Of a stretch of 51,368 bases of DNA, positions 1 to 51,368 are shown one piece after another. The DNA comes from Candidatus Woesebacteria bacterium (GTDB lineage Bacteria > Patescibacteriota > Microgenomatia > Woykebacterales > 2-01-FULL-43-14). The notes under the pieces were generated by a model, which ran no database searches, had not been told where the DNA came from, and saw only the letters and a list, made by a program, of their open reading frames with translations. The position numbers and the translations under genes are program-made. Each line of letters opens with the position of its first letter. The first letter of the stretch is position 1. The stretch lies in assembly GCA_020060105.1 (NCBI GenBank), contig JAGVAV010000025.1, positions 1-51,368 on the forward strand, given 5' to 3'.

Positions 1-1
1 G

Positions 2-98
2 GTACAATAATGTTAGACCGCACCAATCACTTAAATACCAGTCACCTTATCAGTGTTACTTAAAAGGAGGATTGTCTCAAAAGTACTGATCCAGGACA
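2..98 (+). repeat. 97-bp interspersed repeat, copy 1
   Basis: Identical over 97 bp to the reverse complement of 51272-51368 and differs at three positions from the reverse complement of 6401-6497. It contains an inverted repeat (ATCAGT ... ACTGAT) whose loop carries AAGGAGG. One edge is GTAC, the other AGGACA. The window starts one base outside it, which suggests the assembly stopped at a multicopy sequence. It could be one end of an insertion sequence (the AGGACA edge, read inward, resembles IS3-type ends) or a regulatory module; no transposase is visible. Confidence 0.9.
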
Positions 99-103
99 AC
101 TCT

Positions 104-132
104 TTGACATTTTCGTGGCTAAATGATAACAT
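104..132 (+). promoter_or_regulatory. sigma-70-like promoter of the 203-568 gene
   Basis: TTGACA (104-109), 17-nt spacer, TAACAT (127-132) preceded by TG (extended -10). It starts 5 nt after the 97-bp repeat. The expected transcript start is near 139, giving a leader of about 64 nt with a small hairpin at 144-171. Confidence 0.7.
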
Positions 133-143
133 TGCTTGTAGTT

Positions 144-171
144 AACCAACCGCCTTAATTAGCGGAAGGTT
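144..171 (+). promoter_or_regulatory. 5' leader hairpin
   Basis: AACC-aa-CCGC, 8-nt loop, GCGG-aa-GGTT: two 4-bp helices split by a symmetric internal loop, between the predicted transcript start and the ribosome-binding site of the next gene. Function unknown. Confidence 0.4.
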
Positions 172-202
172 TAATTGATAATAGAAAGGAAGAGTCAGGA
201 GA

Positions 203-568
203 GTGAGTAGTAACAACGGCAAGAGTCAACCATTCATTTACGCTCGCCCCTTTAATTTTAACGCGATAGACCCTAATGGGAATGTTACTTCTTGCCAAAG
301 AATGATTCTCGAGGTCACAGTTGATAACCCAATTAGCGAGTCTCCTGAAGAAGTGTGCCTGGAAGGACCAGTTAATGGTAATGCGGCAGGGGTTTACAGG
401 GAAGTCGGCCCCCGCGGAACTGAAATTCTCAAGATTGTGGGTGAGTGCCCGGATTTCGAATACGCCCACATTCGCCAAAAACATCTTACAGTAACCTTAA
501 AGAATCCAGACATTGAAAGCATCAGACATCTTAAGCAAGCTCTCTGTAAAGCGCTTAAAGAGGCTTGA
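203..568 (+). CDS. Hypothetical protein, 121 aa
   Basis: I do not recognise the family. The protein is soluble, with no signal peptide or membrane segment, and holds four cysteines (near residues 31, 52, 81 and 114) and a Lys-rich C-terminus. The start is GTG at 203, with AGGAGA directly upstream and AAAGGA 13 nt upstream. The gene is a self-contained unit: near-consensus promoter at 104-132, leader hairpin, and a perfect 10-bp terminator hairpin after the stop. A long open frame on the opposite strand (155-484) is a shadow. That it is a real gene is well supported by the flanking signals; its function is not. Confidence 0.7.
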   Translation: MSSNNGKSQPFIYARPFNFNAIDPNGNVTSCQRMILEVTVDNPISESPEEVCLEGPVNGNAAGVYREVGPRGTEILKIVGECPDFEYAHIRQKHLTVTLKNPDIESIRHLKQALCKALKEA

Positions 569-584
569 AAACAATGGTGAAATC

Positions 585-618
585 AGGTCTTCGAAAATAC
601 TCGAAGACCTCCCTTTTT
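585..618 (+). terminator. Rho-independent terminator
   Basis: Perfect 10-bp stem AGGTCTTCGA / TCGAAGACCT with a 6-nt loop, followed by CCCTTTTT. It ends the 203-568 gene. Confidence 0.85.
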
Positions 619-638
619 ATCCTCCCAAATTTATCCTC

Positions 639-667
639 TTGACAAGCCACAAAATGTTTTGTACCTT
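639..667 (+). promoter_or_regulatory. Promoter with embedded palindrome, hemerythrin gene
   Basis: TTGACA (639-644), 17-nt spacer, TACCTT (662-667). The spacer holds the perfect palindrome ACAAAATGTTTTGT (649-662), the classic position for a repressor operator. A regulator is inferred, not seen. Confidence 0.5.
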
Positions 668-719
668 TGTTGGTAAACCCTTCTCGAAAGTTACCTAATC
701 GTTATTTGGAGGCATTTAC

Positions 720-1280
720 ATGAAAGCGACAGAACAGTTAACCGAAGAGCATCAAGCGGTAGTCTTAACCCTAAACATTTTAGAAATCATTATCGCGAGA
801 CTTTCCAACGGAAAAAAAGTTGATCCAAACCATTTAGAGCAAATTATCGATTTTTTCCAAGGTTTCGTTGATCGGTGCCACCACACAAAGGAAGAAAAAC
901 TTCTTTTTCCAAAAATGCAAGAATACGGTCTAGCGAAAGAGGGTGGGCCGATTAGCGTAATGCTGTTAGAACACGAAAGAGGCCGAGACTTAGTGAAAAA
1001 TCTAAAAAGGGCCGTTGATGATTATCGAAACCATAAGCGGGGAGCGGCCAAGGAAATTGTTTCCCAAGCCCAAAAGTATGTCCAACTACTAAATGATCAC
1101 ATCCAAAAAGAGGATAATATCTTATTTCCTATGGCAGACATAGTTATTCCCCAACTAGAACGGGAAAGACTTTGGAAAGGTTTTGAAGAAGTTGAAAACA
1201 AAGAGGTTGGGAAGGGCAAACACGAAGCCTATCATCAGATCCTTGATCAACTCAAGAGCTACTATCTAAAACCGGCTTAG
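720..1280 (+). CDS. Hemerythrin-like (HHE) domain protein
   Basis: Cytoplasmic four-helix HHE cation-binding protein of 186 aa. Likely di-iron ligands are His11 (EEHQ), His54/His55 with Glu58/Glu59 (HHTKEE), His85 (EHERG) and His127 with Glu131 (HIQKED); the repeated LLFP/ILFP after the metal motifs is typical of the family. Such proteins bind oxygen or NO or sense redox and iron. The ATG at 720 follows GGAGG at a good distance. The promoter at 639-667 carries a palindrome where a redox repressor might bind. The GtrA gene follows after 55 nt without a terminator, so the two may be co-transcribed. The family is clear; the exact role is open. Confidence 0.88.
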   Translation: MKATEQLTEEHQAVVLTLNILEIIIARLSNGKKVDPNHLEQIIDFFQGFVDRCHHTKEEKLLFPKMQEYGLAKEGGPISVMLLEHERGRDLVKNLKRAVDDYRNHKRGAAKEIVSQAQKYVQLLNDHIQKEDNILFPMADIVIPQLERERLWKGFEEVENKEVGKGKHEAYHQILDQLKSYYLKPA

Positions 1281-1335
1281 AAACCTGGAGTCGAAATTAA
1301 ACTTCCAGCGGAAAAAAGTAAGAATGGAGGGAGAG

Positions 1336-1917
1336 ATGAAACAGCGATGGTGGTATCGCTATTTTCTTTGGTATCTTCTTAAATGTTCTTGGCTGAATAG
1401 ACTCCTAGAAAACAGAAGGGCGCTATACTGGCTCGAAACGAAACAACGAGTCGTCACCTTCATCCTTAACGGTGGCTTACTTTTTCTGGCCGGATGGGTG
1501 ATAATGTTTATTTTCGTGGAATGGGTAAGGCTGGATAAAAATCTCGCTTTTCCAATTCAGCTCATCTTGATTGTTCAAGCCAGCTTCTTTGTCCATTACC
1601 ACAGCACCTGGGAAGATCGAAAGGAAAAGCCTTCCAAAAAGCAGCGGGGAAAGGGTTGGGGGCTAAGCTCAACCATGTTGCGCCAGTGGGCTCTTTTTAA
1701 CGCCGTGAAATTAGTAATGGTAGCGGTCAGTCAGGTAATATTTGTCGGGCTTACTTTGTTCTTTCATTATCTAGTTGTCACGGCCATTTGCGAAGCTCTT
1801 TTCGCCGTCTTTGGTTACCTAACCAACGACTGGATCATTTTCCGCCCAAACCCTCTCTCGGAGAGCCAGACGAGAATAAATCGTCTGCTAAAGCCAAAAA
1901 ATGGGCGATTAAGTTAA
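1336..1917 (+). CDS. GtrA-like membrane protein
   Basis: Small four-helix membrane protein of the GtrA/DPMS3 type, thought to help move polyprenyl-linked sugars across the membrane. Helix pairs lie near residues 40-80 and 120-165 and end in the family-like YLTNDWIIFRP, which corresponds to the N-x-x-F/W-x-F signature. I choose ATG 1336 rather than ATG 1324 because GGAGGG at 1326-1331 is correctly spaced for it and overlaps the upstream ATG. The stop codon lies inside the terminator hairpin. A second GtrA domain is fused to a glycosyltransferase at 15076-16164. Confidence 0.72.
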   Translation: MKQRWWYRYFLWYLLKCSWLNRLLENRRALYWLETKQRVVTFILNGGLLFLAGWVIMFIFVEWVRLDKNLAFPIQLILIVQASFFVHYHSTWEDRKEKPSKKQRGKGWGLSSTMLRQWALFNAVKLVMVAVSQVIFVGLTLFFHYLVVTAICEALFAVFGYLTNDWIIFRPNPLSESQTRINRLLKPKNGRLS

Positions 1918-1938
1918 CTGAACTGATCGCCCATTTTT
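1896..1938 (+). terminator. Terminator overlapping the stop codon
   Basis: AAAAATGGGCGAT pairs with ATCGCCCATTTTT across a loop that contains the TAA stop of the GtrA gene; a T-rich tract follows. Confidence 0.85.
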
Positions 1939-1954
1939 CTTTTTCTGACTTATT

Positions 1955-1963
1955 TGATATAAT
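1955..1963 (+). promoter_or_regulatory. Extended -10 promoter of the lipoprotein gene
   Basis: TGATATAAT gives a consensus extended -10; no good -35 is visible upstream. Transcription would start near 1970, 50 nt before the ATG. Confidence 0.5.
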
Positions 1964-2022
1964 CCAGCCCATAACCCAGTTCTTGTTTAGAAACGGCGAA
2001 AAAGCCAAGGGGGAGCGATCTA

Positions 2023-2418
2023 ATGAAAAAAGGGGTTCGCAACTTTCGATTGCTTCTACTGTGTTGTTTTCTGATCTTCGGAACAGTTTTTCTCTCCGCC
2101 TGCCTTAAAGTTGATAACCCGTTCCTGCCGTATAAAGAAAGGTCCTTTAAAGTCTGGCCTCAGACAACGTCTCACTACGATCTGGAGCTTAAAGAAGGCA
2201 ATTACTTTGAAGGTGTGGTGATTGTCCGAGGTAAAAACGATGATCTTCGCTTTTATCTTAAGGACCCGACTGGCCAAGTTATTGAAGAAGTTGAGGTAAA
2301 GCGAGAGTACCGCTTTAAAGGTACCGCCAAAAGAAGTGGCTTCTACACCTTTTACTTTGATAACCACCGCTCGTTGGTTACTTCGAAAGAGGTTCTTCTC
2401 CGCTATGGAGTTCGTTAA
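2023..2418 (+). CDS. Small lipoprotein with GOLD/emp24-like beta domain
   Basis: 131 aa with a Lys/Arg start, a hydrophobic segment (residues 9-23) and the lipobox LSAC, so Cys27 should be lipidated and the protein anchored on the outer face of the membrane. The rest is a short beta-rich domain, with strands around GVVIVRG, LRFYLKDP, YRFKGTA and FYTFYFDNH, and a final TSKEVLLRY. This resembles the beta sandwich of the emp24/GOLD family known from bacterial lipoproteins; the match is from pattern only. ATG 2023 has GGGGGAG 7 nt upstream. It is monocistronic, with its own extended -10 promoter and terminator. Confidence 0.72.
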   Translation: MKKGVRNFRLLLLCCFLIFGTVFLSACLKVDNPFLPYKERSFKVWPQTTSHYDLELKEGNYFEGVVIVRGKNDDLRFYLKDPTGQVIEEVEVKREYRFKGTAKRSGFYTFYFDNHRSLVTSKEVLLRYGVR

Positions 2419-2423
2419 TCTCC

Positions 2424-2456
2424 AAAGGCGTTTGTAATCACAAACGCCTTTAATTT
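2424..2456 (+). terminator. Rho-independent terminator
   Basis: 12-bp perfect stem AAAGGCGTTTGT / ACAAACGCCTTT with loop AATC, followed by AATTTTC. Confidence 0.88.
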
Positions 2457-2458
2457 TC

Positions 2459-2497
2459 TAAAAAAGAAAAAGTCTGGCCTATTACAGCCAGAACTTT
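2459..2497 (-). terminator. Terminator of the 2517-3056 gene
   Basis: On the minus strand AGT(T)CTGGC pairs with GCCAGACT, followed by a long T-rich run (complement of 2459-2470). Confidence 0.75.
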
Positions 2498-2516
2498 TGT
2501 CTCTCGCCTTGTTTTA

Positions 2517-3056
2517 CTAGTTTCGACGGCAAACAACACTTCCGACGTGCCGCTGAAACATCCTTAGACACATCAGGGTTGGTAAACTCGGGGGATGATA
2601 AATACGGGCTCCCAATATTCCTTCTTCACCAACCCAACTAAAAATAATAAAAGCGAAAGGTATCTTACTATCCCGCGCTTCCTCGACTAGCCTAATAATA
2701 CGTTCTTCTCCTAACGGTTCTGAAAGGTTTCTCCAGAAAGCCATTAGATTTCCCTGACTTTGGACAATTTCAGGATCTAGTTCATAAGCTAGTATTTTCG
2801 ACCTAATCTCGCCCGAGCTCAGCGCTCTCCTTTTCGAAGACAACACTGAAAAGACTTGATATCTCGTTTGCCCTAGACAACCAGCTGGTTGTAAAGCCGC
2901 GATGTTAATAAGATCTGCAAATGGACTGTCCCAGTCACCCGGGAATCCCTCGAGAGGGTAGCAAGCACAACGATCAGGAAACCACTGCTCGATAAACTCA
3001 ATAAATTGACTTAATTGTCCTTGGGTTCCGTTGAAATCATCGTTCGAAGCGGCCAC
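2517..3056 (-). CDS. Hypothetical protein, 179 aa
   Basis: No recognised domain. The protein is soluble, with a cluster of cysteines near residue 30 (CACYP), and basic at its very end (VGSVVCRRN). An open frame extends 13 codons upstream, but GTG at 3056 is the better start: AGGAGGAG (3061-3070) lies 4-6 nt before it and the -10 box lies inside the longer version. The promoter (TTGAAG-17-TAAAAT at 3086-3114) and hairpin terminator make it a stand-alone unit, like several other orphan genes in this window. Confidence 0.65.
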   Translation of the reverse strand: MAASNDDFNGTQGQLSQFIEFIEQWFPDRCACYPLEGFPGDWDSPFADLINIAALQPAGCLGQTRYQVFSVLSSKRRALSSGEIRSKILAYELDPEIVQSQGNLMAFWRNLSEPLGEERIIRLVEEARDSKIPFAFIIFSWVGEEGILGARIYHPPSLPTLMCLRMFQRHVGSVVCRRN

Positions 3057-3085
3057 TTTATCTCCTCCTAATTTTTTCCAACCGC

Positions 3086-3114
3086 ATTTTATCATAAATA
3101 AGACTTCACTTCAA
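3086..3114 (-). promoter_or_regulatory. Promoter of the 2517-3056 gene
   Basis: On the minus strand TTGAAG (3114-3109), 17-nt spacer, TAAAAT (3091-3086). Confidence 0.7.
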
Positions 3115-3126
3115 TTTTAACCAAAG

Positions 3127-3156
3127 TTGCAAACTTATGGATCTGGGGTGTATAGT
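3127..3156 (+). promoter_or_regulatory. Promoter of the small membrane-protein gene
   Basis: TTGCAA (3127-3132), 18-nt spacer, TATAGT (3151-3156), divergent from the promoter at 3086-3114. Confidence 0.55.
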
Positions 3157-3199
3157 TCACCAGATTAAGAAGCTTAATCAACAAATAAGGAGAGGAGAA

Positions 3200-3559
3200 A
3201 TGATCAAAAAAATCCTAGGCATACTCGCCCTTTTAGTCATCGTTCTACTGATACCCTTCACCATAACTGTGTTATACGAAGTGGCTGATCGGCTGGACCG
3301 GATGGGAATTCGAACCCAGGTTAGGGGGGTATGGTCTTGTTTTAAACAAAGAATCTAGGCTTGTCCTGCGGGAAGAGGGGAAAGTTCCCGAGAGAAACAA
3401 GATGACCTGGATTGTCAGCTGACTGAGGCAATCAATAGCGGTCAGTACAACATTTTGCAGATCGAAACCTTTTACCACGAAACGTACATGGTTAAAGCGG
3501 AAGTTTACTATTTTGCCAACGAACCAACCCCCGATATTCTGGCAGGACCGGTGGTTTAA
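3200..3559 (+). pseudogene. Small membrane protein gene, interrupted by an in-frame stop
   Basis: ATG 3200 follows a strong AAGGAGAGGAG and opens a protein with one N-terminal membrane helix (residues 2-25). The frame stops at TAG 3356-3358 after 52 residues. The same frame then stays open to TAA 3557-3559 and encodes a protein-like tail (QYNILQIETFYHETYMVKAE and more), and that last stop sits inside a terminator hairpin, as seen for the GtrA gene. Between about 3330 and 3418 a different frame reads more naturally, starting at a GGGGGG run. The simplest reading is a gene broken by one or two small indels. Alternatively the 52-aa peptide is the real product. No family recognised. Confidence 0.5.
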
Positions 3560-3575
3560 ACCCCGGTCCTTTCTC
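3544..3575 (+). terminator. Terminator after the interrupted gene
   Basis: GGACCGG / CCGGTCC with a 12-nt loop, then TTTCT. The loop holds the TAA at 3557-3559. Confidence 0.65.
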
Positions 3576-3602
3576 ATTCAGGTGGCTAATTTGGGTCATC
3601 TG

Positions 3603-3611
3603 TGGTATAAT
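3603..3611 (+). promoter_or_regulatory. Extended -10 upstream of the tRNA-like element and tRNA-Lys
   Basis: TGGTATAAT, a consensus extended -10. The predicted start near 3618 is only about 11 nt before the tRNA-like element and would also cover tRNA-Lys. Confidence 0.55.
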
Positions 3612-3628
3612 TTTCAAGCAAAACACCC

Positions 3629-3672
3629 GGGCCAGTAGCTTAACCCATATTTAATCGGGGTCAATTGGCAGA
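3629..3672 (+). ncRNA. tRNA-like 5' half with 21-nt D-loop insertion (element 1)
   Basis: Positions 3629-3642 and 3664-3672 repeat nucleotides 1-23 of the downstream tRNA-Lys with one change (T for C at tRNA position 13), but 21 extra bases (3643-3663) sit in the D-loop. The insertion can fold (ACCC with GGGT). No matching 3' half or CCA follows. A second, diverged copy with an equally long insertion at the same point lies at 34791-34835. It could be a tRNA pseudogene, a structured leader or a new tRNA-derived RNA. Confidence 0.5.
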
Positions 3673-3738
3673 TCCATCGGCTGACGAACTTTTAAACAAT
3701 TTATCTTCCAGTCGTGAGATTATTTATCGAGTGTGTGA

Positions 3739-3814
3739 GGGCCAGTAGCTCAATTGGCAGAGCAGTTGCCTCTTAAGCAATCGGTTGGAGGTTCGAGTCC
3801 TCCCTGGCTCACCA
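3739..3814 (+). tRNA. tRNA-Lys (anticodon CTT)
   Basis: Acceptor GGGCCAG / CTGGCTC (with one G-T pair), anticodon loop CTCTTAA giving CTT, T-arm GGAGG-TTCGAGT-CCTCC, discriminator A and encoded CCA (3812-3814). Confidence 0.95.
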
Positions 3815-3836
3815 AAATAAGTTTACCAATCAATCG

Positions 3837-3865
3837 TTGACAAAAGTACGAGAAAGTAGTATAAA
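3837..3865 (+). promoter_or_regulatory. Strong promoter after tRNA-Lys
   Basis: TTGACA (3837-3842), exactly 17 nt, TATAAA (3860-3865). The predicted start near 3872 is only a few bases before a terminator hairpin, so the transcript would be about 40 nt with no gene in it. Confidence 0.65.
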
Positions 3866-3877
3866 ATGTATGTAAGG

Positions 3878-3909
3878 CGCGGTCACTCGAATTTGTTTGA
3901 TCGCGTTTT
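3878..3909 (+). terminator. Terminator directly downstream of the promoter
   Basis: CGCGGTCA pairs with TGATCGCG (one G-T pair), followed by TTTT. It can end tRNA-Lys transcription or a very short RNA from the promoter at 3837-3865. Confidence 0.65.
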
Positions 3910-3916
3910 GCGTTTA

Positions 3917-4819
3917 TTAGGTTACCTCTTTTATTTTTCTCCCCGAAGGAATAACTAAATAACTATTTTTCTTTATCGTCGCAAAAAGGGTTTTTAAATG
4001 ATACTCCTGGATTTTTAACCTATTCCCAGGGTCTCCGATTAAGCTTCTGTATGTGACATAAGAGCAGATATCAGCTATTTCTAACCCACCGTTTACAACT
4101 TTTTTAGTAGAAATTGTTAAAGTATGTATTCTTTCCCTAACTTCGACAGCTAAAGGGTTGACAATATTGCCAGGAAGCGGGTTTTTCTTCGATAAATCAA
4201 AGTACTTCACAAAAGTGCCGTCCTGGTGCTGTCTGGACTCAATGACGATTTCACCAGAGGCTTTCTCTGAAACTAGGAATTTGGCGAAATCCTTTATTGC
4301 TTCTAAGGAGCATAGCTCATAAGATAGATCAATATTAACACTTGGGTTCTTATTTTTCTTCCTAGGAACATAGCTCAATTTAGTTCTTAATTTATTTTTG
4401 TCAACAAAGTAAATACCTGTTTTATAAGGAATATTTAACAAAATACTATTTAGCTCATTTATGAAGTAGCTGATTCGGCTGCGTGGCTTCACTAATTTTC
4501 TATAATTTTGATATGGTCTTTCAAATAAATCAGTTGTATGGATTAGTTTGAAATCGTCGCCTAAAAACCGTTTCTTTAAGAGTCTCAAGTAACCTTCAAT
4601 TATTATAAAATCTTCTTGTTTAATAATCACTGTTGCAAGAACAAACTTACTACCTAAATAATTGAGGCAACTTTCTCCGGATTCGTCAATAAATAAGTAA
4701 TATTTTATGTTTTTTCTACAGATATTATAATCTAGTAGTTGTTTGATGTCCAATTTATTACGAGACGATTTACAGAAATAGTGAGTTAGACGGTGGGGTA
4801 AATTGTTGGTAGGACTCAA
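3917..4819 (-). CDS. DUF3800 family protein
   Basis: 300 aa with the DUF3800 hallmarks: YLFIDESGE near the N-terminus (Asp45, Glu46) and GLEIADICSYVTYR near the C-terminus, with conserved acidic residues between. The family has an RNase H-like fold and is often carried near mobile elements; its biochemical role is poorly known. The start is uncertain: TTG 4819 gives 40 residues before the conserved core, has only a weak ribosome site, and a TTGGAC-18-TATAAT promoter-like sequence lies inside that stretch, so translation may begin later. The gene is clearly more AT-rich than its neighbours, which hints at transfer. It converges on tRNA-Lys. Confidence 0.82.
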   Translation of the reverse strand: MSPTNNLPHRLTHYFCKSSRNKLDIKQLLDYNICRKNIKYYLFIDESGESCLNYLGSKFVLATVIIKQEDFIIIEGYLRLLKKRFLGDDFKLIHTTDLFERPYQNYRKLVKPRSRISYFINELNSILLNIPYKTGIYFVDKNKLRTKLSYVPRKKNKNPSVNIDLSYELCSLEAIKDFAKFLVSEKASGEIVIESRQHQDGTFVKYFDLSKKNPLPGNIVNPLAVEVRERIHTLTISTKKVVNGGLEIADICSYVTYRSLIGDPGNRLKIQEYHLKTLFATIKKNSYLVIPSGRKIKEVT

Positions 4820-4900
4820 TAAAACCTAGCGAGGTGTCCCAATTCCAAATCAACTGGTTCACCAGAAATGGAAATTACCCTTCTCTGTCAACGGATTTTT

Positions 4901-4947
4901 GAAAAAAAATAAAAAACCTTCGGGTGGATTAATTCCCCGAAGGTTTT
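4901..4947 (-). terminator. Terminator of the SPFH gene
   Basis: On the minus strand AAAACCTTCGGGG pairs with CCCGAAGGTTTT, followed by a long T-rich tract (complement of 4901-4916). Confidence 0.9.
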
Positions 4948-4961
4948 GCATTTGGAAGAGG

Positions 4962-6083
4962 TTATCTTCCTGGCGTTGGAACGTTAAAGAACGGAATAGG
5001 TGATCCCGCGCCAACGTAAGTAGGAACTTCTCCAGTCCAACGTTGGGTCTTTTGATATTCCAGGTAAGCGTCAGGCGACTTGGCAAGAGCCGCTTGGACT
5101 GCCTGGATTCCCTCTGCTTCCGCAAGATACTTGGCCCTGATCTGGTAGGCATCAGCGTCAGCGACCATTTTTTTAGCCTCAGCTTCTCCCGAAGCCTCCG
5201 CGATTCGCTTCTCCTTTTCCGCTTCCGCAGCTCTCTTTACGACGATGTAGCCGGTGTTTGCCCTGATCTCTTCCGCTTCTTGTTCTTTACTTCTCGTTTG
5301 AATCAGTACTCCCGCCTGCTCTTTTTCGAATTCCCGTTGAGCGACTTCATTAAGCATGTTTTCAATGATTTCATCAAATCCGTAGTCAACGATGGCGAGC
5401 TGGAGCACGAATACTAGAGGCTCCTTGTCTTCATTCACAAGTTGACGCTGAAGTGCCGCTTCTACTTCATTTTCCATCTCCGCGCGCTGGTTCCCAACGA
5501 AGTTGTAAGGACGAGCGCCTTGAGTTCCTTTAAGAGTACTTACCCAGACTCTCTCCACCCAATTATCGAGATAATCCGGTCCGTAGCGGAAATGGAGTTC
5601 GACGATGCGGTCGGGATTCGGATAAGCCCAACCGCGGGCCCAAAAGTATACGACCGGCCGGCCAGGACTGTTTGAATCAGCCTGAACCCCCGTATCCTTA
5701 AGGGATTGTTGCTTAGCTTTGTCAGGCTTTGATCCGATTTCAATCGTCTGCCGGCGAAGGTCATACTGCGTAACCTTGGTTACAAAGGGTGCTAAAATCG
5801 GTTGGAAAGGCCAGGCATGGAATCCGGGGCCGATCTTGGAGTATTGCCCGGTGAAGGTGTTCTCCACAACAGCAATGTGATTGGCCGGAACTTGCGTAGT
5901 TCCCGAGAGCAGTATCAGTAGCACGATTGAAATGATGCTTACGACAGCAGTTAGGGAGAAGGTAAATAGAGACCAGAAGTCGCGACTGTTGTTATAAGGT
6001 GGCGTCCGGAATCGGTTGTAGAAAAAAATACCTATCGAGCCAAAGAGAGTAACGAAAGCTGCGAATGTGATCAGAGTGAGCAC
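4962..6083 (-). CDS. SPFH/Band 7 (prohibitin-like) membrane protein
   Basis: 373 aa. Two membrane helices (about residues 3-22 and 38-60) are followed by an SPFH domain beginning VPANHIAVVENTFTG and a Glu/Lys/Ala-rich coiled coil (about 250-330), then a Pro-rich tail. Family members form membrane-bound rings or scaffolds that organise proteases and membrane domains. The start is GTG 6083, with GGGAGGA at 6091-6097, spacer 7. The gene has a long leader (about 200 nt from the promoter at 6293-6321) containing a 48-nt palindrome. A shorter SPFH protein without helices is encoded at 48793-49356. Family is certain, partner unknown. Confidence 0.9.
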   Translation of the reverse strand: MLTLITFAAFVTLFGSIGIFFYNRFRTPPYNNSRDFWSLFTFSLTAVVSIISIVLLILLSGTTQVPANHIAVVENTFTGQYSKIGPGFHAWPFQPILAPFVTKVTQYDLRRQTIEIGSKPDKAKQQSLKDTGVQADSNSPGRPVVYFWARGWAYPNPDRIVELHFRYGPDYLDNWVERVWVSTLKGTQGARPYNFVGNQRAEMENEVEAALQRQLVNEDKEPLVFVLQLAIVDYGFDEIIENMLNEVAQREFEKEQAGVLIQTRSKEQEAEEIRANTGYIVVKRAAEAEKEKRIAEASGEAEAKKMVADADAYQIRAKYLAEAEGIQAVQAALAKSPDAYLEYQKTQRWTGEVPTYVGAGSPIPFFNVPTPGR

Positions 6084-6173
6084 TGTTAAGTCCTCCCATT
6101 CTTTTTTTCTACTTTAGCCTGACTGTTATTGTCAACGTGCCGTTGAATTATTCCTCCTTCCCCTTTTATCTCA

Positions 6174-6221
6174 GGCTGCAGCTTAACAGAGATAAAAAAT
6201 TATCTCCATAAAGCTACAGCC
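6174..6221 (-). promoter_or_regulatory. 48-nt imperfect palindrome in the SPFH leader
   Basis: GGCTGCAGCTT and GAGATAA on one arm pair with TTATCTC and AAGCTACAGCC on the other, loop AAAA, with small symmetric internal loops and one mismatch. It lies between the predicted transcript start (about 6286) and the GTG at 6083, so it would fold in the mRNA leader. It has no T-run after it. A regulatory or stabilising RNA is inferred. Confidence 0.55.
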
Positions 6222-6292
6222 ATAATTTTACTATTTCTTATGTTAGTTAAGAATAGAATGGTAATGTTTTTTCTGAATTCCCTCAGCGCAGA

Positions 6293-6321
6293 ATTGTAAC
6301 AGAAAAGAGCGAGTATGTCAA
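6293..6321 (-). promoter_or_regulatory. Promoter of the SPFH gene
   Basis: On the minus strand TTGACA (6321-6316), 17-nt spacer, TACAAT (6298-6293). Confidence 0.75.
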
Positions 6322-6369
6322 AAAGATTGTACTGGAAGGGTACATCGGTAATGGTTTGGGAATAGATTG

Positions 6370-6398
6370 AGCATACTCAATTAGGGTAAGGTATGCAA
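6370..6398 (-). promoter_or_regulatory. Possible promoter next to repeat copy 2
   Basis: On the minus strand TTGCAT (6398-6393), 17 nt, TATGCT (6375-6370), starting 2 nt after the 97-bp repeat. Weaker than the promoter at 6293-6321. Confidence 0.4.
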
Positions 6399-6400
6399 GT

Positions 6401-6497
6401 TGTCCTGGATCAGTACTTTTGAGGCAATCCTCCTTTTAAGTAACACTGATAAGGGGACTGGTACTTAAGTGATTGGTGCGGTCTAACATTATTGTAC
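6401..6497 (-). repeat. 97-bp interspersed repeat, copy 2
   Basis: Differs from copies 1 and 3 by three substitutions and keeps the same edges (GTAC and AGGACA). This is the only copy with both flanks in view: the flank beyond GTAC (tag...) differs from the single base seen beyond copy 1, which suggests the repeat really ends there. It points toward the SPFH gene. Confidence 0.9.
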
Positions 6498-6763
6498 TAG
6501 TTAAGCCAAGTAGTTAATTTTTCTTGAAATTCTTCTGGATAAAGCAAGTAGTCATAAGATTACGATATACAGTAGTAGAATATTTTGGTCTAGAGTAAAC
6601 AATCTTGTTAAAATCGGGCGGCAATTTAACTTAATTGTCTCAAATGTGTTTGATCTTTTTCATGGGAAGTTTATGATTTTTTTATTTTAACACACGGAGT
6701 CAAAGTAACAATAAAGAGGCGTGATTTTTTACTTTAATAAATTGGACGGTAGGGTAAATAAAT
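6498..6763. other. Intergenic stretch without a recognised gene
   Basis: AT-rich sequence between repeat copy 2 and the terminator of the AIR-synthase-like gene. I see no open frame with a ribosome site, no tRNA and no convincing hairpin. Confidence 0.5.
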
Positions 6764-6792
6764 AGCCCCGATAGCAAGAGCTGATCGGGGCT
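6764..6792 (-). terminator. Terminator of the AIR-synthase-like gene
   Basis: AGCCCCGAT pairs with ATCGGGGCT across an 11-nt loop; the minus-strand tail is ATTTATTT. Confidence 0.7.
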
Positions 6793-6802
6793 GTGAGTTT
6801 CG

Positions 6803-7927
6803 TTAGTCTCCTGGAGGAGGAAGTGTTACTCCTTCCGGTTCAAAGATGACTTTTCTCTCGCCTTCTTCCACTCGACCTAACTCTATTAGGTCGTACCCGA
6901 CCCGTTGGCCGACTTCGATTGTTCTTGCCACTTCACTTTTGGGGATAAAGATGTAGTATCCGATTCCCCAGTTGAAAGTTGTGAGGCAATCTTTCAGTGA
7001 TACACCCAATTCTCTCAAGTGCTGGAAAAGAAAAGGGACTTCTTTTACCCAAGTATGAACCCGGTACTGGTAAGGCCTTTCATCGAAAGCGATTTTGCTC
7101 ACCCCAGAACCAGTACCTGGCAACAGAGCGTGAATGTCGACTTCTTCTTCCAGTAAAGCCTCGACTAAGGCAACATAAGAACGGGTGGCGATAAGTGCTT
7201 CCTCACCGAGCATTTTACCGTTTGGTAACCTGGTCATGAATTGGTCCGGAAGAGTAAGAGCTCTTTTGATGACCAGTGAAATTCCGTTAGCATGGATACC
7301 ACTAGACGGAGCACCGATGATGATATCTCCGGCTATCAAGCGCCGTCCAGTAATTAATCGGCTACTTGGGTTAATAATGCCGGTAACGCAGCCACTAAGC
7401 GATGGGGCGCTTTTCACTGGTTCAGCTGCTTTGATTAGGTAGCGTAAGGATGGTGACTCACCTGCTGGTAAAGCAACTCCGATTAGCTGGCAGACCTTGA
7501 AGAAGCTTTCTGCAAGATCTTCAGCCCGCTGTTTATCTAGGAACCACTCGCTATCTCCGGCGGCTACTTCGTCGGTATAAATCACTGGCAAGGCGCCTTG
7601 GGCGATTACGTCGTTTGCCGCCATTAACACCGTATCCCATCCAATGTCTTCATAAAAAGTGCGTCCCATTCCCGAGTTTTGGTACATCCATTCGGCAATC
7701 CAGTTTTTGTTGCCAAGACCCTCCTGAGTGTTGACGAACATTGGCTGTATGCTACCAAGGTAGTAGTAGACGGCTCCATGGGCGTGTATTGAGTCGGTGT
7801 TGACGAAAACCTGTCGACGATTTGGAAACGAGAGTGTTCTCTTACCGACTGCAATCATTGCCCTTTTGAAAGGCTCAATTTGGCTATAATCCACACCCGC
7901 TTGAGCGTATTCGCCCTGAGTAGTCAA
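6803..7927 (-). CDS. AIR synthase (PurM)-like protein, divergent
   Basis: 374 aa, full length for the PurM/AIRS superfamily, which makes aminoimidazole ribotide from FGAM with ATP. It shares YAQAGVDYSQIEPFKR at the start, GDIIIGAPSSGIHANG in the middle and TFNWGIGYYI near the end. Several nucleotide-site motifs differ from classical PurM: GTDGVGTKL is here TQEGLGNKN, GGET is AGES, and TGGG is replaced by GTGSG. So it may have a changed substrate. The start is TTG 7927 with GGAGG at 7936-7940, spacer 8. No other purine gene is nearby. The promoter carries an AAATGCA/TGCATTT inverted repeat over its -35 box. Confidence 0.8.
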   Translation of the reverse strand: MTTQGEYAQAGVDYSQIEPFKRAMIAVGKRTLSFPNRRQVFVNTDSIHAHGAVYYYLGSIQPMFVNTQEGLGNKNWIAEWMYQNSGMGRTFYEDIGWDTVLMAANDVIAQGALPVIYTDEVAAGDSEWFLDKQRAEDLAESFFKVCQLIGVALPAGESPSLRYLIKAAEPVKSAPSLSGCVTGIINPSSRLITGRRLIAGDIIIGAPSSGIHANGISLVIKRALTLPDQFMTRLPNGKMLGEEALIATRSYVALVEALLEEEVDIHALLPGTGSGVSKIAFDERPYQYRVHTWVKEVPFLFQHLRELGVSLKDCLTTFNWGIGYYIFIPKSEVARTIEVGQRVGYDLIELGRVEEGERKVIFEPEGVTLPPPGD

Positions 7928-7975
7928 TCTCCAATCCTCCTATTTATTTTTTGAGTGCGTGACCCATTAAAGTAA

Positions 7976-8017
7976 ATTATAACTGACAAGCTTAAGAAAA
8001 TGCAAAAAACTGCATTT
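7976..8017 (-). promoter_or_regulatory. Promoter with possible operator
   Basis: On the minus strand TTGCAT (8005-8000), 18 nt, TATAAT (7981-7976). The -35 lies within the inverted repeat AAATGCA-n6-TGCATTT (7998-8017), a plausible repressor site. Confidence 0.55.
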
Positions 8018-8086
8018 CGCTAATGGTATGCACCTCTTTAACACCCGGTGTTTAAATGAGTGCTTGAATGAAAATAGACAGAACAT

Positions 8087-8125
8087 AAAGAAAAGAGGCC
8101 GTTTCCTTTTTTAGGGCGTGCCTCT
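8087..8125 (-). terminator. Terminator cassette A
   Basis: On the minus strand AGAGGC ... GCCTCT with an A/G-rich loop, then TTTTCTTT. The whole unit is almost identical to 10115-10154, which ends another gene. Confidence 0.75.
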
Positions 8126-8142
8126 AGCAATCTTTCTCAACT

Positions 8143-8436
8143 TTAACTAAACCACCGGCCCGTTTCCTTAAAGATTGCGTCGTTTAGTTCTTTGGTTAGC
8201 TGTTCATTTAGTTTCTTTGGGTTATTGCGGCTATAAACTTCGGCGATATGGGTTGGGGAGACAACTGTGACTATACGCCCGATTTCCCCTTCTTTGGTCT
8301 TACAATCGAAATGCTTACCGTCATACCATGCGATCGAGAATCCAACAATGTCACGTAAGTCTATTTCCGTCCCATATTTCTCGCAAAACTTGGCAAGGAT
8401 CTTAACTGCTGTTGCTACTTTATTTGCAGAAGCCAT
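8143..8436 (-). CDS. Hypothetical protein, 97 aa
   Basis: Small soluble protein with no recognised family. The N-terminal half is helical (KVATAVKILAKFCEKYGTEI) and the middle looks beta (GFSIAWYDGKHFDCKTKEGE). The start ATG 8436 has an excellent AAGGAGGAGA. A consensus promoter (TTGACA-17-TAGAAT) and its own terminator frame it as an autonomous unit. Structure and expression signals say real gene; function unknown. Confidence 0.72.
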   Translation of the reverse strand: MASANKVATAVKILAKFCEKYGTEIDLRDIVGFSIAWYDGKHFDCKTKEGEIGRIVTVVSPTHIAEVYSRNNPKKLNEQLTKELNDAIFKETGRWFS

Positions 8437-8463
8437 TAATCTCCTCCTTCTTAGATTTGGAGA

Positions 8464-8492
8464 ATTCTATCAAGTACATCGTTAACTGTCAA
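8464..8492 (-). promoter_or_regulatory. Promoter of the 8143-8436 gene
   Basis: On the minus strand TTGACA (8492-8487), 17 nt, TAGAAT (8469-8464). Confidence 0.75.
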
Positions 8493-8531
8493 CTTGATGT
8501 AAGCAACCAAGATTCCTTAAGAAGTTTGAGC

Positions 8532-8565
8532 GTGTTTAATCCCGGGTCAAACACCCCTGGGGTGT
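8532..8565. promoter_or_regulatory. Overlapping, mutually exclusive palindromes
   Basis: GTGTTT (8532-8537) pairs with AAACAC (8549-8554) around CCCGGG, while ACACCCC (8551-8557) pairs with GGGGTGT (8559-8565). The two stems share ACAC, so only one can form. Located just after the inositol-monophosphatase-like gene (minus strand), where it may act as its terminator. Confidence 0.4.
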
Positions 8566-8620
8566 CTAGCTATTGGCACCGCCAAGTTGTACAAGGCATA
8601 CAATTTAAAACTGTCTGTTA

Positions 8621-9442
8621 CTATCTATCTTGTTTATGGATTATCGTTTGCAACTGTTGATGAAGTTGAGGAGAACTAATGCAACAGGTAAAATTTTGAT
8701 CAACTTTTTTAAGGGGATCAGAATAATCTATGGGTTTACCGAAAAAATCTGTGTAAATTCCTCCAGCCTCTTCAATGATTACTTGTAGTCCGGCATTATC
8801 CCAGATTCTGCTCGTTTGGTTAAGGTAAGCTCCATACTTACCTTTAGCGACCATAATGATATCGAAAACGCTATTACTAGACCTAAGGTTTCTTATCTCA
8901 AGAATTATATCTGCTAATTTAGAACATTCTTTATAAGTCATAGAGGGATTTTCTTGATGCCCGTCGATGCCGTAAGCAACTAACGTTTTTAATAAGTTTT
9001 TCTCCTCAGTAACTTTTAACTTTTGGTTGCTGCAAAAGGCTCCATTTCCATTGCTCGCGACAATAATTTCTTTGAAAAAAGGTAAGGAGGCTCCCCCGAC
9101 AATTGGGGTGTCGTTTTTTATTAATCCAATAATAATGCCATAAGTTGGAACCCCATTTGCAAAATTACTGGTTCCGTCAATCGGGTCAACCACCCATGTA
9201 TAGCTTGACTTATTATCAATTATTCCTGCCTCTTCGTCGATGATGTTATGATCTGGAAATTTTTTTTTGATTTTACCAACAATGAGTCTTCCGATTTCCT
9301 GATCAGTTTTAGTTAGCACTTGATTATTATCGCCTAGTTTGATGGTAACATCAGACACGAGCCCAAAGTTAGCCGTAGCAGTTTCGGAGGCTGCCGCTAG
9401 TGTTTCAGTGATAAAATTTTTAAATACATTTAAAGCACTCAT
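8621..9442 (-). CDS. Inositol monophosphatase family protein
   Basis: 273 aa, usual length for this Mg2+/Li+-sensitive phosphatase family (inositol-1-phosphatase, CysQ, FBPase-like). Metal ligands are visible: Glu70/Glu71 (DEEAG), WVVDPIDGTSNF with Asp86, Asp89 and Thr91, and RIWDNAG near residue 217. The physiological substrate cannot be told from sequence. The promoter TTGAAT-18-TATAAT ends only 9 nt before ATG 9442 and there is no ribosome site, so the mRNA should be leaderless. The gene is AT-rich relative to its neighbours. Confidence 0.9.
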   Translation of the reverse strand: MSALNVFKNFITETLAAASETATANFGLVSDVTIKLGDNNQVLTKTDQEIGRLIVGKIKKKFPDHNIIDEEAGIIDNKSSYTWVVDPIDGTSNFANGVPTYGIIIGLIKNDTPIVGGASLPFFKEIIVASNGNGAFCSNQKLKVTEEKNLLKTLVAYGIDGHQENPSMTYKECSKLADIILEIRNLRSSNSVFDIIMVAKGKYGAYLNQTSRIWDNAGLQVIIEEAGGIYTDFFGKPIDYSDPLKKVDQNFTCCISSPQLHQQLQTIIHKQDR

Positions 9443-9451
9443 CTAGAGACA

Positions 9452-9481
9452 ATTATAATATAATTTCTGTTGCTGATTCAA
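9452..9481 (-). promoter_or_regulatory. Promoter giving a leaderless mRNA
   Basis: On the minus strand TTGAAT (9481-9476), 18 nt, TATAAT (9457-9452), then 9 nt to the ATG at 9442. Confidence 0.7.
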
Positions 9482-9649
9482 ATGCTCAATTAAGGTGTTC
9501 CAATTCCTAGTCAGCTAGAAAGCTACCTAGAGATTCTGAGAAGTAGGATCCTCCGTATCACCAGGAATGAAATAATTGGTTACAAAAATTCTAACTTCCG
9601 TTGCATACTTTTTTGATAGGTCTCTAACAAGGAGCTTGGGGGGGGTATT

Positions 9650-9685
9650 AAAAGAAAACCGCCAAGGCATTACTGCAATGGCGGT
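9650..9685 (-). terminator. Terminator of the 9698-10015 gene
   Basis: On the minus strand ACCGCCATT pairs with AATGCCttGGCGGT, followed by TTTCTTTT. Confidence 0.75.
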
Positions 9686-9697
9686 AAAGGTGGAATC

Positions 9698-10015
9698 TTA
9701 GGCCTTTCCAAAAGATTCATACTTGACAACTATCGGAAAGCCATTTGGGTTGCCGATCGGGTAGATAAGCCTTTCTTTTTCTGGGTCTTCCCGAGGATCA
9801 AAGTACGGCCATACTTTCTCAGCCTCTCCAATCCTTTGCGCGGTCGATCGATGTCCTTCCCAGCCATCTTTTTCAGGAAATCCCGAAACCACCGTTCGGA
9901 GGCTGTCCGCGGACGCCTCCTCCTCAGTATCCGCCCTAGTAAAACCTACCTTCAGGATAACGTCTTTGCCACGAAAGGCCGTGTAGGAAAAAGCGTATAG
10001 GGATTTCCCATGCAT
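9698..10015 (-). CDS. Hypothetical protein, 105 aa
   Basis: Soluble orphan, rich in charged residues, with beta-like ends (LYAFSYTAF; FPIVVKYESF). The ATG at 10015 has AGGAGGAGA upstream. Promoter TTGACA-17-TATAGT and an individual terminator give the same one-gene architecture as the other small orphans here. No family recognised. Confidence 0.7.
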   Translation of the reverse strand: MHGKSLYAFSYTAFRGKDVILKVGFTRADTEEEASADSLRTVVSGFPEKDGWEGHRSTAQRIGEAEKVWPYFDPREDPEKERLIYPIGNPNGFPIVVKYESFGKA

Positions 10016-10044
10016 TATGATCTCCTCCTATTTTGATGAGAGGA

Positions 10045-10073
10045 ACTATAGCAAAATAAAAGTGATATGTCAA
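10045..10073 (-). promoter_or_regulatory. Promoter of the 9698-10015 gene
   Basis: On the minus strand TTGACA (10073-10068), 17 nt, TATAGT (10050-10045). Confidence 0.75.
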
Positions 10074-10114
10074 CCATAAAACTGGTTGAAAATATAATCA
10101 ATATCGGTCAAGTA

Positions 10115-10154
10115 AGAAAAAAGAGGCCGTTTCCTTTTTTTAGGGCGTGCCTCT
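10115..10154 (-). terminator. Terminator cassette B
   Basis: Near-identical copy of 8087-8125 (one extra T and two extra A). It ends the M50 protease gene. Confidence 0.75.
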
Positions 10155-10174
10155 TCAAACTTGCGAGGGTCCTG

Positions 10175-10840
10175 TCAATCCGGGCAGGGGTGATAATTGG
10201 GCGAGCTTGGAATGCTGGAGGTGAAAATCCAAACATCATCAAGAATCGCGTAAAGGGACAGGACGATGATAAGTGTTAGGCCGATCATGTTTATGATCTC
10301 CTCATACCGAAGAATCCATTGGCCTAGGATTCCCTCTAAGAAGGCCAGTGCCATTCTTCCCCCGTCTAACAGTGGAACCGGAAGAAGGTTAATAACCCCG
10401 ACTATAATGCTGAGAAAGACCACTATTCCCAAAACCCCAGAGATCCCTCCGAATCTGAGGGATTCTTCACTTATTCTAGCAAAGGCACCCCAAGAGGTTT
10501 CGTTGCAGCCTTGGTCAAGGTTGATAGAATTAGGCAAAGAGGCAAAGAATAAGTAAAGAAATACCCCTCCGCCAATGTTTACCAAAGGACCTGAAAAAGC
10601 CACAAGGGCTTTTTTCCACCATTGACAGTTGTCCAGATCCGCTATTACTGTTCCGCCAATCAAAAGAATCGGGCCAAAAGCCAAAATTAGACCCTTTATC
10701 CTTGTCCGATAAATTATCGGAAAGCCTACAAATAAGCTTTTAACCCTCAGTCCAAGGGCAAATCCGGTAAAAGCGTGAGCCAATTCATGAACGAAAATAA
10801 TGGTGAAAACAGCCAGGAAAAGGATAATCCATCCGACCAT
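10175..10840 (-). CDS. M50 family membrane metalloprotease
   Basis: 221-aa polytopic membrane protein of the site-2 protease class. The zinc site is HELAH (His18, Glu19, His22) in the first helix, and the third ligand motif is NLLPVPLLDGGRM with Asp159. There is no PDZ domain, so it resembles the short SpoIVFB/Rip-like proteases that cut regulatory or secreted proteins inside the membrane. Promoter TTGACT-17-TAAAAT; ATG 10840 with an AGGAGAG upstream. The substrate is unknown. Confidence 0.9.
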   Translation of the reverse strand: MVGWIILFLAVFTIIFVHELAHAFTGFALGLRVKSLFVGFPIIYRTRIKGLILAFGPILLIGGTVIADLDNCQWWKKALVAFSGPLVNIGGGVFLYLFFASLPNSINLDQGCNETSWGAFARISEESLRFGGISGVLGIVVFLSIIVGVINLLPVPLLDGGRMALAFLEGILGQWILRYEEIINMIGLTLIIVLSLYAILDDVWIFTSSIPSSPNYHPCPD

Positions 10841-10892
10841 CTTAAGCTCTCTCCTTCGGCTTTGATCTCTAACGTTTATTCGCTAGTCGTTT

Positions 10893-10921
10893 ATTTTATC
10901 AGTCGCCTGATTTTAAGTCAA
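10893..10921 (-). promoter_or_regulatory. Promoter of the M50 protease gene
   Basis: On the minus strand TTGACT (10921-10916), 17 nt, TAAAAT (10898-10893). Confidence 0.75.
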
Positions 10922-10943
10922 CTAACCTAACAAAACTTGTTTA

Positions 10944-11600
10944 TCATTCCTTTTTGCGCCTGGCTCTCGAAAACAGGTAAAAAACGGCGGCTAACAGAAG
11001 GGTAGCCAAAAAAATTAGCACGATATTGTTGAGACTAGCGGCAACCGCTCCTGTTGCCGCAAACAAAAAAGCCTCCGGTAAAGATCCAAGCGAAGCGGCT
11101 ACTAAGGACCTTTTAAGAGGTATCGAAGAAAAACCCGCCGTCACGGCCATTGTCTCCGAAAGTATTGGAAGAGGTCTCGTAAGAACTATGGCCAATACTC
11201 CCCATTTTTCCAGTAGTGAGTTTGCCTTAGCCATTTCTTTTTCCGAAATAAACCTTTTAGCATAAGGAAGGGCTTTCGTTCCCAGATAGTACCCAAAAAA
11301 GAAGGCACTTGTCCGGCCAACTAATGAGAGTAATGTCCCTAAGAAGATCCCAAAAAGCGCTCCATTAGCTACCATGATAAAGCTGGAGGGAACTGGCAAA
11401 AGCACATCTAAAATCAAGATGATAATCCCACCGAGGGCGGTAATGATTCCTGGCGCGTTTAGGAAAGGACTGGGATCAGACAAAACCGGTATTTTCAGTC
11501 CTTCCACAATGAGGTAAAGAACAAGAAAAACAGATGAAATTAAGGTAATGGCTAACCAGTATCGTTTTGTGGCCATTTTTACTCTTTGTTTAACTTTCAC
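10944..11600 (-). CDS. DedA/TVP38-type VTT domain membrane protein
   Basis: 218 aa with five to six hydrophobic segments. The VTT (SNARE-associated) signature is visible: LLPVPSSFIMVANGALFG, then GTLLSLVGRTSAFFFGYYLG and the second half LTRPLPILSETMAVTAGFSS. DedA proteins are lipid or polyprenyl-phosphate transporters, which would suit the many polyprenyl-dependent glycosyltransferases nearby. The start is GTG 11600 or ATG 11576; neither has a clear ribosome site. Basic C-terminus (RARRKKE). Confidence 0.85.
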   Translation of the reverse strand: MKVKQRVKMATKRYWLAITLISSVFLVLYLIVEGLKIPVLSDPSPFLNAPGIITALGGIIILILDVLLPVPSSFIMVANGALFGIFLGTLLSLVGRTSAFFFGYYLGTKALPYAKRFISEKEMAKANSLLEKWGVLAIVLTRPLPILSETMAVTAGFSSIPLKRSLVAASLGSLPEAFLFAATGAVAASLNNIVLIFLATLLLAAVFYLFSRARRKKE

Positions 11601-11788
11601 TTATCGTTAAGCAGCCTAATCCACAGGCATTAATCTTCTAAGGAAGTGTAACTATAAACAATTTCAAAATCACTAAGCGTCTTTAGGCTTGCTTTTTTAT
11701 TGTTTCAAATAAACCTCTGTCTGTGTCTTTACAATAACAGCTGCCTGATCTAACATAGCAGCCATATCAGGGTAAGGAGGTGAAAATT

Positions 11789-11995
11789 ATGACAACTTGG
11801 TTCTTATCTTCCTTCGATATTGTCATGCTCATTATCTTGATCATTGGCGGAATAAACTGGGGTCTCGTGGGCCTGTTTAAGTTTGATCTTGTCGCGGCAA
11901 TCTTTGGCGAAATGTCCGCTCTGACGAGAATTATTTACGTCTTAGTTGGCGTGTCCGCCCTTTACCTGGCCCTAAAGTTGCTGGGGTTATTGTAA
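11789..11995 (+). CDS. DUF378 family small membrane protein
   Basis: 69-codon gene with two membrane helices. The DUF378 signature is clear: GGINWGLVGLFKFDLVAAIFG followed by RIIYVLVGVSALY. The ATG at 11789 is chosen over GTG 11780 because AAGGAGGTGA (a full anti-16S match) lies 8 nt before it and would overlap the earlier start. Function of the family is unknown; members are widespread in candidate-phylum genomes. Confidence 0.9.
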   Translation: MTTWFLSSFDIVMLIILIIGGINWGLVGLFKFDLVAAIFGEMSALTRIIYVLVGVSALYLALKLLGLL

Positions 11996-12052
11996 CGCGA
12001 AACGGAATACGCAAATCAAAAGGAGAAAGGGCTGCTACCAAATTGAAACAAC

Positions 12053-13768
12053 TCATTTCCTAACTTGCCTAATCTCCGTCCGGTGCCCGTCGCTTTTAAA
12101 CTCTTCCACCAGAGAAGAGTTTTCATAAGCTTTTATCACCACTTCCAGGTTTGACCTAAAAGCGTCATCGCGCGATTGACTTGAAGAAAGAATATAATCC
12201 ACGTTTCGCCAATCGTTTTTAAGAGCTTTATCGTTAATAATGTATTCTTGAGATTTCCAGTAATCAAAGGCTTTCTCAAAGCTAGCGTTACTAATTGGAG
12301 TCTTACTCTGCAAATCTACAAAGGCGTAAGTGTCAGTAATGATAACGGAATTTTCGGGAACATTTTTCTTCAGCCACTCTATCGCTTTTACTTGGGTAAT
12401 GGTTTGATTTTGACGGTAAATAAAACTTTTGTCTTTATAAACATGACTTACTGCTAAAGCAACTACCACCCCAAAAAGGAAGGAAAAAGGCGGGTAGAAA
12501 GCAATTTTGCCCAGAGGGCTCTTTTTTAGCAGCTTCAGAACCGCGTAAACATTTACGGCGATAAGAACAGACAGAAGAGGAATAAGCGGAATAACGTAAA
12601 AGTCAAAAACTAACCCGCCCCTCATCAAATAAACCCAGTAAGAAACTGTTAGTAAGAAAAGGTACCGAATATTTTTGTTTCTCAGAGATAAAACACCGCT
12701 GGTAAAAGTGGCCGCCACCCCCAAAACAACGATCAACGGATCTTTGCCAAACCAGTTCATCGCCAAATTCCATTGGAAATCGCTCTCAGGTTCCCAAAAA
12801 TTACCTTTTCCTGGCCGGGATAGTTGCCAAATTATCGCCCCAATAAGGCTAACGTATTTATTCCCACCATACACCCCTTCCGGGAAAAACTCTCCTCTTG
12901 CCGCCGCGTAAATTATGTAAGGAGAAATAATTAAGACCACTAACAGGACCCATTTAAAAACAGCCCACCTTGTTTTGATCTTATCAGCTTGACTTTTAAT
13001 AAGGTAAATAAATGTCGGGAAAAAAAGAATGGCTGATTCTTTGGTCAACAACCCAGCCCCAAATAAAGCTGCACTGACAAATAAATATTTAGATTCCTTT
13101 ATTTGGCTAATCAATAAGTAAAAAGAGGCAAGAACCCAAGGCAACATCAGATTGTCTAAGAGCACCCGTCTTTGATAATAAATTCCTAGAGGGGTGAGGG
13201 AAAAGATAACCGAAGCGGTTAAACCAGCCCAGAAACTTTTTGTGACTCTTTTGGTAATCAAGTAAATAAGGATTGTCGAAACCAGATGAACAATAAACAT
13301 TAAAACCCGACCGGAATTAATGGAGGAGCCGAAAGTAAAAAAGCCGCCCGATAATAAAGTCCAAAGGGAAATGATCAACCAACCCAGAGGAGCATGATCA
13401 TACCAGTAGTTGTACGGAGCCAACTTTCCTTGAGTCAGAACCGACCATGCCTGGGAAATGTAAGCGCCCTCGTCATTATCATAGTAGGGGAATTGAAACA
13501 TGTTATAAGCGTGAGAAAATGCAGCAATAGACAAAACCCCTAAAATCAGCACTAACTCTGTTTTGTTTATTTTTGCAAAGTTTTTGAAGATTTTTCGGAA
13601 AGCGTTTTTAAGGGAAAAGATATTGTTAGATAACTGCTTTACTCTACTCATATTAATAATAATTTGCAAAATAAGATTTATTAAATATAATTTCTTAATT
13701 TTACTAACACAAGTAAGAGGCATCGAAAAAACAGACAGACAAATAACTTTCTTTTTGTTGATCGCCAT
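12053..13768 (-). CDS. GT-C (GT39/ArnT-like) membrane glycosyltransferase
   Basis: 571 aa, about a dozen membrane helices and a soluble C-terminal tail. The first extracytoplasmic loop carries YDNDEGAY, the Asp-Glu motif expected of polyprenyl-phosphate sugar transferases, and then DHAPLGW; SFWAGL and LLTKESAILFFP are also family-like. The enzyme should move a sugar from a polyprenyl carrier to a lipid, glycan or protein at the outer membrane face. The start is uncertain: the open frame reaches 13768, leaving 24 nt to the divergent gene, but ATG 13651 would leave room for promoters. First gene of the surface glycan island. Confidence 0.82.
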   Translation of the reverse strand: MAINKKKVICLSVFSMPLTCVSKIKKLYLINLILQIIINMSRVKQLSNNIFSLKNAFRKIFKNFAKINKTELVLILGVLSIAAFSHAYNMFQFPYYDNDEGAYISQAWSVLTQGKLAPYNYWYDHAPLGWLIISLWTLLSGGFFTFGSSINSGRVLMFIVHLVSTILIYLITKRVTKSFWAGLTASVIFSLTPLGIYYQRRVLLDNLMLPWVLASFYLLISQIKESKYLFVSAALFGAGLLTKESAILFFPTFIYLIKSQADKIKTRWAVFKWVLLVVLIISPYIIYAAARGEFFPEGVYGGNKYVSLIGAIIWQLSRPGKGNFWEPESDFQWNLAMNWFGKDPLIVVLGVAATFTSGVLSLRNKNIRYLFLLTVSYWVYLMRGGLVFDFYVIPLIPLLSVLIAVNVYAVLKLLKKSPLGKIAFYPPFSFLFGVVVALAVSHVYKDKSFIYRQNQTITQVKAIEWLKKNVPENSVIITDTYAFVDLQSKTPISNASFEKAFDYWKSQEYIINDKALKNDWRNVDYILSSSQSRDDAFRSNLEVVIKAYENSSLVEEFKSDGHRTEIRQVRK

Positions 13769-13792
13769 AGCTTCCTATGTTAGCTTTACTCC

Positions 13793-15064
13793 ATGAGTGT
13801 CTCGTTCTCAACTCAGCCAACTAGTATAAAGACGAAAATCAGCCGAGTTTTATTTCCCATATTTTTTCTTTTCGCAACCGCGACGGCCATCGCCAGTTTT
13901 TTTATTACTTTTAACTTTACTGACCAAATCAACTGGACAGCTCCCGCCGCTCTTTCTCCTAAAATTTATACGGATAAATTAGAGGAAGATTGGACAACTT
14001 GGTCTTGGGGAAGCGAGATAAACTTTACGAACATTACCCGTTCTTATTCTGGAAATAGCTCCATCAGCTTTAAAATCACCTCTCCTTCGGGAGGTTTATA
14101 TCTGCACTCTGCTAAAGGCCTTGATACTTCAGAATTCAAAAGCTTAAAATTTGCAGCCTTAGCCGGCAAGGAAAATCAACGCTTTCGTGTTGCCCTTTAT
14201 GATAAAAACAACGATCCGCTCCAAAGTCCGGTTTTTCTGACTAGTTATGGCGGCAATCCTATAGCCAGCGCCTGGAAAATATATCAAATTCCTCTTAAAG
14301 ACTTAAACGCCCAAGAAAAATTAGTGAGGGGGATCTTAATTCAGGACGCTGAAGGGCCTAAAGAATCTCTCCTTTACGTGGACGATATAGAGTTAACCAA
14401 GGACGAAGTTGCCCAACCATCAAAAACGTCCGTTAGTTCGGATAAATTTCTCACGCTTGATCCTAAATCAAGTCTGCCTTCCGAAGAAGAATGCCTAAAG
14501 AGAGTTCGACGTTCTGAGTGGGAAATCCGACCAGAGAATAAAGAAGCGAATCAAAATATCCCCTCCAATCTTAACCTTCCTGACTGGAATGGAGTTGACG
14601 AGAGAGCAAACAGTCAAATCAAATCCCGAATTAGCGGCAACTTTACCGGAACCACTGACGAAATCCTGCAATGGGGAGCCTGTAAATGGGGATTTGACGA
14701 AGACACGGTCAGAGCGGTGGCCGTTATTGAAAGTTGGTGGCGGCAAGCCGACGTGGGAGATAAGGGGAAGACTTTTGGTATCATGCAGGTCAAAAGCGAC
14801 AGCCACATAGGAACCTTTCCTTTTTCCAGAGACAGCACCGCCTTTAACGTTGATTTCGCTTTAGCCTGGCGGAGAGCTTGTTACGAAGGCTATATTGGCT
14901 CTTTAGGCGAAGACCCCGCCTATCGAGAAGGAGACGAGTGGGGCTGCATTGGAGCTTGGTTTTCGGGCGCCTGGCGTGACGAGGGGGCCGAGGTATATAT
15001 CAGCCGAACCAAAGATTTTTACGATAACAAGAAGTGGTTACAACCAGATTTTGAGTACTACTAA
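13793..15064 (+). CDS. Secreted lysozyme-fold (SLT-like) protein with beta-sandwich module
   Basis: 423 aa. One N-terminal membrane anchor (about 18-42) is followed by a beta-rich carbohydrate-binding-like domain (about 60-205, ending SLLYVDDIELTKDE as in CIA30/CBM-type folds), a short linker and a lysozyme-fold domain (about 225-423). AVAVIESWW places the likely catalytic Glu at 313, followed by FGIMQV, the usual transglycosylase layout. The last 190 residues are closely related to 19662-20729, with a block of about 95 percent nucleotide identity. It may cleave peptidoglycan for wall remodelling or secretion. The next gene begins 11 nt later, so the two are probably co-transcribed. Confidence 0.8.
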   Translation: MSVSFSTQPTSIKTKISRVLFPIFFLFATATAIASFFITFNFTDQINWTAPAALSPKIYTDKLEEDWTTWSWGSEINFTNITRSYSGNSSISFKITSPSGGLYLHSAKGLDTSEFKSLKFAALAGKENQRFRVALYDKNNDPLQSPVFLTSYGGNPIASAWKIYQIPLKDLNAQEKLVRGILIQDAEGPKESLLYVDDIELTKDEVAQPSKTSVSSDKFLTLDPKSSLPSEEECLKRVRRSEWEIRPENKEANQNIPSNLNLPDWNGVDERANSQIKSRISGNFTGTTDEILQWGACKWGFDEDTVRAVAVIESWWRQADVGDKGKTFGIMQVKSDSHIGTFPFSRDSTAFNVDFALAWRRACYEGYIGSLGEDPAYREGDEWGCIGAWFSGAWRDEGAEVYISRTKDFYDNKKWLQPDFEYY

Positions 15065-15075
15065 TCTAAACAGTT

Positions 15076-16164
15076 ATGGAAAAAAATATTGAGAGCCTAA
15101 CAATATTTTTTCCGGCTTATAACGAAGAAAAAAATATTGCCAGCACCATTTTAAACGCCGATGCCGTCGCCAGAAAAATTGCTTCCGATTACGAAATTCT
15201 GGTCGTCAACGACGGCAGCCAAGACAATACCCAAAAAATCGTTAGTCAGTTTCAAAGTCAGCTTCTTAATTTAAAACTCTTCAATCACCCTAAAAATTTA
15301 GGTTATGGAGCGGCATTAACGACCGGATTTAGCCAAGCTTCCAAAAAATGGGTTATATTTACCGACTCGGACGGGCAGTTCGACCTAAGCGAAATAGTCA
15401 AGCTTTTGCCATTGACCGATTCACACAAAGTCGTCGTTGGTTATCGGTTAAATAGAAAGGATTCTTTTATTCGGTGCTTAAACGCCAAGGGGTGGAATCT
15501 TTTAAACAGATTGTTATTTGGCCTTAAGGTAAAAGACATCGACTGCGCCTTTAAACTAATCGAAAATTCCGTCGCCAAAGAGGTCCTCCCAGAAATTTTA
15601 TCCAAAGGAGCGATGTTTTCGGCCGAGCTTTTAATCAGGCTACAGTCAAAAGGTTACTGCATCGCGGAAGTGGGCATCCAGCATTTCCCAAGACAGGGAG
15701 GATCAGCCACCGGGGCAAAGCCGGAAGTAATCATCCGAGCGTTTAAAGAAATGGCCACCGTGTATCGAGGCGATTTGGGAACTGGGTGGATCAAACAAGT
15801 TATTAAATTTATGCTGGTTGGTGTAGCAAACACTTTTTTAGATATCTCGCTATATTTTCTTTTGTCCCGTTATGTTCCTTTTCTTGCAGAGCGAAAGGTT
15901 TGGGCGAAAGGTCTCTCTTACGGACTGGGAGTCATTAACAGCTTTATTTGGAATAGAGCCTGGACCTTTAAATCGCAAAAAAACTTTGGGGCCCTGATTC
16001 CGTTCGCCTTAATCAGCTTTGCTTCATTAGCCATTAACACTAGCGTAATGTATTTGTTTCTGGCGATTCTAAACTTTGAGGAATCCTTTGCCTTGATTGT
16101 AACTACTCTGATCACTTTTATTTGGAATTTCCTAGCCAGTAAAAAACTTGTTTTCCGAAGTTAA
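15076..16164 (+). CDS. GT2-GtrA fusion protein
   Basis: 362 aa. Residues 1-225 are a GT2 domain of the dolichol-phosphate-mannose-synthase type: FFPAYNEE, VVNDGSQDN (Asp46), FTDSDGQ (Asp97, Asp99) and QGGSATG. Residues about 240-360 are a GtrA domain with four helices and SFIWNRAWTFKS, ending in WNFLASKKLVFRS. It most likely loads a sugar onto polyprenyl phosphate and assists its flipping, making the donor for the GT-C enzymes encoded on either side. It follows the lysozyme-fold gene by 11 nt on the same strand. Confidence 0.9.
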   Translation: MEKNIESLTIFFPAYNEEKNIASTILNADAVARKIASDYEILVVNDGSQDNTQKIVSQFQSQLLNLKLFNHPKNLGYGAALTTGFSQASKKWVIFTDSDGQFDLSEIVKLLPLTDSHKVVVGYRLNRKDSFIRCLNAKGWNLLNRLLFGLKVKDIDCAFKLIENSVAKEVLPEILSKGAMFSAELLIRLQSKGYCIAEVGIQHFPRQGGSATGAKPEVIIRAFKEMATVYRGDLGTGWIKQVIKFMLVGVANTFLDISLYFLLSRYVPFLAERKVWAKGLSYGLGVINSFIWNRAWTFKSQKNFGALIPFALISFASLAINTSVMYLFLAILNFEESFALIVTTLITFIWNFLASKKLVFRS

Positions 16165-16187
16165 AAGTTTATGTTTTTAACCCCGCT

Positions 16188-17906
16188 TCAATCGCGAACC
16201 CCGAAATTGATTTTTTGGGGATCCCAAGAAGTAATTTGCGAATTAAAGGAAGGGATTTGAGAAAGATCGTAGTTTTTTTCCCGAGCTAACTGTTCAATGT
16301 GGTCTTCTTTTATTTTGTAAAGTCTTTCTTTCTTGTTCTCCAAAACCAGGGTGTAATAATGATTGAAAGTATCGGAATTTGCCCACTTTTCGGCGATCGG
16401 TTTTGTCAATTTAACTTGGTCACTCGGATTTTCCATAATTACCCACCGGGAAAACAACCAGGGCCGGTCAAGAACCTGTTGATAAAAACGGTAATTTCCT
16501 TCATAAATGTAAGCACTCAAGGGAAGATTCGCCTCGGCTAAAATCGGGTCGTTATTGGCGCGGGATAATAAAATTTTTCCAAAGTCATAGTTTTGCTCAA
16601 GATAACGAGCCACTTCAAAGTGGTCTTGCGTAGGAACGTTGATGTTTAATTTGATTACTTCAAACTTTTCTAAAAAAACCACCGAGTAAAATTGGTGTAA
16701 ATTAAGAGCGCCTAAAGTTACAGTGAAAAAAATTACCGGAATTAAACTAAGGAAATTTACAATATTTATCACCTTTTTATTCTTAAGGTCGCCAAACTTT
16801 TGAAGAGCAAGCCCAATTAAAGCTGTTGGGGCCATCACGACAAAGCCAATCCAGGATAAAGTATGACGGTCGTTGTGAAAAAAACCAAACGGCGGAAGTT
16901 CGGGGACAAACATCGACACAGAGCCGGTAAAATTGGCTAACCAAACAAAAAGAAAAGGGCTAAAAAGGATTGCTAAAGTACTTAAAGTCAAAAACTTATT
17001 TTTGGAGACAAACATAAGGAATAAAAAGCTAATTAAGGAGGTAATAACTAAGGGCTTGCCGAGCATATAAAACGAGGCGTAGAGGAGATACTCTAAGGTT
17101 TTGAACAGATTATGTTTTGTCGGGTAAATCTCTTCCGCCGACCCCTTCAACCACCAGCCTCCGCTGGCAAAAATAGTCGGACTGCCGCCAAAGATCCAAC
17201 TATAAATGAGAATAAAAGACAGGCCAACAGCGGCCAATAAGCCAAACAGAATTAACGAAGCTTCCACTTCCGAGTAGCTTTTACGTTGTTTAACAAAGTG
17301 GATTAAGATAATCAAACCGACCAAAGGGATTAGAATAAGGCCTTCAAAACGAGAAAGACTTGCTAAGGTGATAAAAATTCCGCTCAGGAGCAAAGAGCTT
17401 AGTTTTTCTCGCTGTAACCATAAAGCCATAAAGTAGGCAACCCCGAAAAGATTGGCCATAAAAAGAACTTCCATCATCGGCGTTACCCCGTAGTATAAAA
17501 CGTAAGGATTCAGGAGAAAGAGAAGGGCGCTAAGAAATCCACTTAACTTACTTTTAGTTAGGATAAGACACGTTCGGTAGAGAAAAACTGCTCCAAGGAT
17601 TAGGAAAGGTAAGAGAGTAAAGAAACCCGCCAGGCCAGACTTATATAAAGAGTCAAAAAGAACAAAAGGAGACATTAAAATATGAAGTAGGGGAGGCCAA
17701 AACCCAAGTTGGCTGATTCCGGGAGTAAGACTGTCAAAAAGTTGTTTGGAAAAGTTCAAGTGAGCATTTTGGTCAGTTAGCGCTTTCATCAATCCCAGTT
17801 GGCTGACTCGCCAAACCATAAAACCGGTTAAAGAAATCGTCAAAGCCGAGATTCCCAGTTCGATCTTAGAAATTTTGGTTAACCGCCTTCTTAGGTCTAA
17901 CAGCAT
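16188..17906 (-). CDS. GT-C membrane glycosyltransferase
   Basis: 572 aa with about 12 helices and a soluble C-terminal part. Family-like features are TDQNAHLN in the first loop (an Asp where GT-C enzymes have their acidic motif), FWPPLLH, VTPMMEVLFMA and LSRFEGLILIP, the arrangement of GT39/PMT-like proteins; identity is low, so the donor and acceptor are unknown. Its first 14 codons overlap the end of the GT2 gene upstream by 41 nt, which strongly suggests translational coupling and a shared product. Confidence 0.75.
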   Translation of the reverse strand: MLLDLRRRLTKISKIELGISALTISLTGFMVWRVSQLGLMKALTDQNAHLNFSKQLFDSLTPGISQLGFWPPLLHILMSPFVLFDSLYKSGLAGFFTLLPFLILGAVFLYRTCLILTKSKLSGFLSALLFLLNPYVLYYGVTPMMEVLFMANLFGVAYFMALWLQREKLSSLLLSGIFITLASLSRFEGLILIPLVGLIILIHFVKQRKSYSEVEASLILFGLLAAVGLSFILIYSWIFGGSPTIFASGGWWLKGSAEEIYPTKHNLFKTLEYLLYASFYMLGKPLVITSLISFLFLMFVSKNKFLTLSTLAILFSPFLFVWLANFTGSVSMFVPELPPFGFFHNDRHTLSWIGFVVMAPTALIGLALQKFGDLKNKKVINIVNFLSLIPVIFFTVTLGALNLHQFYSVVFLEKFEVIKLNINVPTQDHFEVARYLEQNYDFGKILLSRANNDPILAEANLPLSAYIYEGNYRFYQQVLDRPWLFSRWVIMENPSDQVKLTKPIAEKWANSDTFNHYYTLVLENKKERLYKIKEDHIEQLAREKNYDLSQIPSFNSQITSWDPQKINFGVRD

Positions 17907-19464
17907 AATCTTCCTTTAGTTTGATTAGCGATTCCTTAGTGGTTACCAGACCTTCATGAGTTGTCTTTTCCCACTGAAACGGTCTAAAAACGACCTGAAA
18001 CAACGCTCTAAAAGTTGCGAAAGCCAAAAGCAGCCAGTAGAAAGGGGAAAGGAGGCAGTATTTGACTAAGGCAAATCTTCCCCTTTTGAAAACACCAATA
18101 AGATTTAGATAAACGAAAATAAAGTTTCCAACCACAAAAGTAAAAACGGAAAGGTATAAAATTGGTCCGGGGAAAAAGTCTTGAATCAAATTCGATTGAG
18201 TGGTCACCCAACCAATTAAAAGAAACCAATAAAAAACGTTTAGGACATTAATCAGGACAGTTCCAGGAACGGTCAAACAAAAAGCCAAGAAATTAATCCA
18301 ACCGCCCAATTCTTTCTTTAAATGAAGGGGGTATCGAAGATGGACTAAACTAGTCTGAATAAAGCCCTTCATCCACCGAGAACGTTGTCTGATCCAAGCC
18401 GTAAAATGGCTCGCCGCTTCTTCCTTGCTAACTGAGTCAATAACGTCAACCTTGTAACCGAAGCGGTGTAAACGTATTCCGATATCGCAATCTTCTGTCA
18501 CGTTGTAGGGATCCCAAGCCCCAATTTTTTCCAAGACCGATCTCCGAAAATGGGTGCTGTGTCCCGAAAGAGGAATGGGAAAGTTAAGCTTTTGTAAACC
18601 GGGGAGAAAGAGGTCGTAGTAAAAAGAAAATTCGGCGTTAAAGAGACGAGTCAAAATGTTTTGTTCGCTGTTGTAGTGATCAAGACGGGGTTGGAGACAA
18701 CCAATTTTGGGGTATCTCCTAAAGGCCAAATACGCTTTCTTAAGCTGGTCGGGATCCGGGATAATCTCCGCGTCATAAACCACCAAAAACTCTCCTCTAG
18801 CCTGAAGAAAGGCAACGTTTAAAGCCTTCGGCTTGGTTTTCGGACTAACGTTTGGCAAAATCAACGCCTTAAAATGTTTCGGCGGATTGGCTTTGATAAA
18901 AGCGTTAATCGTTTCTATATCGTCTTCTTCCAAAGTGATAATAATGTCTAATTTATCTACCGGATAATCTATAGCGGCTAAGGCTTCAATAGTTTGAGGC
19001 ATTACTTCACTTTCCCTAAGAAGCGGAATTAAAATCGTATAGACAGGGAGATCTTTATCCTCAAGACTGGAAATTTCTTTTCGCCTAAAATAAATTGGCT
19101 GGCGGGAAAAGGAAAAAGAAACCGCAACTAATTTAAAGACCATAAAAACAAGATAAAAAGTGGCAAGGAGTCCAGAAACCGCAATTAAGACTGGTAAGCT
19201 TAAAACTTCTTTTGAAAAAAACAATAAACCCAAGATTAAAAGAGTTGAAAAGATTATCAGAGAGATAGTTTCTTTGGAAAGGGTCCTTTTTGCACTAAGA
19301 TCTCTGCTGATAAAAAGATAATCTCGACTGTTATCAAAATTAACTTTTTCTAAGCCCACTCTCCCTGGATAATCTAAAAAGTGGAAAGTTTTTTTAACGG
19401 CAAGTTTAAGATATCGCTTAATGATTTTTGACCCCATGAGATATCCTCTTAAGATTTTTTTCAT
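17866..19464 (-). CDS. BcsA-like membrane GT2 glycosyltransferase
   Basis: 532 aa. Two helices (about 85-125) precede a GT2 catalytic domain: TILIPLLRES, LEEDD, VVYDAEIIPDP, SGHSTHFRR, NVTEDCDIGIRL and RQRSRWMKG, which is the Q-x-x-R-W signature of processive synthases. Three to four helices follow. This layout fits polymerases of beta-glycans such as cellulose-, hyaluronan- or PNAG-type chains, which make and extrude polymer. Lys/Arg-rich tail. Coupled by a 41-nt overlap to the GT-C gene. The polymer made is not deducible. Confidence 0.88.
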   Translation of the reverse strand: MKKILRGYLMGSKIIKRYLKLAVKKTFHFLDYPGRVGLEKVNFDNSRDYLFISRDLSAKRTLSKETISLIIFSTLLILGLLFFSKEVLSLPVLIAVSGLLATFYLVFMVFKLVAVSFSFSRQPIYFRRKEISSLEDKDLPVYTILIPLLRESEVMPQTIEALAAIDYPVDKLDIIITLEEDDIETINAFIKANPPKHFKALILPNVSPKTKPKALNVAFLQARGEFLVVYDAEIIPDPDQLKKAYLAFRRYPKIGCLQPRLDHYNSEQNILTRLFNAEFSFYYDLFLPGLQKLNFPIPLSGHSTHFRRSVLEKIGAWDPYNVTEDCDIGIRLHRFGYKVDVIDSVSKEEAASHFTAWIRQRSRWMKGFIQTSLVHLRYPLHLKKELGGWINFLAFCLTVPGTVLINVLNVFYWFLLIGWVTTQSNLIQDFFPGPILYLSVFTFVVGNFIFVYLNLIGVFKRGRFALVKYCLLSPFYWLLLAFATFRALFQVVFRPFQWEKTTHEGLVTTKESLIKLKEDYAVRPKKAVNQNF

Positions 19465-19626
19465 TACCTGAAAAAGATCGCCAGCTTAAGCAAAAAGACT
19501 TAGTGAGAAAAAAATTTTGTCCGTTTTTGAGAGGTTTGTTATAAAAACTATTTTTGTCATACTGATATTATTTCTTCAACAATCGAGCGAAAAGAAGGAA
19601 CTTTACTCTAGGGAGAATTATTATCA

Positions 19627-19655
19627 TTGACAGCCTATACAGTTTATGCTAGTCT
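19627..19655 (+). promoter_or_regulatory. Promoter of the second lysozyme-fold gene
   Basis: TTGACA (19627-19632), 17 nt, TAGTCT (19650-19655, weak). The predicted start coincides with GTG 19662, so the transcript may be leaderless. Confidence 0.45.
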
Positions 19656-19661
19656 GAATTT

Positions 19662-20729
19662 GTGTTGAGGGCAAACTTAACCGGTCTTTTATCTAAAATT
19701 AAGTCCTGTAGGAACCATAATTTTATCTCCCTGCCAATTTTATCTTTAATAATTTTAGTCGCAGGTCTATTTGTTTTGAGCAAGCAGGAAAAAGAGGGGG
19801 CGAACCTCAAGCCGAAATCGGCCAACTTAAATTCCGTTTCCATAGAACCTAGCCGGAAAATTGAGTCAAAAAAATTTACAGACTCGTCAGGGTCGGCTGA
19901 ACCAGTAACTGCTCCTTCCATTATTGCTTCGATATCGGCTTTAGTCATCCCAAATTCTGAAAATAATTCCCTCCTAAAGGAAGAGCCTTCAAAATCTACT
20001 GTTAAAGGGGTTGAAAAGTCACCCGAATCCCAACCTGCTCCCACAGCCGAAAACAAGTTAGAAAATTCACCTCCAGCGCCTCCTTCCAAATCAGGCTCGG
20101 AAAGGTTTGTCACATTAGCTCCGGGATCTTCGCTTCCAGGAGAGGAAGAATGCGCTGGTAAAGTGACGCGTTCTAATTGGGAACCGAGGCCAGAAAATAA
20201 GGCTCCCAACTATACTTTGGTTAGCGGCTTCACTCTCCAACCTTGGACCGGAGTGGATGAAAGAGCTAATACTCAAATAAAACCGAGAGTCACCGGTAAT
20301 TTCACCGGAACCACTGATGAAATCCTGCAGTGGGGAGCCTGTAAATGGGGGTTTGACGAAGACACGGTCAGAGCGGTGGCGGTGATTGAAAGTTGGTGGC
20401 GGCAGTCAACTGTCGGAGACAATGGTGAAAGCTTTGGCCTGATGCAAGTAAGAAATGTTAACCAAAACGGGACCTACCCCTATTCCCAAAACAGTACCGC
20501 CTTCAATGTTGACTACGCCTTGGCTTCTAGAAGAGCCTGCTACGAAGGCTATCTTAGTTGGTTGAATGATGTTTTGCCCGCTGGTGCCTCCCGATATCTT
20601 GCTGGCGACGAATGGGGCTGTATCGGTGTTTGGTTCTCCGGACGCTGGTATGATCAGGCGGCGATTGAATATATCAATCGAACCAAAGGATACTTTAACA
20701 ATAAAGAGTGGCTTAAACCCAATTTTTAG
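19662..20729 (+). CDS. Secreted lysozyme-fold (SLT-like) protein, paralogue
   Basis: 355 aa starting at GTG 19662. A membrane anchor (about 23-40) is followed by a low-complexity Ser/Pro/Lys linker (about 45-145) in place of the beta module of its paralogue, then a lysozyme-fold domain with AVAVIESWW (Glu243) and FGLMQV, and ending KEWLKPNF. The shared domain with 13793-15064 suggests duplication followed by swapping of the N-terminal part. The two paralogues bracket the glycosyltransferase genes. The stop codon overlaps the end of the convergent polymerase gene by 4 nt. Confidence 0.8.
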   Translation: MLRANLTGLLSKIKSCRNHNFISLPILSLIILVAGLFVLSKQEKEGANLKPKSANLNSVSIEPSRKIESKKFTDSSGSAEPVTAPSIIASISALVIPNSENNSLLKEEPSKSTVKGVEKSPESQPAPTAENKLENSPPAPPSKSGSERFVTLAPGSSLPGEEECAGKVTRSNWEPRPENKAPNYTLVSGFTLQPWTGVDERANTQIKPRVTGNFTGTTDEILQWGACKWGFDEDTVRAVAVIESWWRQSTVGDNGESFGLMQVRNVNQNGTYPYSQNSTAFNVDYALASRRACYEGYLSWLNDVLPAGASRYLAGDEWGCIGVWFSGRWYDQAAIEYINRTKGYFNNKEWLKPNF

Positions 20730-22018
20730 TTATCTTTGGATCTAAAGTCAGTCAAAGTAAATTCTTCAAGCTCCCGGACTCCGCCAAAAGCCACCCGATC
20801 CTTCACTGTCTCGCCCGCTTCTAGCATTAGCGCTGGGGTAATGGTGAAATCTCCCCATCTTTCGTTAATTTTATCCAATGCTCTAACCAAACTTAGTTTC
20901 TTATCAGCATCTTCAAAAAGTTCCAGTTGAACAGAACCGACCGCCACGAGATTGAAACAAGACACGGCGAGCTCTCTGACCGATTTAGAGTAAGGGCTTC
21001 TCAGGAAAATCTTATACATTTGCTTGTAAATGTCACGAGAATCGAAAAGAGGTTGAGACAAAGTCATTCCCTGATGCCAAAAAGAGTAGTCGCTGTAAAG
21101 GATTGAAACATGAACTCCTCTGGCCATGTAACCGGCTTTTCTCATCCGGAAAGAAGTCTTCTCAATCAGCTTTTGTAAGATAGGGGAAAGCTCTTCGGAA
21201 GTAGTAAGCCCTTTTCCTAGAGCTACCGAATTACCGAAACTTTTTCGGGAAAATTCCACATCATCAACTTCCCAACCTCTTAGCCTAAGATACCAGTAGT
21301 AACCAACAATTGAGCGGAAGGCCCCGACATTGGTTCTCACTCCCGCCTGATAAAAATCTAAAACGGTGTGGATACCAAAGCTGTTAAGACGAGAAATATT
21401 ATTACTTTTAATTCCGCAAAGGTCTGCCAGTTTCAGCTTTCGGTAAACTTCCAAAAAGTTAGCCTGATTTATTTCGTCTAACCCATCGGGTTTACGCAAA
21501 CCAGCGGCAGTTTTGGCCAAAAAACGATTTGGGGCAATACCAATAGAAACTCTGAGCCATTCTCCTACTTCTTCTTTGACTCTTTTCTTAATCTCTTCGG
21601 CAACAACAGTCATCCCCTTTCGAAAAGCAGGGCAGCCTTCTAAATTAAGGGTGAATTCGTCAATGGACTTGGGAGTAACATCGTTGGTGTAGGTTTTCAG
21701 AAGATTTCGAAACCTCAGATGAACAGTACGGTATTTCCAGGGGTCGGGAGTCAAAACAACCAGCTTCGGATAAAGCAGCCTTCCTTCTTTGACCCTCATA
21801 CCTGTTTTAATTCCGTATTCTTTGGCCTCAACGGAAGGAGCGATAATACAGCCGCCAGGACTAGTATAAGCGGCAACGGCGATCGGTTTTCCTCTTAACA
21901 AAGGATTAGCCTGCTGTTCAATAGAAGCGAAACAAGAGTTTAGGTCAATATGCATAATGGTTGAAGGCTTAGGGTTAAAAGAAAACTCAATCTGGTAATC
22001 CATCGGAAATTTCCTCAA
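20726..22018 (-). CDS. dinB: Y-family DNA polymerase (Pol IV/UmuC-like)
   Basis: 430 aa translesion polymerase. Palm residues are visible: MHIDLNSCFASIE (Asp25) and KSIDEFTL (Asp120, Glu121); SIGIAPNRFLAKTAAGLRKP is the conserved thumb/palm signature, and VQLELF near the C-terminus is a beta-clamp binding motif. It copies damaged DNA when replication stalls. The start overlaps the end of the small upstream gene by 32 nt, so the pair is translated together. No LexA-type box was found upstream. ATG 22003 is an alternative start. The distinction between DinB and UmuC subgroups is not certain. Confidence 0.88.
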   Translation of the reverse strand: MRKFPMDYQIEFSFNPKPSTIMHIDLNSCFASIEQQANPLLRGKPIAVAAYTSPGGCIIAPSVEAKEYGIKTGMRVKEGRLLYPKLVVLTPDPWKYRTVHLRFRNLLKTYTNDVTPKSIDEFTLNLEGCPAFRKGMTVVAEEIKKRVKEEVGEWLRVSIGIAPNRFLAKTAAGLRKPDGLDEINQANFLEVYRKLKLADLCGIKSNNISRLNSFGIHTVLDFYQAGVRTNVGAFRSIVGYYWYLRLRGWEVDDVEFSRKSFGNSVALGKGLTTSEELSPILQKLIEKTSFRMRKAGYMARGVHVSILYSDYSFWHQGMTLSQPLFDSRDIYKQMYKIFLRSPYSKSVRELAVSCFNLVAVGSVQLELFEDADKKLSLVRALDKINERWGDFTITPALMLEAGETVKDRVAFGGVRELEEFTLTDFRSKDN

Positions 22019-22247
22019 CTAACCAAGAAAGATTATCGGTGTTTAAGACAAGCCTAAAAAAGAGGCTCTCGCTGGAAACGGAAAAGACGTGGTAAAGAGT
22101 TCGCCCATCTCGGTAAGTGTGGTGAAGGCCGATTTTGGTGATCTTATGAACTTTTCCTTCCCAAAGAAGATGCTTCGGAAAGGACTTCCTTCTTTTGTGA
22201 TCAAAAATTAAATTGACAGAAGCAGGAGCGCTGACTTTTTGGATCAT
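21987..22247 (-). CDS. Small protein coupled to the Y-family polymerase
   Basis: 86 aa, basic N-terminal half with FPKHLLWEGKVHKITKIG and a C-terminal FRLVLNTDNLSWLVEEI. The pattern of a W-x-G-x-x-H/Y core and a terminal W-x-L/V-x-x-I resembles the short DUF6504-type partners seen next to DinB/ImuB genes; this is a pattern-level guess. It precedes the polymerase in one operon with a 32-nt overlap, under TTGACT-17-TACAAT. Confidence 0.6.
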   Translation of the reverse strand: MIQKVSAPASVNLIFDHKRRKSFPKHLLWEGKVHKITKIGLHHTYRDGRTLYHVFSVSSESLFFRLVLNTDNLSWLVEEISDGLPD

Positions 22248-22282
22248 AGGGATAGGCCAAACAATAACCGAAAGATACCTTT

Positions 22283-22311
22283 ATTGTAAACACAATTAAA
22301 TAATCAGTCAA
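22283..22311 (-). promoter_or_regulatory. Promoter of the polymerase cassette
   Basis: On the minus strand TTGACT (22311-22306), 17 nt, TACAAT (22288-22283). Confidence 0.7.
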
Positions 22312-22340
22312 TCCCTCGATAATGCTTCAAATCTAGTTAA

Positions 22341-22370
22341 TTGACAGATCCTACTTCTCTTGATTAAAAT
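22341..22370 (+). promoter_or_regulatory. Promoter of the ABC exporter operon
   Basis: TTGACA (22341-22346), 18 nt, TAAAAT (22365-22370), divergent from the polymerase promoter. Confidence 0.65.
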
Positions 22371-22389
22371 CTAAAGTGGAGGTGTTTGG

Positions 22390-23070
22390 TTGATTAAGCT
22401 AAATTCCGTCACTAAAACGTACAAGCTTGGAGATGAAACAATTTACGCTCTGGACAACGTTAATCTTGAAATTGAAAAAGGCGAATTCATCGCCATTATC
22501 GGCCCTTCGGGAAGCGGTAAATCAACCTTGGCCAATATTATCGGAGGTTTAGACACTCCCTCTTCGGGCGAAGTGCTTGTCGATGGCCAAAGTTTAGCCA
22601 AAGCCAAAGACAAAGATCTCTCAAGGTACCGAAATAAAAAGGTCGGCTTCATTTTTCAGTCTTTCAATCTTCAGCCAAACTATACCGCCCTTGAAAACGT
22701 GGAAGTTCCTCTGATGTTTGCTAAAGTATCGGAAGGTAAACGGAAAGCTAAAGCGCTGGAGTGTCTAAAACTAGTCGGTTTGGGCGATCGGACAAACCAT
22801 AAACCAAGCCAACTTTCCGGGGGACAACGCCAGCGGGTAAGCATCGCTCGCGCCTTAACCAATGACCCAGAGATCATCATCGCTGATGAACCAACGGGAA
22901 ATCTAGACTCCAAAAAGGGGGCAGAAATAGTCTCTCTACTAAAGTCCCTCAATAAAGAAAAAGCTCTTACTTTGATAATAATTACCCACAACGCTAGCGT
23001 TGCCGCAGAGGCGGATAAAATCCTTTCTATTCAGGATGGCCGAGTTCAGGAAACGAGAAAGGGGAGTTGA
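22390..23070 (+). CDS. ABC transporter ATP-binding protein, MacB/LolD type
   Basis: 226 aa ATPase. Walker A GPSGSGKST at residues 38-46, signature LSGGQ from 142, Walker B IIIADEP with Asp166 and Glu167, and a final switch His in IITHN. ALDNVNLEIEKGEF and PTGNLDS are typical of the MacB/LolD/FtsE group. It powers the permease encoded next. The start is TTG 22390 with GGAGGTG 5 nt upstream. Confidence 0.94.
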   Translation: MIKLNSVTKTYKLGDETIYALDNVNLEIEKGEFIAIIGPSGSGKSTLANIIGGLDTPSSGEVLVDGQSLAKAKDKDLSRYRNKKVGFIFQSFNLQPNYTALENVEVPLMFAKVSEGKRKAKALECLKLVGLGDRTNHKPSQLSGGQRQRVSIARALTNDPEIIIADEPTGNLDSKKGAEIVSLLKSLNKEKALTLIIITHNASVAAEADKILSIQDGRVQETRKGS

Positions 23071-24518
23071 TGAGGTTTATCGATTACATAAAAGCCGCCT
23101 TCAAAAATCTTCGCCGACAAAAGCTGCGTTCTTTTCTCACCATTATCGCCGTGGTCGTTGGAGCAACCTCAGTGGTAAGCCTGCTGGCTTTAGTTTTCGG
23201 CGCCTCTCAAGTATTTGTAAAACAACTTGAATCAATCGGGGCTTTTAATCAAGTTATTGTAACGGCCAGTAAAGTAGACTTTGAAAGTGGGGGGCCATTT
23301 GGAGGCCCGAGTGAAAGTAGCGAAGAAACGGAGAAGAAATTAGATGATAAGACCGTAAAGCAAATTAAAGAGATTTCTCACGTAGTGGCCGTCAGTCCAT
23401 CGGTTGATGTCTGGTCGATCGAATCAGTTCGGTTAAAGGGTAGTGACAAAAAATATAGACTACGTTTGGTGGCGCACGAACCAAACAAAGCAAGCGAGAA
23501 AACGCTGTTGGCGGGAAGAAATCTATCTGCTAACGACACCACTGGCGTCACTCTCATCTCTACCTATCACTTAAAAAGCTTTGGTTACGAAGAAAACCCT
23601 GAGGGAATTATTGGTCAGAAAGTGATTTTTACGACAAATAAAGGCTATAGCGGCGAGGGAGCAGAGATTCCCGGCCCGCAAGCCTCGAAGGAAGAATGGG
23701 ATAAAATGCAAGAGCGCACCGCGGACTTGGAAGCAGAAGTTGTCGGGGTGACTTCTTCTGGTCCGAGTATGATTGAGGGGGACTTTTATATTCCTCTCGC
23801 TTGGGCTAAGGGAATAATGAGCCACCGTTGGTGGGAAGAAGACGAAGAAGCAAGAAAGAAATTAGAAGCAGAACATGAAAAGCTAAAGGAACAGGGACAA
23901 GAGTTTGATTACGGCAGTCAAAATGTTCCGATGAAAATAAAAGTCGAAAGTGAACTGGATAGGCGGGGTTATAATACACTGGTCGCTAAAGTAGCAGACT
24001 CTGGTAAGACCAAAACCGTTAAAGAGGGGGTCGAAAAACTGGGGTTCGGGGCGATCACCGCCCAGGATATTCTCGATCAGGTAATGCGAATTTTTACTAT
24101 CGTGGGAACAATACTTGGAGCGATCGGGGCAATATCACTCGGAGTGGCCGCCATTGGCATTATTAACACGATGATTATGGCCACTTATGAACGAACCCGA
24201 GAAATCGGGGTGATGAGAGCCTGCGGCGCCACAAAGGGCACCGTCTTAATGCTTTTTACTTTCGAATCGGCCTTGCTGGGATTTTTTGGCGGAATATTTG
24301 GTATCTTCTTAGGATATCTTCTATCTTTCGTGGCTAATTACTTTGGCGCTTCTTTGCTGGAAAGCCAGGGAATAGCGGTTACAAACATCACAGCCATTCC
24401 TTGGTGGCTGTCGTTAAGCGTAGTTGGATTTACCACCTTACTTGGTTTTCTATCCGGTCTTTACCCCGCCTTTAAAGCTTCCCGTCTCAACCCAGTTGAA
24501 GCCTTAAGATACGAGTAG
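23070..24518 (+). CDS. MacB-like ABC permease (FtsX domain)
   Basis: 482 aa. Helix 1 (about 18-45), a large extracytoplasmic MacB_PCD-like domain (about 50-330, with a Glu/Lys-rich coiled stretch near 250-280) and three C-terminal helices with the FtsX signature (AAIGIINTMIMATYERTREIG, shortened here to its core INTMIMATYERTREIG), ending PAFKASRLNPVEALRYE. It belongs to mechanotransmission exporters for peptides, lipoproteins or antibiotics. ATG 23070 overlaps the ATPase stop by one base. No membrane-fusion adaptor gene is nearby, as expected for a single-membrane cell. Confidence 0.92.
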   Translation: MRFIDYIKAAFKNLRRQKLRSFLTIIAVVVGATSVVSLLALVFGASQVFVKQLESIGAFNQVIVTASKVDFESGGPFGGPSESSEETEKKLDDKTVKQIKEISHVVAVSPSVDVWSIESVRLKGSDKKYRLRLVAHEPNKASEKTLLAGRNLSANDTTGVTLISTYHLKSFGYEENPEGIIGQKVIFTTNKGYSGEGAEIPGPQASKEEWDKMQERTADLEAEVVGVTSSGPSMIEGDFYIPLAWAKGIMSHRWWEEDEEARKKLEAEHEKLKEQGQEFDYGSQNVPMKIKVESELDRRGYNTLVAKVADSGKTKTVKEGVEKLGFGAITAQDILDQVMRIFTIVGTILGAIGAISLGVAAIGIINTMIMATYERTREIGVMRACGATKGTVLMLFTFESALLGFFGGIFGIFLGYLLSFVANYFGASLLESQGIAVTNITAIPWWLSLSVVGFTTLLGFLSGLYPAFKASRLNPVEALRYE

Positions 24519-24529
24519 ACTAAACACCA

Positions 24530-24567
24530 AAAAGAAAAAAGGCAGGTATCGGTCGGAATACCTGCCT
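24530..24567 (-). terminator. Terminator of the 24585-24968 gene
   Basis: 10-bp stem AGGCAGGTAT / ATACCTGCCT, 8-nt loop, minus-strand tail TTTTTTCTTT. It lies between convergent genes and may also stop the exporter operon. Confidence 0.88.
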
Positions 24568-24584
24568 AAAGCGATTGGGCAGCT

Positions 24585-24968
24585 TTAACAAGATGGTTTG
24601 TCTTGTTGTCCCCTCTTTAAAAATCGAGGCAACTGCCCTTGCGCTCTTTTCATAACTGACTGAAAAGCAATCATTAGCAAATAACCTACCAACGACAGAA
24701 AGCAAAATAAGGCAATTAACCCCACCCTGGCTGCCTTATCCCACAAATTTACCAAGACCAACTTTTCCAGACCCATAAAATCAATACTTACCAAAAAGGC
24801 AGCAGTGAAAAGAGCTATTGAAAGAAGGGTCAGGATAGTCGATCCGAAAAAAGCTAGCCAGAGAAACACGGTCAGGAAGGAACCTTCTGGCGCACCTGGA
24901 TCATCTCCTAAAAGCAAACATATTACGGCGCCGAAGGCCAAGGCCAGCCCAACTTCCGTCAGTCCCAT
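24585..24968 (-). CDS. Hypothetical membrane protein, 127 aa
   Basis: Three hydrophobic helices (about 4-21, 30-58 and 80-102) and a basic, Gln-rich cytoplasmic tail (KRAQGQLPRFLKRGQQDKP). No family recognised. ATG 24968 has AAGGGAGAG upstream; promoter TTGACA-17-TAAAAT; own terminator. Another stand-alone orphan unit. Confidence 0.7.
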   Translation of the reverse strand: MGLTEVGLALAFGAVICLLLGDDPGAPEGSFLTVFLWLAFFGSTILTLLSIALFTAAFLVSIDFMGLEKLVLVNLWDKAARVGLIALFCFLSLVGYLLMIAFQSVMKRAQGQLPRFLKRGQQDKPSC

Positions 24969-25005
24969 TAATCTCTCCCTTCTATTCTCCTTTTACCTGA
25001 TCCTC

Positions 25006-25034
25006 ATTTTAAGCTTCTACCAGGCGTATGTCAA
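25006..25034 (-). promoter_or_regulatory. Promoter of the 24585-24968 gene
   Basis: On the minus strand TTGACA (25034-25029), 17 nt, TAAAAT (25011-25006). Confidence 0.78.
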
Positions 25035-25147
25035 GTTTACTTCTATTCCAACATTTATTTAAATAACCTGCCAACCGAAGCTTTATCGTAGGGTGGCGGT
25101 GTGTATTTGAAAAAATCCGAGCGGCAAATTCTTTTTCCTACACCTTA

Positions 25148-25927
25148 TCAAACTTCTTGTTCTTTCGACATATTTTTGCTAAAGCCATTAGTCGTTAGGT
25201 TAGATAAAACATTAAAAGGCGTTTTTAAACTTCTATTTGAAATGGAAACTCCGTCGTATCCATTTTTTACTGCCACTTGAATACTTTCTACATATTCTTT
25301 ATCTGAATAATTTGATCTGTCTCCAAGTATGATAGGAATTGGGCAAAGTTTTTTTACAATAGAAAAATCTGTACATTTTTCTGGCAATCTAGTTTCAACA
25401 ATATCCACCCCAATTTCGTAGCCAACTCTGGCTGCATATAAAATCTCTTCTAACGAAACCTTTTCATAAAGTTTTCCCTGTTTATTTACATCAACCACGT
25501 ACATCATTGCATAAACAAGCAAGTTATATTTATCTGCCTCGCTACATACTTTCCCTAACATTTCTAGCATTTCTAATTCATGAGAGTTGCCTAGATATAT
25601 TGTTAATGATACGCCGACAGCACCTAAATCCACGGCATCTTTAACTTGAGATATTTGAGATTTGCCTGCAGTAGTGTGTAGAGATGTTGAGCCAGTTATA
25701 TGCAGAAAAAATGATTTTTTTGCTTCTACAAGTTTTTTACCATATGTTTTCACTAAACCTTTATGCATTAAAGGACTACCGAAACTATGTGTTGCAACAT
25801 TATTAATCAAGCTCTCTGTATTTAAAATAAAATCTTGAGGTTGTTTATAAAAACCAAAATCGAGAGGAAGGAAGATATATTTATTAAGTTTGGAGTGAGC
25901 CAATCTATTTAATAATTGTTGTTTCAT
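25148..25927 (-). CDS. Class I aldolase-fold protein (archaeal FBA/DhnA-like), Schiff-base Lys missing
   Basis: 259-aa TIM barrel related to archaeal-type fructose-bisphosphate aldolase, LsrF and ADH synthase: FLPLDFGF, LHITGSTSLH, AVDLGAVGVSLTIYLG, YAARVGYEIGVDIVET and GYDGVSISNR follow the family order. The Lys that forms the Schiff base (DIVKT in relatives) is Glu178 here. So it is probably not a standard aldolase. It lies 14 nt after an XRE regulator gene and the pair is AT-rich, unlike the neighbouring lon. It could be a pseudoenzyme, a sensor or a lyase with altered chemistry. Confidence 0.75.
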   Translation of the reverse strand: MKQQLLNRLAHSKLNKYIFLPLDFGFYKQPQDFILNTESLINNVATHSFGSPLMHKGLVKTYGKKLVEAKKSFFLHITGSTSLHTTAGKSQISQVKDAVDLGAVGVSLTIYLGNSHELEMLEMLGKVCSEADKYNLLVYAMMYVVDVNKQGKLYEKVSLEEILYAARVGYEIGVDIVETRLPEKCTDFSIVKKLCPIPIILGDRSNYSDKEYVESIQVAVKNGYDGVSISNRSLKTPFNVLSNLTTNGFSKNMSKEQEV

Positions 25928-25941
25928 AATTCTCTATAGTT

Positions 25942-26139
25942 TTACTTCAATAAATCCTCAACCGAAACGCCTAATGCTTTGGCAATTTTTGACATAACTT
26001 GGACGCTCGGTTTTTTAACAAAATCTCCCTCGATTTTAGCAAAAGTGGTGTGCTTCACGCCCGATTTTCTCGCTAAATCGTCTTGCGTTAGGCCAAGCTT
26101 GTTTCGATATTTTTTGATGTTCTCGCCAATAGTTGCCAT
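25942..26139 (-). CDS. XRE-family HTH regulator
   Basis: 65 aa, essentially a single Cro/C1-type helix-turn-helix: GENIKKYRNKLGLTQDDLARKSGV, with the recognition helix around HTTFAKIEG and a final helix ALGVSVEDLL. It lies directly upstream of the aldolase-fold gene on the same strand and probably controls that small operon. No palindrome was identified with confidence. Confidence 0.88.
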   Translation of the reverse strand: MATIGENIKKYRNKLGLTQDDLARKSGVKHTTFAKIEGDFVKKPSVQVMSKIAKALGVSVEDLLK

Positions 26140-26235
26140 AATTTCAAAACTTTGATGTCATTTAATCATGGATTATGCTTTCAAATTTATGATATCAAAA
26201 AATTTCAATTCCGTAGAAAAGCCCGCCTCTGACGT

Positions 26236-26307
26236 TCCGCTTCGCGGAACAAAGACAAAAAATTCAATTTTGCGCCTAAAATCGGCTGGCGAGCCCTCGC
26301 AGAGGGC
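26236..26307. repeat. Two GC-rich hairpins downstream of tRNA-Ser
   Basis: GTTCCGC-ttc-GCGGAAC (26236-26252) and GCCCTC-gca-GAGGGC (26292-26306), separated by AT-rich sequence. Neither has a good T-run. They may mark the end of the tRNA transcript. Confidence 0.5.
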
Positions 26308-26331
26308 GAGCCAAACCTTTCTTTTTCCAAC

Positions 26332-26421
26332 TGGCGGAAGGGGAGGGATTCGAACCCCCGAGCCGCTTGCGCGACTGACGGTTTTCAAGACCGTTGCCAT
26401 CATCCGCTCGGCCACCCTTCC
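26332..26421 (-). tRNA. tRNA-Ser (anticodon TGA)
   Basis: Class II tRNA with a long variable arm. Acceptor GGAAGGG / CCCTTCC, anticodon loop CTTGAAA giving TGA, T-loop TTCGAAT, discriminator G, CCA encoded. Confidence 0.96.
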
Positions 26422-26504
26422 AATAATTAAATTCCAAATTCAAACCCAATTTAATCGGGTTTAAAGCAATAATAACCAAACAAAGCTTAGATTTAAAACG
26501 GATC

Positions 26505-26549
26505 GATTAAAGATTAAGGAATTTTTCTTCTTTTCTTTAATCATTAATC
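26505..26549. repeat. AT-rich hairpin
   Basis: GATTAAAGATTAA pairs with TTAATCATTAATC (12 of 13), between tRNA-Ser and tRNA-Arg. Confidence 0.4.
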
Positions 26550-26587
26550 GTTCCGCCAACCGAAATCTGGCTCTACCGGACGAAAGG

Positions 26588-26643
26588 TGTCCCCCTTCAC
26601 ATAAAGTTTTGGGGACATCCCACATAGCCTTCGGCGACGTGGG
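26588..26643 (-). other. Double hairpin just 3' of tRNA-Arg
   Basis: Reading the minus strand, CCCAC-GCC ... GGC-GTGGG is followed directly by TGTCCCC ... GGGGACA. The first stem begins 1-2 nt after the tRNA CCA. It may be a terminator or processing structure, or a small palindromic repeat. Confidence 0.45.
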
Positions 26644-26644
26644 A

Positions 26645-26721
26645 TGGCGCCCCTGGAGGGATTCGAACCCCCGACCTTGACGTTAGAACCGTCCTGCTCT
26701 GATCCACTGAGCTACAGGGGC
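26645..26721 (-). tRNA. tRNA-Arg (anticodon TCT)
   Basis: Acceptor GCCCCTG / CAGGGGC, anticodon loop GTTCTAA giving TCT, T-arm GGGGG-TTCGAAT-CCCTC, discriminator G, CCA encoded. The top pair of the anticodon stem is a G-A mismatch. Confidence 0.93.
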
Positions 26722-26818
26722 CCAACTTCGCTAAAGCTACGATGGGCAGGCCCAACTTCGCTTAAGATACGATGGACAGGCCCAACTTCGCTCGTCAACC
26801 CACGAGCTTCGATGGACA
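26721..26818 (-). repeat. Three tandem hairpin units in the tRNA-Arg leader
   Basis: Units begin at about 26721, 26751 and 26781 (period 30, the last longer). Each reads GCCCAACTTCGC, a central palindrome (GCTaaAGC, CTTAAG, or GCTCGT-n6-ACGAGC), then CGATGG. With the promoter at 26837-26865 they would be transcribed ahead of tRNA-Arg. Confidence 0.7.
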
Positions 26819-26836
26819 TGAAGTCGCTACCGATCA

Positions 26837-26865
26837 ATTTTATCAAAGATGGGCTTTAATTTCAA
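26837..26865 (-). promoter_or_regulatory. Promoter of tRNA-Arg
   Basis: On the minus strand TTGAAA (26865-26860), 17 nt, TAAAAT (26842-26837). The primary transcript would carry about 110 nt before the mature tRNA. Confidence 0.7.
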
Positions 26866-26888
26866 ACTTAACTGGCTAAAAATGGGGT

Positions 26889-29207
26889 TTAGTTCTTAAC
26901 CGGAACTTGAGATAGGGCAATTTTAAGCACTTCATCCATTGATTCCACAAAAACAAATTTAATATCCTTTTTTGTTTTTTCAGGAATCTCTTCAAGGTCT
27001 TTCTCGTTTTTCTTTGGTAAGAGTAAAGTCGTCAGGCCAGCCCGATGGGCGGCAAGGACCTTTTCTTTCACCCCGCCAATCTCTAAAACCTTCCCGCGTA
27101 AGGTTATCTCTCCGGTCATTCCCACTTCCCGGCGGATGGGAACTTTGGCAATCGCCGAAATTAGCGCGGTCGCCATGGTAATCCCGGCTGAGGGGCCGTC
27201 TTTGGGAATCGCCCCCGAAGGAACGTGAACATGAATGTCTCTTTCGCTATAGAAATTTTCCGGAACTTGCCAATCCGCCACCTTAGAACGAGCGTAGGAA
27301 AGAGCGGCCGTCGCTGATTCTTTCATCACGTCACCTAAGTGCCCAGTCAAGATCAGATTTCCTTTCCCCGGCATCAAAGTCGCCTCTACCGACAAAACTT
27401 CTCCGCCGCTTTCCGTCCAGGCCAAACCAGCCGCCACGCCCGCCTCGTCTTTCTTTTCAATCGCCCACGCCTCAAATTTCGCCGGGCCAAGATATTTCTT
27501 CAAGTCAGCCTTGCCAATTTCTGACGCTCGTTCCTTACCTTCGGCAATTTCTTTGGCCACCTTCCGGCAAATCGCGGCTACTTCTCTCTCTAAGTTTCGA
27601 ACCCCCGCTTCTCGAGTGTAATGGGTAATAATCGCTTTTAGGACCTCTTGACTGATCTTAATCTGCTTTTCCTTCAAGCCGTGCGCCTCAATTTGTTTTG
27701 GCAACAAATAATCTTTGGCGATATATAGTTTCTCTTCCTCAGTGTAGCCAGGGAAAGAAATTACTTCCATTCGATCCCGCAAGGGGGCCGGAATAGTGTC
27801 AAGCATATTCGCGGTGGTAATGAACATCACGTCCGACAAATCGAAAGGAACCTCTAAGTAATGGTCGGAAAAAGCGTTATTCTGTTCCGGATCCAGCGCT
27901 TCGAGCAGAGCGGATGAAGGATCGCCTCGAAAATCAATCCCGACCTTATCGATTTCATCAAGCATAAAAACCGGATTTTTCGTTCCCGCGTTTTTGATTC
28001 CTTGAATAATTCTTCCTGGTAAGGCCCCAACGTAGGTTCGCCGGTGGCCCCGAATCTCCGCTTCGTCACGAATTCCGCCTAAAGACATCCGAACAAAACT
28101 TCGCCCTAAGGCTTTGGCGATAGATTTCCCAAGAGAGGTTTTACCCACTCCCGGCGGTCCGGCAAAACAAATGATCTGACCTCGGCTTTTACCGGCTAAT
28201 TTTTGGACCGCCAAATACTCCAAGATTCTCTCTTTCACTTTGTTCAACCCGTAATGATCATTATTTAAAATCTTCTCTGCCCCCTTGATATTAATCTCCG
28301 AATTTGAACTCTTTGACCAAGGTAGGGCAACAAGCCAGTCAAGATATGACCGAATATAGGAAACTTCCGGGCTAAAGGGAGGCATTCTTTTGAGTCGACT
28401 TAATTCTTTATAAGCCCTTTCTTCCACATCTTTAGGCATCTTGGCCGACTTAATCAGTTTTTCCAAATCGCTAAATTCTTCTCTTTCTTCCTTAATGCCT
28501 AGCTCTTTTTCGATGGTCTTGAGTTGCTCTCTTAAGAAAGCCTCTTTGGCCATTTTTCCAATTTCTTCCGAAGTTTTTTCCTGAATTTGGCGCGCCGCCT
28601 GAAGGATAGAAATTTCCCGAGCTAAAAACTCACTAATTCTGTTTAGCCTGGTTCGAAAATCTAAAGCTTCGAGAAGTTGTTGTTTTTCGGCCGTCTTAAG
28701 ATCGAGGTTAAAGGTAATCACGTCAATTGTTCTCGTCGGATCAGTCAAATCAAAAATCGCCGGAGCGGTTTCCACCGTCACCGCTTTTCCTAAAGCAATA
28801 CATTGCTTAAACTGCTCTACCACCGTTCGAAGCAGGGTATCGGTCTCCGGATCTGGAATGTAGGTTTCCGATATTTCTTCCACCTCCGCTTTGAAAAAGG
28901 GTTCTTCCTTGACGAACTTAAGAATCTGAGCTCTTTTTTCTCCCGAGACTAAAATATTGATCACGTCATCCGGCAAGCGGTGAACCTGAGTCACACTCGC
29001 GATGGTCCCCACGAGATATAAATCCTCCGGAGAAGGGGTGTCAATGCTTTCAACCGTCTGGGTCACTAAAAGCACCTTTCGATCTTTCACTAAGGCGTCC
29101 TCTAAAGCCTTCACCGATTTGCTTCGCTTGATGGAAATCGGCACAACCGCGTTAGGAAAGATCACTAATTCTCTGATCGGAATCAAGGGAATCTGAAATT
29201 TAGCCAT
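26889..29207 (-). CDS. lon: ATP-dependent protease Lon
   Basis: 772 aa, full-length bacterial LonA: N-terminal substrate domain starting FQIPLIPIRELVIFPN, AAA+ module with Walker A GPPGVGKT (about residue 347) and Walker B VFMLDEID, and the Ser-Lys protease domain with PKDGPSAG (Ser near 673) and the Lys of GGVKEKVLAA. It degrades misfolded and regulatory proteins. I place the start at ATG 29207 (MAKFQIP), preceded by AGAAAGGA, not at 29243. The promoter is overlaid by a CIRCE-like inverted repeat, implying heat-shock control by an HrcA-type repressor. Confidence 0.97.
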   Translation of the reverse strand: MAKFQIPLIPIRELVIFPNAVVPISIKRSKSVKALEDALVKDRKVLLVTQTVESIDTPSPEDLYLVGTIASVTQVHRLPDDVINILVSGEKRAQILKFVKEEPFFKAEVEEISETYIPDPETDTLLRTVVEQFKQCIALGKAVTVETAPAIFDLTDPTRTIDVITFNLDLKTAEKQQLLEALDFRTRLNRISEFLAREISILQAARQIQEKTSEEIGKMAKEAFLREQLKTIEKELGIKEEREEFSDLEKLIKSAKMPKDVEERAYKELSRLKRMPPFSPEVSYIRSYLDWLVALPWSKSSNSEINIKGAEKILNNDHYGLNKVKERILEYLAVQKLAGKSRGQIICFAGPPGVGKTSLGKSIAKALGRSFVRMSLGGIRDEAEIRGHRRTYVGALPGRIIQGIKNAGTKNPVFMLDEIDKVGIDFRGDPSSALLEALDPEQNNAFSDHYLEVPFDLSDVMFITTANMLDTIPAPLRDRMEVISFPGYTEEEKLYIAKDYLLPKQIEAHGLKEKQIKISQEVLKAIITHYTREAGVRNLEREVAAICRKVAKEIAEGKERASEIGKADLKKYLGPAKFEAWAIEKKDEAGVAAGLAWTESGGEVLSVEATLMPGKGNLILTGHLGDVMKESATAALSYARSKVADWQVPENFYSERDIHVHVPSGAIPKDGPSAGITMATALISAIAKVPIRREVGMTGEITLRGKVLEIGGVKEKVLAAHRAGLTTLLLPKKNEKDLEEIPEKTKKDIKFVFVESMDEVLKIALSQVPVKN

Positions 29208-29300
29208 AAATCCTTTCTTAGACTTTAGTTTAGTCAGATACATTATCCTACATTTTTCTGTCTCAAACCAGTCCTTAAAAACAATTTTAATTACACACTT

Positions 29301-29330
29301 ATTTTAGCACACAATTCAATAGAGTGCCAA
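29301..29330 (-). promoter_or_regulatory. CIRCE-like operator overlapping the lon promoter
   Basis: TTAGCACAC-N9-GAGTGCCAA (29304-29330) matches the HrcA operator TTAGCACTC-N9-GAGTGCTAA at 16 of 18 positions, with the exact 9-nt spacer. On the minus strand the -35 TTGGCA (29330-29325) lies in one arm and the -10 TAAAAT (29306-29301) overlaps the other, spacer 18. Confidence 0.82.
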
Positions 29331-29345
29331 CAACTAATTTACAAA

Positions 29346-29374
29346 TTGCTAATTATCCTCGGGTGTGGTAAAAT
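29346..29374 (+). promoter_or_regulatory. Promoter of tRNA-Gly
   Basis: TTGCTA (29346-29351), 17 nt, TGG-TAAAAT (29369-29374), 13 nt before the tRNA. Confidence 0.72.
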
Positions 29375-29387
29375 TTGCCTAAGTTTT

Positions 29388-29463
29388 GCGGGAGTAACTC
29401 AGCTGGTAGAGTACTTGCCTTCCAAGCAAGTTGTCGCGGGTTCGAGCCCCGTCTCCCGCTCCA
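29388..29463 (+). tRNA. tRNA-Gly (anticodon TCC)
   Basis: Acceptor GCGGGAG / CTCCCGC, anticodon loop CTTCCAA giving TCC, T-loop TTCGAGC, discriminator T, CCA encoded. Confidence 0.96.
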
Positions 29464-29466
29464 GGA

Positions 29467-29490
29467 GTCTAACTCCTTTTGGAGTTAGAC
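29467..29490. terminator. Perfect hairpin after tRNA-Gly
   Basis: GTCTAACTCC-TTTT-GGAGTTAGAC, a 10-bp stem beginning 4 nt after CCA. No T-run follows on either strand. It lies between convergent genes and could stop both. Confidence 0.5.
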
Positions 29491-29517
29491 GACGAAGGGA
29501 AGTCTGGCTTCCAACTT

Positions 29518-30651
29518 TTACCTAACTATATTTTTAAAAACCTGAAATGCCGGTTTTTCCTTGTGATTAGTTGATTTCCCTTCCAATAACCCAGTGTAAC
29601 TAAACTTATCGTCGGGTACGTCTGTATCATAAAACTGAAAATAAAAAACTTTTTGAACATATGGATATTTTGCTAACTCTTCGTAAGCTTTCCTTAATCT
29701 GTCTGACTGCTCATCTTTTGTCAGACAAAAAGGGTCATTTTCATCCAAACAGGTACTAAAACCTACTTCTGTGACCCAAATAGGTTTATCATCACCATTT
29801 TCCAGCATAATTTGGCGTAAGTTTTCAAGCCTGTCAAAATTGCCGTACAGATGGACGGAAAGTACGTCAAAATATCCTTTGGCTCCACTTTGGTACATCT
29901 GTTTCAGAAAATCTTCTGGTGAAATATTGGTCTCGGTATACTTTCTGCCGCACAGGTGAGTCGCGTCGATCTCTACACTGCCTGTAGGCTGATCTCCCAA
30001 CGCTCCTCCGATAACCAAAGCATCCGGATTTACCTTTTTAACTGCCTTATGAGCGGCTTTTAACAATTGTGAGTACTTCAGCGGATCGGGCACAGGTGGA
30101 TTAAAAGCATAAAGGTTAGGCTCATTCCAGATCTCCCAGCTGGTGATGTTTTTATATCGGCTGGCCATCTCTTCAGTATATTTCCCAAAGTTCTCCGGAT
30201 CCTTTGGTAAATACCACCAGTGGTTCGGCTCCCCACACTTCCAATCGTCCTTTGATTTTCCGTTCGCCCAAGGAGGTGAAGAATTCAAGATACCTAAAAC
30301 GTTAAAACCTGCCTTTTCGACCACCTCTTCTACATAAAAGTCCGGAAAAGAGTAACTCAGGGTTAAGCCACCGCCATCACTTTTGCCCGTATCAATATCA
30401 GCCCAACTAAAATCAGTCCTTATCCAGTTAACTCCAGCTTCCCTCGCTTTTTTTAAAACTTTTTGGAAGTCTTCGTCTCCTCTAAGTAAACGGGCATTTA
30501 TACCTTTATAGTTGCTTTGGACAGCCGGAATAGGCTCTTGCGTTTTCCCGAAAAAAAATGTCAGTAAAAAGAAGCTAACTACTATAACCCCGATAATAGT
30601 CAGACTAACTTTCATTTTTTTAATTTTGATCAAACCACTAAGTCTTTTCAC
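29518..30651 (-). CDS. Membrane-anchored glycoside hydrolase (GH39/PslG-like, clan A)
   Basis: About 377 aa with an N-terminal anchor (about 14-32) and a TIM-barrel hydrolase. SWEIWNEPN holds the likely acid/base Glu177, and IWVTEVGFST the nucleophile Glu295, the clan A arrangement. Overall pattern resembles GH39/PslG enzymes that cut exopolysaccharide. The open frame extends to TTG 30693, but the promoter TTGCTG-17-TATACT (30687-30659) lies inside it and its predicted start coincides with GTG 30651, so I choose that as a leaderless start; ATG 30615 is an alternative. It may trim the cell's own surface glycan. Confidence 0.82.
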   Translation of the reverse strand: MKRLSGLIKIKKMKVSLTIIGVIVVSFFLLTFFFGKTQEPIPAVQSNYKGINARLLRGDEDFQKVLKKAREAGVNWIRTDFSWADIDTGKSDGGGLTLSYSFPDFYVEEVVEKAGFNVLGILNSSPPWANGKSKDDWKCGEPNHWWYLPKDPENFGKYTEEMASRYKNITSWEIWNEPNLYAFNPPVPDPLKYSQLLKAAHKAVKKVNPDALVIGGALGDQPTGSVEIDATHLCGRKYTETNISPEDFLKQMYQSGAKGYFDVLSVHLYGNFDRLENLRQIMLENGDDKPIWVTEVGFSTCLDENDPFCLTKDEQSDRLRKAYEELAKYPYVQKVFYFQFYDTDVPDDKFSYTGLLEGKSTNHKEKPAFQVFKNIVR

Positions 30652-30658
30652 TGGTCTG

Positions 30659-30687
30659 AGTATACAGTTTTCAAGGGAATCCAGCAA
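30659..30687 (-). promoter_or_regulatory. Promoter of the glycosidase gene
   Basis: On the minus strand TTGCTG (30687-30682), 17 nt, TATACT (30664-30659). Confidence 0.65.
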
Positions 30688-30736
30688 GGCCAAGCAAAGA
30701 CCTGATTAGTCAGCTTTTTATTTCCCTTACCTTTTC

Positions 30737-30765
30737 TTGCTGGGTCTCCAATAGTTTGCTAAAAT
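30737..30765 (+). promoter_or_regulatory. Promoter of the first NUDIX gene
   Basis: TTGCTG (30737-30742), 17 nt, TGC-TAAAAT (30760-30765). It shows that translation must start later than TTG 30756. Confidence 0.68.
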
Positions 30766-30800
30766 TATTGAAACTTGATCAAAAAGAAAGACACAATTTT

Positions 30801-31319
30801 ATGGAGTTAATAAGAGAAATTAGCGAAAAGGACATTAACCCGTCTTATATTCAAAGAAATAACATTCGGTATAAGCTACGAAAGGCCGCCAGGGCCGTTT
30901 TGCTAAATCAAGGAAAAATTGCCTTACTTTGGGTAACTAACGAAAACTATCACAAACTCCCGGGCGGTGGGGTAGAGGAGAACGAAAATATCAAAGATAC
31001 CCTTCATAGAGAGCTGGGGGAAGAAGCCGGATGCGAAATCGATATTGTGCGTCAGCTGGGGTTAACCATCGAATATCGAGACCAAATAAACCAGTTACAA
31101 ATTTCTTATGTCTATCTTACAAAGGTGTTTGGTGAACCTAATCAACCAGTCTTTACTAAAGATGAGAAAGAAGCTGGTTTTACATTGAAGTGGGTAGCTC
31201 TAAATGAAGTTGAAAGTTTGATGAGCAAGGATAACCCAACCGGTTATGTAGACAAGTTTATTAGCTTCCGGGACAAGGAAATACTAAGATTTTATCAAAA
31301 ATCTTTTGGCAAAGCCTAA
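30801..31319 (+). CDS. NUDIX hydrolase
   Basis: 172 aa. Nudix box at residues 55-77, GGGVEENEN then DTLHRELGEEAG, with the complete G-x5-E-x7-RE-x-x-EE-x-G pattern, so it should hydrolyse a nucleoside diphosphate linked to another moiety. ATG 30801 is chosen because the promoter covers the upstream TTG. First of a same-strand run: NUDIX, methyltransferase, NUDIX, PIN remnant, HD hydrolase. The substrate is unknown. Confidence 0.88.
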   Translation: MELIREISEKDINPSYIQRNNIRYKLRKAARAVLLNQGKIALLWVTNENYHKLPGGGVEENENIKDTLHRELGEEAGCEIDIVRQLGLTIEYRDQINQLQISYVYLTKVFGEPNQPVFTKDEKEAGFTLKWVALNEVESLMSKDNPTGYVDKFISFRDKEILRFYQKSFGKA

Positions 31320-31385
31320 GATTTAAAGAAAAACTTAGTTTTAACACCATAAATATTAGAAGTATTTTCTAAGTAAGCTTTTGTA

Positions 31386-32036
31386 ATGGATAAAGGACAA
31401 CAAAGAACTAAAGTTGCATACGAAGATCCCGAAATCGTGGAAGGCTACATTCAGAGAAATTCCCTTCAGCCTAAACAAGCTAGTCTTCTTTTCGAATTTG
31501 CCAAAACTATTAAGGGGCGAAGAGTGCTAGACCTGGGGTGTGGACCGGGCCACGATTCCTACTTATTTGCAGATTTAGGATTTGAAGTAACAGGATTTGA
31601 CTATTCCAGTGAAATGATTCGACGAGCAAAAAGTTTTCGGCAAGCCGAAGTCCAACCCTTCTTTATCACCGGGGACATGCGATACTTAAGGAACTATTTT
31701 ACTGAAAACAAATTCGATGCAATTTGGGCCTCCGCCTCCTTGTTACACATTAGAAAGGAAGACATTTCCCAAGTACTGGCCACTATGTCCCAAATCGCCA
31801 AAAGCAACTGCCGAATTTACATTAGTTTAAAGGAAGGGTCTGGAACTCGGCTAGTGAAAGAGGATAAACTTGGAAAACCCATGCAAAGAGAATTTACATT
31901 TTGGACAAAAGAAAGCTTTTTAAAGGAGGTTTCTCCTTACCAGTGGGTTTTGGATAATTTCATGTCCCAAGAAGGCTCTCTATTTATAGGTAAGCCTACT
32001 AAGTGGCTGATCTTTTTCTTTACCCTAAACAATTAA
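31386..32036 (+). CDS. SAM-dependent methyltransferase
   Basis: 216 aa class I methyltransferase. Motif I VLDLGCGPGHD at residues 47-57, the acidic end of strand 2 in GFDYSSEMIRRAK, and motif IV region FDAIWASASLLHI. It resembles small UbiE/Tam-type enzymes; the target is not evident. The next NUDIX gene begins 1 nt after its stop, so they are translated together. Confidence 0.88.
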   Translation: MDKGQQRTKVAYEDPEIVEGYIQRNSLQPKQASLLFEFAKTIKGRRVLDLGCGPGHDSYLFADLGFEVTGFDYSSEMIRRAKSFRQAEVQPFFITGDMRYLRNYFTENKFDAIWASASLLHIRKEDISQVLATMSQIAKSNCRIYISLKEGSGTRLVKEDKLGKPMQREFTFWTKESFLKEVSPYQWVLDNFMSQEGSLFIGKPTKWLIFFFTLNN

Positions 32037-32037
32037 A

Positions 32038-32592
32038 ATGACAAAAGAATTATTAAGCGAACAAATCCAAAAGATAGTCTCCCGAAAGATATGCGAACAA
32101 GAGGTCGCCGGAAGATTCATGCAAAGACTAGAGGAAGGGAAGCCGACAAGAGACGAAAACCCAGAAACTCATTTTTGCGTCTATTTCGCCGCCTTTAGCC
32201 CCACCCATCAAGAATTCTTTATCGGCCATCACAAAAAGTCAGGCCTGTGGCTCTTTAATGGAGGGCACATGGATAAAGGCGAAACTCCTCAAGAAACCCT
32301 TGAAAGGGAAATCGGTGAAGAGTGGGGGCTGGAAATGAAAGCTGAAAAAATTGGCAACCCGTCTCTGCTTACCGTCACCCCAATAGCCCACAAACCCATC
32401 CAGCAGTCATGCAAAGAACATTACGACATCTGGTATTTCGTTCCCGTGGTTAAGGATAATTTTTACCCGGATCAAGAGAAATTAGAAAAAGAATTTTTCG
32501 AAACAAGGTGGTTAAACCCAGATCAAGCAAAGCAATTGATAATTGATCCCAACACTCTTTACGCCTTAAAGATGCTGGAGAAACATTTTTAG
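32038..32592 (+). CDS. NUDIX hydrolase
   Basis: 184 aa with Nudix box at about 75-97 (GGHMDKGETPQETLEREIG then EEWGL). It follows the methyltransferase gene by one nucleotide. Not closely similar to the first NUDIX protein outside the box, so probably a separate specificity rather than a recent duplicate. Confidence 0.88.
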   Translation: MTKELLSEQIQKIVSRKICEQEVAGRFMQRLEEGKPTRDENPETHFCVYFAAFSPTHQEFFIGHHKKSGLWLFNGGHMDKGETPQETLEREIGEEWGLEMKAEKIGNPSLLTVTPIAHKPIQQSCKEHYDIWYFVPVVKDNFYPDQEKLEKEFFETRWLNPDQAKQLIIDPNTLYALKMLEKHF

Positions 32593-32656
32593 TTTCGTTC
32601 TTTTCATTTGGGTCCTCAGTTCTTACTACCAGGTAGATAAAAAGAGTATCTCAAAG

Positions 32657-32857
32657 ATGATTAGTGCGTTAATCAACGTTGATTCAATCAAATGCAATAA
32701 AACTCTCCTAGATAAGTCCCTTTCAACTTGGCAAAGACACAACGTCTCGTTTATTGACGCTTATCTTGCGGCTATAGCTGAATTAGAAAACTTAACTCTT
32801 TATTCTTATGATCAAAAGTTCGATCAGATAAAAACTGCGGTTCGGAAGGAACCCTAA
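32657..32857 (+). pseudogene. PIN-domain (VapC-like) C-terminal remnant
   Basis: 66 aa. The second half, VSFIDAYLAAIAELENLTLY then SYDQKFDQI, matches the C-terminal PIN core, with the conserved Asp of FIDA and of SYDQKF. The N-terminal part with the first catalytic Asp is missing, and no in-frame remainder is visible upstream. No antitoxin gene is next to it. Most likely a decayed toxin gene. Confidence 0.6.
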
Positions 32858-32877
32858 AAATCATTCAACAAGAAAAA

Positions 32878-33522
32878 ATGAACAAAAATTCAAAGAAAAT
32901 AATAAATAATAAAAACATTGAGTTCATCACCGAGAATCTCATTGATCTTCAACGGGCTTACGCGGGAGTTTCCAGATTAATCATCACGGAAGAAAGGTAT
33001 CATAAACTGATAAAATCAGGCTTAATCAAAGAGTACGACGATGGGCTCGAATCAATCAGAGAACCCCTCATTGAGCATGTCGGACACTTGCCCATTATCG
33101 CTTCCTACCTTCATCCCCTTATCGAGCATAGCAGTGAAGTGGACCTCGGAAGAGCCTTGATCATGCTCTCGGTCCACGACATTGGGGAAACTAAAGTCGG
33201 CGACGTTTTGACTTTTAGCAAGATTGCTGCCCAGGTGGATTTAGAAACCGAAGTGGCAAGATCCCTGTTAACGGATCCTTTATACGAGTATTTTGAAGAG
33301 ATGGAAAGAGAAGAAACTCTTGATGCCAAGTTTGCCAAGGCCGTGGATTCACTTGCCCCTCTCCTGCATGAAGTCACTCTATTCGAAACCACGTCTGGAA
33401 AACATAAACACCATCACCTTGATGCCACTATGATCATTAATAATAAAAAGTCTCATTTGGAATGGGACAATGTTTTGATTGAAATCTTTGAGCATTTGAT
33501 TGAAAAGTATAAACGGTGGTAA
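32878..33522 (+). CDS. HD-domain hydrolase (HD_3/YfbR-like)
   Basis: 214 aa. Metal ligands fit the HD superfamily: His67/His70 (EHVGH), His100-Asp101 (VHDIGETKVGD) and a later Asp in KAVDSLAP. The pattern is that of 5'-deoxynucleotidase-like HD_3 proteins acting on nucleotides, which suits the neighbouring NUDIX enzymes as nucleotide-pool cleaners. Last gene before tRNA-Arg. Confidence 0.82.
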   Translation: MNKNSKKIINNKNIEFITENLIDLQRAYAGVSRLIITEERYHKLIKSGLIKEYDDGLESIREPLIEHVGHLPIIASYLHPLIEHSSEVDLGRALIMLSVHDIGETKVGDVLTFSKIAAQVDLETEVARSLLTDPLYEYFEEMEREETLDAKFAKAVDSLAPLLHEVTLFETTSGKHKHHHLDATMIINNKKSHLEWDNVLIEIFEHLIEKYKRW

Positions 33523-33565
33523 ATTCAGGTAAAATTTGGTAAAATATAGCCGCTTAATTCTGCAG

Positions 33566-33642
33566 GCGCCCGTAGCTCAGCGGATTAGAGTGTATGGCTT
33601 CGGACCATAAGGTCGGGGGTTCGAATCCCTCCGGGCGCGCCA
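33566..33642 (+). tRNA. tRNA-Arg (anticodon TCG)
   Basis: Acceptor GCGCCCG / CGGGCGC, anticodon loop CTTCGGA giving TCG, T-arm GGGGG-TTCGAAT-CCCTC, discriminator G, CCA encoded. A TGG-TAAAAT extended -10 lies at 33537-33545. Confidence 0.95.
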
Positions 33643-33652
33643 TCGGTGTTTC

Positions 33653-33689
33653 AAAAAAGAAAACCGCCCAACTAGTAGCTGAGCGGTTT
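33653..33689 (-). terminator. Terminator of the 33709-34020 gene
   Basis: On the minus strand AAACCGC pairs with GCGGTTT across a 15-nt loop, tail TTCTTTTTT. Confidence 0.78.
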
Positions 33690-33708
33690 GTTGACGTCCG
33701 GGCGGCTG

Positions 33709-34020
33709 TTAAACGTTTCGTTCACCCTCCGGGAAGAAACGACGTACTTGATCGAGACCGATATCGCCAGCTTTGGCCTCCCTTAAAAGCGTATCGAAAA
33801 AGTCGCCGACATCCTCACCAAACCTCATTGGATCAAAGTTGTCTCTTTCTTCCCTTCGGGCTTGGTGGTTTGCTGGTACGATGCCCCAATCCTTGGGCAT
33901 TTCGTCGCCAATGTCCAGCCCGGGACAATCCGGCTTCTCGATGAAAAAGTACTGGCCGCTTATCTCGCGCACCAGCCCGCCCCCTTGCGTCGCGTAAACC
34001 GGATATTCGTAATTTCTCAT
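33709..34020 (-). CDS. Hypothetical protein, 103 aa
   Basis: No recognised family. N-terminal part looks like a small beta domain (YPVYATQGGGLVREI, QYFFIEKPD) and the C-terminal part helical and acidic (FGEDVGDFFDTLLREA). I start it at ATG 34020, with GGAGGGGAGA upstream, rather than 34050. The promoter TTGACT-17-TATAAT has a perfect TATAGC-n2-GCTATA palindrome between its boxes, a likely operator. Own terminator. Confidence 0.7.
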   Translation of the reverse strand: MRNYEYPVYATQGGGLVREISGQYFFIEKPDCPGLDIGDEMPKDWGIVPANHQARREERDNFDPMRFGEDVGDFFDTLLREAKAGDIGLDQVRRFFPEGERNV

Positions 34021-34059
34021 GATCTCCCCTCCACTTGATCTAGTTATCACGCTGTTCAG

Positions 34060-34088
34060 ATTATAGCACGCTATAGGCTGAAAGTCAA
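34060..34088 (-). promoter_or_regulatory. Promoter with internal palindrome
   Basis: On the minus strand TTGACT (34088-34083), 17 nt, TATAAT (34065-34060). TATAGC-ac-GCTATA at 34062-34075 overlaps the spacer and -10. Confidence 0.75.
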
Positions 34089-34182
34089 ACCCAAACTGTC
34101 GACCGCCTCAAACATTAGTCAGTTAAGTACCAGGCTCCCAGTCTTGATTTTTTCTTCAATTTATTGTAACTTACATCTGTTC

Positions 34183-34200
34183 GTCAAGCGTCAGCTTGAC
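34183..34200. promoter_or_regulatory. Inverted repeat upstream of the 34239 gene
   Basis: Perfect GTCAAGC-gtca-GCTTGAC, 39 nt before the ATG. It could be an operator or leader hairpin. Confidence 0.45.
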
Positions 34201-34238
34201 TAAATCTGTCCTTAAATCGGGAAAGGAGATAACTGATC

Positions 34239-34652
34239 ATGGATCCGCACGAACCAAAGAAGCTCAAGGATCTCCTGAAACAGGACCTTAAGGGCTGGCA
34301 AATCAGATACGCTTATCTTCTTGAGATCAATCACGGGTTAATGGGGTGCTTTCCCGCTCTGATCGCGGAAACTGGGGAAGAAGTGATCGTCTTGGAAAGA
34401 CCTTTTCTAGAATCGGTTTGGAAAAGATTGGAAGCCCGGCCGGCCAAGGTCACCAGTCTTTTGGTAGTCGTTCATCCGGAAAGCGGCGTGGCCTTTAATC
34501 TGGACAGTTATGAAGGAGAACAAACTGGCCCATTGCGGATCATCCCTAAAGCGGAAATCGAAAGGCTTTGCCGGTTAGACAATCCCTTCCGTTGGAAACC
34601 CGGTACAATCGGAGGATCGAGATACGCCCATCCGCCCGACTTTAATCCCTAG
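34239..34652 (+). CDS. Hypothetical protein, 137 aa
   Basis: Soluble, no recognised family. Helical start (KKLKDLLKQDLKGWQ), hydrophobic middle (VTSLLVVVHPESGVAFNLDS) and a Pro/Arg-rich end. ATG 34239 with AAAGGAGA upstream, and a strong terminator after it. Same autonomous design as the other orphans. Confidence 0.7.
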   Translation: MDPHEPKKLKDLLKQDLKGWQIRYAYLLEINHGLMGCFPALIAETGEEVIVLERPFLESVWKRLEARPAKVTSLLVVVHPESGVAFNLDSYEGEQTGPLRIIPKAEIERLCRLDNPFRWKPGTIGGSRYAHPPDFNP

Positions 34653-34681
34653 AAACCACCAGGCTTAATCTGTCCATAACC

Positions 34682-34717
34682 GGGCCTAAGCAAAATCCAA
34701 CTGCTTAGGCCCCTTTT
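34682..34717 (+). terminator. Rho-independent terminator
   Basis: 11-bp stem GGGCCTAAGCA / TGCTTAGGCCC, 9-nt loop, then CTTTTC. Confidence 0.9.
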
Positions 34718-34718
34718 C

Positions 34719-34747
34719 TTGAAAAATGAGCCTAAATAAGATATGAT
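34719..34747 (+). promoter_or_regulatory. Promoter of the tRNA-like element/HNH transcript
   Basis: TTGAAA (34719-34724), 17 nt, TATGAT (34742-34747). Start near 34754, so the HNH mRNA would have a leader of about 140 nt that contains the tRNA-like element. Confidence 0.6.
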
Positions 34748-34790
34748 AAAGGCATCAACTCGCTTTACTTGGGTTTGAGGGAAAACATGA

Positions 34791-34835
34791 AGGCCGTAGC
34801 TTAACTCTTACTTAATTAAAGTTAGTGGTAGAGCA
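34791..34835 (+). ncRNA. tRNA-like 5' half with 21-nt D-loop insertion (element 2)
   Basis: GGCCGTAGCTTA, then 21 extra bases (34804-34824), then GTGGTAGAGCA: the acceptor/D-arm start of a tRNA interrupted in its D-loop. The insertion aligns with that of element 1 (13 of 21 identical, seven of eight differences being transitions) and can fold, with a C-G pair in element 1 replaced by T-A here. D-stem pairing GCTT/GAGC is kept. No recognisable anticodon stem or 3' half follows. It sits in the HNH gene leader. Confidence 0.5.
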
Positions 34836-34893
34836 CAGAGTTATGCAGAAATTTGTACTTTTACATCAGTTATGTTAGAATAAAGTTACAGTC

Positions 34894-35388
34894 ATGCCAT
34901 ATATTGCCTGTACTATTTGTTCGAAAGAATTTTATATTAAACCAAGCCACCAAAGAAAAGGTTGGGGAAAGTACTGCTCAGTAAGTTGTCGGTCCAAATC
35001 CCAGTTTAAAGGTCGTTTGGTAAGTTGTTTCATTTGTGGAAAAAAGGTCTATCGTTCACCCAAGGCCTTAGCTCACTCAAAAAGCAACAAATATTTCTGT
35101 ACTAAATCCTGTCAAACCTTGTGGAGAAATCAGGAGTATGTTAACGAAAAAAATTACAACTGGAAAAACGGCGAGCATGCCTACCGGAACATATTAAAAA
35201 GAGCTGGTAAGAACCCCATATGCTTCATCTGCAAAATCACTGACGAAAGGGTCTTGGTTGCTCATCACAAAAATCACGTAAGAACTGATAATCAAGCGTC
35301 AAACTTAGTTTGGTTATGTCGGAACTGTCATTATTTAGTTCACCAGGATAAACAGCTAGATAAAATAGTCATGGAGGCGTTGGTGTAA
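34894..35388 (+). CDS. HNH endonuclease with N-terminal zinc fingers
   Basis: 164 aa. Two treble-clef-like zinc sites come first (Cys6-Cys9/Cys28-Cys32 and Cys45-Cys48/Cys69-Cys73), then an HNH nuclease: CFIC (110-113), VAHHKNH with His124/His125, Asn137 and LCRNCHYLVH with Cys142, Cys145, His146 and His150. Such genes behave like homing or phage-type nucleases. There is no ribosome site near ATG 34894. The last five codons and the stop lie inside tRNA-His (16-nt overlap), which suggests insertion up to the tRNA. The mRNA leader carries tRNA-like element 2. Confidence 0.85.
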   Translation: MPYIACTICSKEFYIKPSHQRKGWGKYCSVSCRSKSQFKGRLVSCFICGKKVYRSPKALAHSKSNKYFCTKSCQTLWRNQEYVNEKNYNWKNGEHAYRNILKRAGKNPICFICKITDERVLVAHHKNHVRTDNQASNLVWLCRNCHYLVHQDKQLDKIVMEALV

Positions 35389-35447
35389 TGGTAGCACAAT
35401 AGGTTGTGGTCCTGTTAGCGGGGGTTCGATTCCCCTACGTCTCCCCA
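35373..35447 (+). tRNA. tRNA-His (anticodon GTG)
   Basis: The extra G-1 (35373) pairs with C73 (35444). Acceptor GAGGCGT / ACGTCTC, D-stem GTGT/AGCAC, anticodon loop TTGTGGT giving GTG, T-arm GGGGG-TTCGATT-CCCCT, CCA encoded (35445-35447). Confidence 0.95.
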
Positions 35448-35468
35448 TATTAGTTAAAGTCGCTGCCT

Positions 35469-36707
35469 ATGAAAAAAGTCTTTTTTACCAAGGTTCTTAG
35501 TCTCTTTAGTTTTCGAAATGTCACTTTCCTCGTGATCTTAATCCTTTTCTCCGTTTCCAGCTACTACCTTTGGAATAATAAAGTCCAACTTGAATCTCAG
35601 GTAAACTCTTTAAACTCCAGCTATCAGCAACTCCAGAAAAACTACCAACAATCCCTGGATCAAGACCAAATCTACCAACTGGAAAAAATCAAACTTGAGG
35701 AGTCCAAACGCCAAGTTGAAGAGGAGTATGAAAAATTAAAATCTGACGCCAGCAAAGAAAAACTGGCCAAAATCGAAGAGATCTTCCAGCTCTACCAAAG
35801 TGCTATTTCCAAGATTGACCGAAACAATAAAGTCAAGGTTGATAATACTGAGGTCACTGGGCAACTCAATGATTGGGGACAAAAGTTTCTCAAGCAGGAC
35901 TTTGGCTCCCTGAAAGAGACTATTACCCAGGCTAACACTAATCTAGACAAAAAGTATCAGGAGTACTTGGCTTCCCTCCCGCCTCCGGAACCGCCAAAAC
36001 CAGCCCCCGCTCCAGCCGCCGGCTACAGCTACCAATCTGTCTCGACAAGCCGAGGAAATTATAACGTTCATCTGATCAAGATGTCTCTTTCAGAGGTTAG
36101 AGTCAAAACCATCACCGCTAACGAAAGCGATTGCACGAATAACTGCCCGGCCAAACCTCTGGCTGATTACGTCAAGGAAAACGGGGCTTACGCCGGAATC
36201 AACGGGACATATTTTTGTCCGCCGGACTACTCCGCTTGCAGCGGAAAAACCAATTCCTATGATTTCACCATCTTTAATTCCAACTTGGGAAAGTGGATTA
36301 ACGCCCATAATCTAAACTGGAACAGCCCGGGGTTGGCGACCTTTAACGGTAGCGAAGCGCATTTTTACGCCAAAACAACCGATTACACCGGAAACACCGT
36401 CACCGCGGCAATTTCCAACTACTTTGGCCTCCTTTCGAACAATAATGTCGTGGTTAGCGAATCTGTTTTGACTTCCGCCCAAAAAGTCAAGGGGACCCGC
36501 GGGGCCCTCGGCACTGACGGAACTAATGTTTATCTTGCCACCATCTCCAATGCCACGGTCATCGATGCCGCTTACGTCATGCAGGCGCTGGGAGCAAAAG
36601 ACGCCCTAAACCTGGATGGGGGAGGCTCATCGGCGATGTATATTGGCGGTTCCTACAAAGTCGGTCCCGGCCGACTTCTTCCCAACGCCATTGTTTTAGT
36701 TAAGTAA
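35469..36707 (+). CDS. Membrane-anchored NAGPA-type phosphodiester glycosidase
   Basis: 412 aa. A membrane anchor (about 17-35) is followed by a long coiled coil (about 38-175, Gln/Glu/Lys rich), a Pro/Ala linker and a NAGPA domain (about 190-412) with GINGTYFCPPDY, TDGTNVYLATIS and the signature NLDGGGSSAMY. NAGPA/DUF2233 domains cleave sugar-phosphodiester bonds, for example in teichoic-acid-like or capsular polymers. No ribosome site; the gene begins 21 nt after tRNA-His and may share its transcript, released by tRNA 3' processing. A frameshifted paralogue follows. Confidence 0.88.
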   Translation: MKKVFFTKVLSLFSFRNVTFLVILILFSVSSYYLWNNKVQLESQVNSLNSSYQQLQKNYQQSLDQDQIYQLEKIKLEESKRQVEEEYEKLKSDASKEKLAKIEEIFQLYQSAISKIDRNNKVKVDNTEVTGQLNDWGQKFLKQDFGSLKETITQANTNLDKKYQEYLASLPPPEPPKPAPAPAAGYSYQSVSTSRGNYNVHLIKMSLSEVRVKTITANESDCTNNCPAKPLADYVKENGAYAGINGTYFCPPDYSACSGKTNSYDFTIFNSNLGKWINAHNLNWNSPGLATFNGSEAHFYAKTTDYTGNTVTAAISNYFGLLSNNNVVVSESVLTSAQKVKGTRGALGTDGTNVYLATISNATVIDAAYVMQALGAKDALNLDGGGSSAMYIGGSYKVGPGRLLPNAIVLVK

Positions 36708-36710
36708 GTC

Positions 36711-36740
36711 TTGCTAACCAGGCAAGGAAAATAGTAAAAT
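36711..36740 (+). promoter_or_regulatory. Promoter of the second NAGPA gene
   Basis: TTGCTA (36711-36716), 18 nt, TAAAAT (36735-36740), then 8 nt to ATG 36749: a leaderless arrangement. Confidence 0.6.
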
Positions 36741-36748
36741 TAGACTTG

Positions 36749-37986
36749 ATGTATTACACTACCTCGCCCAGATTTAACCTCGTCAGCGTTATCAAAACAT
36801 TTTTAATTGTCACGACTCTCGTGGGCATCCCTATTTTCATCACCCATCTTTACAACAAGAGCATCGAGCTGGAACACGCTACCAAAAATATTTCCAAAAG
36901 CTATGAGCAACTTGAATACGATTACATGGCTATCCTGGAAACAGAGCACCTAAAAAGTTTAGAAAACATCAAATTAGCCGAAACTAAACAAAGGTTAGAA
37001 GAAGATTACCAAAACTTAAAATCTCAGGTTAGTTCCGGCAATCAAGAGAAAATCGACTCCGTCCACAAACTCTACAAAGAAGTGCTGGAAAAATTAGAAA
37101 GAAACAATAAAGTCAAAATTGACACTAAAGCCGTGAGCGATCAAGTTACCGACTGGGGCGTCAAATTCTTAAACCAAGATTACGATAACCTTCAGCAATC
37201 ACTTGCCCTAGCCAAAGAAAATCTCGATAAAAAACACCAAGAATACTTAGACTCCCTGCCAAAACCCAAACCCAAGTCCGAGCCCATCCCTGCCCCAGGC
37301 TATAATTATCAAACCGTCAGTAACAGCCGGGGACACTTTGGCGTTCATCTAGTGAAGATGCCTTTAAGTGAGGTAGCCATTAGAACCACCGCCGCCAACG
37401 AAAACGACTGCGCAAACGATTGCCCAGCCAAACCTCTGGCTGATTACGTCAAGGAAAACGGGGCTTACGCCGGAATCAACGGGACATATTTTTGTCCGCC
37501 GGACTATTCTTCCTGCAACGGCAAAACTAATTCCTACGATTTTGCTTTTTTCAACTCCAATAAAGGAAATGGTTAAATACCCAAGCTCTGCCTTGGCAAA
37601 GCGTCGGAATGGCCACCTTTCACGGCCAAGACGTTCGCTTCTACGCCAAAGGATCCGACTACAAAGGGGATAAGGTCACCGCCGCTATCTCCAACTACAT
37701 GAGCCTACTAAGCAATGGCGAAGTTCTGATTGGGGAAGAAAGCCTAACTTCCGCCCAAAAAGTCAAAGCGGTCCGAGGGGCTATCGGTACAGACGGAACC
37801 CATATCTATTTAGCGATTATTTCCGGAGCCTCCGTCCTTGACACCGCTTACGTGATGCAAACCCTTGGGGCTAAAGAGGCCCTTAACCTTGACGGCGGTG
37901 GTTCGGCAGCTCTCTACGTCAACGGCTCATACCGGGTTGGCCCCGGCCGAGTGCTTCCTAACGCGATCGTTTTAGTCAAAATCTAG
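36749..37986 (+). pseudogene. NAGPA-type phosphodiester glycosidase, single-base frameshift
   Basis: Paralogue of 35469-36707 with the same order: anchor, coiled coil, Pro-rich linker, NAGPA domain. The first frame ends at 37576 after NSNKGNG. Shifting frame at about 37565-37570 restores GKWLNTQALPWQ in line with GKWINAHNLNWN of the intact copy and continues to 37986, through NLDGGGSAALY. One A missing from a GGAAATGG run explains it. This may be a recent inactivation, a strain variant or an assembly error. An 80-bp stretch (37427-37506) is identical to 36150-36229 of the paralogue. Confidence 0.85.
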
Positions 37987-38073
37987 ACACCTGGTTTCAT
38001 CACTCTTCTCCCGCATTATCCGATCAATAACGCCTCTGATCCACCTGCCCCTTTTCGGTCTCAAAATACTCCT

Positions 38074-38200
38074 TGTCGTTGCGAGGATTCGGCAAAGCTA
38101 CGTACCGAAATGGTACTGTAGCAAAGCCGGAGACGAAGCAATCTCAAGCGGTTTGCGATTGCCGCGCTCTCCGCCAGTTGGTGGGTCGCTCGCAATGACA
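38074..38200. repeat. 127-bp palindromic MITE/REP-like repeat
   Basis: Ends TGTCGTTGCGAG and CTCGCAATGACA are inverted repeats (11 of 12). The interior has GACGAAGCAATCTC and GCGATTGCCGCGCTC, the pattern of the widespread TGTCATTGCGAG-type palindromic repeats of many bacterial genomes. It occupies most of the 325-nt gap between the NAGPA and dockerin genes; no gene is seen in that gap. Confidence 0.75.
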
Positions 38201-38271
38201 GAAGCTGCATTAGTTTCAAATTCAGTAAGTGCAAGTGAGTCAGCTAAACGCCTAATTTTTCAATGTTTTAC

Positions 38272-38300
38272 TAGACAAGTTAGCTTTTGTTTGAGATAAT
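38272..38300 (+). promoter_or_regulatory. Promoter of the dockerin operon
   Basis: TAGACA (38272-38277), 17 nt, GATAAT (38295-38300). The predicted start near 38307 leaves only about 5 nt before ATG 38312. Confidence 0.5.
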
Positions 38301-38311
38301 CAACACAAGCC

Positions 38312-40741
38312 ATGCCAAGATTGGTCTTAGTTGCTGTTATTGTTATTTCTTTGATTACTCTTGCTGCCGCAATCTACTTTGGGGCCTTTAATCCTTCCTA
38401 TCTTTCTCAAGCTTCCGCTCAAACTAACCCTCAAACTTACTATGTATCACCCACCGGATCCGATACCAACTCCGGTACCTCAGAAACCTCACCTCTTGCC
38501 ACCTTTAATAAAGTCTGGACAGTTATTAAGCCCGGGGACACTTTGATCTTGCTTGACGGGGTTTACTATCAGCAATTCAGGCCAACAGTAGCAGGAACTG
38601 CCCAAGCCCCGATTACCATTAAAGCTAAAAATGACGGTAAAGCCACTATTGACGCTGAGTTTAAATATAACGCTTTTGTTTTCCCAACTGATCACACCTT
38701 TCCCAGCCCTGATGCTTACTATGTTATTGAAGGGATAAATGCCCGAAATGGTATGTACGCCACCTTTGAGATTCAAAAAAGCCATGTTACCCTAAGACGA
38801 ATTCATGCATATAACACAGCGGAAGACTGGGATGTCGTTCAGGCCGGAGGAACCGGGTTTGAAGCTCAGCATCCTATCCATGTTAGTAGAGGCTCAAACA
38901 TCCTCATAGAAGATTGTATTACCTCAGGATCAGGGAGTAAGATGCTTAAGGTTATTCGAGCGCAAAATGTAACCGTCAGAAGATGCATTACGGACTGGCG
39001 CTGGATGGAAGCCCACACGGATCATAACCTTTGGCCCTGGAGCGGAGGATTAAATGTTTACCACACTTACCAGGATACCTTTGAAAACATTATCTCAGTC
39101 AGAAATATCGCTTCTCAGTATGGAATAAACTTTCATGGGGTGGAAAGAGATGATCACCCGGATCCAGTTGATGGAAATAAGTATCTTGGTTCTGTTATCA
39201 TTGGCACCGGTTATACTCCGGATGGGCAGTTATATGATTGGGGTCCTATCCGGCCTCAACCAAATACCGCCAATCAGTTGGATAACACTTTTGATTTTAC
39301 AGGTTGGGGAGGGATGCGTCCAGGATTTGCTATTGGTGACGGGATTAAAGACACTCTTTGGCAGGACATCTTAGTTTACGGTAATGCCGGGTTAGCTTTT
39401 GACCGATCCGACAGAACTACTATTTCTACTAATAACCGGATCGTTAACGCTACCTTTGTCAACAACGGTTTGGCGGCAAACACTTATAACGGCGGAGTAG
39501 GCAGTGAAGTGGATTTTCGGGATTGGGGAGCGGATATGAGCATTACTGGTTCCTTTATTGAAGGAGACTCCAATCACACCGGTCCGGGAGCCGATATCCG
39601 GTATAAATACGTTGACGGGGTCAAAACTAATGAAAGTTTATGGCCTTGGCCATTGGAGCAAAGAGTCAGAGATGAGCTGGGTTATTCCGTAACCAACATG
39701 GTAGCAGAGGTCACGGAGGATTTATATAACAAAGGCCACCTGTCGTATAAAGTTGATCGGGTGGCGGATATCCCAAGGCCGGTTTTGGGCACTGATAAAA
39801 CTTATTTGCCTTTTGTCAAAACCACCATTGGAAGCTCTTCTGTTCAGACTTTAACCGTCAGAAATTCCGGAGACGGGGATTTAATCGTCAGTAACATTAA
39901 AATTACCAATGATTTTAAACCTGAGGCTTTTTCTCTGGCCACCACCGGCACTTGTCCCACTGCTTATCCTTTCACCATTTCGGCCAACTCCTCATGCACT
40001 ATCGATGTTTTATTCTCTCCTTCAAGTTTGATTTTTTATCCCGGCAGGATTAAGATCTTTCCCGGAAACTTAGGAGCAGTAGGGCATCCTCATATTGTTT
40101 CTGTCTTAGGGGTAGGCCATCCCACAACTTCCACAGTTACCTTGCCGGGAAGGGTAGAGGCAGAATATTACACTAATGGTTATGACACTACTGCCAATGT
40201 TATCAGAACCAACTTACCCGGTTTTGATCAAGGGGTTGATGTCCGGGCCACCATAGATTCTGGTAATTACGGCCTTAAAGTAGGCATTACCAGCACCGGG
40301 GAATGGCTGGAATATCCGGTTTCAGTGTCCCAGTCCGGTCCCTACATAATAGTTGCCAGGACTTCTTCCACCGATACCACCCGCAGCAAACAGTTTAAAG
40401 TTTTACTTGACGGCCAGGTTATTGCCACCTTTAACCCTCCTTACACTGGAGGCTGGAATACCTTTACCGATACAACTTTAAATAATATCAGCCTTCCCAG
40501 CGGCAGTCACACCTTAAGGATCTCTTTTGACAGCGGCTACTTTGATCTTAATTATCTTGACTTTCTCTCGGAGACTCCTCCCTCGGCTGATTTAAATAAC
40601 GATAATTTAGTAAACAGCACTGACGCGGCGATTCTTTTTAACAATTGGTTTAATCCCGCGACTTCCTCGGCTGATATTTATTCAGATACTAAAGTTAATG
40701 GCCTAGATTTTAGTTACCTGAAAAGAGACTGGAAACCATGA
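38312..40741 (+). CDS. Secreted beta-helix protein with CBM6-like and dockerin modules
   Basis: 809 aa. Signal segment (about 2-36, ending SQASAQ), right-handed parallel beta-helix of the pectate-lyase/DUF1565 type (about 40-490, opening TYYVSPTGSDTNSGT), an immunoglobulin-like choice-of-anchor domain (about 500-600, TLTVRNSGDGDLIVSN), a CBM6-like module (about 605-750, VEAEYYTNGYD, GEWLEYPV) and a C-terminal dockerin-like pair of Ca-binding loops (ADLNNDNLVNSTDAAIL and ADIYSDTKVNGLDFSYLKR). It probably binds or cuts polysaccharide outside the cell. Stop and next ATG overlap as ATGA. Confidence 0.88.
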   Translation: MPRLVLVAVIVISLITLAAAIYFGAFNPSYLSQASAQTNPQTYYVSPTGSDTNSGTSETSPLATFNKVWTVIKPGDTLILLDGVYYQQFRPTVAGTAQAPITIKAKNDGKATIDAEFKYNAFVFPTDHTFPSPDAYYVIEGINARNGMYATFEIQKSHVTLRRIHAYNTAEDWDVVQAGGTGFEAQHPIHVSRGSNILIEDCITSGSGSKMLKVIRAQNVTVRRCITDWRWMEAHTDHNLWPWSGGLNVYHTYQDTFENIISVRNIASQYGINFHGVERDDHPDPVDGNKYLGSVIIGTGYTPDGQLYDWGPIRPQPNTANQLDNTFDFTGWGGMRPGFAIGDGIKDTLWQDILVYGNAGLAFDRSDRTTISTNNRIVNATFVNNGLAANTYNGGVGSEVDFRDWGADMSITGSFIEGDSNHTGPGADIRYKYVDGVKTNESLWPWPLEQRVRDELGYSVTNMVAEVTEDLYNKGHLSYKVDRVADIPRPVLGTDKTYLPFVKTTIGSSSVQTLTVRNSGDGDLIVSNIKITNDFKPEAFSLATTGTCPTAYPFTISANSSCTIDVLFSPSSLIFYPGRIKIFPGNLGAVGHPHIVSVLGVGHPTTSTVTLPGRVEAEYYTNGYDTTANVIRTNLPGFDQGVDVRATIDSGNYGLKVGITSTGEWLEYPVSVSQSGPYIIVARTSSTDTTRSKQFKVLLDGQVIATFNPPYTGGWNTFTDTTLNNISLPSGSHTLRISFDSGYFDLNYLDFLSETPPSADLNNDNLVNSTDAAILFNNWFNPATSSADIYSDTKVNGLDFSYLKRDWKP

Positions 40742-42303
40742 AAGTAAAAGAAAGAAAGTTAATCTTTCTAATTAAATCATTTAACCTAAAGAAAATCTTT
40801 GTGTTGATAGTGGTATTAACCATAACCTTAACGATAACTTACGTTTTAAGATCAAAAAGTAACACCTCTCTTGAAGTTTCCCCTCCCGTTTTAGCTCAGA
40901 CCTCTCCTAATGATTGGCCCCAAGTCCAAAAAGATCCTCAACACACTGGATTCTCTTCTGAAACTTTAGGGACTAATTTCCAAGTAGCCTGGACTTATCC
41001 TTTCCAACCAGACAGAGTTCATCCTCAAGTCCAAGCGATAATTTACAGAGGTAAAGTATTTATTGGAACTGAAGGAGCAAATGGACAAAAACCAAGACTA
41101 ATTGCCATCAGTGCCGGTTCAGGAACAGGAGCAGGACAAAAGGTTTGGGAATATGAAGCAGGAGGACCAATCTTAAATTCTGCGGCAGCAGATAACGGCA
41201 TGGTTTACTTTGCCTCCTTAGATGGGGCTGTTTATGCCATAGACTCTGATACAGGTACTCAGGTTTGGAAGAACCAACTCATGCAATTCTTGGGTTTTTC
41301 CTCAGCTCCGATTTTGGCGGAAAATAAGATATTTATTGGGGGGCAGGATGGTAGGTTTTATGCTTTGGATACTAACAATGGAAATACTCTCTGGTCTTAT
41401 GACACCGGCTCTCCGATTTTAATGACTGCTGCTTATAATCAAAATAAAGTTTATTTTGGAGCTCAGAATATGTATGTTTATGCCCTTGACACTGCAAGTG
41501 GATCACTTGTTTGGAAAAGCCAAAAGATATTAGGTGGTTCATTTAAGGAATATTGGCCAGTTATTCACCAAGGAAATGTTATTATTCGGCCGATGTCCAG
41601 AACCTGGATGCCGGGAGTTGAACCGGGCTCGCCCTTCCAATGGGGGTTAAACAGCTCAAACTGGGATTGGCTATCCCAGTGGGGATCAACAATTTCAGCC
41701 GGAAATGCAAGCCAAGTGCCAGATATAATGAGTGCCCAAGACACAGTAATAAGTAACTATCAAGCTAATCCGAATAACTACACTAAGAGTTTATACATCT
41801 TAGATGAGAGTACTGGAGGGGAAGCTATGGTTGTACCTCATTCTTCAGATCAAACGATGGATGGTCAAACTACTCCCCCTTGTGTAGATCGGGATGGAAA
41901 CCTGGTTATGCCCTTAATGTTTATTGCTAGCGGTTGGGGAAGATTAAGCTTAACTCAACAAAGATTTATTGACATTTTATATGATGGAACTGACTATCGA
42001 GGTCAGCCTGTTTCCAGTACTACAGTTTCTAATCAAGTGGCCGGATTTGGCAACGGAGATGAAAATATGCAGGTTAGTTGTACTGCAAATATGGTCCTCG
42101 GTTTCCATATTCAGGAAGAGAATGCAAATTACACAGGATACTTTAACTTGGACACCAGACGTTGGACTCGGGTAAGTGCTGGTCATCTAAACAAAGAGAT
42201 GAGTCACAATACTCAGGGTGGGGGAGGCAACCCGCCCTCTGTTTCAAACGGGATGGTATACCATGTTAGCTGGCACAATTTAATTGCTAGAAAGACAAAC
42301 TAA
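40738..42303 (+). CDS. Secreted PQQ-repeat beta-propeller protein
   Basis: 521 aa. Membrane anchor (about 16-36) and then PQQ-like/BamB-type propeller blades: VFIGTEGANGQKPRLIAI, NGMVYFASLDGAVYAIDSDT, KIFIGGQDGRFYALDTNNG, KVYFGAQNMYVYALD. Such propellers are usually scaffolds or binding modules. It is the only member of the operon without a dockerin. ATG 40738 overlaps the previous stop by 4 nt; the next gene begins 1 nt after its own stop. Confidence 0.85.
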   Translation: MKVKERKLIFLIKSFNLKKIFVLIVVLTITLTITYVLRSKSNTSLEVSPPVLAQTSPNDWPQVQKDPQHTGFSSETLGTNFQVAWTYPFQPDRVHPQVQAIIYRGKVFIGTEGANGQKPRLIAISAGSGTGAGQKVWEYEAGGPILNSAAADNGMVYFASLDGAVYAIDSDTGTQVWKNQLMQFLGFSSAPILAENKIFIGGQDGRFYALDTNNGNTLWSYDTGSPILMTAAYNQNKVYFGAQNMYVYALDTASGSLVWKSQKILGGSFKEYWPVIHQGNVIIRPMSRTWMPGVEPGSPFQWGLNSSNWDWLSQWGSTISAGNASQVPDIMSAQDTVISNYQANPNNYTKSLYILDESTGGEAMVVPHSSDQTMDGQTTPPCVDRDGNLVMPLMFIASGWGRLSLTQQRFIDILYDGTDYRGQPVSSTTVSNQVAGFGNGDENMQVSCTANMVLGFHIQEENANYTGYFNLDTRRWTRVSAGHLNKEMSHNTQGGGGNPPSVSNGMVYHVSWHNLIARKTN

Positions 42304-42304
42304 A

Positions 42305-45058
42305 ATGAAAGATGAAATTAAGATCCAAAAATCAAGAATTAGAAAAGGTTATTTTATTACACTATTTCTGATTCCTTTGTTCATTGTTTTCTACTCGCTA
42401 TTAACTTCTCCGGTTCAAGCTCAAGTAGTTGATACTACAATTTGGCAAGAAAAAGCTACTGGTTTAAGCACAACAAGTAACACCGACCAAAAAACAGCTG
42501 GATTAATGATCACCGTTAAAGCTTCCAGCGTCCCGACTCTTAATCTACAAGGAGGAGTGTTTGAGTCACTCAACAGGGTGGCTGGCCCGGTGGGAATAGA
42601 ATTAGGAGAGGTAAAAGTCTCTGGTACTACTCCCATCCTGATTTCACAATTAGTCGACTGGGCTCACAATGAAATGACTTTTTCAGAAAACATAAAGCTT
42701 TGGGTAAGTAGAATGTCTCCTGCAGTGCTTATTCAAAGCCAAAACTCAAGCTTAACAATTTTCTCTGGTAATGTGGGAGGAGTGGTGGTAAGTCCCAGTC
42801 AATGGCCGCCTTATCCTCTGGAAATTAACAACCGTACGCCATCTCCATCTTACCCGAAGTGGGTAGCTTATTCCTCAGGTGGTAATATTCAGGTGAGACA
42901 GCTATCTTCTGCAAATATTGTTTTACCTGCTCTTGATAACAATTGGCTATTATTTTGGTATGGCAGTAATTCACATTTTGCTGAAACCAAAGTGCCTATT
43001 TCTTTCTCTGATGGAGGATTATCCAGTGTTATTCCTCACAGTGATGCTTACTTGGCTGATGCCCCCATGTTGTTAAAATTTGAAAACAATCCTACTTCTA
43101 TTATCCAGTCTCCAGAAGGAGGAATAGATTTAACCTTTAGTACTAACAGTGGCTATACTTCCATACTTCCTTTATATGGCAGAGAACACTTAAGAGCCTC
43201 AGATACAGAAGGGTGGGGAAGTAGTGGGACACTACCACAAGAAGTTATTCAAAAGATTAACTTTTGGACAGACAGACTTTGTTCTTATCCTACCCAAGTT
43301 TCAGAAACTTACTCTTATGATCCAAATACTGATACTTCCACCATTACCGAAAATATTACCTTCCTGCCTGTGTGTTCCTCTGGTTCAACAGGCACACCTT
43401 TTTCTATACTGCCTCCGATGATGGCTTTAACTATGACAACTCCTGATCAGCAGGGTAATACCAATCCCTTAAATATCCAAATCAGTGGTGGAACACCAAT
43501 AAATGCCAATTATCCGACAGAATTTGGACCTCTCCTTGGTTTGGATAATGCTAATAGCTATTCTTGGTCAATTGCTGGTCTAAAGAAATACTCCGATAGT
43601 AAACGTACTTTAACTAACTTAGGCTCTATCCCCAGTGAAGTTCTTCAAAAGCTATCTTCGGAAGTAGATAAGATAGTGCAGGCAGGACACTACCAACCAT
43701 GGATGTTTGTTGACCGATTACCTCATTCGCCGATAATCGGTGACGTTTACTTTTCAAACCCCGGAGATATTCTTTACCATTTAACCGAGGTGGTAGAAGT
43801 TTTACAGGAACCACTAAAGACTAATTTGATTAATTATCTAAAAAGTGAGCGAAATGTTTACCCTCCTGAAACAGTGTTTAACCTTCCTGTTGACGGTACG
43901 TTGCGTGATCATTTTGCTTTTAGGGGCACAGATCCGTCTAATGTACCCAATACTAACTGGTATCAAAGGTGGCAAAACGATCGCAAGCAATTGTTTTATA
44001 AAAAAGTTCCTCTTTATAATTTGTATGCCTTATCGAGATACTACCAAGTTACGGGTGAGAACATTCCACCCTCGTTAATTGATCAGGCTTATATGATTTT
44101 AAACCAAAATATGGTTGAACAGGACTGGGCCTCATTCACGTGGTTTAAAGGCTTTGGAGAAAAAAGAGTTGCTGTTTGGAATGCTAATCTGCATCTATCA
44201 GGATTAATCGGTTATGTTCAGTTAGCTAAGGCTTTGGCTGATATTCCGGCTGAAAATCTAGGAAGAAGTTTACTGGCAAAGGCCTTAGTCTCACGTATAT
44301 CTATGGCTAAATATCCTCGGTATCTTTACTCTTCCGGATTAACAGTTTTACCTCCTGATCCCGCTTGGCAACCTAAGTACGCATCTAATAACTGGATCGC
44401 TTGGGGATATATTTATGATTATAACTGGACAAACTCCTATGATGATCATCTACAAGTCACTTTACAGGATCAGTTTGGCACCTACCTTTACGACAGCACC
44501 GGTTACATGGGACCAGGCGGATGGGTTTCATCTGATTGGGGTGCTGAAGGAAATAAACTAGCTGCTTATTCAGATCTAGTCCCAGAAGCTTTTCGAGTTC
44601 TAACTGATTATATTAAAACTGATTTTGAGATTTATCTTAAAAACTTTACTGTATATTCTCCTCAATGGTACGTAGCTTTTGCTGAAGCAATTATAGGTGC
44701 AGAACACAACCTAAGCTACCCCACTGATTCCTTCCAGATATTCATGGCTAAAGCTTTTCTGGAGAGAGATAATGCTCAGAATCTCCACAGTTATACATCT
44801 ATTCCTTGGTTAGAGAGTGGTGATTTCTTTTACATGCATAAATTGGCGGAAACGATTAAGGCTTATCAGGGTTGGAGTTGGGAAGATGAGTTAAAGTCTC
44901 CTTCAGATATTAGTGGTGATGGCTCAGTTAGTCTTGAAGACGCCCTCGAATTATTTAATAACTGGTTTAGTTTAAGAAATTCTAACGCCGATATTTTTAA
45001 AGATAATCGGGTTAACGGAATTGATTTTAGTTACCTCAAAAGAGACTGGAAACCATGA
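42305..45058 (+). CDS. Large secreted protein with C-terminal dockerin
   Basis: 917 aa from ATG 42305 (an upstream in-frame start would overlap the previous gene). Signal segment ends SPVQAQ (about residue 40). The body of about 820 aa has a beta-rich first half and an alpha-rich second half with many Trp and Tyr (YSPQWYVAFAEAIIG, DYNWTNSYDD), a layout seen in (alpha/alpha)-barrel glycosidases, but I cannot assign a family. The last 55 residues form a dockerin: SDISGDGSVSLEDALEL and ADIFKDNRVNGIDFSYLKR. Ends in the same ATGA overlap. Confidence 0.75.
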   Translation: MKDEIKIQKSRIRKGYFITLFLIPLFIVFYSLLTSPVQAQVVDTTIWQEKATGLSTTSNTDQKTAGLMITVKASSVPTLNLQGGVFESLNRVAGPVGIELGEVKVSGTTPILISQLVDWAHNEMTFSENIKLWVSRMSPAVLIQSQNSSLTIFSGNVGGVVVSPSQWPPYPLEINNRTPSPSYPKWVAYSSGGNIQVRQLSSANIVLPALDNNWLLFWYGSNSHFAETKVPISFSDGGLSSVIPHSDAYLADAPMLLKFENNPTSIIQSPEGGIDLTFSTNSGYTSILPLYGREHLRASDTEGWGSSGTLPQEVIQKINFWTDRLCSYPTQVSETYSYDPNTDTSTITENITFLPVCSSGSTGTPFSILPPMMALTMTTPDQQGNTNPLNIQISGGTPINANYPTEFGPLLGLDNANSYSWSIAGLKKYSDSKRTLTNLGSIPSEVLQKLSSEVDKIVQAGHYQPWMFVDRLPHSPIIGDVYFSNPGDILYHLTEVVEVLQEPLKTNLINYLKSERNVYPPETVFNLPVDGTLRDHFAFRGTDPSNVPNTNWYQRWQNDRKQLFYKKVPLYNLYALSRYYQVTGENIPPSLIDQAYMILNQNMVEQDWASFTWFKGFGEKRVAVWNANLHLSGLIGYVQLAKALADIPAENLGRSLLAKALVSRISMAKYPRYLYSSGLTVLPPDPAWQPKYASNNWIAWGYIYDYNWTNSYDDHLQVTLQDQFGTYLYDSTGYMGPGGWVSSDWGAEGNKLAAYSDLVPEAFRVLTDYIKTDFEIYLKNFTVYSPQWYVAFAEAIIGAEHNLSYPTDSFQIFMAKAFLERDNAQNLHSYTSIPWLESGDFFYMHKLAETIKAYQGWSWEDELKSPSDISGDGSVSLEDALELFNNWFSLRNSNADIFKDNRVNGIDFSYLKRDWKP

Positions 45059-48000
45059 AAGTGGAAAGTGAAAAGTTAAAATCCGATAAAATCGGATTAA
45101 AAGTTAAAAATGATCGGTTTAACTTACAGTTATTAAAAGTCATCGCTTTCTTTCTTTTTATTGTTAGTCTTTCTTACCTTGTCTTTAATTTCAATGATCA
45201 AAATCTTAATCTTTCTTCTGAAACTCAAGCTCAAACTCCTGTATCAGGCGCTCCTTATCCTCAATCTTCAGTAATTACAGGGATAACATGGGATAATTCT
45301 ACCAATGTTATTCGTTTAGCCTCCGGATCTGATAACTGGCCAATAACTTGGGCTGATGATGATAGTCTTTATACAGCTTATGGAGATGGTTGGGGGTTTG
45401 ATCCAAAATTGCCAACAAAATTAAGTTTAGGATTTGCCAAAGTATCAGGTTTCCCCCCGAGTACATCTGGAACAAATATCCGTTCAGTAGACGAGCAAAT
45501 TGGTGATGGAGCATCAGGGAAAAAGGCCAGCGGTATGTTAATGATTAACAGAATCTTATATATGTGGGTTAGAAACGCCGATAACAACGGCAATCAATGC
45601 CAGCTTGCCTGGTCAACAGATTATGGAATTAATTGGACTTGGAGTAATTGGAAGTTTGCTGAGTTTGGTTATTGTACTTTTATCAACTTTGGAAAAAACT
45701 ACTCAAATTCTCGTGATAACTACGTTTACTCCGTTACTCCAGATCAACCCAGTGCTTATCGAAACGCAAATAATTTAGCTGCTGATAGGTTTATTTTAAT
45801 GAGAGTGCCAGTAAATGAAATAACTAATAGGAATGCTTATGAATTCTTTACCGGAGTTGACAATAATGGTAACCCTCTGTGGAGTTTAGATATTTTAAAG
45901 AGAGCTAGTGTTTTTAACAATCCAGGTCGGGCTTATCGTTCTGGAATAAGCTACAACGCTGCTTTAGGAAGGTACTTATGGTGGCAGGTTATACCTGATT
46001 CTGGAAGTGATCTAAGAGTAAGCGGAGGTTTTGGTGTTTATGATGCTCCAGAGCCATGGGGGCCCTGGACTACAGTATACTATACAGAAAAATGGGATGT
46101 TGGCCCGGGAGAAACAGGAAGTTTTCCGACTAAATGGATGAGTTCTGATGGGAAAACATTGTATTTGGTATTTTCTGGTGATGATAATTTTTCAGTTAGA
46201 AAAGCAACTTTGTCCACTACAGGCAGCGCCGTTGCTTTATATAATTCCCACTATTTTACCTATAACAACACTCCTGTCATGCTTTTAGGGGACAGCGGTA
46301 CTCAATCAGTGATGCAAAATGGCAATATTGACTATCAAGACTGGATCAATGAGTTTGAAAGCAAAGGTATTAAGTCAGCTATGGTTTGGGCTTGGGTGGC
46401 TCCTAGGCAAAAAGTAGACGGCTCTGTTGTGGAATCAAGATATGGTTATGTCGTGCCAGAGGTAATGCCCTGGCAAAGAACAGGGACGTCAACAGCCACT
46501 GACGGTAAACCGACATACAGTCTTTTACAGCTTGATGATAACTACTTTAACCGTCTAATAGGCCTTTGTTCTTATATGCAATCTAAGGGTATGGTTTTGC
46601 TGATAACCGTTTGGGACGGGGGAGCCAAGTGGGCTAATGGTTATCATCCTTTCTGGGAGCCAAACGGCGGGCCAATTCCTTCGAGTATCTCCGGCACCGG
46701 GACAACTTTTCGAGATGCTTTTTACACGTTTGATGAATACACCAACAGCATCCTAAATGAAATTTACTCTGACACTTGGAGCTGGCAGAAAAAGAATAAA
46801 TATTTTCAGGAAAAGTTCGCCGACCGGTTGATTTCTGAAATTAACGGCAGTTGCGATAACGTCGTTTACGAAATGACCAATGAAGGAGCTCAAGTAGCAG
46901 GCTATGATGATTTCTGGCTTAGTTTCTTCAAGCAAAGAACCAACGCTCTCTTATCTGTTAATGTTGGCTATACAGTAACCAATAGCAATACCAACTCTAA
47001 TGTGGATTTCCGCAACTGGCACACGCCCACCTTTGATCCAGCCATAATTAATAGCAGCTGGAAGAATTACTTTAGTCAAACTCCTCTCAAACCGGCAATT
47101 AACTCTGAATCGGTTCCGGAATTTAGAGCAGGAACCAGCCCTTCTGCTGACGATACTAGAAAATTATTGTGGGCTACAGCTGTAGCCGGAGGCGGGGCTT
47201 TTATTCAAGACGATACGGTCTTTACTGACTACGACCCCAATGTTGCAGACTTTGATGGCCGGGAAATGAGAAACTATATGAGTTACATCAACAAATTTTT
47301 CAACGAGGGCACCGCTTCCGTCAAAGGCGCAAAACCGAAGTTTTGGGAGATGACGCCTAGTAACAGCCTAGTTACTTCCGGGACAGCTTACGCTCTGGCA
47401 AAAAGCGGAGCAGAATATATCAGCTACTTGCCTTCAGGAGGATCGACTACTTTAGATCTTTCAGGGGTAACGGGTAACTTTAACGTTGAATGGTATAATC
47501 CAAGAAGTGGTACTTATTCTTCTGCTGGAACTACCATGGGAGGGGCCTCCAAAACCTTTACCTCCCCTGACACTAGCGATTGGGTCTTATACCTAACCTC
47601 AACCCCCACCATAGCTCCGGTAACCATTTCCGGTGACCGGTTTTATTCAGGAGGCAGTCCGTACTTTCCGTCAACTAACTTTTTATCCAATGGCGCTACA
47701 TATAAAGCGACCCATGTCTACTTTTCCGATCAGCTTACAGATACTCAAAGGGCGGAAATGTTAACGGCTTTGAAAAATGAAGGGTATAATTCCATTTTTC
47801 TTTACACGATTAATCAAGGAGATTACGGCAGTAGAGTCGTTACCCCTTATGCCAGTGGAATAATCAGCGAGGGAGGAGCCTTTGATGAAACTAAAATCCA
47901 AAATTGGAAAACTCAGATGCAGGATATGATTTCTCAAGGATTAAGACCGATTTTGTGGCTTTTCCCTGACGATTCCTCAACTATCCACAACACTTCCACC

Positions 48001-48708
48001 ACCGAGTTGAAACGATATATTCAAAAAATGGTTTCTTCTTTTGATGACTTACCCGTTATGTGGGTTTTGGCTTTAGAGGTTGACGAATACTGGACCAAAA
48101 CTAAAAGCGATGATTTAGGCTCATATCTAAAATCCATTGCTCAAAATCCGGTCGGTCTGCATCAGCTTTCCGGCAAAACTGATTATATGACTTCAGACTG
48201 GGTGGACTTTGGCGCCTACCAGTACGGCTTTGGTAAATCCTGGGACACTATTTACAACGATACCTTAACCAAAAAGAGCAGTCTTGGGAACAAACCTTTC
48301 TTGGCCGCCGAGTATGATGTGGACGGGGGGACGCTGGCCCAGCAAAGAGGCTTGGCCGCCGCCTTTGCCAACGCCGCCGGAGCCGGAAACGGAGCCCCGC
48401 CTACTTTAGATGAGTTTATGGCTACTTTGCCAGATAACCTGACTCCCAGCCGAAATGGAAGCATCTTAACTCTTGAAGGAAACGGCGTCATCGCCACCGC
48501 GGATATGAATACTTTAGAATTTAGTAAAACTGATTTACTCCCAACATCTCCTTCCGATCTTGATGGGGACCGCTTAGTTAGCGCTACTGACGCGGCGATT
48601 CTTTTTAACAATTGGTTTACTCCTTCCACTCTTTCGGCTGACATTAATCAAGACAGTAAAGTTAACGGATCAGATTTTAGTTACCTTAAAAGAGATTGGA
48701 AACCATGA
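45055..48708 (+). CDS. Giant secreted multi-domain glycoside hydrolase with dockerin
   Basis: 1217 aa. Signal segment (about 28-60); a five-bladed propeller-like domain of the DUF4185 type (about 70-390, ITWADDDSLYTAYGDGWG); a TIM-barrel hydrolase of the DUF4038/GH140-like kind (about 400-770) with YEMTNEG (Glu610) and INSESVPEF (Glu685); a beta domain (about 770-855); a second TIM barrel (about 860-1150) with LALEVDEY (Glu1008) and FLAAEYD (Glu1086); and a dockerin (SDLDGDRLVSATDAAIL, ADINQDSKVNGSDFSYLKR). Two potential catalytic barrels in one chain is unusual for a minimal-genome organism. Family names are from motifs only. Confidence 0.8.
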   Translation: MKVESEKLKSDKIGLKVKNDRFNLQLLKVIAFFLFIVSLSYLVFNFNDQNLNLSSETQAQTPVSGAPYPQSSVITGITWDNSTNVIRLASGSDNWPITWADDDSLYTAYGDGWGFDPKLPTKLSLGFAKVSGFPPSTSGTNIRSVDEQIGDGASGKKASGMLMINRILYMWVRNADNNGNQCQLAWSTDYGINWTWSNWKFAEFGYCTFINFGKNYSNSRDNYVYSVTPDQPSAYRNANNLAADRFILMRVPVNEITNRNAYEFFTGVDNNGNPLWSLDILKRASVFNNPGRAYRSGISYNAALGRYLWWQVIPDSGSDLRVSGGFGVYDAPEPWGPWTTVYYTEKWDVGPGETGSFPTKWMSSDGKTLYLVFSGDDNFSVRKATLSTTGSAVALYNSHYFTYNNTPVMLLGDSGTQSVMQNGNIDYQDWINEFESKGIKSAMVWAWVAPRQKVDGSVVESRYGYVVPEVMPWQRTGTSTATDGKPTYSLLQLDDNYFNRLIGLCSYMQSKGMVLLITVWDGGAKWANGYHPFWEPNGGPIPSSISGTGTTFRDAFYTFDEYTNSILNEIYSDTWSWQKKNKYFQEKFADRLISEINGSCDNVVYEMTNEGAQVAGYDDFWLSFFKQRTNALLSVNVGYTVTNSNTNSNVDFRNWHTPTFDPAIINSSWKNYFSQTPLKPAINSESVPEFRAGTSPSADDTRKLLWATAVAGGGAFIQDDTVFTDYDPNVADFDGREMRNYMSYINKFFNEGTASVKGAKPKFWEMTPSNSLVTSGTAYALAKSGAEYISYLPSGGSTTLDLSGVTGNFNVEWYNPRSGTYSSAGTTMGGASKTFTSPDTSDWVLYLTSTPTIAPVTISGDRFYSGGSPYFPSTNFLSNGATYKATHVYFSDQLTDTQRAEMLTALKNEGYNSIFLYTINQGDYGSRVVTPYASGIISEGGAFDETKIQNWKTQMQDMISQGLRPILWLFPDDSSTIHNTSTTELKRYIQKMVSSFDDLPVMWVLALEVDEYWTKTKSDDLGSYLKSIAQNPVGLHQLSGKTDYMTSDWVDFGAYQYGFGKSWDTIYNDTLTKKSSLGNKPFLAAEYDVDGGTLAQQRGLAAAFANAAGAGNGAPPTLDEFMATLPDNLTPSRNGSILTLEGNGVIATADMNTLEFSKTDLLPTSPSDLDGDRLVSATDAAILFNNWFTPSTLSADINQDSKVNGSDFSYLKRDWKP

Positions 48709-48779
48709 GAAAATTTAGAATGCCTTCAGATACTGATTGGCTAGACCCCGATTTGAAGTTATTTAACGCCAGAGGTTAG
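48705..48779 (+). CDS. Possible 24-aa peptide coupled to the dockerin operon
   Basis: ATG overlaps the stop of the giant hydrolase in the same ATGA arrangement used at the other operon junctions. The peptide reads MRKFRMPSDTDWLD and then ten more residues, ending FNARG, acidic after a basic start. It may be a real leader or linker peptide or simply the cut-off start of a lost fifth gene. No family. Confidence 0.35.
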   Translation: MRKFRMPSDTDWLDPDLKLFNARG

Positions 48780-48792
48780 AAAAGTTAGAAAA

Positions 48793-49356
48793 CTAAGAAG
48801 CGGATTTTTGGCTAATGTCGGAAAGCAGAACTCCTTCCACAATCAAACCTTTAGGGTGAAGATCCGCCTCTAGTTCTTCCCGAATTTTTTGTTCGACAAA
48901 GTGACGATTGGCGCTGATATCTTTATGAAGAAACTGAGAAATGGCCGATCTGATCCGACTTCTGGAAACCGGCCGAACAATCTTGGAAACAAAATCTTCG
49001 CCAATGTTTTCCCATAGACTCACCACGCTTTCCCGATTAACTCGAACCAAGAGGGTGCCTTGAACTGTCAAAGGAATATTATCATAAGAAACCGCGGTAA
49101 TTGGCTCATCGCCTAAAATTTCCTTATTATGGTTAACGTCAAAGCCTTCCCGGATGGTGTATTCCAGTGTTTGAGCGTTGAAGAGCTTAGCCGTCTGCCA
49201 GAAAGGAATCTTAAAGTGCAATCCCGGTCCCCAGGTTTTTTTCAAAACCCCGCGACCCCAATCATAAACACAGGCTACATGCCCCGGGGGCACGGAAACA
49301 AAAAATCCTCCACCAATTTCATCGACTAAAAAAGAAACAAACAACTTGTCAAACAT
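48793..49356 (-). CDS. Short SPFH/Band 7 protein
   Basis: 187 aa. The SPFH core is clear (VPPGHVACVYDWGRGVLK, GPGLHFKIPFWQ, VQGTLLVRV, SRIRSAISQFLHKDI, LIVEGVLLSDI), but the membrane helix before it and the long coiled coil after it, both present in 4962-6083, are missing. It starts 12 nt after the YidC gene, so both are in one operon and may act together in the membrane. Confidence 0.88.
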   Translation of the reverse strand: MFDKLFVSFLVDEIGGGFFVSVPPGHVACVYDWGRGVLKKTWGPGLHFKIPFWQTAKLFNAQTLEYTIREGFDVNHNKEILGDEPITAVSYDNIPLTVQGTLLVRVNRESVVSLWENIGEDFVSKIVRPVSRSRIRSAISQFLHKDISANRHFVEQKIREELEADLHPKGLIVEGVLLSDISQKSAS

Positions 49357-49368
49357 AACACCTCAAAA

Positions 49369-50085
49369 TCAAGCAAACCTTGGCTTAGCCGCCCTTCGGC
49401 CAGCCCCAATGACCATTCTTAAAGCCATGCTAAAAAGAACTGAGACAAATAAGAACAAGGCCTTAGCGCTAGGTAGTACTGTTAAGAGTATAAAGGTAAA
49501 CAGAGCAAAAAGCAAGGGAAACCATCTCTCGGAAATCGTCTTTCGGGGAAAATCTTTTTTCACCTCATATTCCCAAAGCAGTTCAATAAAAAACAACCCG
49601 GCGGCCATTGCGCTTAAGAATATATCAGAATGAGAAAGATCGATCCCGAAAAACAAGGGGTTTATCTGACTAGGGTGGGGGACAAAATCGTAAAGCAAGC
49701 CAAAACCTTCTGGTTTAATCCCTTCCTGTAGCACTTGATAAAGCACTACTAAAAAAACAAACTGGGCTAAAACAGCGTAAATTTCGGCGTGAGTGTCGAT
49801 GTCCCTTCCTCGAAGCAACTCGGTAATCCGGCGGCGACGTTCTGAAGGGTTATATTGATACTCCTCTTCAATTTTTTGAACTTGAGGAGTTAGAGACTCT
49901 AAAATCTCATCCGTTCGGAAACCGCGCAAAGAAAAATACAAAAAAGCGATTCGAATAATAATCGCTAAGCCGATAATCGCCCAACCCAAACTCGGACCAG
50001 GCGTATAATTATAGGTGAAAATCACCAGGTTATAAATTGGTTTATATAATATTTCCGTCCAGAAAAATTCTAACGGTCCAAACAT
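49369..50085 (-). CDS. yidC: YidC/Oxa1 family membrane insertase
   Basis: 238 aa with five hydrophobic stretches. Family features: KPIYNLVIFTYNYTPGPSLG before the first core helix, IIIRIAFLYFSLRGFRT (Arg in the hydrophilic groove helix), the cytoplasmic hairpin LTPQVQKIEEEY, and FFGIDLSHSDIFLSAMAAG. It inserts small membrane proteins, alone or with SecYEG. There is no large periplasmic domain, as in Gram-positive YidC. Linked to a short SPFH protein downstream; ATG 50085 has no strong ribosome site. Confidence 0.88.
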   Translation of the reverse strand: MFGPLEFFWTEILYKPIYNLVIFTYNYTPGPSLGWAIIGLAIIIRIAFLYFSLRGFRTDEILESLTPQVQKIEEEYQYNPSERRRRITELLRGRDIDTHAEIYAVLAQFVFLVVLYQVLQEGIKPEGFGLLYDFVPHPSQINPLFFGIDLSHSDIFLSAMAAGLFFIELLWEYEVKKDFPRKTISERWFPLLFALFTFILLTVLPSAKALFLFVSVLFSMALRMVIGAGRRAAKPRFA

Positions 50086-50163
50086 TTTTCCTTAAACCCT
50101 AAGCGATATGGTAACAGATCCTCAAGCAAGATTCAAGAACGTCTTAAAGATTGTCCTCTTGTC

Positions 50164-50192
50164 TTGACTTTTTTCAGAAACCACGATAAACT
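50164..50192 (+). promoter_or_regulatory. Promoter of the 50228-50581 gene
   Basis: TTGACT (50164-50169), 17 nt, TAAACT (50187-50192). Confidence 0.7.
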
Positions 50193-50227
50193 CTCTGGCA
50201 AAACAAAAAAGGAAGGGAGATAGTCAT

Positions 50228-50581
50228 ATGAGATCCAGCGCTTACTTCTCGTTTTTTGTCGCAATTGTAATCCTTCTGATCACCCAATTCAAGCTAAAGG
50301 AGGAGGATCAAGTCCTCGGCCTGCTTTTCGGCCTTGGATTCGTTGCATTAGGGGCTGTACTTTTAATAAAGAAACCCCAAATTGAAACGGAAGGCGAATT
50401 CGTGCTTGTTATCCAACCCGAAGTCGACCGGTCTATCTTAGCGGAAATTTTAAGAACTGCCGCTAAAAAGGTCGAAGACGGCAACAGAGTTATTCAGCTG
50501 AAGTTTCCCAGAGAAATGAAGGTGACTAATGGAAAGGTAGGATCTATAAATTTTATCAGGATCTATATCAGCCAGCCCTAG
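50228..50581 (+). CDS. Hypothetical small membrane protein, 117 aa
   Basis: Two helices (about 5-20 and 28-46) with a short loop, then a soluble domain with FVLVIQPEVDRSILAEIL and a beta-like end INFIRIYISQP. No family recognised. ATG 50228 with GGAAGGGAGA upstream; consensus-like promoter and strong terminator make it another autonomous unit. Confidence 0.7.
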   Translation: MRSSAYFSFFVAIVILLITQFKLKEEDQVLGLLFGLGFVALGAVLLIKKPQIETEGEFVLVIQPEVDRSILAEILRTAAKKVEDGNRVIQLKFPREMKVTNGKVGSINFIRIYISQP

Positions 50582-50615
50582 ACTCCAACAGGTCGATGAT
50601 AAAGAAGTGAACCCT

Positions 50616-50649
50616 AACCCGTTGCAGAATTTCGCGCAACGGGTTTTTT
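50616..50649 (+). terminator. Rho-independent terminator
   Basis: 10-bp stem AACCCGTTGC / GCAACGGGTT, 10-nt loop, followed by TTTTATT. Confidence 0.9.
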
Positions 50650-50675
50650 ATTAGAAAAATGGACATTAGTCAGTA

Positions 50676-51230
50676 TCAGGGGAGCTTTTTGACTTCCTCT
50701 AATAAAGCTTCGTATTCTTCAATCAGGGGATGATCCCAGGAATCCTTAAACATCTTCAAACTTTCTTCTTCAAACCAAATCTTTTTCTCTCTGTCTTGAT
50801 GAAAAACGTTCCACGTAGATTTTTTGAGTTCGTAATAGTCAGAAAGAATGCTCTCTAGATTGTGAATTTTATCGGCGATCGAGACCGCTTTCGCTTCAAC
50901 AGAACCTGCTTGAACGGACTCTAGATAACGTTTCCTCTCTTCATCCCAGGATAAACGTTTGTCATAAGTTACAGTTTTAACAATGTTAAAAACCTTCTCG
51001 CCCAACTCCCGTTTTAACTTTGAAGGAGGATATTCCGTGTCTTCCAGCACGTCGTGAGTCAAAGCAGCCGCTAAGACTTCATCTGAAAAACCATGCTTTG
51101 CCAGCTTCAAAGCCACCGCCATGGGGTGAATGAAAAAAGGTAGCTTACTCACCCGGCGCACCTGTCCCTGATGGGCCCTCACGGCGACCCGTATCGCTTT
51201 TTCAACCAAGCTAACTTCCGTCGTCCTCAT
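50676..51230 (-). CDS. Small HD hydrolase (SpoT/MESH1-like)
   Basis: 184 aa single-domain HD protein. Ligands match the hydrolase half of RelA/SpoT: His35 (FFIHPM), His59-Asp60 with Glu63-Asp64 (THDVLEDTEY) and Asp120 (SIADKIHNLE). No synthetase, TGS or ACT domain follows, so it fits a small alarmone hydrolase that clears (p)ppGpp, though other nucleotides are possible. Promoter TTGACT-17-TAAAAT ends 7 nt before ATG 51230, so the mRNA should be leaderless. The 97-bp repeat lies directly upstream of the promoter. Confidence 0.85.
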   Translation of the reverse strand: MRTTEVSLVEKAIRVAVRAHQGQVRRVSKLPFFIHPMAVALKLAKHGFSDEVLAAALTHDVLEDTEYPPSKLKRELGEKVFNIVKTVTYDKRLSWDEERKRYLESVQAGSVEAKAVSIADKIHNLESILSDYYELKKSTWNVFHQDREKKIWFEEESLKMFKDSWDHPLIEEYEALLEEVKKLP

Positions 51231-51237
51231 GACTTAA

Positions 51238-51266
51238 ATTTTAGCCTCTTAAGGCTAAAGAGTCAA
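51238..51266 (-). promoter_or_regulatory. Promoter next to repeat copy 3
   Basis: On the minus strand TTGACT (51266-51261), 17 nt, TAAAAT (51243-51238). The repeat ends 5 nt upstream of the -35. Confidence 0.75.
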
Positions 51267-51271
51267 GGTTA

Positions 51272-51368
51272 TGTCCTGGATCAGTACTTTTGAGACAATC
51301 CTCCTTTTAAGTAACACTGATAAGGTGACTGGTATTTAAGTGATTGGTGCGGTCTAACATTATTGTAC
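51272..51368 (-). repeat. 97-bp interspersed repeat, copy 3
   Basis: Exact inverted copy of positions 2-98, ending at the last base of the window. With copy 1 it gives the window terminal inverted repeats, which look like an assembly boundary and not the ends of a linear element. Confidence 0.9.

Follow-up and report, generated by a model that had tools for sequence, protein, structure and literature searches.

Dockerin-tailed secreted proteins of a Candidatus Woesebacteria operon and a predicted surface-docking relay

When the window (the whole 51,368-nucleotide stretch of DNA analysed here, from a Candidatus Woesebacteria genome) was compared with the rest of its genome and with its relatives, a four-gene operon for secreted proteins was found to have possible docking partners on other contigs. 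We consider it reasonably likely that these proteins enter a surface-docking relay with one enzyme per socket, via an adaptor of 848 aa and a membrane anchor of 402 aa. The cell would thereby probably clip large secreted sugar-acting proteins, many of them of types also found in ordinary bacteria, to its own surface.

Operon layout and gene products

Genes 1 to 4 (809, 521, 924 and 1217 aa) abut in the same direction on the plus strand and span positions 38312-48708; an earlier note on this DNA had set the end at 48779, which was corrected. The open reading frames occupy 38312-40741, 40738-42303, 42284/42305-45058 and 45055-48708. The gene 1/gene 2 and gene 3/gene 4 junctions are each a 4-nt overlap (ATGA), and a 1-nt gap separates genes 2 and 3, provided that gene 3 begins at ATG 42305. 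The ORF coordinates and the junction check thus bore out the 4-nt overlaps and 1-nt spacing described in the note, and the genome is indeed from a candidate phylum, being patescibacterial. The word giant was an overstatement, because the proteins measure 521-1217 aa and are better called large. Promoter and terminator scans gave no signal above shuffled background.

Gene 1 (809 aa; 38312-40741, plus strand) was analysed using its ORF and its Pfam, NCBIfam and PDB matches. It encodes a signal peptide, a right-handed beta-helix, an Ig-like domain, a CBM6/CBM35 carbohydrate-binding module and a C-terminal dockerin. The N-terminus is a chondroitinase B/pectate-lyase-like beta-helix (Pfam Chondroitinas_B, 7.7e-5); Pfam also matched CBM_6 (1.4e-17) and Cep192_D4 (1.2e-8), NCBIfam choice_anch_D scored above cut-off, and the PDB matches were CBM6 and rhamnogalacturonan-lyase. 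The CBM6 (residues 640-751; 40229-40564, plus strand) scored 64.6 bits against PF03422 and matched PDB 1uxz with an E-value of 6e-11. The dockerin (residues 759-809; 40586-40738, plus strand) scored 30.4 bits against PF00404 and contains two F-hand loops.

Gene 2 (521 aa; 40738-42303, plus strand; Pfam PQQ_2, 2e-21) encodes a secreted PQQ/BamB-like beta-propeller, with no dockerin by Pfam. Its ortholog in a sister-genus genome (G002) also carries none and also lies ahead of gene 3.

Gene 3 (42305-45058, plus strand) yields 917 aa from ATG 42305 or 924 aa from TTG 42284, and consists of a signal peptide, a beta-sandwich plus an alpha-helical domain, and a C-terminal dockerin. When its predicted structure (pTM 0.80) was compared using Foldseek, GH81 was the only match with an E-value below 0.001 (E-value 6e-11, probability 1.00, TM 0.35-0.55), and the model suggests that gene 3 likely has a GH81 endo-beta-1,3-glucanase-like fold. 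The assignment failed by sequence, as the region outside the dockerin had no Pfam or NCBIfam match and the PDB profile gave no GH81; the fold alone points there. The dockerin (residues 874-924; 44903-45055, plus strand) scored 23.3 bits against PF00404, above the cut-off.

Gene 4 (1217 aa; 45055-48708, plus strand) combines a collagen_bind_2 domain (Pfam Collagen_bind_2, 2.1e-11), an apiosidase-like (GH140-like) domain (Apiosidase, 2.2e-9) and a C-terminal dockerin (residues 1167-1217; 48553-48705, plus strand; PF00404 30.3 bits, above the cut-off). Its N-terminal region is shared with a protein on contig C9 of the same genome (paralogy). The CBM6, beta-helix, apiosidase-like and GH81-like domains or folds make the polysaccharide-degrading complex suggested in the note plausible.

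Dockerins and cohesins of the genome

As the note had observed, genes 1, 3 and 4 end in near-identical dockerin-like pairs, and their last ten residues (FSYLKRDWKP) are identical. These are type I dockerins, above the curated cut-off of 22.9 bits for Dockerin_1 (PF00404), and the PDB profile agrees (CelS dockerin and others). With the gene 1 copy as reference, the modules of about 50 residues share 58-73 % identity, and the matching 135-nt DNA stretches of the tails share 66-82 %. The note had proposed searching for further such tails, and a 24-residue tail query matched 19 places in the genome, far beyond chance (best 12 at E-values of 3.3e-9 or lower). The 1.09-Mb genome contains 23 dockerin genes, of which 16 belong to the class of the window (RDW class).

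The dockerins fit the scheme of two F-hand repeats of about 22 residues with Asp/Asn calcium ligands at positions 1, 3, 5, 9 and 12. In both repeats, D1 and D12 are invariant and almost every copy has D/N5, whereas Tyr frequently occupies position 3 in repeat 2. Within the RDW class, repeat 2 hardly varies (mean entropy of 0.36 vs 1.11 bits, positions 10-20).

A cohesin partner was not seen in the window, and the search that the note had recommended identified five cohesins elsewhere in the genome, which refutes the view that the genome has none. Each is the single cohesin of its protein; two proteins are membrane-anchored and three bear dockerins. The 848 aa protein (contig C32; Coh-TIG/fn3-Doc) carries a dockerin of its own, of the NIFDLS type, and the adjoining next gene encodes the Coh-fn3-TM anchor of 402 aa. 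The others are two Coh-Doc proteins (324 and 366 aa) and a Coh-Ig-TM protein (564 aa). Only the 848 and 564 aa proteins were above the Pfam PF00963 cut-off; the three missed were recovered using a profile built from the genome's own cohesins, which matches PDB 2xdh. The NIFDLS-type dockerin of the scaffold is symmetric (up to 20 of 22 residues identical between halves), whereas the RDW enzyme dockerins are asymmetric.

The anchor module, modelled from the sister-genome ortholog (pTM 0.80), is predicted to fold as a cohesin: all 50 Foldseek matches listed were cohesins or cohesin complexes (best E-value 3e-9, TM 0.75). In the cohesin tree, 848, 618 and 636 formed a separate clade (100/99), and 402, 324 and 366 formed one clade.

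Distribution among relatives and the docking relay

In G002, a single operon contains a Coh-Doc scaffold, a Coh-TM anchor and then the cargo genes, of which seven have dockerin tails and one has none; window genes 2 and 3 both have orthologs among them (54 % and 51 % identity). Among 374 genomes of the class Microgenomatia, only the genome of the window (G000) and G002 have RDW-class dockerins, and only these two have the 848-type cohesin (248-277 bits vs 61 for the next best); as these are two related genomes, shared ancestry alone could explain the co-occurrence. Even in f2 genomes without RDW dockerins, the Coh-TM anchor adjoins NIFDLS-type dockerins. We therefore assigned the NIFDLS type to the anchor, which leaves the 848 cohesin for the RDW class.

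From these parts we infer the binding itself, the dockerin-cohesin pairing, calcium loading and polysaccharide processing. The cargo would be secreted carbohydrate-active proteins with an N-terminal signal-type segment and no membrane anchor of their own, three of the four with a C-terminal dockerin. The two F-hands would hold the dockerin in a calcium-loaded form, with the invariant second repeat as the putative binding side. The most probable socket for the RDW dockerin is the divergent cohesin in the 848 aa adaptor, whose symmetrical NIFDLS dockerin would in turn plug into the cohesin of the 402 aa transmembrane anchor. The outcome would be surface display, presumably to bind and process polysaccharide, either extracellular or of a neighbouring cell.

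Different wiring, in which the enzyme dockerins bypass the 848 relay and directly enter the membrane cohesins (of the 402 or the 564 aa protein) or the Coh-Doc proteins of 324 and 366 aa, appears rather unlikely. Anchor gene and enzymes do share one operon in G002, sequence does not reveal binding specificities, and the 402/324/366 clade could have common ligands. However, the exact co-distribution of the 848-type cohesin with the RDW class, and the f2 genomes that keep the anchor with NIFDLS but without RDW dockerins, argue for the relay via 848.

The relatives of gene 3 bear on the origin of the cargo. Dockerin loops are absent from all 33 Chloroflexota and all 8 Planctomycetota copies, whereas at least one loop occurs in 14 of 18 patescibacterial copies, matches partly enriched for dockerins because the genome scan used two patterns (catalytic region and dockerin). 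Tails without the dockerin pattern were found in L125, L137, L140, L147, L157 and L169, presumably caught by the catalytic pattern. Genomes with dockerin-tailed gene 3 copies nearly all possess cohesins. No cohesin was seen in Amesbacteria L169, a genome of uncertain completeness with dockerin-tailed relatives, and the three nearest genomes of Anaerolineae yielded none either. Lateral sharing between the patescibacterium and Anaerolineae (Chloroflexota) is probable for the gene 2-gene 3 cargo at least, and the patescibacterial copy of gene 3 bears the dockerin.

In Anaerolineae, the genes around the gene 2-gene 3 pair resemble those for asparagine synthase, acyltransferases and glycosyltransferases (read by eye). 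Given these neighbours of surface-polymer type, the cargo might serve to assemble or trim a polymer of the cell surface instead of digesting food. A dockerin-domain protein, proposed to target host glycans, is also essential in another patescibacterium (PMC10633639). That the purpose is adhesion to, or remodelling of, the surface polymer of a host or of the cell itself, and not nutrition, would be compatible with the docking mechanism. We consider this purpose possible but doubtful, as the cargo domains listed above are typical of degradation and no host is known.

A true multi-enzyme cellulosome for plant polymers, its multi-cohesin scaffoldin missing from the draft assembly, is very unlikely. 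The cohesin/dockerin inventory of other Microgenomates was called a cellulosome in PMC9123182 (citing Geesink 2020), RDW genes lie repeatedly at contig ends, implying poorly assembled repeats, and some relatives have two cohesins within one protein. Against this, no multi-cohesin scaffoldin was found at a genome completeness of 97.9 % (a draft, so that one may have been missed), all five cohesins are single, and the assembled G002 operon has single-cohesin scaffold proteins. By Pfam, the 848 and 618 aa scaffolds showed TIG and fn3 domains and no CBM (CBM3-like), and the operon has no cellulase family; no cellulase or hemicellulase family (GH48, GH9 etc.) was found among the dockerin proteins scanned. 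As no multi-cohesin scaffoldin was found, we do not regard the system as a cellulosome proper, and any multi-enzyme effect is limited by the single cohesin on each scaffold.

The note's other suggestion was a dockerin fold reused as a sorting tag. A C-terminal sorting or stability tag whose cohesin use was lost is extremely improbable, although a near-identical module closes the C-terminal end of numerous secreted proteins that are otherwise unrelated: we rejected a cohesin-free tag because cohesins exist in the genome and head the sister operon, both repeats retain F-hand ligands, the tails end in the dockerin (...DFSYLKRDWKP-stop) with no transmembrane segment, sortase-type motif or sorting signal of LPXTG or PEP-CTERM type, and the cohesin-free Anaerolineae copies have no tail.

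Beyond the relay itself, we tentatively suggest a general plug-in system across Patescibacteria, in which each lineage would combine an orthogonal class of dockerin and membrane sockets with one cohesin each, both its own, with laterally acquired, tagged enzymes. If true, a cell with a genome of about 1 Mb carries on its surface an exchangeable collection of enzymes acquired from elsewhere, often common to Chloroflexota. The surface functions of Patescibacteria are mostly obscure, and the relay offers a concrete plug, socket and anchor diagram testable with a few small recombinant domains. The gene 3 family, with dockerins in Patescibacteria only, is a natural experiment in the ways by which a minimal genome adopts secreted proteins of foreign origin. 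As assembly parts, new orthogonal pairs of cohesin and dockerin would be useful too.

Comparison with known systems

Cohesins and dockerins in Microgenomates are already known from earlier reports, which describe both in the small genomes of Shapirobacterales (PMC9123182) and Roizmanbacterium (Geesink et al. 2020, cited there). As far as the available part of PMC9123182 goes, these are domain inventories or expression data, whereas we describe how the genes are linked in an operon, how anchor and adaptor are built, which dockerin classes exist and the probable lateral origin of a cargo. In the genetically tractable patescibacterium with the essential dockerin protein, a cohesin goes unmentioned (PMC10633639).

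Non-cellulosomal cohesins (Archaeoglobus fulgidus, 2xdh; Clostridium perfringens glycoside hydrolases, 2vo8 and 2w1n) are also single, but here many cargo dockerins belong to one class, and adaptor and membrane anchor share an operon in a relative. Ca. Stygibacter (Cloacimonadota), likewise of an uncultured phylum, has dockerin enzymes and a cohesin scaffold; unlike here, that scaffold has 3,755 aa with tandem cohesins and CBMs (PMC8542988).

With the clostridial cellulosome (Clostridium thermocellum CipA/SdbA, type I/type II), the system shares genuine PF00404 and PF00963 folds and, judged by domain and fold, dockerin-tailed putative carbohydrate-active enzymes. The predicted pairing would also follow the same order, from enzyme dockerin to scaffold cohesin and from a scaffold dockerin of another class to a surface-anchored cohesin. 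It differs in its single-cohesin scaffolds without CBM, transmembrane anchor and non-cellulase cargo, and in combining asymmetric enzyme dockerins with a symmetric scaffold dockerin.

Genes of the operon and their dockerin tails

Genes 1 to 4 lie on the forward strand at 38312-40741, 40738-42303, 42284 or 42305-45058 and 45055-48708, and are joined by ATGA overlaps and one 1-nt gap. Pfam Dockerin_1 matched above its curated cut-off at the C-termini of genes 1, 3 and 4, whose last ten residues are the same (FSYLKRDWKP), and a profile built on the dockerin copies of this genome matched C. thermocellum dockerins with structures (CelS 2mte, 1daq). Thus, the abutting genes with dockerin-like tails described in the earlier note were borne out. 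Its term "giant" for the proteins was not upheld, and its operon end was slightly too late, as the last gene stops at 48708.

Gene 1 encodes a lyase-like beta-helix with CBM6, gene 2 a PQQ/BamB-like propeller without a Pfam Dockerin_1 match, and gene 4 apiosidase-like and collagen_bind_2 domains. Gene 3 was assigned to no family by sequence; its structural model (pTM 0.80, pLDDT 75) matched only GH81 endo-beta-1,3-glucanases at E < 0.001. Dockerins of the same type (RDW class) were also carried by beta-helix proteins, a subtilase and a protein with a weak GDSL-esterase-like match. By resemblance, the cargo would be carbohydrate-active.

Two other features were observed in the window. A GH39/glycosyl-hydrolase-core-like protein without a dockerin is encoded at 29518-30693 (reverse strand). 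A single NAGPA gene (phosphodiester glycosidase, PF09992), split over two frames at 36746-37576 and 37609-37986 (forward strand), directly follows an intact tandem paralog at 35469-36707 and is either an assembly-error frameshift or a decaying duplicate.

The genome (1.09 Mb, 40 contigs, 97.9 % complete) probably belongs to class Microgenomatia, as cohesin coordinates in relatives assigned to its class match those of a Roizmanbacteria record and of bin DBS2-5.bin62. When it was searched as a whole, PF00404 matched 27 places, the highest number among 138 genomes compared. Dockerin genes numbered 23 (16 of the RDW class), and three classes were distinguished: RDW on cargo, NIFDLS on Coh-Doc (cohesin-dockerin) adaptors, and the C4 class. 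Since six of these genes touch or adjoin contig ends of the draft assembly, the true number may exceed the count. Dockerin-tailed or beta-helix paralogs were also seen at the ends of contigs C14, C15, C20, C35, C40 and C37 (stretches L038, L041, L035, L034, L045 and L046), so the assembly seems to break within the repeated family and copies are probably undercounted.

Candidate cohesin partners and predicted pairing

A candidate cohesin partner, for which the earlier note had suggested searching the genome, is present: PF00963 detected two proteins, and a profile from own-genome cohesins exactly five, each with a single cohesin. Contig C32 encodes in a row proteins of 848 aa (Coh, TIG and fn3, Doc), 402 aa (Coh-fn3-C-terminal transmembrane segment, TM), 324 aa (Coh-Pro-rich-Doc) and 574 aa (a beta-helix protein with an RDWQL dockerin). 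The 402-aa anchor received no Pfam cohesin call, so the module of its ortholog in the same-family genome G002 (Patescibacteria group bacterium FK_Sedi_B_Bin.292, stretch L117) was folded instead and gave a confident model (pLDDT 83, pTM 0.80); cohesins or cohesin complexes made up 50 of the 50 PDB matches listed. Contig C28 encodes a 366-aa Coh-Doc protein. On contig C4 (L031:4121-6773), a 564-aa Coh-Ig-TM protein with a cytoplasmic tail adjoins a 295-aa dockerin protein; the same type of pair, with a 273-aa dockerin protein, occurs in genome G006 (L109:14145-16649) and has the appearance of a dedicated, orthogonal pair.

That the window operon is part of a cohesin system is supported most strongly by the linkage in G002, where a single operon begins with Coh-TIG-fn3-Doc (618 aa) and Coh-fn3-TM (392 aa), followed by genes of 341, 1003, 521, 925, 1049, 1095, 1031 and 1331 aa. 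RDW-like dockerins end seven of these eight, the exception being the 521-aa gene. Window gene 2 has its ortholog in the 521-aa gene (54 %) and window gene 3 in the 925-aa gene (51 %); the 392-aa anchor is the ortholog of the 402-aa anchor (58 %).

Cohesins of the 848-aa type form a separate clade (support 100/99), scoring 248-277 bits in the window's genome and G002 and at most 61 bits in the remaining class genomes. These two are exactly the genomes with RDW dockerins; the third family member, G001, has neither. Coh-TM anchors together with NIFDLS dockerins persist order-wide in genomes without RDW dockerins. Because of these two patterns, the most economical wiring would pair RDW dockerins with the 848-aa cohesin and NIFDLS dockerins with the 402-aa cohesin, an argument drawn from two related genomes of one family.

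Among 15 RDW dockerins, entropy at positions 10-20 was 0.36 bits in repeat 2 versus 1.11 bits in repeat 1, and at the recognition pair 10-11 it was 0.64 versus 2.53 bits (lower values being more conserved). As repeat 2 is far more conserved and calcium ligands are kept in both repeats, the sequences suggest binding by one face, via repeat 2. In the adaptor dockerins the two halves are alike (identical at 13/22 and 20/22 positions), a symmetry that would suit binding either way round.

Origin of gene 3 and its dockerin

Outside Patescibacteria, the full-length relatives closest to gene 3 (39-44 %) come from Anaerolineaceae and are directly preceded there by a homolog of gene 2 (42-48 %); the patescibacterial pair is nested with these relatives (support 100/99). 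Dockerin loops were found at the ends of none of 33 Chloroflexota and none of eight Planctomycetota relatives, and by a strict pattern in 14 of 18 patescibacterial ones, the genome scan being partly seeded by a dockerin pattern. The dockerin class differs between patescibacterial lineages. Cohesin was present in seven of the eight genomes with dockerin-tailed relatives (including bin DBS2-5.bin62, placed in the class) and was not found in the three nearest Anaerolineae genomes. Read most simply, these findings point to lateral movement of the enzyme and to its fusion with the dockerin within Patescibacteria, the direction being a proposal.

In Anaerolineae (L118, L119 and L120), the gene 2-gene 3 pair lies within a conserved cluster with, by eye, asparagine-synthase-, AMP-ligase-, acyltransferase- and glycosyltransferase-like genes, which suggests a role there in connection with a surface polymer of the cell itself. 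Runs of large secreted proteins with near-identical, lineage-specific dockerin ends were seen in other Patescibacteria (L137, L140, L157, L169 and L196), so the pattern of the window is recurrent.

Comparison with known systems

The arrangement would act like a cellulosome relay. However, it is not classed as a cellulosome because no multi-cohesin scaffoldin was found in the draft genome and no CBM on a scaffold. Reports of cohesins and dockerins in Microgenomates exist already (PMC9123182, citing Geesink et al. 2020), and in an epibiotic patescibacterium one dockerin protein is essential (PMC10633639). The window system is therefore a variant of what has been published, and its anatomy is unusually readable.
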